Assembly: GCA_029251165.1 (NCBI GenBank)
Contig: JAQXDW010000054.1
Location: forward strand, 62,001 to 126,000
Source of the DNA: Myxococcota bacterium
GTDB lineage: Bacteria > Myxococcota_A > UBA796
Length of the DNA stretch: 64,000 nucleotides
Direction of reading: 5' to 3'
Below the pieces are notes generated by a model. That model ran no database searches. It worked only from the letters and a program-made list of their open reading frames with translations, and had not been told where the DNA came from. This document shows positions 1-64,000 of this stretch, in pieces. The position numbers were made by a program, and so were the translations under genes. Position 1 is the first letter of the stretch. Each line of letters begins with the position of its first letter.

Positions 1-432
1 ACCATCGACGATGCGTGCGGCGATGTGCTCGGGCTTGCCCTCTTCGACCACGCGTGCGATCTGGACCTGCTTCTCCTTGGCGATGTCTTCCGCGGGGATG
101 TCATCGACGGAGACGTACTCCGGAGAGGCGGCAGCGATGTGCATCGCGATGTCGTGCACGAGGCCCTTGAACTTATCGTTCATTGCGGCGAAGTCCGTCT
201 CGCAATTGATCTCGAGCATGACTCCGATCCGACCGTTTCCGTGGATGTAGGAGTGAACGAGTCCCTCGGTCGCAGCCCGGGAGGACTTCTTGGCGGCCTT
301 CGAGATGCCCTTGGCGCGAAGCCAGTCGATGGCCTCGTCGACGGTGGAGGTGGCCACGAGGGCCTTCTTGCAGTCCAGGATGCCTGCGCCGGTCCGCTGC
401 CGGAGGTCCTTGATATCAGCCATGCTAGCCAT
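1..432 (-). CDS. tsf: Translation elongation factor Ts, N-terminal part (3' end outside window)
   Basis: EF-Ts is the cytoplasmic nucleotide-exchange factor that recycles EF-Tu-GDP. The translated N-terminus has the family signature: a UBA-like domain with RQRTGAGILDCKKAL (about residues 11-25), then the start of the core domain with INCETDFAA. The start is the ATG at 432 because AGGAG lies 6-7 nt upstream; a second in-frame ATG at 423 has no such site. The gene is cut by the window edge after 144 codons. It lies 85 nt downstream of rpsB on the same strand, the usual rpsB-tsf arrangement. Identification is firm. Confidence 0.96.
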   Translation of the reverse strand, partial: MASMADIKDLRQRTGAGILDCKKALVATSTVDEAIDWLRAKGISKAAKKSSRAATEGLVHSYIHGNGRIGVMLEINCETDFAAMNDKFKGLVHDIAMHIAAASPEYVSVDDIPAEDIAKEKQVQIARVVEEGKPEHIAARIVDG

Positions 433-517
433 GGTTAAGCTCCTGATAAGCTTGAGAAAAGTTCGCTATAGTTCGGAGCCCTGAGGCACACAGCCCAGGA
501 CCCCGTGGGATTCAATT

Positions 518-1297
518 TCAGGCTTCGTCTTCAGCTGCATCCGCACCGCGACGGACGACCTCGACGCTGGAGGCCTCCTCCTCGGAGATGACCGGGCGGC
601 CATGGGAGCTGCGGCTGAGGTTGCGGCCCTCGATGGCGGCGTCAGCGATGGCCTCGGTGAACAGACGGATGCTCTTCAGGGCATCATCGTTGCCGGGGAT
701 CACGTAGCTGATGCCGGTGGGATCGCAGTTGCTGTCACAGAGCGCGACGACCGGGATCTTGAGCTTGTTCGCCTCACGGACCGCGATGTGCTCGCGGCGG
801 GGATCGATGACGAAGAGCATGCTGGGCAGGCCCTGAGTGGTCTTGATTCCACCGAGGGAGCGGTCCATCTTCTCGATCTTGCGGTTGAGCTCCAGGGCCT
901 CCTTCTTGGTGAGGAGGTCGAAGCGGCCCTCGTCGCGGGCACGCTCCAGCTCGATGAGGCGCTTGATTGACTCCTTGACCGTCTTGTAGTTGGTCAGGGT
1001 GCCGCCGAGCCAGCGGTTGTTGACGAAGAACATGCCGGAGCTAGCAGCCTGCTCCTTGACGATCTCCTGGGCGGCGCGCTTGGTGCCGACAAACAGGATG
1101 GTGCCGCCACGAGAGACCTCGGTCTCGACGAAGCGAATGGCCTCAACGAGGGCCTGAGCAGTCTTCTGAAGGTCGATGATGTGGACGCCGTTCTTCTCGC
1201 CGTAGATGTAACGGCGCATCTTGGGGTTCCACAGACGAGTCTGGTGGCCGAAGTGGACACCAGCTTCGAGAAGATCGCGGAGTGAGACGTTTGACAT
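518..1297 (-). CDS. rpsB: 30S ribosomal protein S2
   Basis: Structural protein of the small ribosomal subunit, 259 aa, slightly longer than the usual 230-250 because of an acidic C-terminal tail. Family motifs are clear: LLEAGVHFGHQTRLWNPKM at the N-terminus, ILFVGTKRAAQEIV, NNRWLGGTLTN, and the DPRREHIAVREANKL and PVVALCDSNCDP segments. The reading frame stays open up to 1447, but the conserved N-terminus and a GGAG 9 nt upstream fix the start at the ATG ending at 1297. It sits between secA (upstream) and tsf (downstream), all on the minus strand. Confidence 0.97.
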   Translation of the reverse strand: MSNVSLRDLLEAGVHFGHQTRLWNPKMRRYIYGEKNGVHIIDLQKTAQALVEAIRFVETEVSRGGTILFVGTKRAAQEIVKEQAASSGMFFVNNRWLGGTLTNYKTVKESIKRLIELERARDEGRFDLLTKKEALELNRKIEKMDRSLGGIKTTQGLPSMLFVIDPRREHIAVREANKLKIPVVALCDSNCDPTGISYVIPGNDDALKSIRLFTEAIADAAIEGRNLSRSSHGRPVISEEEASSVEVVRRGADAAEDEA

Positions 1298-1430
1298 GGT
1301 TTGGTTCTCCAGGACGCAGCTGCGTCCGTTCGGGTTTTTCGACCGCCGGCGCTCTCCCCCACCCAGCTTCTCTGGGCACCACCGGGGATGAACATCAGTC
1401 CGACGTGAGAGTGTCCCTGCAGACACAGGG

Positions 1431-1455
1431 CGGGCCGCATGTAGCATGCGGCCCG
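1431..1455 (-). terminator. Perfect 11-bp hairpin between secA and rpsB
   Basis: An 11-bp perfect inverted repeat (1431-1441 with 1445-1455) closes on a 3-nt TAG loop. It begins 36 nt after the secA stop. A second short inverted repeat (about 1416-1430) follows directly. There is no T-run, so this could be a factor-assisted terminator or attenuator, or structure in the rpsB leader where S2 autoregulation acts in some bacteria. The structure is directly visible; its role is inferred. Confidence 0.5.
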
Positions 1456-1490
1456 TCAGTCAGCAACTTCGGTATCGTGGGACAGAGCGG

Positions 1491-4325
1491 CTACGCACCG
1501 GGCTGTGATGCCTCAGCCGCTGCACCAACTTTGTAGCAGCACTTCTTGAACTTCTGGCCGCTGCCGCAGGGGCAGGGAGCGTTGCGCTTGAGGCCATTCT
1601 CCTTGGCGAAGCGGTATGCCTCGAGCCCCTTCTTTGGACGGGCGGGCGGAGGTGGCTTCTGCGCAAAGCCCGGCGGGGGAGCCATCGGAGTCGGCGGTGT
1701 GGCCCCTCCCGGACTGCGGGCGGCGAGCTGCTCCGGAGTGGGCGGAGCAAACGGGACCTGTCCCAGCTGCGGACGCTGGGGAGCGGCGCCGTTGCCGAGG
1801 AGGTTGCCGGCGGCCAGGCGCCGTGCGTTGCCCTTGGAGACTGAGGGAACCTGCTGGTCCGGTGAGAATTCCAGACGCAGAAGCTTGGAGAGCACCTGCT
1901 CGTCTCGCAGCGAGTTCATCAGCATGAACATGTCCGTGCCCTCGCGCTTGTACTCCAGCAGCGGGTTGCGCTGGCCATAGCCACGGAGGCCGATGCCGTC
2001 TCGGAGACGGTCCATCGCGAGGAGGTGATCCTTCCAGAACTGATCGGTGTGCTGGAGGAGCAGCATGCGCTCCAGCTCTCGGAGGTTGTCGGGGCCGACC
2101 GACTCTTCCTTCGCCTCGTACAGCGTAGTGGCGTCGGTGACGATGCGAGAGCGGATCTCATCGACGGCCATGTCTCGGAGTTCCTCCTCGGAGTCCTCCC
2201 AGTCGGCACCGAAGATCCTCAGGAAGGCCGTCTTTACACCGCCGACGTCCCAGTCTTCCGGGTGGGCTCGGGGATCGATGTGCTCGTCCATGACGTCGTC
2301 AGAGAGCTGCTCGATGATCTCCAGGACCATCTCGCGGATGTTCTCTCCGCCCAGCGCCTGCCGCCGCATCTTGTAGATGGACTGGCGCTGGAGGTTCATG
2401 ACATCGTCGTACTCCAGCAGCTGCTTGCGGATGTTGAAGTTGTGGCCCTCGACCTTCTTCTGAGCATTCTCGATGGAGCGGTTGATCCAGCGGTGCTCAA
2501 TGGGCTCGTCGTCTTCGAGTCCCATCTTCTCCATCCAGCCAATGATCTTGTCGGAGCCGAAGATCCGAAGGAGATCATCCTCGAGGCTGAGGTAGAAGCG
2601 GCTGGAGCCCGGATCACCCTGGCGACCGGCACGGCCCCGGAGCTGATTGTCGATTCGACGAGACTCGTGGCGCTCGGTACCGAGGATGTGCAGTCCACCT
2701 GCAGCCAGGACCTGCTCCCGCTCCTCTGCGCACTGTACAGACAGCCGCTCCTGAGTCGCCTCGAATGCCTCAGGCTGCTCGGCAGCATCCACCTCAAGCT
2801 TCGCGAGCCCTTCGGGATCGCCGCCGAGCTTGATGTCGGTACCGCGTCCGGCCATGTTGGTGGAGACGGTCACCCGACCGAGTCGACCGGCCTGCGTGAC
2901 GATCTCGGCCTCTCGAGCGTGGTTTCGGGCGTTGAGGATCTCATGCGGGATGCCGCGCTGGCGAAGGAGGCGGCTGACAATCTCCGACTTCTCGACGCTG
3001 ACCGTACCGACCAGCACCGGCTGTCCGCGCTTGTGCGACTCCTCGATCTCATCGAGCACAGCCCGGTACTTCTCGACCTGGGTCTTGTAGATGATGTCGT
3101 CGTTGTCCGCCCGGACGACCGGCTTGTTGGTCGGGATGGCGCGGACATCGAGGTTGTAGATCTTCTGGAACTCTTCTTGCTCCGTCAGCGCAGTTCCGGT
3201 CATGCCCGCCAGCTTCTCGTACATGCGGAAGTAGTTCTGGTAGGTGATCGAAGCGTAGGTCTGGCTCTCAGGCTCGACGTTGAGCTGCTCCTTCGCCTCG
3301 ATGGACTGGTGGAGGCCATCAGACCAGCGACGACCGGGCATGAGGCGACCGGTGTGCTCATCGACGATCATCACCTTGCCGGTCTTGACGACGTAGTCCC
3401 GATCCCGCTTGAACAGGGTGTGGGCCTTGAGCGCCTGGTTGACGTGGTGGAGGATCTCCATGTTGTGCTGATCGTAGAGGTTGCCGATGCCAAGCTTCAG
3501 CTCGACCTGATCCACGCCAGCATCGGTCAGGTTGACGCTGCGGCTCTTCTCGTCGACCACGTAGTCAATCTCCGCCTGGAGCAGCGGGATGACCTGGTCG
3601 ATGATCCGGTACTTCTCGACATCCTGGCTGGCAGGACCGGAGATGATGAGCGGCGTCCGGGCCTCGTCAACGAGGATGGAGTCGACCTCGTCAATGATCG
3701 CGAAGTGCGGCGGACGCTGGACGTAGTCCTCCATGCGGAACTTCATGTTGTCCCGGAGGTAGTCGAAGCCAAACTCGTTGTTGGTGCCGTAGGTAATGTC
3801 GGCGGCGTAGGCGATCTTCTTGGTCGCGGGGTTGCGGTCTGAGGAGAGGATCGCGCCGACCGTCATGCCCAGGAAGGTGTAGATCGCCGACATCCAGGCT
3901 GCATCGCGACTGGCGAGGTAGTCGTTGACCGTGATGACGTGAACGCCGCGCCCGGTCAGGGCATTGAGGTAGACCGGCATGGTCGCAGCGAGGGTCTTCC
4001 CCTCACCGGTCTTCATCTCCGCGACCATCCCCTGATGGATAACAATTCCGCCGAGGACCTGGACATCGTAGGGCCGCATGCCGAGAGTTCGGACGCTGAC
4101 CTCACGGACGAGGGCGTAGGCTTCTGGAAGGATATCGTCGAGCGACTCACCATTGGCGATGCGCGTCTTAAACTCCGGCGTCAGGGCCTTGAGGGCCTCG
4201 TCGGAGCGATCCTTCATCGACTGCTCGAGGTCCTTGACCCGAGAGACCAGCGGCATGAGCTTCTTCAGCTCCCGATCTGACCGGGTCCCAAAGACCTTGC
4301 CGACGACGGATTTGATATCGAACAT
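1491..4325 (-). CDS. secA: Preprotein translocase ATPase SecA
   Basis: Motor ATPase that pushes unfolded preproteins through SecYEG at the inner membrane. It is 944 aa, within the family range. The N-terminal DEAD-like motor has the Walker A segment MKTGEGKTLAA (about residues 105-115) and DEVDSILVDEARTPLIISGP. The helicase-like domain has STNMAGRGTDIKLGG and RGRAGRQGDPGSSRF. A Pro-rich linker leads to a C-terminal SEC-C zinc motif CPCGSGQKFKKCC, the SecB/ribosome-binding tail. The start ATG at 4325 has a GGAG site and the typical MFDIKSVVGKVFG N-terminus. It lies 95 nt downstream of an M23 peptidase gene. Confidence 0.98.
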   Translation of the reverse strand: MFDIKSVVGKVFGTRSDRELKKLMPLVSRVKDLEQSMKDRSDEALKALTPEFKTRIANGESLDDILPEAYALVREVSVRTLGMRPYDVQVLGGIVIHQGMVAEMKTGEGKTLAATMPVYLNALTGRGVHVITVNDYLASRDAAWMSAIYTFLGMTVGAILSSDRNPATKKIAYAADITYGTNNEFGFDYLRDNMKFRMEDYVQRPPHFAIIDEVDSILVDEARTPLIISGPASQDVEKYRIIDQVIPLLQAEIDYVVDEKSRSVNLTDAGVDQVELKLGIGNLYDQHNMEILHHVNQALKAHTLFKRDRDYVVKTGKVMIVDEHTGRLMPGRRWSDGLHQSIEAKEQLNVEPESQTYASITYQNYFRMYEKLAGMTGTALTEQEEFQKIYNLDVRAIPTNKPVVRADNDDIIYKTQVEKYRAVLDEIEESHKRGQPVLVGTVSVEKSEIVSRLLRQRGIPHEILNARNHAREAEIVTQAGRLGRVTVSTNMAGRGTDIKLGGDPEGLAKLEVDAAEQPEAFEATQERLSVQCAEEREQVLAAGGLHILGTERHESRRIDNQLRGRAGRQGDPGSSRFYLSLEDDLLRIFGSDKIIGWMEKMGLEDDEPIEHRWINRSIENAQKKVEGHNFNIRKQLLEYDDVMNLQRQSIYKMRRQALGGENIREMVLEIIEQLSDDVMDEHIDPRAHPEDWDVGGVKTAFLRIFGADWEDSEEELRDMAVDEIRSRIVTDATTLYEAKEESVGPDNLRELERMLLLQHTDQFWKDHLLAMDRLRDGIGLRGYGQRNPLLEYKREGTDMFMLMNSLRDEQVLSKLLRLEFSPDQQVPSVSKGNARRLAAGNLLGNGAAPQRPQLGQVPFAPPTPEQLAARSPGGATPPTPMAPPPGFAQKPPPPARPKKGLEAYRFAKENGLKRNAPCPCGSGQKFKKCCYKVGAAAEASQPGA

Positions 4326-4420
4326 GGATGCTCCAGTGAAAAGCCTCGCCGCTATGTGCTCCCCGAGAGGGCTTCGGTCAAGTCCTGAGGGAAGATAAAG
4401 GGCGTGCTGGGTGCAGGGAT

Positions 4421-5377
4421 TCAGTTCTCGATGAACTCCATCGGGTCGACAAAGTCGCCGTCGATGAGGATCTCGTAGTGAAGATGGGGGCCGGTCGACT
4501 GGCCGGTAGAGCCGACCGTTGCGATGAGATCACCGCGCAGGACGTCCTCGCCGACCGCAACCAGTCTCCGTGAGCAGTGCGCATAGCGAGAGACGATGCC
4601 GTCGCTGTGCTCGATCTCGATGAGGTTGCCGTAGCCAGCATGGTACTCCGAGAGGACGACCTCGCCGGCTCCGGAGGCGATAATCGGGGTGCCACGGGGG
4701 GCTGCGATGTCGATGCCGGAGTGCATCTTGTAGCGCCAGGTGACCGGAGAGCGTCTCATGCCATAGCCGCTGGAGAGCAGCCCACGAGCCGGCCAGATCG
4801 ACGGCATGGTCTGACGACGGATGCGCTCGGCGTTGACCTGATGGGCCATCGCAGGCTCGGCGAGCCGCAGCGTGACGAGGAGGCGCTCGGTGCGAGAGAG
4901 CAGGGCGTCGGCCTCCGTGAGCGTGCCGCTGTCGTCATCCATCGGCGGAGCCAGCTCACCGGGAAGGACCGCTCGTGGCGCCTCCGCGACTCGCCCGGAG
5001 GCCGCCATGTCTGCGGCATCGAGGGGACCCGCCCCAGAGATGGCGTCCAGCTCAGTGCGGTGAATTCTCATCTGCTCCAGGGCCTGCTCCGCCTCAGTGA
5101 CCGCCATCTCAAGCTCGGAGAGGTGAGCCTTGAGGGCGAGGTTCTCTTCAACCACGGGCCCATAGCCAAGCGGCCCGGTCACGCCCGCGAGGAGGCCAAC
5201 GCCGAGCAGGAGCACCATCACACCAGCTCCGCCGAAGAGTCGATGGAGACTGCGGCGGCTGAGGGTGAGCTGGCGGACAGCTCCCTTCCCCCGCTGTGGA
5301 ATGATCATCACGGTGAAGCCAGGCGGCGGCGGACGAACCTTCTGCGTGCTCTCTTTGGACTGGCTACCCAGCCTCAT
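4421..5377 (-). CDS. M23-family (LytM) peptidoglycan peptidase, membrane-anchored
   Basis: Predicted envelope metallopeptidase or LytM-type amidase activator, 318 aa. A cytoplasmic N-terminus of about 45 residues rich in Arg/Lys precedes one membrane segment (around GVMVLLLGVGLLAGVTGPLGY). A coiled coil follows (ENLALKAHLSELEMAVTEAEQALEQM). The M23 domain occupies the C-terminal 130 residues, with the zinc motifs HSGIDIAAP (HxxxD) and GPHLHYEI (HxH) intact, so it is probably catalytically competent. It overlaps the upstream PP2C gene by 14 nt, implying translational coupling. The family cleaves Gly-Gly or cross-link bonds or activates amidases; which of these applies here cannot be read from sequence. 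Confidence 0.9.
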   Translation of the reverse strand: MRLGSQSKESTQKVRPPPPGFTVMIIPQRGKGAVRQLTLSRRSLHRLFGGAGVMVLLLGVGLLAGVTGPLGYGPVVEENLALKAHLSELEMAVTEAEQALEQMRIHRTELDAISGAGPLDAADMAASGRVAEAPRAVLPGELAPPMDDDSGTLTEADALLSRTERLLVTLRLAEPAMAHQVNAERIRRQTMPSIWPARGLLSSGYGMRRSPVTWRYKMHSGIDIAAPRGTPIIASGAGEVVLSEYHAGYGNLIEIEHSDGIVSRYAHCSRRLVAVGEDVLRGDLIATVGSTGQSTGPHLHYEILIDGDFVDPMEFIEN

Positions 5378-6128
5378 CGACCCGGACGATCACGACGGTG
5401 ATGTTGTCGTCTCCGCCTCGTGTGCAGGCGAGATCGATGAGCTGACGGGAGGCCTCCTGGGGGGGGTAGTCCAGCACTGACTCTCCAATCTCTGCCGTCT
5501 CGACCAGGTTGGAGAGCCCGTCGGAGCACAGCACGTAGCGATCACCACGGCGGATGGCGTTCATCTGGATGTCGATCTCGACCTCTTCCATGTAGCCAAG
5601 GGAGCGGGTGATGATGTTCTTGAGGCGGTGGGTCTTCGCCTCCTCCGGAGTCATCAGGCCCGCTCGGATCCGCTCGTTGACCAGGGAGTGATCCTCCGTG
5701 AGCTGCTCGATACGGCCGTCGCGGACGAGGTAGCCACGCGAGTCTCCGACGTGCGCGATGAAGGCGTTGTTGTGATCGATGAGCAGCACGAGACAGGTGG
5801 TGCCCATCCCCTTGTACTCCGGCTCATCCTCCGCCTTCTCGAAGATCCGCCGGCCGGCCAGGCGCACGGCATAGCGAAGCTTCTCGCGCGTGAACTCGAC
5901 GGGGTTCTCGGACGGATCGATGCCGATGTCTTCCTCGCGGAATTCCATCGAGGTCAGGACTTCCTCGACGGTGTTCACTGCGATTGCGCTGGCAAACTCG
6001 CCGCCGACGTGACCGCCCATGCCATCACAGCAGACAAACAGGTTCAGCTCGTCGTTGATGAGGAAGTTGTCCTCGTTGTTGGTCCGCTTGACCCCAACAT
6101 CGGTCATGCCACATGAGGTGATGCGCAC
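5364..6128 (-). CDS. PP2C-family Ser/Thr protein phosphatase (Stp/PrpC-like)
   Basis: Metal-dependent cytoplasmic phosphatase, 254 aa, the usual size of bacterial PP2C enzymes paired with PknB-type kinases. Motifs in order: TDVGVKRTNNEDNF, CCDGMGGHVGGEFAS with the metal-binding DGMGG, HVGDSRGYL, TEDHSLVNE, CSDGLSN and GGDDNITVVIV. All metal-binding Asp positions are present. Translation starts at a GTG (6126-6128) behind a strong GAGGAGG site 5 nt away; the internal ATG has none. It overlaps the M23 gene downstream. A plausible opponent is the transmembrane kinase at 45.4 kb, but that is only inference. Confidence 0.93.
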   Translation of the reverse strand: MRITSCGMTDVGVKRTNNEDNFLINDELNLFVCCDGMGGHVGGEFASAIAVNTVEEVLTSMEFREEDIGIDPSENPVEFTREKLRYAVRLAGRRIFEKAEDEPEYKGMGTTCLVLLIDHNNAFIAHVGDSRGYLVRDGRIEQLTEDHSLVNERIRAGLMTPEEAKTHRLKNIITRSLGYMEEVEIDIQMNAIRRGDRYVLCSDGLSNLVETAEIGESVLDYPPQEASRQLIDLACTRGGDDNITVVIVRVDEAG

Positions 6129-6181
6129 TGGGGCCTCCTCTGATTCAGATCATCGCCAACTAACCCAGAGATGCTCCAAAC

Positions 6182-7012
6182 TCAAGCTTCCGGGAGGACC
6201 TCGGCCAGCCGCGAGACCTGTGCGGCAGTCAGCGTGCTGGCCCGAACGGAGCCATCGACGCCAGCCTCTTCCAGCCCATTCTTAACGATTGGAGCCGAGA
6301 ACGCCGTCCGAAGAGCATTGCGAAGGGTCTTGCGGGGTGCAGAGAATGCAGCGCGGTTTACGCGCTCGAACTGCTTGATGGAGGCGCTGCCGATCAGGGG
6401 CACTTCCCGGAGGCGCACCTCAATGACTGCGGAGTCCACCTTCGGCGGAGGGTGGAAGGCACCGGGCGGAACCCGGATGGCGATCCGAGCCTCGGAGAAC
6501 GCCTCCATGTGCACCGACAGGGATCCGCGCTTGCGGCTGCCTGCTGGCGCGACCATGCGCTCTGCGACTTCTCGCTGGAGCATCACCACCAGGCGGTCGA
6601 AGGTATCGGGAAGGACCACCATGGTGGTGACCAGACGGGTGCCGACGTTGTAGGGAAGGTTCGCCACACAGCGCCAGCCAGCCCCCGGCAGCACCGTCGG
6701 CCAGTCCACCTTCACCGCATCCGCCTCGATGAGGTTGAGGGTCGTGTGGCGCTCTCGCAGAAACGCGGCGAGATCACGGTCGAGCTCCACCGCAGTGACC
6801 TCTGCACCGACCGCCAGCAGGGCCTCTGTGAGAACGCCGAGCCCGGGACCGACCTCCAGCACGCGGCTCCCCTCCCCAACCCCCGAGGTCCGCACAATGC
6901 GCTGAACCGTCGGCGCGGAGGTGAGGAAGTGCTGCCCGAAGCGCTTGCGGGCAGTTCCTTGGAGCTGCCGGAGCAGGGCGGCAGGTCGGGTCGGGCTTCC
7001 GTCGGTGGTCAT
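6182..7012 (-). CDS. rsmA: 16S rRNA dimethyladenosine transferase
   Basis: SAM-dependent methyltransferase (KsgA family) that dimethylates two adjacent adenosines near the 3' end of 16S rRNA during 30S maturation; 276 aa. Motifs: KRFGQHFL near residue 23, SAM motif EVGPGLGVLTEAL, acidic motif AVELDRD, and the adenine-methyltransferase motif NLPYNV. The chosen ATG (7010-7012) shares its A with the tsaD stop in a TGATG overlap; a TTG one codon earlier is an alternative. Coupling to tsaD puts it at the end of a long operon of exporter and selenoprotein genes. Confidence 0.95.
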   Translation of the reverse strand: MTTDGSPTRPAALLRQLQGTARKRFGQHFLTSAPTVQRIVRTSGVGEGSRVLEVGPGLGVLTEALLAVGAEVTAVELDRDLAAFLRERHTTLNLIEADAVKVDWPTVLPGAGWRCVANLPYNVGTRLVTTMVVLPDTFDRLVVMLQREVAERMVAPAGSRKRGSLSVHMEAFSEARIAIRVPPGAFHPPPKVDSAVIEVRLREVPLIGSASIKQFERVNRAAFSAPRKTLRNALRTAFSAPIVKNGLEEAGVDGSVRASTLTAAQVSRLAEVLPEA

Positions 7013-8016
7013 CAAGTCCCCGGAGTCCAGGAGGAGCGTGCGGTCAGACCGAGGTCATCAGACTGCCCAGCCAGGAGGCGCAGCCGCCCCGCGTTTGCGA
7101 TCATCGCGCCATTATCAGTGCAGCGGCTCTTCGGGGGCATGAAGACCGACAGCGGCAGCGCGCTCATGGCTGCGCGCAGCTGGCTGTTTGCAGCGACACC
7201 CCCAGCAAGGGCGAGCTGCTTGACACCGGTCGCCTGGCTGGCGGCCAGCACTCGGGCACAGAGGACATCGACCACGGCAGCCTGAAACGACGCCGCAACG
7301 TCCGGGCCTGACCAGCCATCTGTGCGCTGCATGTAGGTGCGGACGGCCGTCTTGAGCCCCGAGAAGCTCATGTCCAGCGCAGTGCGAGGGCGACTGGATC
7401 CGCGGGTGAGGCTGCCGGGGGTGATCTCAATGCGGGGAAAACGAACAGCATCCGGGCGTCCCGTCTTTGCCATCGCATCGATAATCGGTCCGCCGGGGTA
7501 GCCCAGTCCCATCATCCGCGAGACCTTGTCGAACACCTCCCCTGCGGCATCGTCGACGGTCTGCCCGAGGACGGTGTAGTCCCCGAGACCACGGGCCAGG
7601 TAGAGGGACGTGTGACCGCCAGAGACGACCAGCGCCAGGAACGGAAACTCCGGCGCGGGGTCCTCCAGCAGCGGTGAGAGGAGGTGGCCTTCGAGGTGAT
7701 TTACCCCCACAAACGGCACCCCCCAGCCAGCCGCCGCCGCCTTGCCAAAGCACAGCCCGACCAGGACCGCACCCATCAGCCCCGGTCCGGCCGTCACCGC
7801 GACGCCATCGGGGCGCGCGATACCAGCGCGCTGCAGGGCCGCGCGGGTGGTGGTGACCACCTTCTCGGCGTGTGCGCGCCCCGCAAGCTCAGGGACCACT
7901 CCGCCGAATTTCTGGTGGATCTCCTGGGTATAGACCACATCAGAGCAGATCCCGTCCGGGCCGATCACGGCAGCGGCGGTCTCATCACAGCTGGTCTCGA
8001 TGCCGAGGACAAACAC
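7012..8016 (-). CDS. tsaD: tRNA N6-threonylcarbamoyladenosine transferase TsaD
   Basis: Transfers the threonylcarbamoyl group to A37 of ANN-decoding tRNAs, working with TsaB, TsaC and TsaE; 334 aa, normal for the family. Signatures: LGIETSCDETAAAV at the N-terminus, the metal-binding pair NHLEGHLLSPL, VVSGGHTSLYL, and ALAGGVAANSQLR. The start is a GTG (8014-8016) that abuts the stop of the upstream selenoprotein gene with no gap. Its partner tsaE lies elsewhere in this window at 37.0-37.5 kb. Confidence 0.96.
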   Translation of the reverse strand: MFVLGIETSCDETAAAVIGPDGICSDVVYTQEIHQKFGGVVPELAGRAHAEKVVTTTRAALQRAGIARPDGVAVTAGPGLMGAVLVGLCFGKAAAAGWGVPFVGVNHLEGHLLSPLLEDPAPEFPFLALVVSGGHTSLYLARGLGDYTVLGQTVDDAAGEVFDKVSRMMGLGYPGGPIIDAMAKTGRPDAVRFPRIEITPGSLTRGSSRPRTALDMSFSGLKTAVRTYMQRTDGWSGPDVAASFQAAVVDVLCARVLAASQATGVKQLALAGGVAANSQLRAAMSALPLSVFMPPKSRCTDNGAMIANAGRLRLLAGQSDDLGLTARSSWTPGT

Positions 8017-9528
8017 TCACTCTCCGTGCACGATCCGAGGGCGGTAGGTCGAGAAGTCGAACCGGCCCTCGTCTTGTACCCCGTCGTGGCAGACCACACA
8101 GGTGGACTCCGGCGGATCCGCGACCATCTGACCGACAGCCGGGGCGGAGACGTGTGTGCGACCGGGCCCGTGGCAGTCCTCACAGCCGACTCCAGCGAGG
8201 GCATCGGTGACCTGAGCGGGGTGCTGTGGCCCCTGAGGGTGGGTGGCGCCGGTGGCGTGGCAGGAGAAGCAGTCGAGGTCGCTGGTGCGCTCCTCGACCT
8301 GGAGGGTGGCCCAGGCCCGGGCGTGGCTGGTGCGCTGCCACTGGGCATACGGCTCCGCATGGCAGCCAGCACAGGCCGCGCTTCCGAGGAAGGGCGTGTC
8401 GACCAAGGGTGCAACCGCACCAGACTCCATCGCCTCAATCTCGGCCAGCGCGGTCGCCAGCAAGGCCTCGACCTGGGGGTGATCGGAGATCTTTCGATCC
8501 AGCGGCGCGAGCCGGCCCTTGAGGCTGTGTGCTGGCACATCCACCCTCTCGCGTAGCTGCAGAAGCTGGGCCTCGAGCGCCGCCAGCTCCTCCGTGTAGT
8601 GGCTGACCTTGCGCTCAGCCCGACGCTTCGCGCCGTCATCAGGTGGACTCTCGACGTTCTCCTGTGCAGTCTCCAGCCGCCCCTCGGCGCGGCGCTTCTT
8701 GCGCTCGAGGTCATCGATCGAGTCGGCGCTTGAGAAGCCGATGCCCCCAGGGGTCAGGATAATCTCTGCGAGTCCCAGCTTCTTGCCGCGAGAGCCGCTG
8801 GAGAGCTGGAGGGCGTTGTTGGGCAGCGCGCTGGGGTTGGTGCGGTTGAGGCGGGCGTGACCGTTGATGATGAGGTCGATGTCTGCCACCGCCTCTGCCA
8901 GGGCGACGTCTTCCTCGTTGGAGGTGTGCGTCATCGCGATGAGCAGGTCAACGTCCGAGAGCGCCCGAGCGGCAGCCTCCAAGGAAGCGATCGGATCGGA
9001 GACCGTGCATCCAGCGACCGTCCTGCGCTCGCTGAGCACACCGACAAGGCCCACAGAGATGCCGCCGCGCTCGACCCGACGCCAGCCCTCAAACGGGGCC
9101 TGACCGTCGCAGGAGAGGTTGGCGGCGAGCAGCGGAATCTCCCGCTGGTCAGCGGCCTCCTTCAGCCACTCGACCCCCAGCACGAGGTCTCCGACACCTG
9201 GCGCGACACCGTCGATGCCGCTGAGGGCGAAGGCATCGAGCTGTAGCTCAGCCTTCCGGCGCTGCTGCGGCAGGCGCTCGGGCGTGATGGTGCCGCTCTT
9301 CCAGGCGAAGTTGCCGGCATCTACCGTGACGTGCGTCCCGTCGAGATCCCCAATGATTGTCGCTCTTCTGGACAGACCGCCCATCGGGTTCTTCGGTCAA
9401 CCACAGGGCTCGATCTCGCCGTCGAGGTTGTTGGTGTAGACCACCGTGAGGTTGCGATCTCCAGCAGCCATGGGCGGCTCTGGCTCGCTGGTGCAGCCCA
9501 GCAGCGCCAGCATGGAGAAGAACCTCAT
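8017..9528 (-). CDS. UshA-like selenoprotein: metallophosphatase-like domain fused to a tetraheme cytochrome c, lipoprotein
   Basis: Predicted 503-aa lipoprotein whose frame contains a TGA (9397-9399, residue 44) read here as selenocysteine. The N-terminus MRFFSMLALLGC ends in a lipobox Cys12. A UshA/5'-nucleotidase-like N-domain follows (YTNNLDGEIEPCG-U-PKNP, later DAGNFAWKSG and INGHARL), then a charged coiled-coil linker, then a C-terminal segment with four CxxCH heme sites (CAGCH, CFSCH, CEDCH, CVVCH). The usual ATG call at 9384 would lack the signal peptide. The true start (9526-9528) overlaps the DUF4340 stop as ATGA. Cys homologues of this fold typically read EPCGC at this place. The first metal motif (normally NDxHG) is altered to NNLDG, so phosphatase activity is doubtful. 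A redox role for the C-G-U pair with the hemes is inferred. Confidence 0.88.
9369..9396 (-). promoter_or_regulatory. Bacterial SECIS element downstream of the UGA codon
   Basis: Immediately 3' of the in-frame TGA the minus strand carries a hairpin with stem TGGGC/GTCCA (9379-9383 with 9369-9373; one G-U pair) and the five-base loop GGTCT (9374-9378). Exactly 18 nt separate TGA from GGTCT. This equals the spacing and apical loop of the Escherichia coli fdhF SECIS as I remember it, which SelB recognises through the loop GU. The lower stem is irregular. Loop, stem and spacing are visible directly; SelB recognition is inferred. Confidence 0.82.
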
Positions 9529-11027
9529 GGCTGCTCCTCGTCGTCAGGGATGGCCTCGCTCGGGATCTGCTCCAGGTTGAGCGCACGCGCGGCATCCTTC
9601 TCAGCCTTGCGGTTGCGCTCCCGGACCATGTCTTTGACCGTCTTGATGGACTGATCGCTGACGAGGTAGACGGACGGGTCGCCCTCAATGGAGACAAACC
9701 GGCGGGGACGCTCGCGCCCCTCAGAGTCCACCAGGGGCTCGCCCTCGATGCCGATGAGGACAACGCGTGTGTTCTCGTCCCGATCGGTGAGGACCGCCCG
9801 CGCGACGGGCGGCGTGAGGCCATACTCCGAGAGGTCCTCGGGAGCATCATCGATGAAGACATCGACCTCAAGCTCTGCCAGAGAGCGGGTGGCACGGTCC
9901 GGGGTCGAGCCGTTCACCGGGACGCCGTCTTCCCAGACCCACTGCTCAGCGAGGTAGCGCACCCCGGCACTCCCCTCCAGGTCATCGTCCGCCTCCAGCG
10001 CCAGCTCCACATCGACCGCGACCACGTCGTCGGCCTTCATCTCGACCACGCGGCGGTTGCGAAGCTCTGAGGGGTCCTTCCCGAACTCCTCCAGCATGCC
10101 GCGCCGGGCGATGTAGACCGTATCAGGCTCGCTCTCCAGCCACATGTAGGCCATCTCTTCGAGGCGATTGTCGGTGGGGGCGTCGTCGCCGACGAGTACA
10201 TGAAAGGGCTCACGGGAGCCAAACTGAATGGTGATGTCCGCCCGAGGATTGTCGAGGCCAAACTCAGCCTTCTTGGCCTCCAGTTGCTCCGCAGGGACAT
10301 CGATGATGTCTCGGGCCTTCAGCGCAGAGACTCGTCCGAGCAGGCGCTTGACCCGATCGGTGTTGGCGACCATCTCGATGGGCTTGCGCATCTCCCAGGT
10401 CTGCTCGCCGACCAGGACCAGCTCCAGAAGCTGTGACTCGTCTCCAGCCAGGGTCGCGACAATGCCAGCGGCGTCTTTGGAGTCAAAGGTGGCGAACCGG
10501 GTCTCTCGGGCCAGCTTCGGATCGGTCAGCAGCAGCAGCCAGAAGTCGGAGGCAGACTTCTTGACGGTGTAGGCGAAGGCGTCCCCTTGTCGCTGGATGT
10601 AGTAGCTGACGTTGGTGGGGTTGGGATGACCGACGTCGAACTTCAGCTCGGTCCCATCTCGCAGGGTCAGGATGACCTTCGTGGAGAGCGCACCGAGACC
10701 ATACAGCTCCACATCAGCGGCATCCTCGAGCGTTGCCCGGGAGGTAAGATCGTGGATCTGGTGCTTGGCACGGTTGACCATCGAGCGGCTGGCGACCTTG
10801 TCTGTGCCGTCGATGAGCCACTGGGCGTCTTCCTCGATCAGCGCCACGGGCTCCTTGCCCGGCTGAGTGACCTCAATGCGGACCAGCTCATGCTTCTCAA
10901 AGGTAAACAATCGCTCGCCGTCGCCCTCCACACCAACGTCCACGGCAGGCGGCTTGAGCATAAAGACCACCCCGGCGACCAGCGCCAGGACAATCAGGGC
11001 CAGGATTGTGCCGCGGAATGCCTTCAT
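9525..11027 (-). CDS. DUF4340-domain membrane-anchored protein of the Gld-type exporter operon
   Basis: 500 aa. One N-terminal membrane anchor (about residues 7-25, ILALIVLALVAGVVFML) is followed by a large periplasmic region with repeated DUF4340-type strands such as WLIDGTDKVASRSMVNR, GLGALSTKVILTLRDGTELKFDVGH and PNPTNVSYYIQRQGDAFAYTV. No catalytic motif is seen. DUF4340 genes regularly accompany GldA/F/G-like ABC systems. It overlaps both neighbours by 4 nt (ATGA): the GldG-like gene upstream and the selenoprotein gene downstream. Function is unknown beyond this association. Confidence 0.85.
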   Translation of the reverse strand: MKAFRGTILALIVLALVAGVVFMLKPPAVDVGVEGDGERLFTFEKHELVRIEVTQPGKEPVALIEEDAQWLIDGTDKVASRSMVNRAKHQIHDLTSRATLEDAADVELYGLGALSTKVILTLRDGTELKFDVGHPNPTNVSYYIQRQGDAFAYTVKKSASDFWLLLLTDPKLARETRFATFDSKDAAGIVATLAGDESQLLELVLVGEQTWEMRKPIEMVANTDRVKRLLGRVSALKARDIIDVPAEQLEAKKAEFGLDNPRADITIQFGSREPFHVLVGDDAPTDNRLEEMAYMWLESEPDTVYIARRGMLEEFGKDPSELRNRRVVEMKADDVVAVDVELALEADDDLEGSAGVRYLAEQWVWEDGVPVNGSTPDRATRSLAELEVDVFIDDAPEDLSEYGLTPPVARAVLTDRDENTRVVLIGIEGEPLVDSEGRERPRRFVSIEGDPSVYLVSDQSIKTVKDMVRERNRKAEKDAARALNLEQIPSEAIPDDEEQP

Positions 11028-12490
11028 CGTCCTCTCCTCGTCCGCCAGACCAGCACTCCAAACAGCAGCACCAGCATGGGCATCAGGCCGAGGCTGAGCA
11101 GCCGCAGGGTGCCCAGCTCTTCACGGGTGATCGCCAGCCGACGCACAGTCGCGGTCCTGCCCCCCCCGAACGCCAGCCGCTTGTCCTCGCCGGCCAGCCA
11201 GTGAATCTGGTTGACCGCGAGCAGGGCGTTGCCTGGTCCCTCATCGATGAGGGCGTTGGTGAACATGTCCGCATCGCCGATGACCGAGACCCGACCGGGC
11301 GGACGGGTGGAGCGGACAAGGCCCTTGCCTGGAAAGATGGTGACGGCGGTCGCGACGGTCAGGGGACCGGCGCCGTCGATGTCCTTGTCGTAGACCGGGC
11401 GGCCCTCACGGGACTCTCCGCCGCGCTCGATCCAGCCGGTCCGAGACGTCGCCAGCAGATCCTCGTAGCGTACCCCCGGGGGAACCGGGTCTGCGGTACG
11501 AATCGGCGCGACATGCGCGAGGATCGGAGTGAGCTTGCTCGCGGCGATCTCAGCGGTGATGTCGTGGGACTTGACCAGCAGCTCAGGCCGATCCCAGCTG
11601 GGGAAGATGTAGCGCTCATCGAGCACCACACCGTCGGGAACGGTCACGCCGACGCGGGTGAGGATGTCGGGAACCGGAGTCCCCACATCGACAGCGACCA
11701 GGATCGCACCGCCGCGACCGAGGTAGCTGAGCAGGATGTCGTCTTCCTGCGGCGTCAGTGCGGCGCGAGGCCGAGCGACAAACACGGCAGCCGCATCGTC
11801 GGGTACCTGGGGAATTTCGCCGTCGCGACCGGTGCTGAGGAGGTCGAGAGCGAGCAGATCGTACCGCTCCTGATCGAGCAGGGCGGAGAACTGGCTGAGT
11901 CCGTCGGGACCGACATCATCGACCGACAGCTCGCCGTGACCGGTGAGGACGTAGACCGCCCGCCGAGACTCCGTCATCAGCTGCGCGAAGCCACGGGACA
12001 AGGCCGCCTCGCCCATGAACTCCATGTAGCGATCAGCGCCGCGTCCGGCGCGTCGGAACAGCTTTCGATCCTTGATGTCGACCCGCTCCTCACCCCGCTG
12101 GATGACGATGCGGCCGTAGTCGTTGACGCCCAGGCGCTCTGCGGTCAGCCGCTCCTTGTCGAAGTCGACCAGTCGCCAGGTGACGGAGGTGGAGTGGTTG
12201 TCGATCTCACGGAGGAGATCGCGCACCTCACGGTTCTTAAAGTAGGCGTCATCCTTTCCATTCTGCGCGGTAAATGCCGTGATCGTGACAGGAACGCCGT
12301 CCGAATCGAGCAGCCGCAGCTTGGAGAGGGTGTCTGGCTGGAGCGTGTTGGAGGCCCCCTCCGAGAAGTCCCACCGCACCCGATACTGATCGGAGAGGGT
12401 GTAGAGCAGCCCGAAGACCAGCACAACGATCACGGTGACCAGGGTGGCGTTTCCGCCGAAAGCCAGCCGACGCCTCAGTGACTGCTTCAT
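11024..12490 (-). CDS. GldG-like ABC-associated auxiliary protein
   Basis: 488 aa. N-terminal membrane segment (about residues 14-34, ATLVTVIVVLVFGLLYTLS), a large periplasmic ABC_transp_aux/GldG-type domain (SNTLQPDTLSKLRLLDSDGVPVT, ALDLLSTGRDGEIPQVPDD, PRAALTPQEDDILLSYL), and a C-terminal membrane helix (LGLMPMLVLLFGVLVWRTRR). Together with the ATPase and permease it forms the three-part Gld-like exporter. The start at the ATG ending at 12490 overlaps the permease stop as ATGA and has GGAGG 5 nt upstream; a GTG at 12496 is less likely. The substrate is unknown. Homologues are needed for gliding in Bacteroidota, but most relatives lie in non-gliding genomes. Confidence 0.85.
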   Translation of the reverse strand: MKQSLRRRLAFGGNATLVTVIVVLVFGLLYTLSDQYRVRWDFSEGASNTLQPDTLSKLRLLDSDGVPVTITAFTAQNGKDDAYFKNREVRDLLREIDNHSTSVTWRLVDFDKERLTAERLGVNDYGRIVIQRGEERVDIKDRKLFRRAGRGADRYMEFMGEAALSRGFAQLMTESRRAVYVLTGHGELSVDDVGPDGLSQFSALLDQERYDLLALDLLSTGRDGEIPQVPDDAAAVFVARPRAALTPQEDDILLSYLGRGGAILVAVDVGTPVPDILTRVGVTVPDGVVLDERYIFPSWDRPELLVKSHDITAEIAASKLTPILAHVAPIRTADPVPPGVRYEDLLATSRTGWIERGGESREGRPVYDKDIDGAGPLTVATAVTIFPGKGLVRSTRPPGRVSVIGDADMFTNALIDEGPGNALLAVNQIHWLAGEDKRLAFGGGRTATVRRLAITREELGTLRLLSLGLMPMLVLLFGVLVWRTRRGR

Positions 12491-13200
12491 CTCCACCTCC
12501 TCGACTCAACGCTGCGCCAGGTAAAGAACAGGAAGAGGAGGGTAAACATGGCAAACCAGACGACGTCAGAGGTGTCGATGACCCCACGGACGAACGACTC
12601 CATGTGGGTCGACAGGGCGAGGTGCCGCAGCAGGGTGCGCAGCCACTCGATCTCAACCAGCTCCGCGCTGTTGCCGGCCAGCCAGAACGGCAGGAGGATG
12701 ACCACCCCGCCGAGTCCTGCAGCGACCGCTTCATCGGTAAGGCTTGAGGAGAACATGCCCGCAGCGACAAACGCGCCGCAGCACAGCAGGAGCCCGAGGT
12801 AGCTCGTCGCGATGACGCCCCAGTCCGGGTCTCCGTAGTACTCCAGCAGGAACGGAAACAGGAAGGTCCCGGCCAGCAAGATCGCACACAAGGCGAGGCT
12901 GGAGAGCCACTTGCCCGCCAGCAGCGCCCAGAGGGGTACCGGCGCGGTCATCATCAGCTCAAAGGTACCAGCGCGCTGCTCCTCCGCGAAGTGACGCATG
13001 GTCAGCAGCGGCAGCAGGAACATCAGGGTGATGGAGAGGTTGCCCAGCATGACCCGCAGGCTGGCTTCTCCGGTCATCGAGACGCCCAGGTAGAAGAACA
13101 GTCCGGCGAGCAGCAGGAACACTCCGAGGAAGACATAGGCGAGCGGGCTGACAAAGTAGACCCGCATCTCCTTCTTGAAAATCGCCCATGCGACGCTCAA
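12487..13200 (-). CDS. ABC-2 type permease, GldF-like
   Basis: 237-aa inner-membrane permease with about six hydrophobic helices (for example LAYVFLGVFLLLAGLFFYLG, LSITLMFLLPLLTM and FAMFTLLFLFFTW) and the family segment MRHFAEEQRAGTFELMMTAPV between helices 2 and 3. It starts at a TTG (13198-13200) overlapping the ATPase stop as TTGA, with GGGAGGG 5 nt upstream. It would pair with the ATPase at 13197-14129 and the GldG-like protein downstream. Confidence 0.9.
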   Translation of the reverse strand: MSVAWAIFKKEMRVYFVSPLAYVFLGVFLLLAGLFFYLGVSMTGEASLRVMLGNLSITLMFLLPLLTMRHFAEEQRAGTFELMMTAPVPLWALLAGKWLSSLALCAILLAGTFLFPFLLEYYGDPDWGVIATSYLGLLLCCGAFVAAGMFSSSLTDEAVAAGLGGVVILLPFWLAGNSAELVEIEWLRTLLRHLALSTHMESFVRGVIDTSDVVWFAMFTLLFLFFTWRSVESRRWR

Positions 13201-14129
13201 CGTTCCCTCCCAACGATCTTCAGAAATGCCTCTTCCAGGCTGGGTGAGACCTTCTCCATCGCCTTGATCTGCCAGCCGTTCTGCGTGGCAAGTCCAGCGA
13301 TGGCGGTCCGAGGGTCACCCGGGGCATGGACAATGAGCTCCTGGAAGCCCTCGGTGTGCCCACCAGGGGTGACCGTATCAACGGCGCCGAGATCAGAGAC
13401 CAAGACCGCGAGGTTGTCGCCTTCGCTGCCCTTGAGGGCAATGCGATACCGCACCCCGCCGCCCCCCTTGCTGCACACCTCATCGAGGGATCCGTCTGCG
13501 ACGATCTTGCCCTGGTTGATCATCACAACCCTCGGGCAGATGCGCTCGACCTCAGGAAGGATGTGGGTGGAGAGGATGACCGTTCGGCGGCTGGCGAGGT
13601 CGACGATGAACTCTCGGATGCCGACCACCTGCGTCGGATCGAGCCCCGAGGCCGGCTCGTCGAGGACAAGAACCTCCGGATCATGGATCACCGCTTGGGC
13701 CAGCCCGACACGCTGTCGGTAGCCCTTCGAGAGCGAGCCAAGGATGCGGTTCTCCCAGCCGGAGAGCCCGACCAGCTCCATCACTTCGCCGATGCGTGTC
13801 GTACGCTTCGATGAAGGAATCCCCCGAATCTCGGCGATAAACTTTAGGTATACCCCGATACTAAGCTCGGGATAGAGCGGCGGAGTCTCGGGGAGGTAGC
13901 CGACCTTCTTGCGGACAGACATCGAGTCTTCGAACACATCGTGGCCGGCCACCATCGCCCGCCCCTCAGAGGCTGGCAGGAAGCCCGTCAGGATGCGCAT
14001 GGTCGTGGTCTTACCAGCCCCATTGGGACCGATGAAGCCGATAATTTCGCCCTTCCCGACTTCAAAAGAGACGTCATTCACCGCGGTGAAGCCGCCGAAG
14101 CGCCGGGTGAGATTTTGCGCTGAGATCAT
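13197..14129 (-). CDS. ABC transporter ATPase, GldA-like
   Basis: 310-aa cytoplasmic ATPase that energises the exporter encoded by the next genes. Walker A GPNGAGKTTTMRIL, signature LSKGYRQRVGLAQA, Walker B VLVLDEPASGLDP and the H-loop STHIL are all intact. A C-terminal regulatory extension of about 90 residues matches GldA/CcmA-type ATPases. The start MISAQNLTRRFGG (ATG ending at 14129) fits the family although no strong ribosome site precedes it; the frame stays open to a GTG at 14165. First gene of the coupled operon running to rsmA. Confidence 0.92.
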   Translation of the reverse strand: MISAQNLTRRFGGFTAVNDVSFEVGKGEIIGFIGPNGAGKTTTMRILTGFLPASEGRAMVAGHDVFEDSMSVRKKVGYLPETPPLYPELSIGVYLKFIAEIRGIPSSKRTTRIGEVMELVGLSGWENRILGSLSKGYRQRVGLAQAVIHDPEVLVLDEPASGLDPTQVVGIREFIVDLASRRTVILSTHILPEVERICPRVVMINQGKIVADGSLDEVCSKGGGGVRYRIALKGSEGDNLAVLVSDLGAVDTVTPGGHTEGFQELIVHAPGDPRTAIAGLATQNGWQIKAMEKVSPSLEEAFLKIVGRER

Positions 14130-14228
14130 GGGTCTGTGTTTTGTCTCTACGGAGCAGTGCGCCACGGTGCGTCACGCAAGGGCGTGGAGCATAACCCAGA
14201 CCGCGCGACCAGCGAGGCAGAGGGTTAC

Positions 14229-14771
14229 ATGGCAGGTGTGAGCGTTATTCTTCTGGCCCGACTCGCCATGGCTGCAGAGCCTGCCCCAGTCCTCATCGAT
14301 CGAGTGGTGGTGGTGGTTGACGATCGACTTGTCACCGCATCAGACATCGCGCTGGAAGAAGACCTCTCGATGCGCATCCCCTCCCCCGTGCTCGCCCTCG
14401 CCCTGCGAACCCCCACCGATGCCCTGATCGATCGGGCAATCATCCGTGGCCTGGCCAGCGAGGTCGGGGTCTACCAGCCCTCAAGCGTCGACGTCCGGCA
14501 GCGGCTCACTGCAATCAGCACGACCTTCGACGGCCCTGAGGAGTGGGCACTGTTCCTCGATGAGCACGGCCTGACCGAGGATGACCTCGCCGGGCGGCTG
14601 TTCTCACAGATGGTCGTCGAGCGCTATGTCCGTCGAAACATCGAGCTGGCCAGCCAGGCCAACCGAGAGAGCCGACAGGAATACCTGGCGCGATACAGCG
14701 AGTGGATCGCTGCTCACCACGCGGTCAGTCAGATCAGAACCGTCGAGCCACGCTCCGGAGCGTCCGAGTAG
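14229..14771 (+). CDS. Exported SurA-N-like chaperone domain protein without PPIase domain
   Basis: 180 aa. A signal peptide (MAGVSVILLARLAMAAEPAP) is followed by a stretch resembling the N-terminal domain of SurA/PrsA chaperones: VLIDRVVVVVDDRLVTASDI, ALIDRAIIRGLASE and a helical region ending in MVVERYVRRN. The parvulin peptidyl-prolyl isomerase domain that normally follows is absent. The start ATG at 14229 follows a purine-rich stretch. It is transcribed divergently from the Gld-like exporter. Assignment rests on the pattern of the first 70 residues and is moderate. Confidence 0.62.
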   Translation: MAGVSVILLARLAMAAEPAPVLIDRVVVVVDDRLVTASDIALEEDLSMRIPSPVLALALRTPTDALIDRAIIRGLASEVGVYQPSSVDVRQRLTAISTTFDGPEEWALFLDEHGLTEDDLAGRLFSQMVVERYVRRNIELASQANRESRQEYLARYSEWIAAHHAVSQIRTVEPRSGASE

Positions 14772-14811
14772 CACGCAGCGAGAGCGGACCAGAGCAGCCC
14801 GCTCGAGTCGA

Positions 14812-15657
14812 TCAGACCCCGAGCTTGAACGGAATTGTGACCGGGTAGTCGCGGTTGATCTTCTGGAATGACCACTTCTGAATCTTGTTCTTGATGCAAG
14901 ACTCGAGCGTGGAGTCGGTGACACCACGACCGCGCACGGAGACCCCGGAGACTGTGCCAGACTTGGTGATCTTCCAGGATGCCTGCCACGTTCCGGCGAG
15001 ATCCTCCTGCTCTTTGAGGCGGCTGTTGTAGCAGGCCTCGATCTGAGAGAGCTTGAAGCCGATGTTGCGAGAGACCATCTCCTGGATCTCAGCATCGCTG
15101 GTGAGCACGCGCGCGCCGGGAAGGCCGGCGTTGGGATCGACTCCAGCAGACATTCCAATGAGATCGTCGAGGCCAGCCGGCTTGGCCTCTCGTGGCGTCT
15201 CGGTCGCGCTGGCGGTGACCTGCCCCCCGACTGGAGGCCGAGCGTTGCTGGAGGCTGGCTTGTTGGTGCTGCCAGCGCTTCGGCTGGCAGAGTCGTTGTT
15301 CGCCAGAGCTGCCCCGTCGTCGGGCTGCTCCTCAGCAGGGAGGTTGATGTGGCCGGAGAGATCACGGTTGATCGTGATCTCTGGCATCGCGGCGTACTCC
15401 TCAGCGGGCGGCTGAGTAAGAAAGACTCCAGCGCCGACAGCGACAACGAGCCCCACGACCCCTGCAATGATCAGGCTGGTCCGCTGCTTCTTCTTCTCAG
15501 CGTGTGCAACGACCTCTGGTGGATCCACAGTGCCGTTCTCACCGGGATCCGTTGGTGCTTCTTCGCCAGGGATTTCCAGCAGACAATGAGGACAGGAGCC
15601 GCCATATAGGAGCAGTTCTTCGTCGACCCCGGTATGACAGAAAGGGCAAACACCCAT
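14812..15657 (-). CDS. AgmX/TonB-like C-terminal domain protein with N-terminal zinc ribbon
   Basis: 281 aa. The N-terminus holds two CxxC pairs (CPFCHTG and CPHCLLE), a zinc-ribbon-like module. A membrane segment follows (TSLIIAGVVGLVVAVGAGVFL, about residues 60-80). After a low-complexity Ser/Pro/Ala linker comes an AgmX/PglI-type C-terminal domain (NIGFKLSQIEACYNSRLKEQ ... WKITKSGTVSGVSVRGRG ... LESCIKNKIQKWSF ... VTIPFKLGV), known from Myxococcus gliding and adventurous-motility proteins. The start at the ATG ending at 15657 has GAGGGAG 6 nt upstream. The domain resembles TonB C-termini; the role here is not known. Confidence 0.82.
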   Translation of the reverse strand: MGVCPFCHTGVDEELLLYGGSCPHCLLEIPGEEAPTDPGENGTVDPPEVVAHAEKKKQRTSLIIAGVVGLVVAVGAGVFLTQPPAEEYAAMPEITINRDLSGHINLPAEEQPDDGAALANNDSASRSAGSTNKPASSNARPPVGGQVTASATETPREAKPAGLDDLIGMSAGVDPNAGLPGARVLTSDAEIQEMVSRNIGFKLSQIEACYNSRLKEQEDLAGTWQASWKITKSGTVSGVSVRGRGVTDSTLESCIKNKIQKWSFQKINRDYPVTIPFKLGV

Positions 15658-15762
15658 AATCACTCCCTCTAAACCCTGGCCATGCATACACCGCTGGCTT
15701 GAAAAGCTACCACCTCTATTAGAGTAACGGCAACCCGTAGACAGGATTGAGTCATCCTTGAA

Positions 15763-15791
15763 TTGACAAGGTTTCGCTCATCCCATATTTC
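15763..15791 (+). promoter_or_regulatory. Sigma70-type promoter candidate for the coiled-coil gene
   Basis: A perfect -35 box TTGACA (15763-15768) is spaced 17 nt from TATTTC (15786-15791), giving about 30 nt of leader before the ATG at 15821. The intergenic stretch is less GC-rich than its surroundings. Box match and spacing are direct observations; activity is inferred. Confidence 0.55.
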
Positions 15792-15820
15792 GCCACCTTA
15801 CAGCACCAGGGAGCCAAGAG

Positions 15821-16501
15821 ATGGGCGCAACCCGCGACTTCGTAGCAGCGACCTTCGCCGACGCATTCCTGCCGGCATTTCGTCGACCCGTCGAGGACAT
15901 CATCTATGAGACCCTCGACCGACGTCAGATCCCAACCCGCACCGACTTCAAGGAGATGCGGGATCTGCTGAACACCCTCAGGGGCCAGGTCAGCGGTGCG
16001 ACAAATGGGTTGAAGAAGCTGGTAGATCGCCTAACAGGAACCGAGGACCGGCTCGGCGAGTTTGAAGATCGACTCGACACTCTTGAGGCGCGCTTGAGTG
16101 CCCTTGAGGCCGCTCCGGGTGCCACAGAGGCTCCGACCGGCATCACAGAGGCTCCGACCGGCATCACAGTGGCTCCGGCCGGCATCACAGTGGACCAGCT
16201 CGAGGAGCGGCTCAAGAGCCTCACCGAGAGCCTCAAGGCCGCTGGTGTGACGGCTAGCCCTGTCGCCACACCCGCACGCCGGGAAGACTGCAAGGTTCCT
16301 GGCTGTGACGACCCCGGTCGCGCACGAGGCTTCTGCGCGCGCCACTACCAGAAGTGGCGGCGCGGCACGCTCCCTGGATTTGTTTCTCTGGATGGTGAAG
16401 TCACCGTCGGTGGAGAGACGATCAAGCTCGAGGGACTGGCCGGCGAGCCCTACACCACCGAAGGTGGAAAGATCCTCGTCAACGGCAACGTGGTCGGCTG
16501 A
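15821..16501 (+). CDS. Coiled-coil protein with small Cys/His zinc-finger-like module
   Basis: 226 aa, cytoplasmic. Residues 1-60 have a phasin-like helical look (DIIYETLDRRQIPTRTDF). A coiled coil follows (TEDRLGEFEDRLDTLEARL), then three 7-residue repeats (EAPTGIT, EAPTGIT, VAPAGIT) and another helix. Residues 150-180 hold CKVPGCDDPGRARGFCARHY, a C-x4-C-x8-C-x2-H pattern with a Lys/Arg-rich tail suited to zinc and nucleic-acid binding. The C-terminus ends in a short beta-rich segment. A clear promoter lies upstream and no operon partner is seen. Function not recognised; granule-associated (phasin-type) and DNA-binding roles are both guesses. Confidence 0.75.
   Translation: MGATRDFVAATFADAFLPAFRRPVEDIIYETLDRRQIPTRTDFKEMRDLLNTLRGQVSGATNGLKKLVDRLTGTEDRLGEFEDRLDTLEARLSALEAAPGATEAPTGITEAPTGITVAPAGITVDQLEERLKSLTESLKAAGVTASPVATPARREDCKVPGCDDPGRARGFCARHYQKWRRGTLPGFVSLDGEVTVGGETIKLEGLAGEPYTTEGGKILVNGNVVG
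16127..16189 (+). repeat. Three tandem 21-bp in-frame repeats
   Basis: Units at 16127-16147, 16148-16168 and 16169-16189; the first two are identical and the third differs at two bases. They encode EAPTGIT/VAPAGIT in the linker between coiled coils. Copy number could vary by slippage without breaking the frame. Confidence 0.85.
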
Positions 16502-16635
16502 GCAGGTCGTGGTGTGAAGGAGTCGAGACATCATCGACGTCTTCAGAGCCCCGCCCCTACAGAAGCCCCATCGGGCAGGCAGCACCGAGCACGCCTCAGC
16601 GTGGTCGCGCGTTCGCCTGCTGCGACGGGTTCATC

Positions 16636-16659
16636 GCCGCTGTCCGCTCCGGCAGCGGC
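16636..16659 (-). terminator. GC-rich hairpin downstream of the CPBP protease gene
   Basis: Inverted repeat GCCGCTG/CAGCGGC (16636-16642 with 16653-16659), 10-nt loop, beginning 12 nt after the stop at 16671. It lacks a T-tract, so termination is only possible. The rest of 16502-16670 shows no gene. Confidence 0.3.
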
Positions 16660-16670
16660 TACTGGCTACG

Positions 16671-17381
16671 CTACAGCTGCGTGATCCCACGCAGGCCGTA
16701 CCAGGTATCCAGACACACGACGCCGATGTTGCAGCATGCATGAAAGAGCGCGCCAGCGACGACACCGCCGGTTCGTTCTCGCATCCAGGCGAACACCATG
16801 CCGGGGAAGAAGGTCGCAAAGTGCCACCACTGCAGCTGCACGACCGAGTGACCAAAGGCAAAGAACAGGCACGCAAGAACAGCACCCCAGCCAATCGGAA
16901 CCCCGAAGATCAGAAACTTTCGCGGGAAGACTTCGTTGAGGCGCGTCTGAAAGTAGCCGCGATAAAAAAACTCCTCAGGGATCGCCACATAAAAGATCTG
17001 GTAGGCGACCAGGGTGAGCAGATCTGCCGGCAGGTTGCCGACGGGATGCGCCCCAAACAGCTTCGTCTGGTAGACGTGGTACGCGAGCGCAAACGGAACC
17101 GCGACGAGTGAGAGGATCTTGGCGTTGAGGACCAGGGCCTCTCGCCAAGACAACCAGTCCTTGAATGCTGGGATGCTGAGTCGGTAGGCCCAGGAGTCCG
17201 CTTCACGCCAGCGGCACAGCGCGACCGGAGCGTAGATGAACAGCAGCGGCACCGCAGCCATCACCCAGTCCGGGAGTCCGGCTCCAGACTGAAGCGCGAC
17301 CACCCCGCGAATGAGCAGCAGCGTGACCAGCCACAGACCGATCAGCTCCTTGAGGACCGCGCGGCGATCCCCCGGGGTCAC
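16671..17381 (-). CDS. CPBP-family intramembrane glutamic endopeptidase
   Basis: 236-aa polytopic membrane protein (about 6-7 helices). Family motifs are present: IPEEFFYRGYFQTRL (EExxxR), FAFGHSVVQ (FxxxH) and, near the end, FHACCNIG. The family includes the type II CAAX protease Rce1 and bacteriocin-immunity proteins. The gene starts at a GTG (17379-17381) overlapping the larE stop as GTGA; the frame is open further upstream inside larE but without a conserved N-terminus. Coupling to larE is notable but no functional link is known to me. Confidence 0.86.
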   Translation of the reverse strand: MTPGDRRAVLKELIGLWLVTLLLIRGVVALQSGAGLPDWVMAAVPLLFIYAPVALCRWREADSWAYRLSIPAFKDWLSWREALVLNAKILSLVAVPFALAYHVYQTKLFGAHPVGNLPADLLTLVAYQIFYVAIPEEFFYRGYFQTRLNEVFPRKFLIFGVPIGWGAVLACLFFAFGHSVVQLQWWHFATFFPGMVFAWMRERTGGVVAGALFHACCNIGVVCLDTWYGLRGITQL

Positions 17382-18247
17382 ATCGACGGCGCGATCCCCG
17401 AGCCCAGGGAGCGGCTGATGCTGCCCGTCCGATACCCCGCCAGATCCAGCGTCACCCACTTGAAACCCTCGGCATTGCAGACCTCAACCAGCGCATCATG
17501 CACCACGACAATCTTTGAAAACTCAGCCGGATCAACCTCAATCCGGACCATCGCCTCACCCTCCAGGCGGTGAAACCGGGCGCGAAACTGTCGAAGTCCG
17601 ATGGCGCGAAGATAGCTCTCGACACGCTGGATGTGACCGACCCGCTCCAGCGTGACCCGAGTACCGACCGGAAACCGGCTGCCCAGACAGGCAAAGCTCG
17701 GCTTGCTCCAGACCGGCAGGCTGAAGTGCCGTGCAATCTCTCGGACATGCACCTTGCCCATGCCTGCCTCGACGAGCGGATGGCGAACCTCATTCTCACC
17801 CGCTGCGACCAGCCCAGGGCGATGAGCGCCGAGATCATCGAGGATGGTGCCATCAAGGACAAAGGGCACCCCCATCTTCTTGGCGCGATCTTGAGCGAGC
17901 GTAAACAGCTCTGACTTGCAAAAGTAGCAGCGATCGCCCCCGTTGGCCGCATAGCCCTCGACCTCAAGCTCTTGAGAATCGACCAGGACATGCTCCACCC
18001 CGAGTCCCTCACAGAACCGCACCGCTTCTTCCTGCTCCTCTGGCGGGAAGGTCGGCGAGATAGCGGTGAGGGCAATGGCATCAGGGCCCAGGACCTCATG
18101 AGCGACCTTAAGGACAAGCGCGGAGTCGACGCCGCCGGAGAATGCGACCAGCACCCTCCCCATGTCCTTGAGGAGGGTGCGGAGGGCGTCGAGGCGATCA
18201 AGGCTCTCGGCAGACAGTCCCGCTGAGGTGTTGTTCTGGGTCATCAT
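17378..18247 (-). CDS. larE: ATP-dependent sacrificial sulfur transferase LarE
   Basis: PP-loop protein that donates sulfur to pyridinium-3,5-biscarboxylate in nickel-pincer cofactor synthesis; 289 aa. PP-loop VAFSGGVDSALV (about residue 35), GGDRCYFCKSELF, and FACLGSRFPVG carrying the conserved Cys that is sacrificed in known LarE proteins. The C-terminal part shows the usual FRARFH ... RIEVDPAEF pattern. Two ATGs occur in tandem at the start (18247 and 18244). No larA, larB or larC lies in the window, so its biosynthetic partners would be elsewhere or the protein serves another thiolation. Confidence 0.9.
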   Translation of the reverse strand: MMTQNNTSAGLSAESLDRLDALRTLLKDMGRVLVAFSGGVDSALVLKVAHEVLGPDAIALTAISPTFPPEEQEEAVRFCEGLGVEHVLVDSQELEVEGYAANGGDRCYFCKSELFTLAQDRAKKMGVPFVLDGTILDDLGAHRPGLVAAGENEVRHPLVEAGMGKVHVREIARHFSLPVWSKPSFACLGSRFPVGTRVTLERVGHIQRVESYLRAIGLRQFRARFHRLEGEAMVRIEVDPAEFSKIVVVHDALVEVCNAEGFKWVTLDLAGYRTGSISRSLGSGIAPSM

Positions 18248-18358
18248 GGGCAGGGCACTAACCCATTGCGTGCGGGGTCTATCATCTGTAGTGCTCTTGA
18301 CCTGTCCATGGAAACAATGAGGTGCTACGTTCAGGGTCCACAGAACCGGAGCCTGTTG

Positions 18359-21300
18359 ATGTCTTCATACCTCCTGATCGCCGCCCTCAGTCCTCGGGCA
18401 ATGGCGGCCTGGCCAGGCACCGGGGAGTGGCAGCCAATCACCGTCAGCGGCGCCGAGTTGCTCGACAACGCTGATGTTCTCGGCAGCCAGCAGCTCGATC
18501 TGGTCAGCGACAAGGACACCGTAGGTTTCTGGAGCACGGACGCCACCAGCCTCTACTTTCGCCTCCGTCTCGGCGGCGAGCCCTGCTCCTCCTACGACGG
18601 CGGAAGCGGAGACTGTGTGCTCCTGTACGAGGGCACCTACGCCGTCTTGATGTCAACAGACGGCGAAGACGAAGGCTATGAGTTTGCCCTCGTCCTTGAG
18701 GACTACGGCGGGGACCTCTCCCTCGTGGAGAACGCCGATGACATGCCCGGCTGGCAGGCTCCCTGGACCGTGATCCACACCACCGCAGAGCAGCCCCTGC
18801 TCAACGAGCTGGCTCGGGTCGAAGCGGCCAGCAGCCAGACCGGGGGCAATCCGGACTACTTCATCGACATCCAGGTGAGCCTCGTCGCGCTGACCAAGTA
18901 CATGGGAGCGGGCTGGGAGGATGATCTCCGTGTGGCTCTGGCGACCGGGGAGTCCAGCTCCAGCGTGACCATCGATCTCGCTGGGAGCGACAACCTCTTT
19001 GAGGTCTCAGCCCTCGAAGAGGTGCTCTCCGACCCCCTCAGCTTCGACGCCGATGGCGACGGACTCAGCGACGCCGAAGAAGAGACCATCGGCACCGACC
19101 CCGAGGATGCCGACACCGACGATGACGGGCTCTCTGATGGTGACGAGGTCGACATCTACGGCTCCGAGCCGCTGAGCTGTGACTCCGATGCGGACGGCCT
19201 CCTCGATGGCCTGGAGGCCGGGCTGACGACAGCAGACCTCGACTCCCAGACCGACACCACCATCGGCTGCTTCGTCGAAGACACAGACCCAACAACCACC
19301 ACCGATCCGGCGAGCGCTGACACTGACGGCGGCGGGCTGAGTGACGGCGACGAGGACCGAAACGCCAGCGGTCAGGTCGACCAGTGGGAGACCGATCCAA
19401 ACGATCCGAGCGATGACCTCGACTCCGACGGCGACGGAATCTCTGACGGTCTGGAGGAGGAGTGCGGCGGCTCAGACAGCACCGACAACGACGGTGACGG
19501 CGTGCCCGATGCAGACGAGGGCGCGGCAGACTCCGACGGCGACGGCACCCCAGACTTCTGTGACGATGACGACGACAACGACGGCATCCCGACCGCGGAA
19601 GAAGGCTCGGCAGACACCGACGGCGATGGTACCCCCGACCATCTCGATCTGGACTCTGACGATGACGGTGCGCTCGACGCTGACGAGGGCACCGAGGACG
19701 ATGACTGCGATGAGATTCGCAACTTTCAGGATCCCAACGACGCCGACGGCCCGTGTGGTGATCCCATCGTCGGCGACACCGGCGACAGTGGCGAGTATGG
19801 CTTCTCTGGCGGCAGCTTCACGGGCGGCTCCTGCTCCACCCTCTCAGGCCGTGCTGCCCTTCTGCCTGCCCTCCTCGCCAGCCTGCTCATCTTCGGACGC
19901 CGACGCCGCCGACTCGGCCTCGCCGTCCTCCTCCTCCCCGGTGCAGCCTCCGCTCAGGAGGTCAACGCCCAGCTCTTCCAGCCAGCAATGGAGGGACGGC
20001 TGTTTGCCGTCACTGACGACACCACCGTTGGACCGAAGGGCTACGGCTGGCTGGCGATGCTGAACCACGCCAACGACCCGCTCATCTACCGCTACGATGA
20101 CGGCGATGCGCGCCAGGACATCTCCCTGCTCGGAAGCGTGACCACCACCAACCTCATCGGCATCGCCAACCTCCGCAGCCTCCGCTTCGGCATCGACATG
20201 CCGCTGCACCTCACCGCCAGCGGCTACGAGCTGGAGAGCTACAGCCGGCGGCTGCTGGGCGACGTTCGGCTGGAGGGCAAGTACGAGCTGATGTCCCGGC
20301 TCGATGACGGGCTCGGCCTGAGCGCCGGACTCGGACTCGGCCTGCCCACCGGCAGCGGCACTTCCTACCTCGGCGCCTCGACGGGTACCCTGGAGGCCGG
20401 CCTCGGCGCATCCACCGGCAAGGACTTCGTGCTTGCCGCCAACTTCGGCGCACTCCTTGCCCCATCTAACGTCGCTCAGAGCCTCGGAGACCTCACCACC
20501 GGCAGCCGGCTCAACGTCGCCCTCGGTGCTTCTGCGAAGGTCCGAGACCCCCTCTGGCTCGCCGCTGAGCTGACCGGTCAGCGCCTGCTCGCCTCCCCCG
20601 ATGCGGCCGGTTCCATGCCCCTGGAGGCCACCGCATCGCTCCGAGCCCACCCGCGCGACGACATGGTCGCGACCTTCGGCGTCGGCACTGGCCTGAGCCG
20701 TGGCCTCGGCGCGCCGGATTTCCGACTCATCGCCGGCATCGGCTTCCTCCCGCACACGAAAGCCGCGCCCCCAGTCCGGCAGCCCGTTGCCGCTGCCACC
20801 ATGGCCTACACGCTCTCAGTGACCGATCCCGAGGGGCAGCCGATCCGAGCCTGGGTCAACATTCCTGATCTCGAGCAGCAGTTCCAGCTCGGCGTCGACG
20901 GGGAGTACCGCGGGAGCGCAGCCTCCGGAACCTACGAGGTCATCTTTGACGCCAAGGGCTACAGCCGGACCCGTCGGGTGCTCAAGGGCGAGCGCGACAG
21001 CACCGTCTCGATGGATGTGGTCATGCGCCCCTCCCGCGTTCGCGTCGACGCCGGCCGGGTTCACCTCACCGAGCGGATCTTCTTCGAGTACGACTCCAGC
21101 GTCATCAAGGCTGACAGCTTTGGGCTGCTCGATGAGCTGGCGCAGAGCATCACCGATCACCCCGAGATCCGCGTCATCGAGATCCAGGGACACACCGATG
21201 ACCAAGGAGAGGATGCCTACAACCTCAACCTCTCTCAAGAGCGTGCTGAGGCCGTCCGGATCTACCTCGTCTCTCACGGCAAGGTGAACCCCAAGCGGCT

Positions 21301-21421
21301 GACCGCACGCGGCTATGGTGAGGTTCGTCCCCTGCAGCCCAACACCTCTCCCGAAGCACAGGCCACCAACCGCCGAGTCGAGTTCCACATCCTCCAGCCC
21401 GCTCCTCGCGGACGGCGGTAG
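18359..21421 (+). CDS. Thrombospondin type 3 repeat / MYXO-CTERM-like / OmpA outer-membrane fusion protein
   Basis: 1020 aa. Signal peptide MSSYLLIAALSPRAMA. An N-terminal beta domain covers about residues 25-225. TSP3 calcium-binding repeats (DADGDGLSDAEE, DTDDDGLSDGDE and others) run over 230-485. A MYXO-CTERM-like motif follows: Cys492, hydrophobic stretch, Arg514-518. Directly after the five Arg comes a second signal-peptide-like segment (LGLAVLLLPGAASA), then a beta-barrel-like region from about 533, a carboxypeptidase-regulatory-like strand domain near 820-895 and an OmpA peptidoglycan-binding domain (FFEYDSSVIK, IQGHTDDQGEDAYNLNLSQ) to the end. The start ATG at 18359 has GGAG 7 nt upstream. 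The middle looks like two genes joined without stop or start codon. Confidence 0.85.
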   Translation: MSSYLLIAALSPRAMAAWPGTGEWQPITVSGAELLDNADVLGSQQLDLVSDKDTVGFWSTDATSLYFRLRLGGEPCSSYDGGSGDCVLLYEGTYAVLMSTDGEDEGYEFALVLEDYGGDLSLVENADDMPGWQAPWTVIHTTAEQPLLNELARVEAASSQTGGNPDYFIDIQVSLVALTKYMGAGWEDDLRVALATGESSSSVTIDLAGSDNLFEVSALEEVLSDPLSFDADGDGLSDAEEETIGTDPEDADTDDDGLSDGDEVDIYGSEPLSCDSDADGLLDGLEAGLTTADLDSQTDTTIGCFVEDTDPTTTTDPASADTDGGGLSDGDEDRNASGQVDQWETDPNDPSDDLDSDGDGISDGLEEECGGSDSTDNDGDGVPDADEGAADSDGDGTPDFCDDDDDNDGIPTAEEGSADTDGDGTPDHLDLDSDDDGALDADEGTEDDDCDEIRNFQDPNDADGPCGDPIVGDTGDSGEYGFSGGSFTGGSCSTLSGRAALLPALLASLLIFGRRRRRLGLAVLLLPGAASAQEVNAQLFQPAMEGRLFAVTDDTTVGPKGYGWLAMLNHANDPLIYRYDDGDARQDISLLGSVTTTNLIGIANLRSLRFGIDMPLHLTASGYELESYSRRLLGDVRLEGKYELMSRLDDGLGLSAGLGLGLPTGSGTSYLGASTGTLEAGLGASTGKDFVLAANFGALLAPSNVAQSLGDLTTGSRLNVALGASAKVRDPLWLAAELTGQRLLASPDAAGSMPLEATASLRAHPRDDMVATFGVGTGLSRGLGAPDFRLIAGIGFLPHTKAAPPVRQPVAAATMAYTLSVTDPEGQPIRAWVNIPDLEQQFQLGVDGEYRGSAASGTYEVIFDAKGYSRTRRVLKGERDSTVSMDVVMRPSRVRVDAGRVHLTERIFFEYDSSVIKADSFGLLDELAQSITDHPEIRVIEIQGHTDDQGEDAYNLNLSQERAEAVRIYLVSHGKVNPKRLTARGYGEVRPLQPNTSPEAQATNRRVEFHILQPAPRGRR

Positions 21422-21422
21422 G

Positions 21423-22256
21423 TCACTCTGATCCGAGGTCCTCTGCGCCGTCCTGGAGGAGGCCGAGGTCGAGGGTGTCCAGGGGCTGGAACCAGCTCGG
21501 GTAGCCCGTGACCCAGCCAGAGAGCACCGGGTCGTTGATGTTCTGCCCCATGAGGTTGCTGTCGTCGGTGAGGACCTCTCCGCTCTCGACATCCCACTGC
21601 CACAGTATCGCGGTGGTCCAGTCCTCCGCGATGAACTCGACCCCGCCGGTGCCGTCCGGCGTGTTGATCGCCACGTACTCCGCGAGCATGTAGCCTCCGT
21701 AGTTCAGGAGGGTCGAGTCCGCCCAGGAGCCGCTCAAGAAGTTCGTCATCTCGCCAAAGCCGAGCCCAAGACGCATGCCGTCGAAGGACTCGCGGGGCTC
21801 TCCGTCGGCCCAGACTTCTGGGTCCAGGTTGTAGCACTCCGGCCCGATGAATCCATAGATCTCAAGGCCTCCGACGAACGCGGCTCGAAGCGTGGCAGGA
21901 GAGCCATCGTCTCGATGCACAGCATCGAGGGGAGCAGGCTCGGCGTGAAACAGCGCACGGACCTCACAAGACTCCGCCTCCAGGCCGACCTCATCATCTG
22001 GGGAGAGGGAGAAGTACTTCTCGGAGACCAGGGTCAGCCGGATGTAGCCGTCGTAGCCCTCTCCGTCGTATGACCACTCCAGCAGGGCGTCCTGGTGTTC
22101 ATCCCAGCCGCCGGTGTAGCTGATGCTGAAGGCGACGGGATTAAAATAGTCGTCATCGCCTGGCACGGTCTCGTCGAAGCCGGTGTCGATGGAGGTGGTG
22201 TACACATCCGCAGTGCAGCCGTAGAGGAGGGCGGAGAGGATCATGCTCATAAACAT
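21423..22256 (-). CDS. Outer-membrane lipoprotein, paralogue of the upstream gene
   Basis: 277 aa with a very short lipoprotein signal (MFMSMILSALLYGC), then an Asp/Thr linker and a globular domain. It aligns by eye with the next gene upstream: both have YFxPVA, a YxGGWD motif, a Cys in an S-C-E-[VI] context, and a late C-[YF]-NLDP segment. Three ATGs (22256, 22250, 22244) could start it; the G-rich arm of the terminator at 22273-22280 may serve as a ribosome site, favouring 22256 or 22250. It ends one base from the convergent OmpA fusion. Function unknown. Confidence 0.75.
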   Translation of the reverse strand: MFMSMILSALLYGCTADVYTTSIDTGFDETVPGDDDYFNPVAFSISYTGGWDEHQDALLEWSYDGEGYDGYIRLTLVSEKYFSLSPDDEVGLEAESCEVRALFHAEPAPLDAVHRDDGSPATLRAAFVGGLEIYGFIGPECYNLDPEVWADGEPRESFDGMRLGLGFGEMTNFLSGSWADSTLLNYGGYMLAEYVAINTPDGTGGVEFIAEDWTTAILWQWDVESGEVLTDDSNLMGQNINDPVLSGWVTGYPSWFQPLDTLDLGLLQDGAEDLGSE

Positions 22257-22258
22257 AA

Positions 22259-22280
22259 CCCCCGCCTTGTCAGGCGGGGG
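22259..22280 (-). terminator. Intrinsic terminator between paralogous lipoprotein genes
   Basis: Stem CCCCCGCC/GGCGGGGG (22259-22266 with 22273-22280), extended by a T-A pair, loop of 4. On the minus strand it is followed by TTATGTTTA, a T-rich tail, 28 nt after the stop of the gene at 22308. The tail overlaps the ATG of the next lipoprotein gene, so termination and initiation signals share bases. Confidence 0.7.
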
Positions 22281-22307
22281 CTGTTGTTCAGAGTCGGGGT
22301 CAGCAGC

Positions 22308-23186
22308 CTACTTGGCGCCATCCGTCATCATGGTGAGGTCGAGGTTCGGGAAGTCCTCGTACCAGTAGGTGCCCGAGGAGACGTAGCCCTGGGGGTTCGG
22401 ATCGCCGATGTTGCCGGCGACGAGGTAGCCCTTGTCGTCCACGATGATCTCGCGGTCCTCATCCCACTGGTACAGGTTGCTGTAGCTCCAGTCGTAGGCG
22501 ATGAAGTCGTAGCCGCCGCTGTCGTCGGGGTGGTTGACAGCCTGGTAGATGCCGAACATGCTGTCTTCCACCTCGGCGTAGTCTTCGCCGAACAGCTCGA
22601 CAAGCGAGTCCGAGATCGGACCGAAGCCGAAGCCGAAGTGGATGCCGTTGAACATGTCAACCGGCATGCCGTCGGTGTAGACGCTGGGGTCGAGGTTGAA
22701 GCAGGACTCGGACAGCAGGTAGCTCTCGTCGAAGTACAGGCCACCGTCCCAGGAGTTCCACAGCGAGACAGAGTCTCCGCCATAGCCGTTGCCGTAGTCG
22801 TAGGTCTCGGCAGTGAGGCTGGCGGAGGTGTGGTAGTACGAGGTGGAGATCTCGCAGGAGTGCTCGGCCTGAGCCTCCTCGTCCGTGGCCGAGAAGTAGT
22901 CCAGGTCGGCCAGCACCACGAGGACGTAGGGGTTGTACTCCTTGCCCTGGTACAGGTAGGAGAGCAGCTCTCCGCTGGAGGAGTCCCAGCCACCGTAGTA
23001 CTTGAAGCCAATCGCGACCGGCTCGAAGTACGCATCCGCATCAGTGTCTGCGTCGGTGTCTGCGTCCGTGTCGGTGTCGGTGTCGGCATCGGCCTCAGTG
23101 TCGTCGTCGATTCCCTTGTCTTCATCACATGCAGACAGAGAGATCAGCGTGAGGACAGAAGCCAGCGCGAATGTAGAACGGATCAT
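22308..23186 (-). CDS. Outer-membrane lipoprotein with Asp/Thr/Ala repeat linker
   Basis: 292 aa. Signal peptide MIRSTFALASVLTLISLSAC with a clear lipobox. It is followed by an extremely acidic linker of repeated DT/DA pairs (about residues 27-52), then a Tyr- and Asp-rich globular domain with few Lys. The linker DNA (about 23030-23100) is a degenerate GTGTCG/GCATCG repeat. Homologous to the downstream gene at 21423-22256, indicating tandem duplication. Presumed surface-exposed; function unknown. Confidence 0.78.
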   Translation of the reverse strand: MIRSTFALASVLTLISLSACDEDKGIDDDTEADADTDTDTDADTDADTDADAYFEPVAIGFKYYGGWDSSSGELLSYLYQGKEYNPYVLVVLADLDYFSATDEEAQAEHSCEISTSYYHTSASLTAETYDYGNGYGGDSVSLWNSWDGGLYFDESYLLSESCFNLDPSVYTDGMPVDMFNGIHFGFGFGPISDSLVELFGEDYAEVEDSMFGIYQAVNHPDDSGGYDFIAYDWSYSNLYQWDEDREIIVDDKGYLVAGNIGDPNPQGYVSSGTYWYEDFPNLDLTMMTDGAK

Positions 23187-23234
23187 GGCGTCTCCTTTGG
23201 TCTGGGCACCTTCCTACCCACCGATACAGCCGAC

Positions 23235-23240
23235 TGTCAA
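23235..23240 (-). promoter_or_regulatory. Possible -35 box upstream of the lipoprotein gene
   Basis: A perfect TTGACA on the minus strand, about 50 nt before the ATG at 23186. No convincing -10 box is seen at 17 nt, so this is a weak call. The remainder of 23187-23373 holds nothing else recognisable. Confidence 0.3.
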
Positions 23241-23373
23241 GAACTCTTGTTCACCAGCTCTGACAGCAATCTTGAAGCCCTGAGACAAAAGGCCTCAACA
23301 ACCAGCGAAAAATCCGCCTATGTTGACTGTAGGGGCTGCGCTCCCCGCGCCCTGTACGCTCTCGGAGTGCGCA

Positions 23374-24246
23374 ATGCTGCCATGGCTCCTGACCCTGCTC
23401 TTCACCTCCGCTCAGGCCGCTGAGCCCGACGACGCAGCGACGATGCTGTCACGATATCCAGCGGGCATGGTCCCAGACAGCGGACCGGTGATGTCTGCCA
23501 TCGCATCCCTCGCCAGCACCGGCACGGCGGAGCATCGCGCAGTCTTGGAGAGCCTCCAGGAGATGGAGGCATCGACGATCTCTCGTGCGGCCGCAGACGC
23601 CCTCGTCTCGATCGAGCGTCGGAGACAGCGTGCGTCCTTCACCGCACCAGATTCTCGACAGGTCCGCCGCTGGGTCGCAGAGCTGTCCCAGCCGATGACG
23701 CGCGCAGATGGCAGCCCGATGGGTCGCGCAGAGCAAGAGGCCCTCGGCTATGCGGTCCTTGTTCTCGGAGCACCGCGCGGAGGAGAGGTCAGCCCGGCAC
23801 ACCTCATGAGGGCGGCCACACACCTCGAAGACACCCAGGATGTTCCCGGTGCGCTCGCACTGTACGCCACCGCAGCTGCGCTTGGAGAGCCCGATGCCCT
23901 CCTCACCATCCAGGACTTCGGCGTGGATCCAGAGCTGCTGCTGCTCGGGATGTCGGTCTCTACCGCTTCCCCCCGCGTCGCCTCAGTTCCCTCTGAGGCC
24001 CTCGATGTCCTCATCCGTGAGGGCTCCAGCAGCACCGTCGCGGTCCTCGTCGAGCGCGCCGACACCGCCAACCACATCGATCGAGCGGTCGCGCTGGATG
24101 CCCTCGCCGAGATGCTGCGCACCACCGTCCTGCCGGCATCTGCCCGCCGGAGCGCGCGCGACGAGCTGGAGGCCGCCGCGATGGCGGGTCGCGAGGAGGC
24201 GCTGAGTGCCTTTGCCCGTGAGGCCCTTGTCGACATGGAGTGGTAG
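23374..24246 (+). CDS. Exported alpha-helical protein of unknown function
   Basis: 290 aa. Signal peptide MLPWLLTLLFTSAQA (cleavage likely before AEPDD), then Ala-rich helices with HEAT- or TPR-like character (for example VMSAIASLASTGTAEHRAVL and ALALYATAAALGEPDAL). No catalytic motif. The start ATG at 23374 has GGAG 7 nt upstream. It ends 63 nt before the sensor kinase gene on the same strand and may be cotranscribed with it. Confidence 0.68.
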   Translation: MLPWLLTLLFTSAQAAEPDDAATMLSRYPAGMVPDSGPVMSAIASLASTGTAEHRAVLESLQEMEASTISRAAADALVSIERRRQRASFTAPDSRQVRRWVAELSQPMTRADGSPMGRAEQEALGYAVLVLGAPRGGEVSPAHLMRAATHLEDTQDVPGALALYATAAALGEPDALLTIQDFGVDPELLLLGMSVSTASPRVASVPSEALDVLIREGSSSTVAVLVERADTANHIDRAVALDALAEMLRTTVLPASARRSARDELEAAAMAGREEALSAFAREALVDMEW

Positions 24247-24309
24247 CCCGCTGGCGTCTCAAATTGTCCTTGCTCGGACCCTGCCCCCACGCTGATCGGT
24301 TACCTCAGC

Positions 24310-26298
24310 GTGACCATGCGGCGAACCACCAAGACCGCCCGGCTGCGGCGTCAAGCTTCCTACTGGGCGTTCTCCCTGGCGCTGCTGACCATTGCCATCT
24401 TCGCGATCCAGCGCACGCTCATGCTCCGACAGGAGATGGCAGACGAGGACGCCCGGCAGACCAAGCGCACCATGCGTGCGGTGATGGACTTCTGGGAGAA
24501 AGAGACCTTCCGACAGGCTGACGTCTGGATCCGTGAGCTGGCCCAGACATCGGACATCCCTGCTGCCGAGCGCCGCACCCGGAAGAACGTCACCTGGTTT
24601 GATGCGTACTACATCTGGACACCTGGAGGTGGCGGCGGTCGCATGGAGTACCCGGCGCGGACTCCGGTCGAGGATCCGGCGCGGTTGATGTACTACCCCT
24701 GCCTCGTGCAGGCGGATCGCATCGCTCGGCACGCCCGCCGCATCGTCGCTGCTGAAGCCTTTCGGGCCTGCCGAGACAGCCCGCCGATCTTTCACCTATA
24801 CGCATCCTCCCGGGCCGCCTCGCTGCTGCTCCAGGAGGGCCGCCCCGCGGATGCCTGGAGCGCCCTCAATGAGGTCGCCGTTCCCCTGTTCCTGCCGCTG
24901 CATGAGGCCGCAGCGCAGGGGCTCTCTCCCGAGCGAATGGTCGTTCGTCGAATCCAGGGTTCACAGGCTCAGGCCGGACTGGGGCAGCCCGATCGTCAGC
25001 GCGAGATCCTCCTGGCGACCGCGAGAGAGATCGCTGACATGGACGCTCCGCAGCTCGAGGAGCTGCTCTCGTTCACCCAATACACCATCCCCGGTGAGCT
25101 TCGTCGCTCTGGACAGACCAGCGGCCTCTCCAGCCTCGCCCCCTGGCTGGAGCGCGCAGAGAGAAGGATGGCCGCTTACGAAGAGGTCACCCAGCGCCTC
25201 ATCACCCGCCCTCCGACAGACACCCTTCAGATCGCCTCTGATCCCTACGGAGACAACCGCTTCCTTCTTCTCTATGGCCCGGTGGCTGGTGGTCGAATGA
25301 TGGCGGCGATCCAGGTTGATCCCGAGACGCTGCTCGACAAGCTCGCCGAGGTGACCGGCGAGCCGGACTGGGTCATTCTCGACGCCGAGGGCGATCCCAT
25401 CGATCCAAACAGCAGCGTAACAGCGGCAGACATCTGGGTGAAAGAGCCCTTCGGGAAACTATTTCCGCACCTCCGGGCCGGACGCCTCCACGGCGAGCCC
25501 CTCACCCGCAAGGCCCGACTGATCTGGGCCGTCTCGCAGATCGCACCGATCATCCTGGTGCTCATCCTCGGGTGGCTGGCGATCGCCTCTCGGGTGCGCG
25601 CGGAGCATCGTCGGGAGGAGCTGTACCAGCGACAGCAGGACTTCATTGCCCGGGTCACCCACGAGCTGAAGACCCCGCTCGCTGGAATTCGCCTGATGGC
25701 TGAGACGCTGGAGATGGGCGCGGTCGAGGACCCTGACCAGCGGGCCACCTTCCTCGGTCGCATTCTCCACGAGGCCGACCGCCTCGGTGCGCGCATCGAC
25801 GAGGTCCTCCGGGTCGCACGCCAGTCCACGCCTCCCCAGAAGCGCCCCCTCTCTCCCCGCAAGCTCGCCGAGCAGATTGCTGAGGAGTGGACCATCCGGT
25901 TCACCGAAGCCAGCGCAGAGCTGACCCTCGATCTCACCGACGTCGCAGAACTGGAAGCAGACGAGGAGCTGCTGGTCGATGCCCTGAACAATCTCCTGTC
26001 CAACGCCCTGAAGTACCGCTGTGAGGATCGCGCTCACCGCTGCATCCTCCGGCTCTACACAGAAGGCACAGAGACCGTGTTCGAGGTGATCGACAACGGA
26101 CTGGGGGTGCCGACTGGAATGCGCAAGACGATCTTCGAGCGGTTCGCCCGGGTCGAAGGAGACGGCCGCGGCAAGGCTGGAGGACACGGCCTCGGGCTGT
26201 CGTTTGTCGCGGAGACCGCCACCGCACACGGCGGCAGCATCGAGTGCAGCGAAGGCATCGACGGCGGCGCCCGGTTTACGCTCAGGCTGCGTGGATGA
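24310..26298 (+). CDS. Two-component sensor histidine kinase, membrane-bound
   Basis: 662 aa. A first membrane helix (about residues 17-35), a long extracytoplasmic sensor region of roughly 365 residues, a second helix (about 402-424), then HisKA with DFIARVTHELKTPLAGIRL, where His451 is the likely phosphorylation site. HATPase boxes: NLLSNALKY, DNGLGVP, and GHGLGLSFVAETATAHGG. All catalytic boxes are intact. It starts at GTG 24310 or ATG 24316; neither has a strong ribosome site. It is followed 76 nt later by its probable partner regulator. The signal is unknown; the sensor has no recognised PAS or HAMP domain. Confidence 0.93.
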   Translation: MTMRRTTKTARLRRQASYWAFSLALLTIAIFAIQRTLMLRQEMADEDARQTKRTMRAVMDFWEKETFRQADVWIRELAQTSDIPAAERRTRKNVTWFDAYYIWTPGGGGGRMEYPARTPVEDPARLMYYPCLVQADRIARHARRIVAAEAFRACRDSPPIFHLYASSRAASLLLQEGRPADAWSALNEVAVPLFLPLHEAAAQGLSPERMVVRRIQGSQAQAGLGQPDRQREILLATAREIADMDAPQLEELLSFTQYTIPGELRRSGQTSGLSSLAPWLERAERRMAAYEEVTQRLITRPPTDTLQIASDPYGDNRFLLLYGPVAGGRMMAAIQVDPETLLDKLAEVTGEPDWVILDAEGDPIDPNSSVTAADIWVKEPFGKLFPHLRAGRLHGEPLTRKARLIWAVSQIAPIILVLILGWLAIASRVRAEHRREELYQRQQDFIARVTHELKTPLAGIRLMAETLEMGAVEDPDQRATFLGRILHEADRLGARIDEVLRVARQSTPPQKRPLSPRKLAEQIAEEWTIRFTEASAELTLDLTDVAELEADEELLVDALNNLLSNALKYRCEDRAHRCILRLYTEGTETVFEVIDNGLGVPTGMRKTIFERFARVEGDGRGKAGGHGLGLSFVAETATAHGGSIECSEGIDGGARFTLRLRG

Positions 26299-26374
26299 TT
26301 GTCACTGTTCTTCACCAGTACAATAATCCGGTCCTGTTGTGGTCTGATGATCACACGAATCTCTTGGAGGCCCC

Positions 26375-27058
26375 ATGTCCGAACCGTCCGCCCAACTCCT
26401 GCTCGTTGAAGACGACGAGACCATCGCGTTTGGACTCGTCCATGCGCTCCAGCGGGACGGTCACCAGGTGGTCCACTTTGACAACGGTGAGGAGGCCCTG
26501 GATTCTTTAGAGCGAGGTCTACCAGACATCGCGATCTTGGACCTCATGCTCCCCGGAATCTCAGGCCTGGAGGTCCTCCGCGCCATCAAGGAGCGCGACC
26601 CACGCACCCCAGTAATTCTCCTGACCGCTCGCAGCTCAGAGTCGGATCGCGTCGAAGGGCTCGACAGCGGCGCAGACGACTACATCACCAAGCCGTTCTC
26701 GCTGAAGGTGCTGATGGCGAAGGTTCGGGCCTGGGTTCGGCGTACCCAGGCGAGGCCAGGAGAGATCCGGTTTGGGGATGTCGAGGCAGACCTGCGCAAG
26801 CGCGTCATCCGTCGCAGCGGTGAGGAGATCCGCCTGACCACCCACGAGGCCGCGGTGCTGTCGTATCTCATCGACAACAAGGGCCGACCGGTCCCACGAG
26901 AGGAGCTGCTGGAGAAGGTCTGGGGATACTCACCGACGATGCAGACCCGGACGGTGGACAACCAGATCCTAAAGCTGCGGAAGAAGGTCGAGGAGAACCC
27001 ATCGGATCCCCGCCACATCCTGACCATCCATGGCATCGGATACCGGTTCGAGAGCTGA
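26375..27058 (+). CDS. OmpR/PhoB-family response regulator
   Basis: 227 aa. Receiver domain (residues 7-120) with acidic pocket Glu12-Asp13-Asp14, phosphoacceptor Asp56 in AILDLMLPG, Thr84 and Lys106 (ITKPFS) all present. The C-terminal winged helix (about 128-226) has the usual LTTHEAAVLSYL and TVDNQILKLRKKVE ... HILTIHGIGYRF pattern. GGAG lies 8 nt before the ATG. It forms a two-component pair with the preceding kinase. Confidence 0.95.
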   Translation: MSEPSAQLLLVEDDETIAFGLVHALQRDGHQVVHFDNGEEALDSLERGLPDIAILDLMLPGISGLEVLRAIKERDPRTPVILLTARSSESDRVEGLDSGADDYITKPFSLKVLMAKVRAWVRRTQARPGEIRFGDVEADLRKRVIRRSGEEIRLTTHEAAVLSYLIDNKGRPVPREELLEKVWGYSPTMQTRTVDNQILKLRKKVEENPSDPRHILTIHGIGYRFES

Positions 27059-27120
27059 GACGACGCTCCTGGAGCGCACGAAGCACCCCAGGTTGGCCGT
27101 CGCAGACCGGCCGTCCTCAG

Positions 27121-27867
27121 CTACATCGGCAGCTCACCGCCATCCAGCGTGAGGTTCTGCCCGTTGATTCCCCGGGCCTGCTCTCCAGCAAGCCAGAAGA
27201 CCATGTCTGCGACCTCCTCTGGAGAGAACAGCCGCCCCTGCGGGGAGCGCGCCTTGAAGCCATCCAGCAGCTCCTCAGCAGTGGCATCCGTGCGCTCTGC
27301 AATGCCGTTGACGATCGCGGTCGTCATCGGGCTGTCGACGAAACCGGGGCAGATGGCGTTGACTGTGACGCCCTTGTCGCCGACCTCAGCGGCGAGCGCG
27401 CGCGTGAAGCCGATGAGGCCATGCTTGGAGGCACAGTATGCGGCCAGGTTCTCGAAGCCCTTGAGGCCCGCAGTGCTGGAGATGTTGACGATGCGACCGC
27501 GGCCACGGTTGATCATGCCCGGGAGGACCTTCAAGGCGCAGAGAAAGGAGCCGGTCAGGTTGATCTTGAGGTGCTCTTCCCAGACCCGGACATCTGTCTC
27601 AAGAACCTCAGAGGGGCGAACGACCGCGGCGTTGTTGACCAAGACGTCCACCGGCCCTGCAGCCATGAAGGCCGCTTCAACGCTGGCGGGGTCGCCCACA
27701 TCGATGCGGACGGCGTAGGCACGGATCTCATCCGCAAGCCGATCGATGTCACCACGGGAGCGCGCCATAACGGTCACCCGGTAGCCCTCGGACTTGAACT
27801 TCCGAGCGACCGCGGCGCCGATGCCACGCCCTCCGCCGGTAATCACTGCGTGGGGAGCTTTGGGCAT
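27121..27867 (-). CDS. Short-chain dehydrogenase/reductase
   Basis: 248-aa classical SDR. NAD(P)-binding TGGGRGIG near residue 10, NNAA, catalytic Ser in ISSTAG, YCASK with the Tyr-x3-Lys pair, and PGFVDSPM. The C-terminus GINGQNLTLDGG is typical of 3-oxoacyl-ACP or 3-hydroxybutyrate-type reductases; the substrate cannot be decided. It lies 66 nt downstream of a flavin reductase gene on the same strand. Confidence 0.92.
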   Translation of the reverse strand: MPKAPHAVITGGGRGIGAAVARKFKSEGYRVTVMARSRGDIDRLADEIRAYAVRIDVGDPASVEAAFMAAGPVDVLVNNAAVVRPSEVLETDVRVWEEHLKINLTGSFLCALKVLPGMINRGRGRIVNISSTAGLKGFENLAAYCASKHGLIGFTRALAAEVGDKGVTVNAICPGFVDSPMTTAIVNGIAERTDATAEELLDGFKARSPQGRLFSPEEVADMVFWLAGEQARGINGQNLTLDGGELPM

Positions 27868-27933
27868 TTCAACCTCTATTTTTCGAGAGCTTCTATCTGA
27901 GGAGACACGTCGAGGATCGATACGGAGAGAGGC

Positions 27934-28458
27934 TTAGAGAGCCTCACCAGCCGCGCGATACTTTCCTGCGAAGTAGAGCAGCGGACGAAGTTCGTCGCGT
28001 GCTCCGTGCAGGGATGCGCCCTGAACTTCGCCAATAAAGATGGTGTGGTCACCGGCATCATGTGCCGCGAACCGGGTGCAGTCGAGCCAGGCCATCGCGC
28101 CAGGCAGGAGGGGCGCACCGCTCACCTCACCTCGGGGAAGCGGCTCCGATCCTGCGAGGTCATCGAAGTGATCCTGAGGCTTGTCGCCCCAGCCGCCATA
28201 CCGATTGGAGAGCTCCTTCTGGTCTGCAGACAGGATGCTGACCCCGAAGCCGGTCGCGCTCTGGAGCAGACCGTGGGTGTGGTTGCCCTTCTTGACGCAG
28301 ATCTGAATGAGCGGCGGGTTGAGCGAGACCGAGCAGAACGCGCTCGCAGTCATGCCGTAGTCGCCGCCTTCTTCGCCGGATGTGTGGACGGTCACGACCG
28401 TCACGCCGGAGGCAAACCGACCAAGCGCGCCTTTGAAAGTCTGTGGATCGACTGACAT
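27934..28458 (-). CDS. Flavin reductase (HpaC/RutF-like, FMN-binding split barrel)
   Basis: 174 aa. Family features: [17 protein letters not shown] at the N-terminus, [21 protein letters not shown] for flavin binding, and [14 protein letters not shown] near the end. Such enzymes supply reduced flavin to monooxygenases, but no monooxygenase is adjacent. The start is taken as the ATG at 28458; a GTG three codons earlier (28467) is equally open. Transcribed divergently from icmF. Confidence 0.87.
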
Positions 28459-28571
28459 CTCAATCACCGGAGTCTAACTGTGGAGCACCACACTTAACAC
28501 CGCTTGTCTGTTGGTGCCGGATCCAACATCCTGACGTCCACACAGTCGGGACATTGGTTAAGAGCCTGGGC

Positions 28572-31500
28572 ATGGCCACTGAGCGATACCAACCGACCAA
28601 CAAACTCCGCATCGTCACCGCCGCCTCGCTGTTTGACGGTCACGATGCCGCGATCAACATCATGCGACGGCTGATCCAAGCGGGAGGGGCCGAGGTCATC
28701 CACCTCGGGCACAACCGCTCCGTCGCTGACATCGTCGCCACTGCCATCCAGGAAGATGCCCACGCCATCGCAGTGAGCAGCTACCAGGGCGGTCACAATG
28801 AGTACTTCCGCTACATGGTGGATCTGCTGCGCGAGCGTGGCGCGGGGCATATCAAGGTCTTCGCTGGCGGCGGCGGCGTGATCGTGCCCGAAGAGGTTCG
28901 CCAGCTTGAGTCCTACGGAGTCGAGCGGGTCTACTCACCCGAGGACGGTCGGCGGCTGGGACTGCTCGGCATGATCGACGATCTGATGAAGCGGTCGGAC
29001 TACGATCTCCTCTCCGGCCCTCCCCCAGCAGCCGACGACATCACCCTCAGCAACAGCCCGGCGATCAGCCGCGCCATCTCCATGGCAGAGGCCACCGGCA
29101 CGCTCTCGTTGCCTCCGAGCAGCGCCAGCGCAGCACCGGTCGTCGGCATCACCGGGACTGGCGGTGCGGGCAAGTCCTCGCTGACCGATGAGCTGGTCCG
29201 CCGCTACCTGGCGGACTTTCCTGAGGACAACGTCGCGGTTCTCTCCATCGATCCCACCCGGCGGCGGACCGGCGGTGCGCTGCTCGGCGATCGCATCCGC
29301 ATGAACACCGCCCGCTCGCCGCGCTGCTTTATGCGCTCCCTGGCCACACGCACCAGCGGCGGCGAGCTGTCGGCAGCCATCGGAGATGCCGTCTCGGTCT
29401 GCAAGGCCGCCGGCTTCAGCCTCATCATCGTCGAGACCTCCGGCATCGGCCAGGGCAGCTCCGCGATCATCGAGGTCTCCGACACCCACCTCTACGTGAT
29501 GACGCCTGAGTTCGGGGCCCCCAGCCAGCTCGAGAAGATCGACATGCTGGACTACGCCGACCTCGTCGTCCTCAACAAGTTCGATCGATGGGGGGCAGAG
29601 GATGCGCTGCGGGATGTGCGCAAGCAGGTCCGCCGCAACGCCGAGCGGTTCCACGACGCCGATGAGTCCCTCCCGGTGTTCGGCACCATCGCCTCGCAGT
29701 TCAATGATCCGGGCGTCAATGCTGCCTATCTCTACCTGCTGAGCTGCCTCGCGGCACAGGGCGAGCGCACGTACCCCTCGCAGCTCACCGCGCCGGAGAG
29801 CCGGGCCACGCCCGCCCGTCGGCAGATCATCCCGTCCAGTCGAATCCACTACCTCGGTGAGATCGCCCGGACGGTCCGGGACTACCACGCCGAGGCCGAG
29901 CAGCAGGGCACCATCGCCCGCCGCATCTCTCACCTCCGCGCGGCCGCCACAGAGCTTCCCGACGGCGCTCTCTCTGCTGCGCTCATCAGCAAGGCCGCGG
30001 AGCTGGAGGAGGGCCTCAGCCACGCCAACCAGCGCGCCCTGTCCGGCTGGGATGCGCTCATCGCCCGCTACAAGGCCGATGAGTTCGTCTACTCCGTTCG
30101 TGGCCGAGAGATTCGCCAGCCGCTGCACTCCGAGAGCCTCTCCCGCCTCAAGATCCCCCGGGTCGCGACCCCAAAGCTGACGGATCCCGGCGACCGGCTT
30201 CGGTGGCTGTATCGAGAGAACTTCCCCGGCGGCTTCCCCTACACCGCCGGCGTCTTCCCGCTCAAGCGCCGCGGCGAGGAGCCCAAGCGCATGTTCGCCG
30301 GAGAAGGAGGCCCTGGTCAGACCAACGCCCGGTTTCACTTCCTGTGCAAGGGCGAGGATGTCCACCGCCTGTCCACCGCCTTCGACTCGGTGACCCTCTA
30401 CGGTGAGGATCCCGACAAGCGGCCCGACATCTTCGGCAAGATCGGCAATTCCGGGGTCTCCATCGCGACGCTGGACGACATGGGCGTGCTCTACAGCGGC
30501 TTTGACCTCTGCGCGAAGACCACCTCGGTCTCGATGACCATCAACGGCCCCGCGCCGATCATCCTGGCGATGTTCCTCAACACCGCCGTCGATCAGCAGG
30601 TCGATGTGTTCACCGCTGCCGAGGGGCGTGCCCCCTCCCCGGAGGAGCACGCTGACATCCAGGACCGCGCGCTGAAGGTCGTCCGCGGCACGGTACAGGC
30701 CGACATCCTCAAGGAAGACCAGGCCCAGAACACCTGCATCTTCTCGATGGACTTCGCCATGCGGATGATGGGTGACATCCAGCAGTACTTCATCGATAGA
30801 GAAGTTCGAAACTACTACTCCGTCTCGATCAGCGGATACCACATCGCAGAGGCTGGCGCGAACCCGATCTCACAGCTCGCCTTCACGCTCTCCAACGGCT
30901 TCACCCTCGTCGAGTACTATCGCTCGCGGGGAATGGACATCGACGCCTTCGCGCCAAACCTGTCGTTCTTCTTCTCCAACGGGATGGATCCGGAGTACAC
31001 CGTCATCGGTCGGGTCGCCCGTCGGATCTGGGCGGTGGCCATGGACCGGCTGTATGGCGGCAACTCCCGCAGCCAGAAGCTGAAGTACCACATCCAGACC
31101 TCCGGCCGCTCGCTCCACGCCCGCGAGATCCAGTTCAACGACATCCGCACCACCCTCCAGGCACTCCTGGCGCTTCAGGACAATTGCAATTCCCTGCACA
31201 CCAATGCCTACGATGAGGCGATCACAACCCCGACCGAAGAGAGCGTGCGCCGGGCGATGGCGATCCAGAAGATCATCAACGCCGAGTTTGGGCTGGCAAA
31301 GAACGAGAACCCGCTTCAGGGTTCCCACATCGTCGACGAGCTGACCGATCTCGTCGAAGAGGCAGTGCTTGCAGAGTTCGAGGCCCTCGACCGCCGTGGT
31401 GGCGTGCTCGGTGCAATGGAGACGATGTACCAGCGCGGTCAGATCCAAGAAGAGAGCTTGTACTACGAGCGCCTCAAGCACGACGGCGGGCTGCCGCTGA

Positions 31501-31793
31501 TCGGCATCAACACCTTCATCGATCCCGCCACGCTGGCGGAGGACTACGAGCAGCCCGATGTCGAGCTCCGGCGCTCCACGGACGACGAGAAGGACGAGCA
31601 GATTCGCCGTCTGCATGCATTTCAATCTCGCCACGCGGATCAGACCGCTCAAGCGCTCGAGCAGCTCAAGGCAGTTGCCCTTGCTGGCGGGAACATCTTC
31701 GCGGAGCTGATGACGACGGTTCGGGTTGCCAGCCTGGGTCAGATCACCCGCGCGCTGTATGAAGTCGGCGGCGAGTATCGTCGCAACCTGTAG
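28572..31793 (+). CDS. icmF: Fused isobutyryl-CoA mutase with G-protein chaperone domain
   Basis: 1073 aa, matching IcmF length. Domain order: adenosylcobalamin-binding domain with [14 protein letters not shown] (residues 13-27; DxH cobalt-ligand motif); MeaI-like GTPase with P-loop [13 protein letters not shown] (about 192-204) and LNKFDRW; linker; large mutase barrel with [15 protein letters not shown] and [20 protein letters not shown]. It interconverts isobutyryl-CoA and n-butyryl-CoA (some members act on pivalyl-CoA) and reloads its own cofactor through the GTPase. No cobalamin riboswitch was seen in the 100-nt leader. The pseudokinase gene follows 12 nt downstream. Confidence 0.95.
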
Positions 31794-31805
31794 GATTTAC
31801 CCACT

Positions 31806-33224
31806 ATGTCGGGACTGGGACATCGGATCGGCCCCTTTGAGCTGATCGAACGCGTCGCTTCAGGTCGGCGGACCTCGCTCTTTCGGGCGCTGCGTCCGGA
31901 CAGCTCTCGTGCACCGCGAGAGGTCGCCGTTCGCATGGCGGACGATCCAGACGACGCAGAGACCACAGCGCAGATCGCAGCGGAATACCACGTCCTGCGG
32001 GAATGCACCGATCCCCGCATCCCGAAGGTCCATGGCTACTACGCTGGGCAGGCTGCCCTGGCGATGAGCTGGATCAAGGGCGTGAGCCTGACCGATGTCA
32101 TCGTCGCAGCACGAGATGGCCTCATCGGACTCGATGTCCCCACCATCGCGGACATCCTCATCGAGATCGCCACCGCCCTCCGTCACGCCCACAGTGTTCA
32201 CAACCTCGGCCACCCCATCGTCCACGGCCACCTCGGCAGCCAGCGGGTGATGCTGACGGAAGAGGGCGAGATCGTCGTGCTCGGACTCGGCGCCTCGCCC
32301 CGGGGCTCCCACTGCGGCTACCTCGCCCCCGAGCAGGCCTCCGGTGCGTTCCAGGACTGGCGCTCCGATCAGTGGGCGCTGGGGGCGATCGGCATCGAGC
32401 TGCTGCTCGGCCAGCGCCTGTATGAAGGAACCGACGAGCCAGACAAAGCCGCCATCATTGGCGATGTCCGTCCGTGGCTGAAGGCCGTCGCTCCGGTCTC
32501 GTCCGAGCTGCTTCTGCCCATCCGGCGCACCCTCGCGACCGCCTCGGGCAACCGCTACCAAGAAGAGAGCGGGCTCATCCGGGATCTGCTCGCGGCCCGG
32601 CGAACCATTGAGGGACTCGGACACCGACGCGCCATCGCCCGAAACGTCATGGCGATGCAGCATCGCCTCTCTCAGCAGCGCCCAGCCGTCGCCCCCATCC
32701 AGCCTCGGGTCGACCGCACGGCGACCGTCAGCACTCCGGCCCCGGTCCCGCCGCCGACCACACCGCCGCGCCAGCATCGTCGACGCACTCCGGTCGTCCT
32801 CTCTCCTCCGCAGCCCACGCCAGAGCCGACCCGTGAGGTCTGGGAGAAGCCAGGCTGGCTGAATCCGTCGAGCAACTCGGCGCGACCGGTCCCAGTCCAG
32901 CCCGTCGAGGTTCCCGATCTGCCGCACCCAATCGGGGTCAACCCGACCCTGACCCCAGAAGACGAGGGCCTGGAGTACACCGCTCCCCTCACCGATCCGA
33001 CCATCCTGGAGCCCACTGAGGCCCTGGAGTCCGTTGAGGAATTAGAGGCGACCGAGTTCTACACCGAGGCTGATGTGCCCTACGACTTTCCTTCGGATGC
33101 GGACGACTCTCCAATGTCTGTGCTGCTGTCCACGCTGCAGCCCTCGGAGATCGTCGGAATGGTGCTGGGCCTTTTGTTCTCAGTGCTGGGCATCATCTAC
33201 CTGTTCACCCGGCTGTGGATCTGA
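31806..33224 (+). CDS. Transmembrane protein pseudokinase (PknB-like fold, catalytic residues lost)
   Basis: 472 aa. The N-terminal 270 residues follow the protein-kinase layout: GPFELIERVASGRRTSLFRA at the glycine-loop position, then AEYHVLREC, GYLAPEQASG (APE motif) and WRSDQWALG. The three catalytic positions are altered. The VAIK lysine is Arg (VAVRMAD), HRD is HGH in VHGHLGSQRV, and DFG is LGL in VVLGLGAS. A Pro-rich linker of about 110 residues leads to a single C-terminal helix (IVGMVLGLLFSVLGIIYLF). ATP-dependent phosphotransfer is unlikely; a scaffold or sensor role is inferred. It sits between icmF and an MBL hydrolase in one transcription unit. Confidence 0.85.
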   Translation: MSGLGHRIGPFELIERVASGRRTSLFRALRPDSSRAPREVAVRMADDPDDAETTAQIAAEYHVLRECTDPRIPKVHGYYAGQAALAMSWIKGVSLTDVIVAARDGLIGLDVPTIADILIEIATALRHAHSVHNLGHPIVHGHLGSQRVMLTEEGEIVVLGLGASPRGSHCGYLAPEQASGAFQDWRSDQWALGAIGIELLLGQRLYEGTDEPDKAAIIGDVRPWLKAVAPVSSELLLPIRRTLATASGNRYQEESGLIRDLLAARRTIEGLGHRRAIARNVMAMQHRLSQQRPAVAPIQPRVDRTATVSTPAPVPPPTTPPRQHRRRTPVVLSPPQPTPEPTREVWEKPGWLNPSSNSARPVPVQPVEVPDLPHPIGVNPTLTPEDEGLEYTAPLTDPTILEPTEALESVEELEATEFYTEADVPYDFPSDADDSPMSVLLSTLQPSEIVGMVLGLLFSVLGIIYLFTRLWI

Positions 33225-34033
33225 TGGCACCGCGCGCGCTGGCCCCCGGGCTGTCGGTCGTCCCGGTCCGCTCTCCGACCCTTCCCCCCGCGACCCACAC
33301 CAACGCCTGGCTGCTCGGCAGAGAGTCCGTCGTGGTCATCGATCCGGCCGGGGTCTGGTCTGAACCACAGGAGCACCTCGCAGAGGCGCTCCGCGGCCTG
33401 TCGGTCGACGCCATCTTCCTGACTCACCACCACCCCGACCACATCGGCGGTGCTGAGGACCTCCAGAGACGTACCGGCGCGCCCATTCTCGCGCACGCCC
33501 ACACTGCCGCGCAGGTTGACTTCACCGTCGATCAGCTCCTCGGTGAGGGCGACGTGGTCCAGACCGATGCAGGAGACTGGTCGGTCCTTCACACCCCGGG
33601 CCATGCGCGCGGTCACCTCTGTCTGCTCGGCCCCGGCGGCCACCTCGTCGCTGGAGACATGGTCGCCGGAGAGGGAACCATCGTGCTCGACCCTCCGGAG
33701 GGCAACCTCGGTGACTACATCACCAGCCTCGAGCGACTTCGCGCCCTGGGCACCACCGCGCTGCTGCCAGCGCACGGTCCAGAGCTGACCGATCCGTCTG
33801 CCCTGCTGACCCACTACATCAACCACCGGCACAGCCGCACGAGGCAGGTCCAGGCCGCGCTACAGCAGCTCAGCCGACCAGCAGAGCCGCTGGCGCTGGT
33901 GCCGATCATCTATCCAGACATCCCGGTCTTCATCCATCCCATTGCTGCGCGACAGGTGCTCTGTCACCTACAGTGGCTTCAGGAACAGGGCACGGTCACC
34001 CACTCACCAGCCGGGTTTACGCTGTCGACATGA
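33224..34033 (+). CDS. MBL-fold metallohydrolase (LACTB2/glyoxalase II-like)
   Basis: 269 aa. The metallo-beta-lactamase zinc motif LTHHHPDHIGG is complete, with later ligands HTPGHARGHL, AGDMV and PAHG. A C-terminal winged-helix-like segment (RQVLCHLQWLQEQGTV) resembles the LACTB2 subgroup. It starts at an ATG sharing bases with the pseudokinase stop (TGATG). The substrate is unknown; thioesters and RNA are known substrates of relatives. Confidence 0.88.
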   Translation: MAPRALAPGLSVVPVRSPTLPPATHTNAWLLGRESVVVIDPAGVWSEPQEHLAEALRGLSVDAIFLTHHHPDHIGGAEDLQRRTGAPILAHAHTAAQVDFTVDQLLGEGDVVQTDAGDWSVLHTPGHARGHLCLLGPGGHLVAGDMVAGEGTIVLDPPEGNLGDYITSLERLRALGTTALLPAHGPELTDPSALLTHYINHRHSRTRQVQAALQQLSRPAEPLALVPIIYPDIPVFIHPIAARQVLCHLQWLQEQGTVTHSPAGFTLST

Positions 34034-34668
34034 GGCTGCTCATCACAGGAACCGACACCGAGGTCGGCAAGAGCGTGATCACCGCCGCGCTCGCCTCCGC
34101 CATCCCTGGCTGCACCGCGGTAAAGCCCCTCGCCAGCGGGAGCCTGCCCCCCGGCGAAGACGCCACCCTCATCGCCGAGGCTGCCGGACATCCCCCGCAG
34201 GTGCGCTACTGCGCCCCCATCCCCGCCTCGCCAGACCGAGCGATGCACGAAGCAGGCATGTACCTGGACTGGTCGGACCTGCTCTCCTGGATTCGGGGCT
34301 TCCCTGCGCCGCTGCTGGTAGAGGGCGTCGGCGGCTTTGCGGTGCCGCTGGACCGCGCCCACCGCGTCAGCGATCTTGCCGTCGAGCTGGGCTACCCGGT
34401 CCTCATCGTCGCGGCGAACCGGCTGGGCGTCCTCAGCCACACCCTGCTCACTGCAGAGGCCATCTTCTCTCGGGGCCTCACCCTCGCCGGAGTGGTCCTC
34501 AACACCGTGCCGGGCGGCGCTCCAGAGCCCCTGTCACACTGGAACCTCTCCGATCTTCGGCGCGAGCTGCCTGTTCCGGTCGTCTCGTTTCCAATGGTCA
34601 CCACGGCCCAAGAGCGGCGAGACGCTGGCGCAGAACTGCACGCTGCGCTGTTTCCACCACAAAAGTAG
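34030..34668 (+). CDS. bioD: ATP-dependent dethiobiotin synthetase
   Basis: 212 aa. Closes the ureido ring of dethiobiotin from 7,8-diaminopelargonate, CO2 and ATP. P-loop ITGTDTEVGKSVI at the N-terminus, KPLASG with the carbamate lysine, and VEGVGGFAVPL are family marks. The start ATG overlaps the MBL gene stop as ATGA. No other biotin genes are in the window. Last gene of the icmF unit; a biotin-carboxylase-like gene lies on the other strand at 39.6-40.9 kb. Confidence 0.93.
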   Translation: MRLLITGTDTEVGKSVITAALASAIPGCTAVKPLASGSLPPGEDATLIAEAAGHPPQVRYCAPIPASPDRAMHEAGMYLDWSDLLSWIRGFPAPLLVEGVGGFAVPLDRAHRVSDLAVELGYPVLIVAANRLGVLSHTLLTAEAIFSRGLTLAGVVLNTVPGGAPEPLSHWNLSDLRRELPVPVVSFPMVTTAQERRDAGAELHAALFPPQK

Positions 34669-34701
34669 GCACGCGGGCAGCCCCCTAAAGGCGGCGGAAC
34701 T

Positions 34702-36417
34702 TCACGGAGACAGCGGAACGCGACGGACCTCGTCAAACGAGGTCTCTCCTGCCAACGCACGCGCCAGCGCCGCCTGCCGCATCCACACAATTCCCTCCTG
34801 GCGGACCACGTTGATGAGCTCCTGCTCATCACCGCCTCGCCGCAGGAGTCGTCGAACCGTCTCGGAAGGCGCCAGGGTCTCATAGATCGCAACCCGCCCC
34901 CGGTAGCCGCTGTGGAAGCACCGCTCGCAGCCCGTGGCCTTCCGGTATACCGCAGACTGGATCTGCTCATCGGTCAGCTCAAATTCCTCAGCCGCCTCCG
35001 CCTGAATCGGAACGACGGTGGAGCAGCTGGAGCAGACCCGACGGACGAGGCGCTGGGCGACGATCAGCTTCAGGGAGCTCGCCAGCAGGTATGGCTCCAG
35101 CCCCATGTCGACCAGCCGGGCCACCGTCTCGACGACCCCGTTTGTGTGCAGCGTAGAGAGCACGAGGTGACCTGTGAGTGCTGCACGGAGCGCGATCCGA
35201 CCGACCTCGACGTCCCGGATCTCGCCGATCATCATCACGTCTGGATCCTGCCGCAGGATTGCCCGAAGCGCGTTGGGAAAGTCGACCCCTCGGTTGCTGA
35301 TCTGGACGTGGTTGATCCCGGGAATGGTCGACTCGACCGGATCCTCGAGGGTGATGATGTTGCTGCCGGCGTCGTTGATGTCGTTGAGGATGGCGTGCAG
35401 GGTGGTGGTCTTTCCAGAGCCGGTCGGACCGGTGACCAGGATGAGCCCCTGGGTTGTACGAGAGACCTTGCGCACCGCGTCGAGCTGTCGCTGAGAGAAC
35501 CCGAGCCGAGCGATGTCGGTGAGCTGGTGATCCCGCTTAAGGAGCCGCAGCACGCACTTCTCTCCGAACACAGTCGGCAGGGTAGAGATGCGAAAGTGCA
35601 GGGTGTCGTCGCCGGACTCCATGGTGATGTGTCCGTCCTGGGGACGGTGCAGCTGGGAGATGTCCATGTCCGCAAGCACCTTGATCCGCGACAGGACCGA
35701 CCGGTGCAGCCGGCAGGGAACCGTCAGCACCGTGTAGAGACGACCGTCGATGCGGTAGCGGATGCGGATGTAGGTCTCAAATGGCTCGATGTGGATGTCG
35801 CTGGCCCGGGTTTCCACAGCCCGAGACATCAGGTAGCCCACCAGCCGCACCACCGGAGCCTGCTCCAGCTCCTCAGACCCGCTCCAGGACCCGCGCAGCT
35901 CCAGGATGGCGTCGAGAGTGGCATCCTCCGAGATCTCCTTGAGCAGCACCTTGCTCGCGAACCGAGCGGCGAGGAAGCGCTGGAAGGTCGCCTCGGTGAT
36001 CATCTGGACCTCGATCCGAGCCACACCGGCAGCGAATCGGATGTCGTCCAGCGCGGTGACGTTTCGAGGGTCCGTCGCGCCGAGCACCAGCACTCGCCCG
36101 CGCAGCGCCAGGGGAATCACCTCGTAGCGGCGGATGAGCTTCTCCGGCACCCGAGCGAGGACCTCAGGGGATGGCTCGAAGGACTCGACATCCGCCATGT
36201 CCACCCCGAGCTGACGCCCCAGCGCAGAAGTCAGGCGAGACTCTTCGAGGTAGCCCAGGGTCACCAGGATCGAGCCGATGCGGCCGCCATGGACTTGCTG
36301 ATGCCGCAGGGCAAGCGTGAGCTGGTCGTGGTCGATGAGCCGAGCTGAGACGAGCATGTCGCCGAGCATCTGGTGGCTGCGAGCTGTGGACGTTCGCGGG
36401 CGCTTCATAAGTGACAT
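34702..36417 (-). CDS. GspE/PilB-family secretion or pilus ATPase
   Basis: 571 aa. N-terminal MshEN-type domain (LGDMLVSARLIDHDQLTLAL) for c-di-GMP or partner binding. The hexameric ATPase core has Walker A TGPTGSGKTTTL, the Asp box ITLEDPVE, Walker B QDPDVMMIGEIRD and the His box GHLVLSTLHTN. A zinc tetracysteine (CSSC ... CERC) is present. It would power a type IV pilus or type II secretion system. The start ATG at 36417 has AGGA 6 nt upstream. It is the third gene after tsaE and comEA-like, and no other pilus genes are nearby. Confidence 0.92.
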   Translation of the reverse strand: MSLMKRPRTSTARSHQMLGDMLVSARLIDHDQLTLALRHQQVHGGRIGSILVTLGYLEESRLTSALGRQLGVDMADVESFEPSPEVLARVPEKLIRRYEVIPLALRGRVLVLGATDPRNVTALDDIRFAAGVARIEVQMITEATFQRFLAARFASKVLLKEISEDATLDAILELRGSWSGSEELEQAPVVRLVGYLMSRAVETRASDIHIEPFETYIRIRYRIDGRLYTVLTVPCRLHRSVLSRIKVLADMDISQLHRPQDGHITMESGDDTLHFRISTLPTVFGEKCVLRLLKRDHQLTDIARLGFSQRQLDAVRKVSRTTQGLILVTGPTGSGKTTTLHAILNDINDAGSNIITLEDPVESTIPGINHVQISNRGVDFPNALRAILRQDPDVMMIGEIRDVEVGRIALRAALTGHLVLSTLHTNGVVETVARLVDMGLEPYLLASSLKLIVAQRLVRRVCSSCSTVVPIQAEAAEEFELTDEQIQSAVYRKATGCERCFHSGYRGRVAIYETLAPSETVRRLLRRGGDEQELINVVRQEGIVWMRQAALARALAGETSFDEVRRVPLSP

Positions 36418-36444
36418 TGTGCATCCTATCTGAATTCCCCTCGG

Positions 36445-37005
36445 TCATCCACCAGGAGAAGCCACGACGACATGGACAAATGGTCGAATCTTTTCAACCG
36501 TGACCGGACCGATTCCAGAGACCCGCTGGAGCGCCTCAATGGAGGCAAAGTCACCCTGGACCATTCGATCTGAAATGATCGCCTCGGCCCGACTCTTCCC
36601 GATTCCGGGGATGCTCTGGAGGGCCGCTGAGCTGGCGGTGTTCAGATCAATGGGGAGCCCAAAGACCAGCAGCTCGTCCATCGGCTCCAGGCGCAGCAGG
36701 CTGCCCTCGACCACGATCCGGGTACCGGGACTCAGCTCGGCATCAATGAAGCCTGTCGGAGACCGACCGGTCGCTTTGAGTGCGGCGTGAATGGTCACCG
36801 GGCTGGGCGTGACGAAGCCAGGAGCTGGGACATCTCCAGTGACCTCTACGACCACTGCAGGTGGTGGAGGGGTCTGAGCGAGCCAGGCATGTCGCGCCGC
36901 AAGCAGCACGGCACACAGGAGCAGCAGGACAGCCATTCCGGTGACCCGGTGCCGGATGGCTGGGGTGCTCTCCCGCTGCCGAAACACTGGCCGCTCAGCC
37001 GCCAT
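36445..37005 (-). CDS. ComEA-like helix-hairpin-helix DNA-binding protein
   Basis: 186 aa. A membrane segment near residues 23-42 (MAVLLLLCAVLLAARHAWL), a SLBB-like stretch (VEVTGDVPAPGFVTPSPVTI), then two HhH motifs (LNTASSAALQSIPGIGKSRA and FASIEALQRVSGIGPVTVEK). ComEA binds incoming DNA in the periplasm during transformation. It overlaps the tsaE gene by 11 nt and ends 27 nt before the PilB-like ATPase, consistent with a DNA-uptake or pilus role. Confidence 0.87.
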   Translation of the reverse strand: MAAERPVFRQRESTPAIRHRVTGMAVLLLLCAVLLAARHAWLAQTPPPPAVVVEVTGDVPAPGFVTPSPVTIHAALKATGRSPTGFIDAELSPGTRIVVEGSLLRLEPMDELLVFGLPIDLNTASSAALQSIPGIGKSRAEAIISDRMVQGDFASIEALQRVSGIGPVTVEKIRPFVHVVVASPGG

Positions 37006-37459
37006 GGGCTGCCCGCCACTTCGCCAGGGCAGCTGCGCTGCGTGGGCCAGTGCTGGTGATGTGGAACCGTCGAGCGTCATCGATGATCTCGATCGTCACA
37101 GCAAGGTGCTCCAGCGGCAGGGCCTCACCGACCAGCTCTGCCCACTCCACCAGGGCAAGCCCAGGCCAGCCCTCCAGGGTCTCCTCCAGGCCGATCCCTT
37201 CAACCTCACCGGGCCGCAGCCGGTAGGCGTCTGCATGCAGCAGGGGCTGGTGTCCTTCGTACTCTGCAACAAGAACAAAGGTTGGACTCACGATCGCCTC
37301 CACGACGCCCAACCCCTCCCCTACGCCCTGCGCAAAGCAGGTCTTGCCTGCGCCAAGATCACCAGTAAGAGCAACAACAGTCTCGCCGGGGGCGCTGCTC
37401 CCGAGGGCAACACCAAGAGCGTGTGTCTGCGCTGGATCCTGACAAAAAACCTGCCACAT
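36995..37459 (-). CDS. tsaE: tRNA threonylcarbamoyladenosine biosynthesis ATPase TsaE
   Basis: 154 aa. P-loop LTGDLGAGKTCFAQG, then VSPTFVLVAEYEG, LLHADAYRLR and LVEWAE, all standard for TsaE. It works with TsaD (7.0-8.0 kb here) and TsaB in tRNA A37 modification. First gene of the tsaE-comEA-pilB-like unit; divergent from dedA. Confidence 0.94.
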   Translation of the reverse strand: MWQVFCQDPAQTHALGVALGSSAPGETVVALTGDLGAGKTCFAQGVGEGLGVVEAIVSPTFVLVAEYEGHQPLLHADAYRLRPGEVEGIGLEETLEGWPGLALVEWAELVGEALPLEHLAVTIEIIDDARRFHITSTGPRSAAALAKWRAAHGG

Positions 37460-37504
37460 GCGAGCAAATTCACCACCTCCGCAGGGTGTGTCAAGGAAAG
37501 GATG

Positions 37505-37533
37505 GACAGACAGTGCACGTCTTGTTGTCTGTC
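37505..37533. repeat. Inverted repeat in the tsaE/dedA intergenic region
   Basis: GACAGACA (37505-37512) and TGTCTGTC (37526-37533) form a perfect 8-bp inverted repeat with a 13-nt spacer between the divergent genes. It could be an operator; no regulator is assigned. Confidence 0.35.
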
Positions 37534-37594
37534 TTGGAAGTTGCGCTGGTACTCCTGCCGTGCGACGTTCGCGAACCCGGGAGTAACGAGGTCC

Positions 37595-38197
37595 TTGGAC
37601 ATACTGCAGCGCTATGGAATCGTAGCGGTCTTTGTGGCACTAATGTTGACGCCACTCGGCCTGCCAGTCCCGGAGGAACTCAGCCTCCTGGTCGCTGGTG
37701 TGCTTGCGGCAAACCACCACGTCACCGTTCCTCTCGCGCTGCTGATTGGCTACGCCGGTGTGACGCTGGGGGATGTGGTCGCCTGGACGATGGGACGCCG
37801 GGCTGGGCTACACCCCAAGGGCTTCATCAGCCGCCTCGTCGGTCCAGAGCAGATCATCCAGATCGAGCAGTTTTATGAGCGCTGGGGAGCCTGGGCCATC
37901 GTCATCGCACGACAGCTCCCCGGCATGCGCCTCCCGGCGTTCTTCTTCGCAGGAGCAAGCGGGATCCCGCTGAGCCGATTCCTGCTCATCGACGGGAGCG
38001 CTGCGCTCTTCACCACGAGCATCTTCTTCAGCCTCGGCTACTACTTCGCCGACGACATCGACGCAGTGGTGGTGTGGGTGGATCGCTTCCGGTCCGGCAG
38101 CTCGACCTTTGCGCTGCTGGGCATCATTGTCTTCGCCATCTGGATCTGGCGCCGCCGACGGAAGAAGCGGCTCAGGCAGAAGTCGGTATCACCATGA
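37595..38197 (+). CDS. DedA-family membrane protein
   Basis: 200 aa, the usual DedA size. Hydrophobic helices and family segments: LTPLGLPVPEELSLLVAGVL, GDVVAWTMGRRAG, ARQLPGMRLPAFFFAGASGI and a basic C-terminus. DedA proteins help maintain membrane potential or act as lipid flippases. The upstream frame is open but non-conserved; the best start is a TTG (37595-37597) behind GGGAG/GAGG. The 3' end overlaps convergent truB by 26 nt. Confidence 0.88.
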   Translation: MDILQRYGIVAVFVALMLTPLGLPVPEELSLLVAGVLAANHHVTVPLALLIGYAGVTLGDVVAWTMGRRAGLHPKGFISRLVGPEQIIQIEQFYERWGAWAIVIARQLPGMRLPAFFFAGASGIPLSRFLLIDGSAALFTTSIFFSLGYYFADDIDAVVVWVDRFRSGSSTFALLGIIVFAIWIWRRRRKKRLRQKSVSP

Positions 38198-39119
38198 GCA
38201 GCCGCGGCCCGCGCTCGGTGCGGTGGGCCAGCGCGATCAGCTCACCGCAGTGGGCCAGGGCATAGCGGTCATCCTCAGATGGCGGCGGAAAGCCCCCGTT
38301 GCGCACTCGCTTGACCTCCGCAGCGTCGAGCTCAACCACGGGGAAGTGCCCGATGGCCTGGAGAGGCGTGATGAGCCGACCAGAGAGCACCTCACGGACA
38401 ACCGGGCGCTCTTGCCATGGCGGACGCTCCACGCCATGCCTCCGACGCAGCGTATTCTGCCAGTCAGGCCGGCCGGTGACGACCTCGGAGAGTCCGCCCG
38501 CAGACAGCGCCCCGTCGAGGGTAAACGAGCCGCTCTTCTCCCGCCGCAGCGCGGTGAGGTGGGCGACGGTGCCCAAGGCGAGTCCAATGTCTTCAGCGAG
38601 GACCCGGATGTAGGTTCCCCGACCGCACTGAACCCGCACCTGCAGGTGCGCGCCGTCGTGCGCGACGATGGTGATCGCATCGATGCGGATCGGCCGGGGC
38701 TTTGCGGTCACGTCCTGGCCCTTTCGGGCGTAGCTGTACAGCGGCTTGCCGTCGACCTTGACTGCGGAGTAGCGCGGCGGTGTCTGCATCTGCGGCCCGA
38801 TGAATCCCGCAAGGACCGCCTCGAGCTGTACACGGCTGAGCGTCGGGACCTCAGCCTCCTTCAGCACATCCCCCTCCGGATCTCCGGTGGTCGTTGAGAC
38901 TCCGAGCTGGAGCGTGGCGTCGTAGACCTTCACGCTCTCGTCGAGGTACTGAATCAGGCGGGTGGCTGGACCGATCGCCAGGGGCAGCACCCCGGTCGCG
39001 AACGGATCGAGGGTGCCGGTGTGGCCGATCTTCTTGATCCCGGTGACCGCGCGCATCATCCCGACGATGTCGTGGCTGGTCAGCCCGACGGGCTTGTCGA
39101 AGACGAGGAATCCGAGCAT
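38172..39119 (-). CDS. truB: tRNA pseudouridine-55 synthase
   Basis: 315 aa. Converts U55 in the T-loop of tRNAs. N-terminal FDKPVGLTSHDIV, catalytic GHTGTLDPFATGVLPL with the active-site Asp, YSAVKVDGKPLYSYAR, and GTYIRVLAEDIG are all present. It follows rbfA on the same strand, a common order. Confidence 0.96.
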   Translation of the reverse strand: MLGFLVFDKPVGLTSHDIVGMMRAVTGIKKIGHTGTLDPFATGVLPLAIGPATRLIQYLDESVKVYDATLQLGVSTTTGDPEGDVLKEAEVPTLSRVQLEAVLAGFIGPQMQTPPRYSAVKVDGKPLYSYARKGQDVTAKPRPIRIDAITIVAHDGAHLQVRVQCGRGTYIRVLAEDIGLALGTVAHLTALRREKSGSFTLDGALSAGGLSEVVTGRPDWQNTLRRRHGVERPPWQERPVVREVLSGRLITPLQAIGHFPVVELDAAEVKRVRNGGFPPPSEDDRYALAHCGELIALAHRTERGPRLLMVIPTSA

Positions 39120-39135
39120 GACGTTCTACTCCCCT

Positions 39136-39170
39136 GGAAGCGGCTCCTCTGGAAGCGGCTCCTCTGGAAG
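39136..39170. repeat. 15-bp tandem repeat between rbfA and truB
   Basis: GGAAGCGGCTCCTCT occurs twice in tandem followed by a partial third copy starting GGAAG. Read on the minus strand each unit supplies AGAGGAG, a ribosome-binding-like sequence upstream of truB. All of the 53-nt gap is occupied by it. Confidence 0.7.
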
Positions 39171-39172
39171 AT

Positions 39173-39517
39173 CTACTCCTCCGCTGGAGTGAGATCCGCG
39201 ATGATGTCGAAGGCGCGATCGTGCTCCTGATCGATCTCGAAGCGAAGCTCCGGTACCGTTCGGACCCGCATCTGCTTGCCGAGCTGGCGCCTCAGGAAGC
39301 CCCGCGCGGCATTGAGTCCCGCGAGCATACCCACGGCATCCCCCTGCCCTCCGAGAGGAAGGAAGCGAATCTTCGCGATGGAGAGATCCCCAGAGACCTC
39401 AACGCTGGTGATGCTCATTGGCCCCACCCGCGGATCTCGAATTTCATTGCGGATCAGCCCGGCGAGGAGCTGGTGTACCTGTCCACCGACACGATCGGCT
39501 CTTCTGTAACGACCCAT
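39173..39517 (-). CDS. rbfA: Ribosome-binding factor A
   Basis: 114 aa. Assists late 30S maturation. KH-like fold with RRADRVGGQVHQLLAGLI, NEIRDPRVGPMSITSVEVSG and the C-terminal LRFEIDQEHDRA. Length and ends match the family. Lies 41 nt downstream of the degenerate biotin-carboxylase-like gene. Confidence 0.94.
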   Translation of the reverse strand: MGRYRRADRVGGQVHQLLAGLIRNEIRDPRVGPMSITSVEVSGDLSIAKIRFLPLGGQGDAVGMLAGLNAARGFLRRQLGKQMRVRTVPELRFEIDQEHDRAFDIIADLTPAEE

Positions 39518-39558
39518 CTCCGGCTCGTATCCCCTGGGGCTCCGGTTTGCGAGGGAGA

Positions 39559-40851
39559 CTATGCCTCGAGGAGGGCATTGACCCGATCGCGATCCAGGGG
39601 TCCGTTCCAGAATTCCTGAAGGTTGAACAACCGAATGAACAGCGACAGGTTGGTGCGTACTCCCTCGACTCGGACATGGTCCAGGGCAGCTCGGGCTCGG
39701 ACGATGGCCGCCTGACGGGTAGGCGCAGAGATGTAGATCTGGAGGATCTCTTCCCCGGGCGCGATGCGGTCACCGATCTCGAAGCCGAGGTCAGTGCGTA
39801 CGGAATCTGGAGTGTGGCAGCCGGTGAGGGTGCGCTCCTCGCTGTCGGTAGAGAAGACCCGCATGCAAAACGCAACCCCCTTCTCCGCGAGGTGGTGAGG
39901 CTCCCAGCCGAGTCGCTCTCCGAGAGCGATGCGAACCTGAGCATCGGCCAGATCGACCCCCAGGGTCAGCTCCGTGACGCCATGCCAGGGCTGCAGCCCT
40001 GGACGAAGCCGCAGGAGGTAGCCCCGGCCATCTGGCGTCACCAGGAAGCGGACCGAGAGGAGGCCCGGCCACTGCAGTCGGCTGACCAGCGCAGCGGCAC
40101 TCTGCCGAAGTCGAATGGCATGCCCGTCGACCAGGCCCGGCACCGGACTCTCCGCAAACGCACGACGCGCTCCAGGCTGCACAGAGGTCTCTCGCTCTCC
40201 GAGCGTCAGCGCCTCTCCGCTGCCGTTGCCGATGACCAAGACCTCGATCTCTCGGGCATCCACCACCTCGCGCTCCAGGTAGATGCCGCCCTCATCGAGG
40301 AGCGCGGGCAGCTCCTCACGGGCCTGCTCGAGAGACTCCAGCCGGATGGAGAGCAGACCAGACTCTCCATCGATGGCCTTGGCGATGGAAGGAAAGCCGA
40401 TGGAGGTCAGCCAGCGCTCCGCCTCCGACAGCTCCGTGATCGCCTCGGAGCCAGGCACCACCAGGATGCCAACATGGGCCGCAGCGAGGCGGATCTGGAC
40501 CCGATCGGCGGCGACATTGAGCAGCTCATGGCCAGCACCAACGCTCTGAAGACCGGTGCCCTTGAGGCGCCCAGCCAGCTCCGCGCTCCGCGCGAGCCAT
40601 CCCCAGCCCGGATGCACGATGTCACAGCCCGCATCCAGCGAGACCCCCACGATCTCTGAGGGCAGCGGCCACAGGTGTCCCTCACGATGCGCGATGTACA
40701 TCGCGTAGCTCGCCGCCAGCGGCCAGCGCGCTTGCTCGTCAGCGTCAGAGGTGATGACCGCTGCCTCGATGTCTCCCCCGTCCAGGGCACGAAGGATGCG
40801 GCGTGCCGGAACGCCGCGGCAGGCGATGAGGAGGCGTCGGATGTCAGGCAT
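39559..40851 (-). CDS. Degenerate biotin-carboxylase-like ATP-grasp protein
   Basis: 430 aa. The overall frame of biotin carboxylase is clear: RRLLIACRGVPARRILRAL, CDIVHPGWGWLARSAELA, VVPGSEA, REIEVLVIGNGSGEAL, TLGERETSVQPGARR and GVTELTLGVDLADAQVRIA. Key residues are gone. The glycine-rich GGGGRGM loop is replaced by DGESGLL, and the metal-binding ExNxR..VEHPVTE is RLRPGLQPWHGVTE. It is therefore probably not a working carboxylase. The start ATG at 40851 has GGAG 8 nt upstream (a GTG at 40863 lacks one). No BCCP or carboxyltransferase is adjacent. Confidence 0.85.
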   Translation of the reverse strand: MPDIRRLLIACRGVPARRILRALDGGDIEAAVITSDADEQARWPLAASYAMYIAHREGHLWPLPSEIVGVSLDAGCDIVHPGWGWLARSAELAGRLKGTGLQSVGAGHELLNVAADRVQIRLAAAHVGILVVPGSEAITELSEAERWLTSIGFPSIAKAIDGESGLLSIRLESLEQAREELPALLDEGGIYLEREVVDAREIEVLVIGNGSGEALTLGERETSVQPGARRAFAESPVPGLVDGHAIRLRQSAAALVSRLQWPGLLSVRFLVTPDGRGYLLRLRPGLQPWHGVTELTLGVDLADAQVRIALGERLGWEPHHLAEKGVAFCMRVFSTDSEERTLTGCHTPDSVRTDLGFEIGDRIAPGEEILQIYISAPTRQAAIVRARAALDHVRVEGVRTNLSLFIRLFNLQEFWNGPLDRDRVNALLEA

Positions 40852-40910
40852 TGGGGTCTCCACGCAGCGTGGGTGGGCAAAAAGATCGCTCAGACGATAC
40901 CAGAGCGTTC

Positions 40911-40916
40911 AGGAGG
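40911..40916 (+). promoter_or_regulatory. Perfect Shine-Dalgarno fixing a TTG start
   Basis: AGGAGG lies 7 nt before TTG 40924-40926, and the conserved Rossmann strand begins five codons later. No ATG or GTG in frame competes. This decides the start of the DUF2520 gene. Confidence 0.8.
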
Positions 40917-40923
40917 AGAGCGG

Positions 40924-41658
40924 TTGGAGCAGCCTGAGATCGTCATCGTCGGCCCTGGTCGCCTGGGTCGCACCGTCGCAGGAGCGCTGGCATCTGCCGG
41001 CCTCGTCGTGCAGGTATGCGGTCGGCGAGACCCAATCCCAAGCGCAGCCATCACCTGGCTCACCGTTCCAGATGCCGCAATCCGGTCGGCAGCGGCCAGG
41101 GTTCCTCCCGGAGGCATCCTGCTGCACGCCTCTGGAGCGACCGATCTTGAGGCTCTCCGCCCCCGTGAGCCGGTCGGGTCCCTTCATCCGCTGATGACCT
41201 TCCCCGGCCCCGAGGTCGCCGTCCCGATCATGGCCGGACTCCCCGCAGCAGTCGCCGGAGACCCTGCCGCAAAACGCGCCGCTGAGCGACTCGCCGTTGC
41301 GATGGGCTGGCGAACATTCACCGTGTCCGGCGACCGCGCGCTCTACCATGCTGCCGCAGTCATCGCCGGAAACTACGCAACCACACTGCTCGCGATCGCA
41401 GCCGAGGTGCTCACTGCTGCAGGCGTCGCCGCTGAGGATGCCCCCGGTCTGCTCGCTCCCCTGGCCCTGACCTCCCTAAAGAACGCCGCCATTGACCAGC
41501 CCGCCCGTGCCTTGACCGGCCCAGCAGCCCGAAACGACGCTGCGGTCATCGCGCATCACCAGGCTGTGCTCGCTGAGATTCCAGGCAGCGCAAGAGAGGT
41601 CTACGACACCATGTTGCAGGCGACCCAGGCGCTCATTCGGGCAAAAAACGACCAATAG
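40924..41658 (+). CDS. Rossmann-fold plus DUF2520 domain protein
   Basis: 244 aa. N-terminal NAD(P)-binding strand EIVIVGPGRLGRTVAGAL, then WLTVPDAAI, GILLHASGATDLEAL and GSLHPLMTF, followed by the helical DUF2520 domain (DRALYHAAAVIAGNYATTLL, LAPLALTSLKNA, ALTGPAARND). This architecture resembles F420-dependent or pantothenate-pathway-like reductases, but the family has no settled function. Transcribed divergently from the biotin-carboxylase-like gene, with 72 nt between their start codons. Confidence 0.86.
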   Translation: MEQPEIVIVGPGRLGRTVAGALASAGLVVQVCGRRDPIPSAAITWLTVPDAAIRSAAARVPPGGILLHASGATDLEALRPREPVGSLHPLMTFPGPEVAVPIMAGLPAAVAGDPAAKRAAERLAVAMGWRTFTVSGDRALYHAAAVIAGNYATTLLAIAAEVLTAAGVAAEDAPGLLAPLALTSLKNAAIDQPARALTGPAARNDAAVIAHHQAVLAEIPGSAREVYDTMLQATQALIRAKNDQ

Positions 41659-41788
41659 CTGAACAACCTGACCCGATCAGCCGTAGTTGTCAGTGAGTGT
41701 CCCCAACGAAATGGGGCAGGAGGGTCGGTTGCCGCTGCGATCACCGGTGGTATATTTGAATCAGAGAACCAAACTCCACGGAGTGGAG

Positions 41789-41959
41789 ATGCTCGATAGC
41801 TTCATCATCCAGCGCATCCGTAGGGAGCGAGAGTCAAGGGAGTCCGCCAGGATTCCGCTTCATATTGAAGACAATCGTCCCCGCCGGCCGCGCCCTGAGC
41901 GTGAACCGGAGGAAGAGAAGCCAGAGCGTGGCGTCGCCATCATCGACTTCACAATCTGA
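41789..41959 (+). CDS. Small charged protein of unknown function
   Basis: 56 aa. Starts MLDSFIIQRIRRERE, has an Arg/Glu/Pro-rich middle, and ends in the hydrophobic tail GVAIIDFTI. GGAGTGGAG directly precedes the ATG. The composition suggests a peptide with conserved ends and a disordered middle. An overlapping antisense frame exists (41834-42043, minus) with a coiled-coil-like N-terminus but no good ribosome site. Function unknown. Confidence 0.55.
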   Translation: MLDSFIIQRIRRERESRESARIPLHIEDNRPRRPRPEREPEEEKPERGVAIIDFTI

Positions 41960-41992
41960 GCGCCTCACCTTCCCCGAAGCCGGCAGGCGTCC

Positions 41993-42034
41993 TTGAATCC
42001 GACGCTCTAAGTCTTCAATCCGATGCTCTAAATC
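41993..42034. repeat. Tandem 21-bp repeat upstream of rpmB
   Basis: Two adjacent 21-bp units (41993-42013 and 42014-42034) differ at 3 positions. They lie in the 243-nt interval between the small ORF and rpmB, which otherwise holds no clear gene. On the minus strand the repeat encodes a DLEHRI/DLERRI pair. Confidence 0.7.
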
Positions 42035-42201
42035 TCGGACCACAGCAGCTGTACCGGTTCTGACAGCAGGTGCTGAGTCCCCTCATCGAGCAACACCCGA
42101 GCCCATTGGCTTGCGAGTCCGGAGCGTCTGGAATAGAACGTCCCGGTTTGATGGACCTGCCGAAAGTCTGCCGGTCATCGCTTATCTTCAGGAGTCTCAT
42201 C

Positions 42202-42438
42202 ATGGCCCGCGTCTGTGCCCTCACCGGCAAGCGTCCCAACACCGCAAACAAGGTCTCTCACTCCAACATCAAGACCAAGAAGCGCCAGCTTCCCAACATC
42301 CAGACCCGTCGGATCTGGTGGGACAACGGCCAGCGCTTCGTCAAGCTGCGGCTGTCCACCCGCGCCCTCCGCACCCTGAACAAGAAGTCCCTCGACGAGT
42401 TCGCTGCAGAGGCTGGGATCGATCTCAACAAGTGCTGA
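42202..42438 (+). CDS. rpmB: 50S ribosomal protein L28
   Basis: 78 aa. [20 protein letters not shown] and the basic [16 protein letters not shown] segment identify L28; only the first Cys of the zinc-type variant is present. GGAG lies 8 nt before the ATG. Stands alone with its own terminator; the usual partner rpmG is not adjacent. Confidence 0.96.
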
Positions 42439-42462
42439 GCGGTATGCTCTAAGGCATCCAAC

Positions 42463-42495
42463 AGAGTGAGCACTCCCATAGCTGCTCACTCTTTT
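42463..42495 (+). terminator. Intrinsic terminator of rpmB
   Basis: Stem GAGTGAGCA/TGCTCACTC (42464-42472 with 42483-42491), extendable by one A-T pair, 10-nt loop, followed by TTTT. It begins 25 nt after the rpmB stop. Confidence 0.85.
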
Positions 42496-42568
42496 GATGT
42501 TGCCGGTGGTGTTAGGTGCGCTGAGTCTTCTCCAATGAAGGCTCGGCGTTCTGACGTTGTGACCACGC

Positions 42569-44113
42569 TCAGGGCTGGACACACACCTGCTTGACCAGCT
42601 TCAGAAGCTGCGTGTTCGTGAACGGCTTCTGAATGTAGGGGGTGTCGCGTCTGGGATTGTGCACCTGTCCGCTGATCAGGATCGCACGCCGCGCGAGCTT
42701 TGGCCATCGCTGCTCGATGGTATCGATCAGCTCCTCACCGCCGATTCCAGGCAGTCGGATGTCGGTGATGATGACGTCGAAGTTCTGCCGCGCGATGCGC
42801 TGGATCGCTTCCTCTGCGGAGTGCACTGCGACGATGCGATAGCCCTCTGGAGACATCATCCAGCGCACGGTCTCGCACAGCATCTGGTCATCATCGACCA
42901 CCAACATGCTTCGGTTCTCGCCGGTCGGCAGCGACTGGTGTGAGGGCGGCTTGACTGGGAACGACAGCAGGTACCGGGTACCGATGTGGGGGCGGTTCTC
43001 TACCCGCAGCCAGCCGCCATGCTCCCGAACCAGAACCCAGGTGATCGCCAGCGGCAGCCCGACGACCGGATCAGGCATCGCGCGCTCATCGACACGGGCG
43101 AGGTCGAGGGCCTCGAGCTGCGCGTGAGAGAGCCCCTTGCCTTCGTCTTCGACCGAGATTCGGACCTCGCCGCTGGCGCTGAGGACCGCTGCAACCGTGA
43201 CCAGTCGGCCCTGTGGTGTGGCATCAACAGCCAGAACGAGGAGATTGGAGAGCACCTGTCGCAGCTGGCGGGGATCGGCATTGAGCCGCATTCCCCTCGG
43301 CTCGATCTCCACCACGATACGCACCCGCTCCCGACGACGCCCGAGGTCTCCGATCGCTTCGTTGATGATGGTGGCGAGGACGATGTTCTTGTGGTGAGGC
43401 AGCTGAGGGGCTGCGATGGTCTGGAGATTCTGAATGATGCCGCCGATCCGCAGGCACTGCTCTCGGAGCGTCGTGAGCTGCCGCTGCAGCATCGCTGGAT
43501 CGATCTTCGGACTGGACAGCAGCAGCTCAATGCGGCCCTGGAGCACCGCGAGGGGATTGGAGATCCCGTAGGCAAGGTCCGCAGCAAGGTTTCCGATGTT
43601 TGCCAGCCCACGAGACTTCTGCAGCTCTTCTTCGAGGCGGTGAAAGCGGGTGGCGTCTCGGAGAATCAGCAGGATGAGCGAGTCCGAGATGCGGCTGACG
43701 GAGAACCGCATGCGGCGACCATCCACCAGCACCACGACACTGTCGCTGACCCCCTCAAATCCTGACCACAGCAGGCCAACCAGGGCAGTCCCGCTCTCCA
43801 CCTCCAGCAGCGCAGACAGCTCGGTAGAGATCAAGGCAGAGAGCGGACGGCCTAATGCTAGCTGACCGCTGGTGTTGACCGCAAGAATGCGCGCGCGAGC
43901 GTCAAGAGTGAGCACAACGTCAGCGCTTCGCTCATACAGCGCGCGGTAGTAAGCCCTCAGAAGCTTCCATGCCTGCTTCGCTTCTAACGCCCCACCATCA
44001 GCCGCCAGCAGCGAGAGCACTGGGCGAAGTGACGCATAATCCTCACTCTTCAGAGCCTGAAGGAGCAGTTGTGCGAGAGCAGACTCAATGTCGGTGGGCC
44101 GCATGTCGTCCAC
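42569..44113 (-). CDS. Hybrid histidine-kinase-like protein lacking the phospho-histidine, with intact receiver
   Basis: About 514 aa. A PAS-like domain (LYERSADVVLTLDARARILA) precedes a HisKA-like helix whose H-box reads LAADLAYGISNPLAVLQ, with Tyr-Gly where His-Glu is expected. The ATPase domain keeps VEDEGKGLS but its N-box reads NLLVLAVDATP, losing the Mg-binding Asn, and the G2 box is VGLPLAI. The C-terminal receiver is complete: VVDDDQ, Asp in IITDIRLPG, and Lys in IQKPF. No membrane helix. It starts at GTG 44113 (GGAGGAG 2-5 nt away) or ATG 44104. Autophosphorylation is unlikely; it may serve as a phosphate acceptor or scaffold. Confidence 0.84.
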   Translation of the reverse strand: MDDMRPTDIESALAQLLLQALKSEDYASLRPVLSLLAADGGALEAKQAWKLLRAYYRALYERSADVVLTLDARARILAVNTSGQLALGRPLSALISTELSALLEVESGTALVGLLWSGFEGVSDSVVVLVDGRRMRFSVSRISDSLILLILRDATRFHRLEEELQKSRGLANIGNLAADLAYGISNPLAVLQGRIELLLSSPKIDPAMLQRQLTTLREQCLRIGGIIQNLQTIAAPQLPHHKNIVLATIINEAIGDLGRRRERVRIVVEIEPRGMRLNADPRQLRQVLSNLLVLAVDATPQGRLVTVAAVLSASGEVRISVEDEGKGLSHAQLEALDLARVDERAMPDPVVGLPLAITWVLVREHGGWLRVENRPHIGTRYLLSFPVKPPSHQSLPTGENRSMLVVDDDQMLCETVRWMMSPEGYRIVAVHSAEEAIQRIARQNFDVIITDIRLPGIGGEELIDTIEQRWPKLARRAILISGQVHNPRRDTPYIQKPFTNTQLLKLVKQVCVQP

Positions 44114-44171
44114 GGCTCCTCCGGGGGATGCATTCTCCGCCAGTATACCGTACTGCGGTCTCTGCTCGGAG

Positions 44172-44669
44172 CTACAGCTTGACGCAGACGGCTTCTCCCT
44201 CGATGTGAACCGCATAGACCGGCACCGTCACCTCAGGGTTGGTCTGACAGGAGCCATCGCTGACATCAAACGACCAGCCATGGTACGGACAGCGCAGGAG
44301 CCCGCCGGACAGCTCACCCTCGCCCAGCGGACCGCCGGCATGCGGGCAGGAGTTGCTGACCGCGTGATACTCGCCATCGACATTGCAGACGGCAATGGCC
44401 GTCCCGCCGATGATGACCTCCGTCACTTCACCAGGCGTCAGGGCGTCTTTGTGGAGGACGACCTCGTAGCCGTCGGGAGGATTGACATCCCGAGGGGGCT
44501 CCATCTTGTTGGCACCGCCGGCAATGACACCGCCAGAGATCGGCTCTGAAGAGGGTGCGGAGTAGGAGGAGTCTGGAGAGGTATCCACGACAGTACCGCC
44601 AAATGTTCGGCGAATCTTCGAGCGGATACCATCCTCTCTTCCAACCAGGATGATCTTGAGAATCCCCAT
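44172..44669 (-). CDS. Rieske [2Fe-2S] ferredoxin-like protein with N-terminal extension
   Basis: 165 aa. The C-terminal 95 residues form a Rieske domain with CPHAGGPLGEG and CPYHGW binding the cluster through two Cys and two His. The first 70 residues are unlike Rieske ferredoxins and low in complexity (GGTVVDTSPDSSYSAPSSEP). GGAGG lies 6 nt before the ATG ending at 44669. It precedes the histidine-kinase-like gene by 58 nt and could feed electrons to an oxygenase located elsewhere. Confidence 0.88.
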   Translation of the reverse strand: MGILKIILVGREDGIRSKIRRTFGGTVVDTSPDSSYSAPSSEPISGGVIAGGANKMEPPRDVNPPDGYEVVLHKDALTPGEVTEVIIGGTAIAVCNVDGEYHAVSNSCPHAGGPLGEGELSGGLLRCPYHGWSFDVSDGSCQTNPEVTVPVYAVHIEGEAVCVKL

Positions 44670-44839
44670 CGCAGCCTCCAGTACGGACCTCTCATAGCAC
44701 AGCCCGAGGAGGACGGGCATAAGACTGAGGTGCAGGCGTTGTTTAAGATTTATTCGTTGGTGAAGGCGCCTCAAAAAAAGAGGCTCAGGGGTGATCCAAA
44801 CGGTTCTTTCTCACGTAGGAAAGCCGCCACTCCTGCGCT

Positions 44840-45352
44840 ATGCTGTGCCACATGCCAAGGTTGATTCTCACTGTGTCATTTCTGCTAGTCCTCGCCTGCC
44901 AAGCCCCGCCGCTGCCCGAATCCATCACGGACACCGCCGAGGAGGGAGACGTCCTGCCCAGCTTGTCCTTTATCTTCCCGCAGAGCGCTGGAGACACCAC
45001 GGTCTACTGTCCCGATCTCGTCTTCGCAGTCGACATCGACAATTGGGAAGTGGTCCCCTACGAAGACGGCCAGCAAGCCGAGGATGATCGCGGGCACTGG
45101 CACCTCAAGGACAGCACCGGCAAGTACCTCGCGGTGGCGACCGACTCGTGGTGGCCGGTGAGCATTGGTCCTGCAGAAGACTTTCCTGTTCCGACCTTCA
45201 CGGTCCTCAACGCTGTGCTCGCCAACCACGACCACAACGAGCTGAACACCGCTGTCTACCCGGACGCAGCAGCGACCCTGGAGCTCTACGTCGGAGCGGT
45301 CGAGGGCTGCATCGGCGGAGGCAGCGGGACCGACACCGGAATGGGGTACTGA
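44840..45352 (+). CDS. Small lipoprotein of unknown function
   Basis: 170 aa. Signal peptide with lipobox LVLAC; start at ATG 44840 or, more like a signal peptide, ATG 44852 (MPRLILTVSFLLVLAC). The mature part is acidic with Trp/His-rich patches (RGHWHLKDSTGKYLAV) and ends in Gly/Thr-rich GGGSGTDTGMGY. Its stop overlaps the start of a Ser/Thr kinase gene (TGATG), so the two are probably cotranslated. Confidence 0.72.
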   Translation: MLCHMPRLILTVSFLLVLACQAPPLPESITDTAEEGDVLPSLSFIFPQSAGDTTVYCPDLVFAVDIDNWEVVPYEDGQQAEDDRGHWHLKDSTGKYLAVATDSWWPVSIGPAEDFPVPTFTVLNAVLANHDHNELNTAVYPDAAATLELYVGAVEGCIGGGSGTDTGMGY

Positions 45353-46938
45353 TGGGAGAGCGCCGGCGCTTTGAGCTGGTCCGAGAGCTAGGCTCCGGAA
45401 CATTCGGAACAGTCTTCCTGGCAGACATGGTCTCGTTGGGGGGCTTCCGCAAGCGCGTCGCCCTCAAGATGCTCAATCCGCAGTGGGAAGAAGGCAGCGA
45501 CGCCGGACGCCGGCTGAGAGACGAGGCGAGGCTCCTCGGACGGCTGCGTCACCGCCACATCGTCTCCGTCGACGACCTCGTGCGACTTAATGGCAGCTGG
45601 ACCGTGGTGATGGAGTACGTGCCTGGCGTCGACTTAGAGCGGCTCATCCGTGGCGCCAACACCAAGAGCACCGCCATCCCCATGGCGCCGTCGCTCGACA
45701 TCATCGCGGCGGTCGCAGAGGCCCTCCGCGTGGCCTACGATGGCGGGCTCGACGGAGAGACGCTCCAGGTCATTCACCGGGACATAAAGCCCTCCAACAT
45801 CCTCCTGACCCCAGAGGGAGACGTCAAAGTCCTCGACTTCGGCATCGCCTCCGCCAGCTTCCAGGGGCGAGAGGCAAAGACCGATCGGGTCCGGTTCGGC
45901 TCGATTCCTTACATGTCTCCCGAGCGGGTCCTCGGCGAGCCAGAGATCCCCGCTGGAGATGTCTATGCCCTGGGCTGCGTCCTCTATGAGCTGCTGCTCG
46001 GCCGCCGTCTCGGTCGCGCGGAGCTTGGTCCAGCCCGGCAAGAAGCCCAGGTCTCAGAGGCCCTCCAGGTCCTCCAGAATGAGCTGGAGTCAACGCCTCA
46101 GGAGCTTCTGAGGCTGATTGAAGACTGCCTGGAGTACGACGTCGAGAACCGACCAAGCGCCGGAGATGTCGCCAGCCGAGCCCGTGCGCTTGGTCGTACG
46201 CTGAGCGGAGATGGACTGCATGCCTTCGCCAGAGAATTCGTACCCGCCGTCCTCGAAAAGACCCCGCAGCCAGCCGCGCACGGCATCTACTCTGAGGAGC
46301 TGGTCCCGCCTGACGAGCAAAGGGGCTCCCACCCCACCCTCGTCCTACCCAACGCCCTGAGCACCGCCCCCTCAGACGGCGCGACTACACCCCCAACATC
46401 ACCACGGGAAAATGGTGTCCTCCAGTACCTCATCGTCGGTGTGGGGCTGGCAATGCTGGCGAGCGTGCTGCTCTTCGGACTGGGCATGTTCTGGTATCAG
46501 ACCCGCTCTCCGACCACGACCACGACCACCACTCCCGTCAACACGCCGGTGACGGCACCTCCAGCCACACCGCAGTTCGAGCAGCCGCCGGAAGAAGCCC
46601 TCCCGCCAGCGGAGCCCGTCGCAGCAGAGCCCGTCGCAGCGGAGCCCGTCGCAGCCACTCCTCAGCCGGTCGCGGCTGCTGAAGAGCACAGCGCAGCAGA
46701 GGCCTCTCGGATCCGCTCGGTGAAGTTCACCGCTCCTGCAGGCGCCACTGCCATCTCCGCCCAGTGCGGAGACGTGTTCAGCGAGGGGACAGGCTCTGTC
46801 AACCTCCGCAACATTCCAGCGGGCAGCTGCTCGGTGACCACCACTGTTGACGGCTCCTCAACCTCCACCACCCTCACCGTCGCGCGCCCCACTGGGTTCA
46901 CCTGTGCTCTCGACGGAGGCGCGCTGACTTGTCGCTGA
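45352..46938 (+). CDS. Transmembrane Ser/Thr protein kinase (PknB-like), catalytically intact
   Basis: 528 aa. The kinase domain (residues 7-275) has ELGSGTFGTVFLA, VALKML with the catalytic Lys, HRDIKPSNILL, VLDFGIAS and YMSPERV. After a juxtamembrane linker comes one helix (YLIVGVGLAMLASVLLFGLGMF, about 360-381), a Thr/Pro-rich spacer with three PVAAE repeats, and a roughly 70-residue extracytoplasmic beta domain containing three Cys. It probably senses an envelope signal. Coupled to the lipoprotein upstream and the outer-membrane protein downstream. Confidence 0.92.
   Translation: MGERRRFELVRELGSGTFGTVFLADMVSLGGFRKRVALKMLNPQWEEGSDAGRRLRDEARLLGRLRHRHIVSVDDLVRLNGSWTVVMEYVPGVDLERLIRGANTKSTAIPMAPSLDIIAAVAEALRVAYDGGLDGETLQVIHRDIKPSNILLTPEGDVKVLDFGIASASFQGREAKTDRVRFGSIPYMSPERVLGEPEIPAGDVYALGCVLYELLLGRRLGRAELGPARQEAQVSEALQVLQNELESTPQELLRLIEDCLEYDVENRPSAGDVASRARALGRTLSGDGLHAFAREFVPAVLEKTPQPAAHGIYSEELVPPDEQRGSHPTLVLPNALSTAPSDGATTPPTSPRENGVLQYLIVGVGLAMLASVLLFGLGMFWYQTRSPTTTTTTTPVNTPVTAPPATPQFEQPPEEALPPAEPVAAEPVAAEPVAATPQPVAAAEEHSAAEASRIRSVKFTAPAGATAISAQCGDVFSEGTGSVNLRNIPAGSCSVTTTVDGSSTSTTLTVARPTGFTCALDGGALTCR
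46612..46656 (+). repeat. Three 15-bp in-frame repeats encoding PVAAE
   Basis: GAGCCCGTCGCAGC followed by a variable base occurs three times in tandem in the periplasmic spacer of the kinase. Slippage could alter spacer length. Confidence 0.75.
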
Positions 46939-48326
46939 TTCTTCTCACGCTCGCCGAGGCCATGGCTGACGGAACCGCCATCTGGCTGTCCACCACCCCC
47001 GACCCCACCCTCGATCCGACCGCAACTCATATCCCCGCAGACAACCTCCTCCCGCCTCCGGCTTGGACCGACGAGGATGCTCGGGCGATCGAGAACCTCG
47101 CGACAGAGCTGGCCGAGGTCGAGCCGATGCTCAATGTCTTCGACGGTGAGCTGCAGATCATGCTGCGCCTGGAGCAGGCGCTCAGTCACATCGAGGTGGT
47201 GCGCCCCGAGGATCGCGATCTCATCTATCGGGTGCTGCTGTTCCAGGGACTCGCGGTCAGCCGCTACTTCCAAGACGGGCTGGCGACGGAGGATGGCGCG
47301 GAGAGCTACCGAACGGTCCTCATCCGTGCAGTGGAGGTCCGCCCCTGGATCGACGCCATCGCCTTCGACTCTCAGCGGAAGCCTGGACTGGATGAGATCC
47401 CAGAGGAGCCGGAGCTGCTGAAATTTCAGGAGGTCCGCGCCCGCCACCTCCTGCGAGCCACCACGCCCATCTCTGCCGAGGTTCCCGCGGGGACTCGCCT
47501 GGTCATCAACGGTCAGGAAGCGGTCGGCGACACCGTCCAGGTCCTTCCAGGTCGTCACTGGGTATCGCTGACCATCGACGGGATGCCCGTCGCGCACGCA
47601 CAGTCCCTCACCGAGAAGTCCGGTCCGTTCCTCTTCCAGCGCCCCCTGCTCTGGCCTGACCTTGAGGCACTGACCGAGGGCATGTCCTCTGGCTCTGCCA
47701 GCATCGCGCTGAGCACCGCTACGCAGTCTGCGCTCGCCGACTTGGAGGCCCCCGTCATCCTGTATACGGGCGAGGGCCGTATGCGGCAGGCCTACATGGT
47801 CAGCGGCGAGCATGCGACCCCATGGCTCGACACAGAGACCCGCGAGCTCGAATTCAGTTGGCGCCTCTCCGCCGGAACCGGCTGGGTATACGACGGCGAT
47901 TTTTACCTCCAGAATGCCCGCGCGGGGGCGCCCGGAGAGGTCTCCACCGTCAACGCCATCGCCCCCCTCATCTCAGCGGGACTGGAGTGGCGGCTCGGTG
48001 TTCCCGTGATCGGTGTGGGCATCGACACCCTCCTGCCGGTCGGAGAATGGCACGACCTCCCCACTGGCGACACCCGCATCCGCGTCCGGCCGTATCCACA
48101 CCTTGCAGCAGGCGTCGAGAACCTCCAGGTGACCGCCGGACTGCTCCTGCCCTGGCACATCGGGGTCGGCCCGCGCGCTCACCTCACCCTCGTCGAGTCG
48201 CTCGGTCTGACCCTCACGGGTGCATACGCCTACGGGATTCCGGTCTCGCGGTCCCATGAAGACGGCTCGATCTTCACGCCAGAGGCCTCTCAGACCGGGT
48301 GGCTGAGCGTCGGCATCTCTCGGTAG
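46929..48326 (+). CDS. Exported outer-membrane-associated protein of unknown function
   Basis: 465 aa. Starts at a TTG (46929-46931) with GGAGG 9 nt upstream, overlapping the kinase gene by 10 nt. The short signal peptide LSLILLTLAEAMA is followed by a helical region, a PEGA-like segment (VPAGTRLVINGQEAVGDTVQ ... GRHWVSLTIDG), and a C-terminal part with alternating strands typical of outer-membrane barrels (AHLTLVESLGLTLTGAYAYG). Function unknown; it may be the envelope partner of the kinase. Confidence 0.75.
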   Translation: MSLILLTLAEAMADGTAIWLSTTPDPTLDPTATHIPADNLLPPPAWTDEDARAIENLATELAEVEPMLNVFDGELQIMLRLEQALSHIEVVRPEDRDLIYRVLLFQGLAVSRYFQDGLATEDGAESYRTVLIRAVEVRPWIDAIAFDSQRKPGLDEIPEEPELLKFQEVRARHLLRATTPISAEVPAGTRLVINGQEAVGDTVQVLPGRHWVSLTIDGMPVAHAQSLTEKSGPFLFQRPLLWPDLEALTEGMSSGSASIALSTATQSALADLEAPVILYTGEGRMRQAYMVSGEHATPWLDTETRELEFSWRLSAGTGWVYDGDFYLQNARAGAPGEVSTVNAIAPLISAGLEWRLGVPVIGVGIDTLLPVGEWHDLPTGDTRIRVRPYPHLAAGVENLQVTAGLLLPWHIGVGPRAHLTLVESLGLTLTGAYAYGIPVSRSHEDGSIFTPEASQTGWLSVGISR

Positions 48327-48374
48327 GTCGGGTTCAGCTTCTCGACAGGTTTATTTTCCCGGTAGACTGCATCC

Positions 48375-49043
48375 ATGATTCGCGATCGCTTCAAGAAAGC
48401 CGCCCGTCGGGCCGCCATTAAGATCTTCAACATGGAATTCGACACCGAGGAGCGGGATCCCAATGCCCGCGGGGTGGCGGATCCAAACAATTTCGATCCG
48501 ACGGTGATCCCCAAGCTCGTCGACGGTGATGGAGACACCCCCGGCCCCAACCACCGCTACGACATTGGGCGGACCTGGGTGTCTGCGCAGCTCGTCGGCG
48601 GTGTGCCGCCGTTCTTCATCGACATTCGTCCCCCGGATGTCGCTGCTGCCGGCATCCTCCCCGGTGCCATCCTGATGAGCGGTGACGCCGTCAAGCAGCG
48701 CACGAATCGCCTCCCCGCTGATCGGGCCGAGCGAGTGACCATCTACGATCAGACCGGCGAGCTGGGCTCTGCAGAGATCGCTGCCTGGCTGCGGGAGCAG
48801 GGCTGGACCATGGCGCGGCGCCTCCAGGGTGGCTACGCCGAGTGGCTGGAGCAGGGCGAGACCATCAGCCAGCTCGATGCCCTCCCGAATGCCCCGCGCC
48901 AGATCGGCCAGCCCGTGAAGCTCACCGATGGTCGCAATGGGCACATCCACTCTGTGGAGGCCTCCGGCAGCGGCTTCTCATACTCCGTCTGGGTCGCTGG
49001 GACTGTGGAGGGTCCGCTGGGAGATGATGCGCTGGCTGACTGA
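48375..49043 (+). CDS. Rhodanese-like domain protein lacking the catalytic cysteine
   Basis: 222 aa. Basic N-terminus, then a rhodanese fold (FFIDIRPPDVAAAGILPGAI ... ERVTIYDQTGELGS ... LREQGWTMARRLQGGYAEWL). The active-site loop normally reads CxxGxRS; here it is DQTGELGS, so Asp replaces Cys and sulfur transfer is excluded. The C-terminal 40 residues form a small beta module. It overlaps the lytic transglycosylase start by 20 nt. Confidence 0.82.
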   Translation: MIRDRFKKAARRAAIKIFNMEFDTEERDPNARGVADPNNFDPTVIPKLVDGDGDTPGPNHRYDIGRTWVSAQLVGGVPPFFIDIRPPDVAAAGILPGAILMSGDAVKQRTNRLPADRAERVTIYDQTGELGSAEIAAWLREQGWTMARRLQGGYAEWLEQGETISQLDALPNAPRQIGQPVKLTDGRNGHIHSVEASGSGFSYSVWVAGTVEGPLGDDALAD

Positions 49044-51576
49044 GCTGCTCCTCCTGAGCGCACCGGCCTCAGCAGCGCCCGACGCAGCACCTCCTGCGAC
49101 GGTCGGAATGGTGCTGCCGGTTGCCCCCTCCTCGCCTCCAGGTGTGGTCTCCATGCTCCCCGACGATCCCCTCGATCTGGCGCGCCAGCGCTGGGTCCAG
49201 GGAGACGCAGCCGGTGTGATCACAATTATAGAGCCGTGGATGGAGAGTCGCGGTCCTCGCGGACGCACACGAGATGCGGCAAACCTGCTCATCGGCATGG
49301 CGCAGCTTGAGCTGGGCAATCCCAACCTCGCCTCCGCCCACTTCTACAAGGTCCGCCGCTCCGGAGGCCCGCTGGCTTCGTATGGAGCCTGGTACGAAGC
49401 CGTCGCCGACCACCGTCGCGGCCGCCACCTCGTCGCAGCACGAGAATGTGCAGAGTACCGAAAGAACTGGCCTGACGACTTCTATGCCGATGAGTGTCTC
49501 GTACTGATGGGTGACGCCTATGGGGCTGCAGGACATTCCTCCTCGGCAGCCACGGCCTACAGCACCTACCTCGAAGAGCACCCCGACAGTCCTCGCGAGG
49601 AGGAGCTGAAGCTGGCGCATGTCCTCGCGCTCTCCGAGCATGCGCCTGCAGCAGCCATTCCCCGACTCCATGAGCTGATGCTCAGCCACATCTACCCCTC
49701 TACAGATCTCGCCGCGAGAAGTGCCCTGGCTCGGCTGGAGGATGCCGGCTTCGACGTCGCCCTCCCCGACGACCCCCGTTCCCAGATGCAGCGAGCAAAC
49801 TCTCTTCGTCGAAGCGGACAGTTCGAGGCATCCTGGGCCGCGTTTGAGGCACTCTCGGAGCTGGCTGAGACCGACGCAACGGTCGCGAGCTGGGTCGCGA
49901 GCAACGAGGGGCGCATGTCGTGGGGCAACCGCCGCTACGATGTCTATGCCGAGATCCACGCCGAAGACTACGCCGAGAAGCCGGACGCGGAGACCGCCTG
50001 GAAGATCTTCCGCGCCTACACCCGCCAAGGGCTGTGGGACAAGGCCGTCGAGATCGGCCTCATCGCGATGGAGAACCACAAGACCCACTTCCGCTGGCGA
50101 AACGCCGATGCGCAGATCGCGCGCGCGGAGATGCTGTCTGGAGACTTCGCGGCTGCAAGCGCACGATACGGCACGCTCTCTGGAACCGATGCACGATTCT
50201 ATGCGGCATTCTGCGCCTACAAAGTTGAGGAATGGGATCTCGCGCAGTCTCGATTCGATGCGGTCATTCGGGGCGGTGGACACTGGAAGGCCGCCGGGTA
50301 CTACTGGCGTGCGGCAGTGCACGATGCCTTAGAGCTTCCTGAGGCTGCCGCGGCCGATCGCGCGGCCGCGATCGCAGCCGATCGCTCGGGCTGGTACTGG
50401 CTCCTCCAGCAGCAGCCTCCCGAGGGTGAGGGCTGGGTCGCCCGAGACGGACGCTGGCACGGCGGCTCCGATCCGACCCTGCCGATCTGGTCGATTCCAG
50501 AGCCGGTCGCCACCACCGCGACAGGATGGTGGCCCGATTCGTTTCCGATCCTCACCCTCGACGGCAAGAGCCGACAGGGACTCACGACTCCTGCAGCTGC
50601 CGAGGTCGACTGGTCGGCGCTCAAGTGGGGGGTCTCACGGCCAGCGGTCGAGGCACCGCCTCCGCCAGACCTCCCCGCCACCACGGCGCTCAGCCAGCCG
50701 ACCACCATCGGCGGACTCCCCGATGGCTACACTGCCTGCAAGTGGTTTGACCCAGGCGCCGCGATGGCCGTCCTCTACCGCTCAGCAGAGCAGAACAAGA
50801 CAACGTGGCCTGCGCTTCGCACCATCTACGATCTGGCCAATGCAGGTCAGTACGGCGAGGCCGCCCGGCTGCTTGGGCCGATCTATAAGGAGGCTCGGGC
50901 CGGCACCGGTCCCAGCTTCTCCAATGCGATCTGGCGAGACATCTTCCTCGCGGTCAGAGACCACCACAACGCCTCGCGCTCCTGCGCCGGTCTCGGTCGC
51001 TCCGATCCCGATGAGGCTGCCCGAGAGGCTGCGCTGCGGCTGGCCTACCCGATGGTGCGTCCTCCAGAGCTGTTCCAGCACAGCCAGTCGTTCGACATCG
51101 ACCCATTCCTGCTCATGGGCATCATGCGCCAGGAGAGCACCTACCAGGAGTTCGTCGTCAGCCACGCTGGCGCGATCGGCCTCATCCAGGTCATGCCCAG
51201 CACCGGCGCGCGGGTGGCTGCGCTGATGGGCGAGCATCGCTACTCTCCGGGAGATCTGGAGAACCCAACGGTCAACATCCGCTATGGAGCCTTCTACCTC
51301 TCCAAGCTGCTCGATCGGTTCGACGGGGTGTACCCCCTGGCGGTGGGAAGCTACAACGGCGGTCCCCACAACGTCTCTCGGTGGATGCGACAGCTCGGCG
51401 ATACAGTCAGCCTCGCGGAGTACGTCGAGCTGATCCAGTACGACGAGACACGGGACTACGTCAAGAAGGTATCAGGCCACTACGCTCGCTATGCCGACCT
51501 GTATGGTCCAGCGGGTGCTGGGCTGATCATCCACGACGCGCCGCTCGGAGACGATCCCTCCGTGATCGACTTCTGA
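49024..51576 (+). CDS. Slt70-like soluble lytic murein transglycosylase
   Basis: 850 aa. Signal peptide MMRWLTELLLLSAPASAA. A very long helical TPR-like region (about 100-660) probably forms the ring seen in Slt70. The C-terminal SLT domain has PFLLMGIMRQESTYQE with the catalytic Glu, GAIGLIQVMPSTG, and AVGSYNGGPHNVSRW. It cleaves the glycan strands of peptidoglycan with 1,6-anhydro ring formation. The N-terminal region is longer than in E. coli Slt70 (about 640 aa total). Last gene of the kinase/envelope unit. Confidence 0.92.
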   Translation: MMRWLTELLLLSAPASAAPDAAPPATVGMVLPVAPSSPPGVVSMLPDDPLDLARQRWVQGDAAGVITIIEPWMESRGPRGRTRDAANLLIGMAQLELGNPNLASAHFYKVRRSGGPLASYGAWYEAVADHRRGRHLVAARECAEYRKNWPDDFYADECLVLMGDAYGAAGHSSSAATAYSTYLEEHPDSPREEELKLAHVLALSEHAPAAAIPRLHELMLSHIYPSTDLAARSALARLEDAGFDVALPDDPRSQMQRANSLRRSGQFEASWAAFEALSELAETDATVASWVASNEGRMSWGNRRYDVYAEIHAEDYAEKPDAETAWKIFRAYTRQGLWDKAVEIGLIAMENHKTHFRWRNADAQIARAEMLSGDFAAASARYGTLSGTDARFYAAFCAYKVEEWDLAQSRFDAVIRGGGHWKAAGYYWRAAVHDALELPEAAAADRAAAIAADRSGWYWLLQQQPPEGEGWVARDGRWHGGSDPTLPIWSIPEPVATTATGWWPDSFPILTLDGKSRQGLTTPAAAEVDWSALKWGVSRPAVEAPPPPDLPATTALSQPTTIGGLPDGYTACKWFDPGAAMAVLYRSAEQNKTTWPALRTIYDLANAGQYGEAARLLGPIYKEARAGTGPSFSNAIWRDIFLAVRDHHNASRSCAGLGRSDPDEAAREAALRLAYPMVRPPELFQHSQSFDIDPFLLMGIMRQESTYQEFVVSHAGAIGLIQVMPSTGARVAALMGEHRYSPGDLENPTVNIRYGAFYLSKLLDRFDGVYPLAVGSYNGGPHNVSRWMRQLGDTVSLAEYVELIQYDETRDYVKKVSGHYARYADLYGPAGAGLIIHDAPLGDDPSVIDF

Positions 51577-51580
51577 GGGA

Positions 51581-52180
51581 CTACTCCTCTCCCTCCAGCA
51601 GCGCCCCGTCCTCCGCCGGATCGCCACCCTCCTCCAGGTGCAGGGTCCCGTCGTGCCGAGACAGCGCCCAGCGGATTCGTCTCCACCAGGAGTCCCGCTG
51701 GGGCTCGTCAGGAAGCTCGATGAGCTGCGCACTGCTCCGAGCGATGACCACATCGGGGCCGGTCTGGACCTCGTCGTCGAGGACCAAGAGCTTGCCGCCG
51801 TGCAAAATGAGGCCGGTGATGTTTCCACCAGACACATCGAGCACGAAGTCCTGGATCGCCCCCATGTTGCTGCCCCGACGGCTCATCACCGCCATGCCCG
51901 TGTAGATGCTCGCCCAGGCTCGTCCGTCGGCATTATTAGGCTTTCCACCAGACCACTCAACGTCCTCCTCTGACTGAAGGAAGGCCACATCGCGACCGAT
52001 CAGCATCAGCTTGTCTGCGGCGGCCCCCCCCGCTCGGGCGAACATCCCGCTCCCCTTGAGGCGCCAGCCGTAGATGGTCCCAGACTCCAGGTCAAACTGG
52101 AAGTCATCCAGCCTGCCGACGAAGGCGCCCTCTTCCAGGCTGACCACCTGCATGTTCGCCGTTCGCTTCCAGGTCTCCAT
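51581..52180 (-). CDS. PRC-barrel domain protein
   Basis: 199 aa. Two PRC-barrel-like halves: VVSLEEGAFVGRLDDFQFDL and, later, MSRRGSNMGAIQDFVLDVSG with GNITGLILHGG. The C-terminus is charged and acidic. No signal peptide. The start at the ATG ending at 52180 has GGAGG 9 nt upstream. PRC-barrel proteins bind RNA-processing factors or photosynthetic complexes; the role here is unknown. Convergent with the transglycosylase, 4 nt apart. Confidence 0.8.
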   Translation of the reverse strand: METWKRTANMQVVSLEEGAFVGRLDDFQFDLESGTIYGWRLKGSGMFARAGGAAADKLMLIGRDVAFLQSEEDVEWSGGKPNNADGRAWASIYTGMAVMSRRGSNMGAIQDFVLDVSGGNITGLILHGGKLLVLDDEVQTGPDVVIARSSAQLIELPDEPQRDSWWRRIRWALSRHDGTLHLEEGGDPAEDGALLEGEE

Positions 52181-52393
52181 GGTGTTCCCCCTCCATCCCG
52201 CCACAACCTAACCAGATCACGAGCACTCCCAGCGTGAACGTTCAGATGCTGTCGGACCAAGCGCAGCGGAGCTCATGAAGACCAGGCGGCGTTGAATTCC
52301 AGACGCCGGTCCGGAGATCGGGAGGCCCACACCAATATCGCCAAACCCATGGTAAAAAGTTACATCCTGAGTCATCGCTCATCTGGAGATTCG

Positions 52394-53320
52394 ATGTCGT
52401 TGCTCGTTGTCCTCATCAGCTGTGGCTCGGAAGTGCTCCCCGAAGCCGAGCCTGGGCAAGTCACGGAGCCGCCCTCCAGCTACACGTACACCCCCGAGGA
52501 AGACAGCGCCCACCCCCTCGACCTCACCAGCCTCGAAGACAGCATCAACACCCTGTTCTCCGAGCTGCTCGATCTCAACGCCGCGCCCGCGATCCACTCA
52601 TATGAGGTCGCCATGGCATCCAGCGACGACAACTGCCCGGCGTACTACGAGCAGAACGGCAGCACCTTCTGGTACGCCACCTGTGCCTCAGACGCTGGCG
52701 GCGCCTACGACGGCTACGCCTTCTACACCCTGTACGAAGAGTACGACTTGTTCGGCGACGGCACCCCCTGGGACGCCATCGTGCTGTCGGGCGCTGCGGA
52801 CGTCGTCGAGCCCGACGGCGACCGCTACCATCTCGGCGGAGCCGCCTATCTCGGTGAGGCCCACATTCCAGAGGCCGACCTCTACATCTCAGTGACCTCC
52901 GGCTCGTTCTTTGCCGAGGGCGACGAGGTGGAAGGCTCCTGGATCACCAGCAGCTCCTCGCCGTCGCTGACCCTCTATGGGGCCCGATATGAAGCCTATG
53001 ACATCAACATCATGCTCATGTCCGGCTCCACAGCAGTGACCTCCACAGCGCTTTCCGCCGCCCAGTTCAACGACCTCACCCTGTACACCCCCTACCCCGG
53101 GGTCTACCCCTGCGCGGAGCCGTCGGGCTCGATGGGGGTGAGAGACACCGCCGGCAATTGGTACAGCATTGAATTCGACGTGGTCCTCGAGGGCGAGACC
53201 TACACCGCTCCCGACGGCACCTGCGACGGCTGCGCGACGGTCTTCCACGGCGAAGAGGCGCTCGGAGAGGTCTGCATCGACCCCACACCGGTCATCGCCT
53301 GGGAGAACACCCCATGGTAG
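52394..53320 (+). CDS. Surface lipoprotein A of the DUF1501 operon
   Basis: 308 aa. Very short lipoprotein signal MSLLVVLISC, Pro/Thr/Glu-rich linker, then a Cys-containing beta-rich domain with WYATCASDAGG, CAEPSGSMGVRDTAGNWYS and CDGCATVFHGEEALGEVC. The same three motifs recur in the lipoprotein at 56538-57458, so the two are paralogues. GGAG lies 7 nt before the ATG. The stop overlaps the next gene start by 7 nt. Function unknown. Confidence 0.78.
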   Translation: MSLLVVLISCGSEVLPEAEPGQVTEPPSSYTYTPEEDSAHPLDLTSLEDSINTLFSELLDLNAAPAIHSYEVAMASSDDNCPAYYEQNGSTFWYATCASDAGGAYDGYAFYTLYEEYDLFGDGTPWDAIVLSGAADVVEPDGDRYHLGGAAYLGEAHIPEADLYISVTSGSFFAEGDEVEGSWITSSSSPSLTLYGARYEAYDINIMLMSGSTAVTSTALSAAQFNDLTLYTPYPGVYPCAEPSGSMGVRDTAGNWYSIEFDVVLEGETYTAPDGTCDGCATVFHGEEALGEVCIDPTPVIAWENTPW

Positions 53321-54930
53321 TCGCCGTCCTCCTCTTTGCCGGCTGCGGTGAGGAGCCAGCGCAGCCCCACGCTGAGGCCATCGAGGCCCCGATGCCCGAG
53401 ATGGACAGCCTGCGCCTGCTGTCTCGGATGTCCCTCGATCTGCGCGGAACCCGCCCGAGCCGCGATGAGATCGAGCAGGTCAGCGCTGATCCTGAGGCGC
53501 TGGACGACGTCCTCGACGCGCTCTTGCTCGATGCCCGGTTTGGTGAGCGCATCCGAAAGCTGTACGCCGAGATCTACCTGACCGAGTCGGACTCCTTCAT
53601 GGTCACTGCGGAGGACTTCGGCATCGAGAGCACGCCCGACTTCCTCGCCGCGCTCGGGCAGGAGCCGCTGCGAATCCTGGAGCACGTCGCCAACACGGAC
53701 ATGCCCTGGACCGAGATTGTGGTCGGCGACTGGACCCGCGCCAACGCCACCCTCGCCGCGATGTTCCCCCTGGATATCGATGAAGATGTCGAGGGCTGGG
53801 TCGAGGCCCGCTACACCGATGCCCGCCCGAGTGCCGGGGTCCTCTCAACATCGGGCATGTGGCTGCGGTACACCTCGACGCAGTCCAATGCCAACCGCGG
53901 CCGCGCCAATGCCGTCAGCCGCATCCTGCTGTGCAACGACTACCTCACCCGCCCCCTGGAATTTGACCGCAACGTCGACCTGCTCGACGAAGATGCGGTC
54001 GCTGATGCCATCGCCAACACCCCCTCCTGCGTCAACTGCCACACCAGCCTGGATCCCATCGCGGGCTACCTGTTCGGGTTCTGGTCGTTCCAGGAGCAGA
54101 GCTGGGTAGAGGTGAGCACCTACCACCCCGACCGAGAGCTGCTCTGGGAGACCTACACCGGTGTCCCTCCGGCGTTCTACGGTGCACCTGGCGAGTCCCT
54201 CGCAGACCTCGGACAGCAGATCGCCGCAGACGCCCGGTTTCCGTCCTGCGCCGTGGAGCAGGTCTACAGCCTCCTTCTCCAGCGCGACGTGACCCTCGCC
54301 GACACCGATGCCCTGACCATGCACCGCGAGGCGTTCCTCGACAGCGGGCTGACCATGCGCAGCCTCGTCCGCTCGGTCGTCTCGGATGCACGCTACCGAG
54401 CCGGACAGACCGACGCCGAGGGTGCGGTCCCGACCAAGCTGCTCTCCCCCGACCTCGTCGCCAGCAGCATCGAAGATCTGACCGGCTATCCGTGGGTCTA
54501 CAGCGGCTATGAGATGCTCCGCTCAGACACAGTCGGGGTCCGGACCCTGGCCGGCGGCGCAGACGGCGTGACGGTTATCCAAAACACCACCTCCCCCAAC
54601 ACCACCATCATCCTGGTCAATGAGCGTCTCGCAGAGGCCGCCGCCAGCCACGTCGTCGACGCAGACGCCGCGCGCGCTGCCGCAGAGCGGAGGCTGTTCA
54701 CCGCGGTGGACTTCACCGAGACGCCCGACACCGGACAAGACGCAGTGGTGGAACAGATCCAGCACCTCCAGCTCCGTGTCTTCGGCCGCCCCGTCGCGGT
54801 CGACAGCGAGGAGGTCGACGCCAACCTCGCGCTGTGGAAGGAGCTGTACGCCATCGAAGGCAGCGCTCCTGCAGCCTGGTCCGCGCTCCTCTCCGCGCTG
54901 CTGCGCGATCCTGACTTCCTGCTGTACTGA
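53314..54930 (+). CDS. DUF1549/DUF1588-like lipoprotein with one CxxCH heme motif
   Basis: 538 aa. Lipobox in MVVAVLLFAGC. The N-terminal LLSRMSLDLRGTRPSRDEIE resembles DUF1549 starts; the centre has CVNCHTSLDPIAGYLFGF, the heme-like CxxCH in a DUF1588-type context. These domains occur in planctomycete and myxobacterial surface proteins usually encoded beside DUF1501 proteins, as here. Enzymatic function is not established. Second gene of the five-gene operon. Confidence 0.78.
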   Translation: MVVAVLLFAGCGEEPAQPHAEAIEAPMPEMDSLRLLSRMSLDLRGTRPSRDEIEQVSADPEALDDVLDALLLDARFGERIRKLYAEIYLTESDSFMVTAEDFGIESTPDFLAALGQEPLRILEHVANTDMPWTEIVVGDWTRANATLAAMFPLDIDEDVEGWVEARYTDARPSAGVLSTSGMWLRYTSTQSNANRGRANAVSRILLCNDYLTRPLEFDRNVDLLDEDAVADAIANTPSCVNCHTSLDPIAGYLFGFWSFQEQSWVEVSTYHPDRELLWETYTGVPPAFYGAPGESLADLGQQIAADARFPSCAVEQVYSLLLQRDVTLADTDALTMHREAFLDSGLTMRSLVRSVVSDARYRAGQTDAEGAVPTKLLSPDLVASSIEDLTGYPWVYSGYEMLRSDTVGVRTLAGGADGVTVIQNTTSPNTTIILVNERLAEAAASHVVDADAARAAAERRLFTAVDFTETPDTGQDAVVEQIQHLQLRVFGRPVAVDSEEVDANLALWKELYAIEGSAPAAWSALLSALLRDPDFLLY

Positions 54931-54940
54931 GGACGCCCAG

Positions 54941-56206
54941 ATGCATCGTCGTCACTTCATCAAGAGCTGCCTCGGGGGCGCCGCGCTCCTCTCCGCAGGG
55001 CTGCCCATCCGCCCCGTCCAGGCCGCAGCACGCGACCGGCGCAAGTTCCTGTTTGTGTTCAACAGCGGCGGCTGGGATCCCACGCGGGTCTTCGCGCCAG
55101 CCTTCTCCAACAGCAACGTCGACATGGAGGCCAGCGCCGGGCTGTCTTCAGCCGGCGGCATCTCCTGGGTGTCGCACCTCGAGCGCCCCAGCGTCGACAC
55201 CTTCTTCTCCACCTGGCATGAGCAGATGCTGGTCCTCAACGGGGTCATGGTGCGCTCCATTGCCCATGAGATCTGCACGATGATCGCCCTGACCGGCTCC
55301 ACCTCTGGATTCTCACCAGACTGGCCGGCGCGCATCGCAGCGGATGCCTCCGACTTCACCCTCCCCCACCTCGTGCTCGGCGGCCCCTCCTTTCCGGGTG
55401 ATCTCGGGGTCGCGGTGTCACGGGCCGGGAGCGCGGGTCAGCTGGAAGCGCTGCTGTCTGGGAGCATCGTCGACTGGACAGACACGCCGGTCTCCGGGAT
55501 CTCTTCGCCCGCAGCCAGCGCCGTCGATCGCTACCTCCAGCGGCGCGCTGCAGGCCGAAACACAATCAGCCGCTCACTGACTGACGACGCCCTCTCGACG
55601 GCCTACGCCGAGTCCCTCGATCGGGCGATTGACCTGAAGGACTACCGCCATGTGATGGACTTCACTGGCGGCACCGACCTCGCCTCACAGGGAGCCGTCG
55701 CGGTCGATGCCCTCCGCCTCGGACTGTCTCGCTGCGTCACCATTGGCTATGCCGGAAGCGACGGGCTGGGCTGGGACTCTCATGCCGACAACGACGCCAC
55801 CCAGAGTCCGCTGTTCGAGGGGCTGTTCCAGGGGCTCGGTCAGCTGATGACCTTGCTGGCGAGCACCGAGGGTGAGTCCGGCGGCTCGCTGGCCGATGAG
55901 ACGGTGGTGGTCGTGCTCTCCGAGATGGGACGCACCGCGCAGCTCAACGCCACCGCCGGCAAGGACCACTGGCCCTACACCTCGATGATGCTGCTCGGTC
56001 CGGGGCTGACCACTGATCGGGTCATCGGCGGACTCGACGATGGCTACTACGGCCTCGACATCGACTTCTCCAGCGGAGAGACCGACACCAGCAGCGGGCG
56101 CATCCTCACCGCAGAGTCCGTCGGCGCCACCCTGCTGGCCCTCGCCGGGATGGATCCCGCAGCGCACCTCTCCGACGCCACACCCATCGAGGGCATCCTG
56201 TCGTGA
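54941..56206 (+). CDS. Tat-exported DUF1501 (alkaline-phosphatase-fold) protein
   Basis: 421 aa. The N-terminus MHRRHFIKSCLGGAALLSAG is a Tat-type signal (RRHFIK). The body shows DUF1501 features: FLFVFNSGGWDPTRVF, WDSHADNDA, VVVLSEMGRTAQLN and GKDHWPYTSMMLLGPG, consistent with a sulfatase/phosphatase-like fold. GAGG lies 8 nt upstream of the ATG. Export through Tat implies folding, possibly with metal, before transport. Partner of the DUF1549/DUF1588-like protein. Confidence 0.87.
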   Translation: MHRRHFIKSCLGGAALLSAGLPIRPVQAAARDRRKFLFVFNSGGWDPTRVFAPAFSNSNVDMEASAGLSSAGGISWVSHLERPSVDTFFSTWHEQMLVLNGVMVRSIAHEICTMIALTGSTSGFSPDWPARIAADASDFTLPHLVLGGPSFPGDLGVAVSRAGSAGQLEALLSGSIVDWTDTPVSGISSPAASAVDRYLQRRAAGRNTISRSLTDDALSTAYAESLDRAIDLKDYRHVMDFTGGTDLASQGAVAVDALRLGLSRCVTIGYAGSDGLGWDSHADNDATQSPLFEGLFQGLGQLMTLLASTEGESGGSLADETVVVVLSEMGRTAQLNATAGKDHWPYTSMMLLGPGLTTDRVIGGLDDGYYGLDIDFSSGETDTSSGRILTAESVGATLLALAGMDPAAHLSDATPIEGILS

Positions 56207-56541
56207 TCGCACTCCTCCTCGCCTGCATCGGCAGCACGGGCTCGGACTCTGGCGGTCAGGCTCCCGATTCCTGCGGCGATGCCCCGGTGGTGACCTGGGA
56301 CAACTTCGGCGATGGCTTCGTCACCGAGAGCTGTCAGACCTGCCACGCCTCCACCGCCACAAATCGCAACGGCGCGCCGCTGTCCGTGGTCTTCGATACC
56401 CGAGAGGAGACGCTGAACCAGGCCGACGCCATCCTCCGTGTGGTCACCTCCGATGTCCCGACCATGCCACCACAAGGCGGCATCTCGGAGGACGATCGCA
56501 CCCTCGTCTCGTACTGGCTGACCTGCTGGGAGTCTCCATGA
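56203..56541 (+). CDS. Monoheme cytochrome c-like lipoprotein
   Basis: 112 aa. GTG start overlapping the DUF1501 stop (GTGA). The lipoprotein signal MIALLLAC is only eight residues. One heme site CQTCH and a candidate distal Met in VPTMPPQGGI give a class I cytochrome c pattern. It could carry electrons for the operon, or be a structural heme-binding subunit like the cytochrome domains of planctomycete surface proteins. Confidence 0.82.
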   Translation: MIALLLACIGSTGSDSGGQAPDSCGDAPVVTWDNFGDGFVTESCQTCHASTATNRNGAPLSVVFDTREETLNQADAILRVVTSDVPTMPPQGGISEDDRTLVSYWLTCWESP

Positions 56542-57458
56542 TCTTCACGATCCTGCTGCTGGCCTGCAGCGACGATGCGCCCGAGGAGGCCGTCGAAGAC
56601 ACCGCAACCGACACGGACCTGCCGTCAGAGGACGCCCCCTACCTCGCCGAGCCCGACGAAAGCACAGCCCCTGACTTCATCAGCGACGACGTCGCTGCGG
56701 CGGTCGAGGGTGCCCTGCTCCTCATCACCCAGCTCGATGTCGGTCCAATTGTCTCCGTCTACAGCGCTCTCCTCGCTCAGAGCGACAGCACCTGCCCGCT
56801 GTGGAGCGACTACAAAGGCACACCGCTCTGGTACGACACCTGCACTGCGGACGCTGGCGTGAGCTTCAGCGGCTACGGGCTGACCCAGCCCTGGGAAGGC
56901 ACCGACGACGGCAGCGGCAACCGGTGGTGGGGCACTCAGATCTACAGCATCGCCACCATCACCGATGCCGACGGACAGGTCCTCACAACAGGCGGCAGCG
57001 TGGCCAGCCTCACCGGGGTCAGCGCCGACGGTGCAGCGCTGATCTATGCGCTCATCGAGGGCAGCTTCTCCTGGGACGGCCCCGAGGCCGCTGGCACCTG
57101 GCTGGACTGGGGGAGCACCCCGAGCATCACGTGGTTCTCCCTTCGTGACCCCGACTCCGGAGGGCAGGTCATCACCGTCTCTGGAGCGATCACCATCGAT
57201 GATGGCCCGATCGCTGCGGTGGTGCTCGACAACATCTACCTCACCGATGAGCTCCTGGGCTCAAGCTGCGGCGAGGAGCCCTCTGGGACGATCTCGGTGC
57301 TCGACAGCGACGGCCGCTGGTACGACCTCATCTTCGACGGCCCCACTGATGCCGTGCCTGAGGTGGCCGCTGGTGTCTGCGATGGCTGCGCGACGGTGTG
57401 GTATCGCGGCTCACCGCTGGGAGAGGCATGTGTGGACTTCTCGATACTGCGGAGCTGA
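56538..57458 (+). CDS. Surface lipoprotein A' (paralogue of the first operon gene)
   Basis: 306 aa. Signal MIFTILLLAC, acidic Asp/Glu/Thr linker, then the same motif series as the lipoprotein at 52394: WYDTCTADAGV, CGEEPSGTISVLDSDGRWYD and CDGCATVWYRGSPLGEAC. Its ATG overlaps the cytochrome stop as ATGA. The paralogues bracket the operon, suggesting they form the surface-exposed ends of a complex. Confidence 0.8.
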   Translation: MIFTILLLACSDDAPEEAVEDTATDTDLPSEDAPYLAEPDESTAPDFISDDVAAAVEGALLLITQLDVGPIVSVYSALLAQSDSTCPLWSDYKGTPLWYDTCTADAGVSFSGYGLTQPWEGTDDGSGNRWWGTQIYSIATITDADGQVLTTGGSVASLTGVSADGAALIYALIEGSFSWDGPEAAGTWLDWGSTPSITWFSLRDPDSGGQVITVSGAITIDDGPIAAVVLDNIYLTDELLGSSCGEEPSGTISVLDSDGRWYDLIFDGPTDAVPEVAAGVCDGCATVWYRGSPLGEACVDFSILRS

Positions 57459-57494
57459 AGGCGTGGGCGCGGCCACCTGTGACCACGACGCGGG

Positions 57495-58094
57495 TCACGG
57501 CCCGCCCACTCGCAGGACGCCACCAGAGAGCATGCCGAACACCTCAAACACGAGGGCGTCGGCGTTGACCTGGCGGCTCTCCAGGCTGGCCTGAAAGATC
57601 GGCTGCTTGATCATGCCCAGCAAGCACTGTGCAGCGAGCCCCACCGACCCCGGACGGACCACCCCGAGCTGCTGGCCACGCTCGAGAGCCGTCTGGATGC
57701 GCGCTGTGGCGGCACGGTAGAATTCCCGCAGCATCTCATCCCCTTGCTCATCGATGCCAGCAGCCTCCGTGAACAGAAGTCGCGCGACCTCCGGATCGGT
57801 GACGGCGAGGATGACCCGGCGGATGTTGGCAACAGCCTGAGGCGCGATGGGAACATTGACGTCAATGATCTCGATGACCGAGGCCACCTCTTCCATCAGA
57901 TCATCGATCACCGCAGCAAAGATGGCGCGCTTGCTGGTGAAGTGGTTGTAGAACGTCCCGCGCGCCACACCAGCTTCCTCCACAATCAGAGAGACCGAGG
58001 CGCTGTGATAGCCACGGATTGCAAACACCTTCCGAGCAGCGGAGAGCAGCGAAGCGCGGCGTTCGTCGGGGGTCAAAGAGGGAGCACGAGCCAT
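57495..58094 (-). CDS. TetR-family transcriptional regulator
   Basis: 199 aa. N-terminal HTH: RRASLLSAARKVFAIRGYHS, then SVSLIVEEAGVARGTFYNHF, the recognition helix region of TetR proteins. The C-terminal ligand domain is helical and hydrophobic. The ATG ends at 58094; the frame is open to 58175 through the operator region, which argues against a longer protein. Divergent from the activator gene, with two operator-like repeats between them; probable ligands are acyl-CoAs, by analogy only. Confidence 0.92.
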   Translation of the reverse strand: MARAPSLTPDERRASLLSAARKVFAIRGYHSASVSLIVEEAGVARGTFYNHFTSKRAIFAAVIDDLMEEVASVIEIIDVNVPIAPQAVANIRRVILAVTDPEVARLLFTEAAGIDEQGDEMLREFYRAATARIQTALERGQQLGVVRPGSVGLAAQCLLGMIKQPIFQASLESRQVNADALVFEVFGMLSGGVLRVGGP

Positions 58095-58138
58095 AATTGT
58101 CCAGCTATCACGGCACAGGGTTTGTATCGAGTTGACAG

Positions 58139-58190
58139 CACTAGACTGACGTGTCACTCTTCGGGAAGAGGACACTAGACTGACGTGTCA
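58139..58190. promoter_or_regulatory. Duplicated TetR operator
   Basis: An identical 18-bp sequence, CACTAGACTGACGTGTCA, occurs at 58139-58156 and 58173-58190, 34 bp apart. Each holds the near-palindrome TGAC-GT-GTCA; in the second copy it extends to ACTGAC-GT-GTCAGT. Position between the divergent tetR and activator genes makes this the probable binding site. Sequence and spacing are observed; binding is inferred. Confidence 0.75.
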
Positions 58191-58220
58191 GTTCTCCACA
58201 TGATCAAACCCGGATGGGAC

Positions 58221-61724
<3,504 letters not shown>

Positions 61725-61769
61725 GCGCGACCGCCGCTCAACCGAATCCCACTTTTAAACGGAGTATGC

Positions 61770-63359
61770 ATGTCCATCATCGAAGACAACGAGATCCAGG
61801 ATCTGACCGCTGAGGAGCGCGCGGAGCTTGAGAACGAGATGGCCTCGTTCGCCAAAGAAGAAAAGTCCCGCCTGGGTCTGGACCGCAAGCAGTACACCGA
61901 AGACATCCACACCCACTTCACGGCCACCCAGCGCGCCCACACCACCCTGCTGGTGTCTGGGCTCACCGTCGCACACGACGAGCTGGTCGTCTCCTCCCTC
62001 GAGGGCATCGGCTACAAGGCCGAGATGATCGATGTGCCCAACAACGAGGCACTTCAGGTCGGAAAAGAGTTCGGCAACCGCGGACAGTGCTCTCCCACCT
62101 ACTTCACCGTCGGCAACCTGGTGAAGCACCTCATCAAGCTGCGCGATGAGCAGGGCATGTCTACCGAAGACATCATCAGCAGCTGCCTGTTCGTGACCGC
62201 CGGAGCCTGCGGTCCCTGCCGGTTTGGAACCTACGTCACCGAGTACCGCAAGGCACTTCGTGATGCGGGCTTCGACGGCTTCCGCGTCATGCTCTTCCAG
62301 CAGCAGGGCGGCCTCAAGCAGGCCACCGGCGAGGGGGTTGGCCTCGAGCTCAACGCCAAGTTCGGCTTCACCATCGTCCGCGCCATGATCGTCGGCGACG
62401 TGCTCAACCTGCTGGGCTACCGCCTGCGCCCCTACGAGGTCGTGCCCGGTGCCACCGATGCGGCCATGGAGCAGAGCAAGGCCATCATCATGGACGCCTT
62501 CCGCCGCGGCGGCAACGTCCACCTGGCCGTGTGGAAGTCCCGCAAGATCATGGGCAGCGTCAAGATCGACCGCAGCCAGCCCAAGCCCATCGTCAGCGTC
62601 ATTGGTGAGTTCTGGGCAATGACCACCGAGGGAGAGGGCAACTACAACCTCCAGCGGTTCTTGGAGCAGGAGGGGGCAGAGGTCCACATCCAGTCGGTCA
62701 CCAACTGGATCCTGTTCATGATCTGGGAGAACAAGTACGACACCGAGTACCGCATGGAGCTGCGCGAGCACGACGAAGCCAAGAAGGGCCTGGAGGGCAC
62801 CGATCCGACCAAGAAGCTCTGGGGTCTGGCCATCGGCGACAAGGCCATCCGTGCGGTCTTCCACTCCTACGCAAAGCTGCTCGGACTCAACGACCACCAC
62901 CTGCCCAACCTCGACGAGATCGCCTCCCTCGCCGGCAAGCACTACGACAACCACGTGCGCGGCGGTGAGGCCCACATGGAAGTCGGCAAGCTCATTCACT
63001 TCGTCGAAGACAAGATCAACCACATGACCGTCTCGGTGAAGCCGTTTGGCTGCATGCCCTCCTCCGGCGTGTCCGATGGTGTGCAGTCGCTCATCACCGC
63101 GAAGTGGCCCGAGGCCATCTTCCTGCCCATCGAGACGACGGGAGATGGTGAGGTCAACGTGCACAGCCGCGTGCAGATGATGATGTTCAAGGCCCGTCAG
63201 CGCGCGGTCGAGGAGTTCAAGCAGGCCCTGGCTGAGGCCGGCATGGACGAGGAGACCTTCAAGAAGCGGATGAAGGGCTCTCGCCGTCGCAGCAACCCGT
63301 TCTGGCGCCCCAAGCACCACTACGTCGGGGTCGCTGCAAACATGGTCCACTCGATGTAA
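61770..63359 (+). CDS. 2-hydroxyacyl-CoA dehydratase-like (HgdB/BcrB-related) protein
   Basis: 529 aa. The N-terminal helix is charged. Cys-bearing motifs suited to an Fe-S cluster: NRGQCSPTYFTVGNLVK, AGACGPCRFGTYV and KPFGCMPSSGVSDGVQ. This matches the dehydratase component superfamily, but the usual second subunit is missing. It lies 45 nt after the activator gene and is surely cotranscribed. The substrate is unknown; reductive or dehydrating acyl-CoA chemistry is inferred from family. A stable hairpin follows at 63414. Confidence 0.84.
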   Translation: MSIIEDNEIQDLTAEERAELENEMASFAKEEKSRLGLDRKQYTEDIHTHFTATQRAHTTLLVSGLTVAHDELVVSSLEGIGYKAEMIDVPNNEALQVGKEFGNRGQCSPTYFTVGNLVKHLIKLRDEQGMSTEDIISSCLFVTAGACGPCRFGTYVTEYRKALRDAGFDGFRVMLFQQQGGLKQATGEGVGLELNAKFGFTIVRAMIVGDVLNLLGYRLRPYEVVPGATDAAMEQSKAIIMDAFRRGGNVHLAVWKSRKIMGSVKIDRSQPKPIVSVIGEFWAMTTEGEGNYNLQRFLEQEGAEVHIQSVTNWILFMIWENKYDTEYRMELREHDEAKKGLEGTDPTKKLWGLAIGDKAIRAVFHSYAKLLGLNDHHLPNLDEIASLAGKHYDNHVRGGEAHMEVGKLIHFVEDKINHMTVSVKPFGCMPSSGVSDGVQSLITAKWPEAIFLPIETTGDGEVNVHSRVQMMMFKARQRAVEEFKQALAEAGMDEETFKKRMKGSRRRSNPFWRPKHHYVGVAANMVHSM

Positions 63360-63413
63360 GCAGAGGCGTCTGCTGGCCCGGTTACCGGGTCCAGCCCCCT
63401 CAGGCAGACAAGA

Positions 63414-63448
63414 ACCTCCGGCGCTGGTCAACGAGACCCGCCGGAGGT
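63414..63448 (+). terminator. Strong hairpin after the dehydratase operon
   Basis: 10-bp perfect stem (63414-63423 with 63439-63448), with GGTC/GACC (63426-63429 with 63435-63438) pairing inside the loop. TCTTCAATT trails it on the plus strand. It probably ends the operon; the weak T-tract leaves some doubt. A second small hairpin, CCCGG/CCGGG (63378-63390), precedes it. Confidence 0.6.
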
Positions 63449-63735
63449 CTTCAATTGGGAACCATGACGGCTCGTGGAGCCCCCATAGCGACAGACAGAG
63501 ACGACATTGGCCCCATAAAGTGCCACCGCCGATATCGACCAGGCCCTGCTTCTGTGGCTGCCGCTGCTGAATTGTGGAACCCCTGTACGTTCAGAGGGTC
63601 AGACTTCGTTGTCGCCATGAACACAGCCACACACCGCTTGGAGAATGAGCAATGCTCCACATCGACTTCGACTTCATTCCTCCCCTGAGCATTCTCCGGC
63701 CCCCGGTCGAGCCAGTGTGGCTGTAGACTGTCGGC
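63449..63735. other. Intergenic stretch without a supported gene
   Basis: Together with 63360-63413 this makes a gap of about 375 nt. Short open frames occur on both strands but lack ribosome sites and conserved features. I found no tRNA cloverleaf and no SRP-type GGAAGGAAGCAGCC core. A GGAGAATG/CATTCTCC inverted repeat lies near its right end, ahead of the next gene. Confidence 0.5.
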
Positions 63736-64000
63736 GTGTGGTTCTTTCTCGCCTGTACCTCGCCCCCGACAGACTCTTCTGCGGACACTGACTGGCTGAC
63801 GGCACAGAAGCTCTCAGAGATGACTCATCGACTGACCGATCTCGGACCGCGACAGGTCGCCACCGATGCAGAGCCGCTCGCCGCAGCGGTGGTTGAGGCG
63901 ATGCTGCTGGAGGGCGGACTCGAGGACGTCGAGCGGGCACCGTTCGTCTGGGATGCATGGCTGCCCGGCGAGGCCTCCATCACCCTCAGCGGGCAGACCT
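63736..64000 (+). CDS. Lipoprotein, N-terminal part (M28 peptidase-like?), runs off the window
   Basis: 88 codons visible. GTG start at 63736; an in-frame TAG four codons upstream excludes a longer protein. The signal MWFFLAC has only six residues before the lipobox Cys. The mature part begins with Asp/Ser-rich residues and then LSEMTHRLTDLGPRQVATDA and VVEAMLLEGGLEDVERAPF. That resembles the N-terminal region before the zinc site of M28 aminopeptidase-like proteins, but the catalytic part lies beyond the edge, so the family call is tentative. Confidence 0.6.
   Translation, partial: MWFFLACTSPPTDSSADTDWLTAQKLSEMTHRLTDLGPRQVATDAEPLAAAVVEAMLLEGGLEDVERAPFVWDAWLPGEASITLSGQT

Follow-up and report, generated by a model that had tools for sequence, protein, structure and literature searches.

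Selenoproteins related to UshA (COG0737) have been recognized in bacterial selenoproteome surveys, as the original prediction for this locus pointed out. The marine GOS survey (PMC2398784) includes 76 of them in its table, where their motif is given as CxU, and its discussion places UshA-like proteins outside the families whose Cys-based redox motifs are conserved. Of two reviews, PMC9312934 includes UshA-like selenoproteins, and PMC13188914 lists by accession the profile NF041198, "UshA-like (seleno)protein," and also NF049981, "UshA-like (seleno)protein family 2," the latter as CxxU. In the available sections of these three papers, no function is stated for the NF041198 family, and neither hemes nor gene neighbors of the UshA-like family are mentioned. 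Two further selenoproteins, ExtKL (NF040886) and MccSep (PDB code 9wt8 and others), are multiheme c-type cytochromes.

We find that the window, by which we mean the whole 64,000-nucleotide stretch of DNA that was analyzed, encodes a protein that very probably contains Sec and belongs to the already described UshA-like PCGU family NF041198 (Table 1). The match is nearly full length (residues 19 to 492 against positions 16 to 518 of the 519-position profile), the P-C-G-U/C motif is present, the heme region falls inside the profile alongside the UshA-like domain, Sec or Cys stands at the same place in relatives, and we found no feature that would exclude the protein from the family. With the COG0737 selenoproteins, as these are presented in the available sections of the three papers, it shares both the UshA-like character and CxU. 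By contrast, although NF049981 has a similar UshA-like domain, the window protein scores 32 bits against its cut-off of 140, and the likeness to the multiheme selenoproteins is weak and confined to the heme region (ExtKL, 22.6 bits against a cut-off of 250; MccSep, 21.6 bits). A search of the window's genome for ExtKL-type relatives gave seven matches, none over the cut-off.

Table 1. Features of the selenoprotein locus (positions in the window; neighbor frequencies refer to the 55 class Sec loci besides the window, counted where there is room on the contig)
Feature	Position	Strand	Evidence
UshA-like PCGU selenoprotein CDS, complete, 503 aa plus stop, predicted Sec at codon 44	8017..9528	-	NF041198, 305.2 bits with Sec scored as Cys (cut-off, 275)
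Lipoprotein-type leader with LLGC (Cys12)	9493..9528	-	Sequence; lipobox-like motif in 51/56 class Sec members
In-frame TGA, predicted selenocysteine codon (Sec44, motif EPCG-U)	9397..9399	-	TGA in window and 55/60 class loci; Cys in other 5 and in L052 and L053
Candidate bacterial SECIS hairpin, stem U+GGGC / GUCC+A round loop GGUCU (loop 9374-9378, 18 nt after TGA)	9369..9383	-	Wobble positions fixed in Sec, not in Cys members; all 55 testable members pair a stem, in one or other of two registers
UshA-like (5'-nucleotidase/SoxB fold) domain, degenerate metal-ligand positions; limits approximate	8749..9453	-	hmmsearch to 3ivd, 2z1a, and SoxB; Foldseek; ligand columns
c-Type cytochrome region with four hemes, resembling cytochrome c554; CXXCH motifs at 8359-8373, 8257-8271, 8170-8184, and 8086-8100	8071..8376	-	PF13435, 1.7e-14; 1bvb, 9.3e-17
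TsaD gene, begins directly after selenoprotein stop	7012..8016	-	Same-strand neighbor in 38/51 loci
DUF4340 protein, overlaps selenoprotein start by ATGA	9525..11027	-	PF14238, 4.8e-38; upstream in 38/51 loci
GldG-like ABC auxiliary protein	11024..12496	-	PF09822, 4.9e-16; TIGR03521, 4.1e-9, below cut-off; 35/48 loci
GldF-like ABC permease	12487..13200	-	TIGR03518, 3.5e-46, below cut-off; 35/48 loci
GldA-like ABC ATPase	13197..14165	-	TIGR03522, 1.4e-89, below cut-off; 34/47 loci

The reading frame starts at an ATG (9528 to 9526), passes through the TGA at codon 44, and closes at a terminal TGA (8019 to 8017), so that residues 41 to 44 read P-C-G-U if the internal TGA is decoded as Sec. Residues 1 to 12 (MRFFSMLALLGC) form a short lipoprotein-type leader, and a loose pattern recovers a comparable lipobox-like motif in most class Sec members. 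The plain open reading frame (ORF) list begins the gene at 9384, giving 455 aa. The minus-strand frame through the TGA with its EPCG-U motif, the overlap of the start with the preceding stop as ATGA, the lipoprotein signal, and the start that a standard gene caller would choose had all been put forward in the original prediction, and each was borne out. The cut at 9384 removes both the leader and the active-site motif of the selenoprotein gene. Because an ORF caller starts there, a gene with a Sec member, as judged by sequence, in 56 of 71 class genomes is easily misannotated.

The class-wide counts derive from a six-frame search of 71 genomes of the window's class with the NF041198 profile, in which the window itself scores 297 bits; 52 of the 71 genomes yield no match over the cut-off, so that the class sits at the edge of the profile. 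Each of the best 50 rows of this search, the window's own included, contains exactly one TGA. From the listed rows we chose 60 class loci, namely the 49 best besides the window's own and 11 others that are long or TGA bearing; L050 and L051, whose site sequences are the same as those of L070 and L090, were left out of the counts. The TGA recurs at the codon following PCG in 55 of these 60 loci, each from a different genome, and Cys takes its place in the remaining 5, as it also does in two homologues from outside the class set (L052 and L053). When the window, the 60 class loci, and these two homologues are aligned, position 44 forms a single column, occupied by Sec in 56 of the 63 sequences and by Cys in the other 7. 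This result favors the predicted hidden Sec codon, for which homologues with neither Cys nor Sec at this residue had been named as grounds for rejection. Cys42 is kept in 55 of the 56 Sec members and Gly43 and residue 44 in all of them, and the sequence is conserved on both sides of the TGA. Among 20 same-phylum loci, 15 have Cys (14 plus L129) and 4 have TGA, with L136 left out. A midpoint-rooted FastTree phylogeny built on 82 sequences unites all 56 Sec members of the class (support, 0.92) and separates them from the Cys forms and the four other Sec forms. On the evidence of these sequences, the recurrence of TGA at one codon, with Cys as its replacement, is more than chance. Some of the 15 class genomes without a verified Sec member hold TGA-bearing partial matches to the profile (e.g., G014 and G057). 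One Sec member, L113 (UshA match, 6938 to 8038), has the motif EPTG-U, in which Thr replaces the Cys of C-x-U while the UGA is retained.

The hairpin downstream of the window's TGA matches the E. coli fdhF SECIS in loop and spacing. In the window, GGTCT (9378 to 9374), flanked by GGGC and GTCC, begins 18 nt past the TGA, in agreement with the predicted geometry. With the TGA numbered 1 to 3, 55 of the 56 Sec members have GGTCT as the loop (positions 22 to 26), and the remaining one has GGACT. The SECIS case rests on wobble positions that are fixed although the protein does not require them. The second Gly codon (22 to 24) is GGT in 55/56 Sec members versus 1/20 Cys members (L052 and L053, both without this Gly, excluded), and GGT makes up 288 of 2539 Gly codons (11.3%) in the downstream parts of the Sec members' genes; the preceding Gly codon (19 to 21) is GGC in 55/55 readable Sec members, and base 30 is C in 56/56. 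Because the Sec members are related by descent, these counts do not represent independent events. Of the 55 testable Sec members (L062, with an N within the stem, left out), 46 form the stem in register 18-21/27-30 and 9 form it in register 19-21/28-30, part of this pairing (the GG and CC letters) being forced by the protein sequence. Hairpin energy alone is not significant and not decisive. The 43-nt stretch from the TGA has a z score of -1.43, 17 of 200 shuffles fold as well, and the fold of lowest energy for this stretch pairs other bases; two longer stretches round the window's element give -0.55 (66 nt) and 0.18. Against a synonymous-codon null, 31% of synonymous versions of the window's own site sequence reach an equal or better folding energy; across 55 members, with the window's codon table used for all, the mean z score is -1.34 and only 19 fall under 5%. 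RNAalifold on the 56 members returned two pairs only, perhaps owing to the existence of two stem registers, and an Rfam search over 8900 to 9700 with E values up to 5 returned four matches, all at chance level and all away from the hairpin.

The window's genome, a draft assembly whose 152 contigs total 8.0 Mb (completeness, 90.75%; contamination, 7.75%), encodes the machinery that Sec insertion would need. Absence of selB or selC had been named as grounds for giving up the selenoprotein interpretation; all four genes looked for are present, with SelA at 501.3 bits (cut-off, 267.9), SelB at 311 bits (cut-off, 242.25), SelD at 353.9 bits (cut-off, 125), and tRNA-Sec (selC) at 65.3 bits (gathering score, 47), the same tRNA being called by ARAGORN with anticodon tca (UCA). 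Across the class, selA tracks the Sec member loosely: among the 56 genomes that have a verified member, 4 (all drafts) show no selA match, as do 4 of the 15 that have none.

The C-terminal part of the window protein contains the four heme sites that had been predicted, as CXXCH motifs beginning at Cys 386, 420, 449, and 477, and the Pfam cytochrome c554 domain covers residues 385 to 454. The original prediction considered the combination of Sec with four hemes unusual. This did not hold: four CXXCH motifs are the rule in the family, occurring in 53 of the 56 class Sec members, and the NF041198 profile itself spans the heme region. All seven Cys members aligned with them also have four, and among 14 Cys forms outside the class, 10 have four CXXCH after the site and 4 have three. 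Three class Sec members (L109, L111, and L113) retain PCG- or PTG-UGA and the GGTCT loop and lack CXXCH; CXXCH is likewise lacking in four Sec relatives from outside the class in the same phylum (L137 to L140). Hemes are therefore not required for the Sec part. In three of these four relatives (L138 to L140), the site reads DPCG-UGA-AHNPLGG, with the loop GGTCT.

The selenoprotein gene lies in a minus-strand run (1491 to 14165) with the order GldA-GldF-GldG-DUF4340-UshA(Sec)-TsaD-KsgA-PP2C-M23-SecA, in which we take the products TsaD, KsgA, PP2C, M23, and SecA to be such from their sequences; this gene order is kept in several class loci (e.g., L061, L062, L066, and L081). Across the 55 class Sec loci besides the window, Gld-like and DUF4340 genes recur upstream on the same strand, and TsaD downstream, at the frequencies given in Table 1, and KsgA is found downstream in 37 of 48 loci with room, the limits for room being our own choice. 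The selenoprotein could conceivably be a working part of the adjoining GldA/GldF/GldG/DUF4340 export system, a reading we regard as doubtful. Most of the class Sec loci that have room share both order and strand, the start overlaps the DUF4340 gene in the window, and two heme-less Sec members (L109 and L113) occupy the same Gld/DUF4340 slot. However, DUF4340 is missing in 13 of 51 loci with room, including all 6 with room among the eight loci that lie outside the taxonomic order of the window (L054 to L060 and L064), all of which have TsaD downstream and no Gld set. Moreover, tblastn with the window proteins found none of the Gld, DUF4340, TsaD, or KsgA neighbors beside the five Cys class paralogues and no Gld/DUF4340 set within ~7 kb of the 20 same-phylum loci (some contigs end sooner), where single weak neighbor matches occur in three only (L122, L129, and L132). 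That housekeeping genes take part in the conserved order points to simple inheritance, and the Gld/DUF4340 link may be nothing more than that. A fuller version, which strikes us as slightly less likely still, would assign to the class Sec UshA-like lipoprotein the redox function in an ABC export system of the Gld type, with the lipoprotein as a heme-wired C-x-U oxidoreductase on an ex-phosphoesterase scaffold, acting on what the transporter moves or assembles.

The N-terminal half was predicted to be UshA-like, and both sequence and structure comparisons agree. An hmmsearch with a five-sequence alignment matched solved 5'-nucleotidases (3ivd and 2z1a), SoxB, and cytochrome c-554, and Foldseek recovered 5'-nucleotidases and SoxB (e.g., 3ive, 2.9e-14; 2wdf, 6.9e-12) from a weak structure model (mean pLDDT, 64.8; residues 35 to 50 and 412 to 503 below 50). 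Thus, UshA and SoxB share the fold of this half, whereas the window's family has no conserved metal-ligand columns and has C-x-U and a tetraheme region instead. In the alignment to 3ivd, the D-x-H pair corresponds to N34 and D36, the next Asp to N73, the N-H pair to V112-G113, and the later His residues to H201 and H224, columns whose ligand roles we presume from the motifs of UshA-type enzymes. An Asp at 73 is found in 18 of the 56 Sec members. A selenoprotein in which the UshA-like domain has remained a metal-dependent phosphoesterase or a hydrolase of the SoxB kind, with Sec as an accessory, would fit the fold, the remote sequence match, and the retention of Asp70 (54/56), Gly72 (56/56), and an acid at 114 (56/56; Asp in 49 and Glu in 7). 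We nonetheless hold it to be quite unlikely, since the ligand His is kept in 3/56 Sec members at position 36, 3/56 at 113 (N-H pair), 15/56 at 201, and 14/56 at 224 (GH His), as we assign these columns via 3ivd and UshA motifs. Because the ligand columns vary while Cys42, Gly43, and residue 44 are kept, we infer that hydrolysis has been lost and that C-x-U is the working center.

A redox selenoprotein, the reading that we prefer, would work as follows. SelB carrying Sec-tRNA would bind the GGUCU hairpin and insert Sec44. The product would be an exported, lipidated protein of 503 residues, with an N-terminal half of the 5'-nucleotidase/SoxB fold from which the metal ligands are largely gone. 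Cys42 and Sec44 would form a C-x-U redox center near the old active site, and the C-terminal cytochrome c554-like tetraheme region would serve as an electron wire to or from it. Such a redox role with a heme wire seems to us somewhat more likely than not; our best guess for the substrate is a small sulfur, selenium, or other oxidized compound, either periplasmic or located at the outer membrane. As far as we searched, the frequent gene order GldA-GldF-GldG-DUF4340-UshA(Sec)-TsaD-KsgA, the decayed phosphoesterase metal ligands, and the heme-less Sec variants are new. A literature search for DUF4340 with GldG found no paper, one on MccSep yielded a single unrelated paper, and among the matches listed for Gld genes in myxococcal bacteria, none concerned selenoproteins in its title or the start of its abstract. 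The NF041198 family thereby gains two leads, the loss of phosphoesterase ligands beside a kept C-x-U and the frequent Gld-type ABC neighborhood.

The TGA might also be a true stop or a sequencing error, leaving a 43-residue stub or a protein that starts at ATG 9384. The 455-aa ORF from that ATG and the draft state and contamination of the assembly would suit such an explanation, but we consider it very improbable, given that the same TGA stands in the other class loci, all from different genomes, with Cys in the exceptions and conserved flanks, and that a protein begun at 9384 would have neither the leader nor P-C-G, which is kept in 55 of 56. Scarcely credible is a UGA read as another residue, such as Trp, through a changed code or a suppressor: one gene open only through its TGA would look alike, but the selenoprotein gene and the gene upstream both terminate in TGA, homologues have Cys and not Trp, a tRNA-Sec with anticodon UCA is present, and the GGT loop codon goes with the Sec members, and a changed genetic code was rejected on these grounds.

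In the class paralogue L110 (site 7052), the codon is a Cys codon (TGT), and the DNA still reads GGTGGTCTTGCC, with a SECIS-like loop; this loop may be a remnant of a Sec form, although L110 groups with the Cys forms in the phylogeny. The SelD match in the window's own genome (L018; G000:C24:43452-44375) contains one in-frame TGA within a 658-residue open frame, so that this SelD is probably itself a selenoprotein, perhaps with an extra domain.
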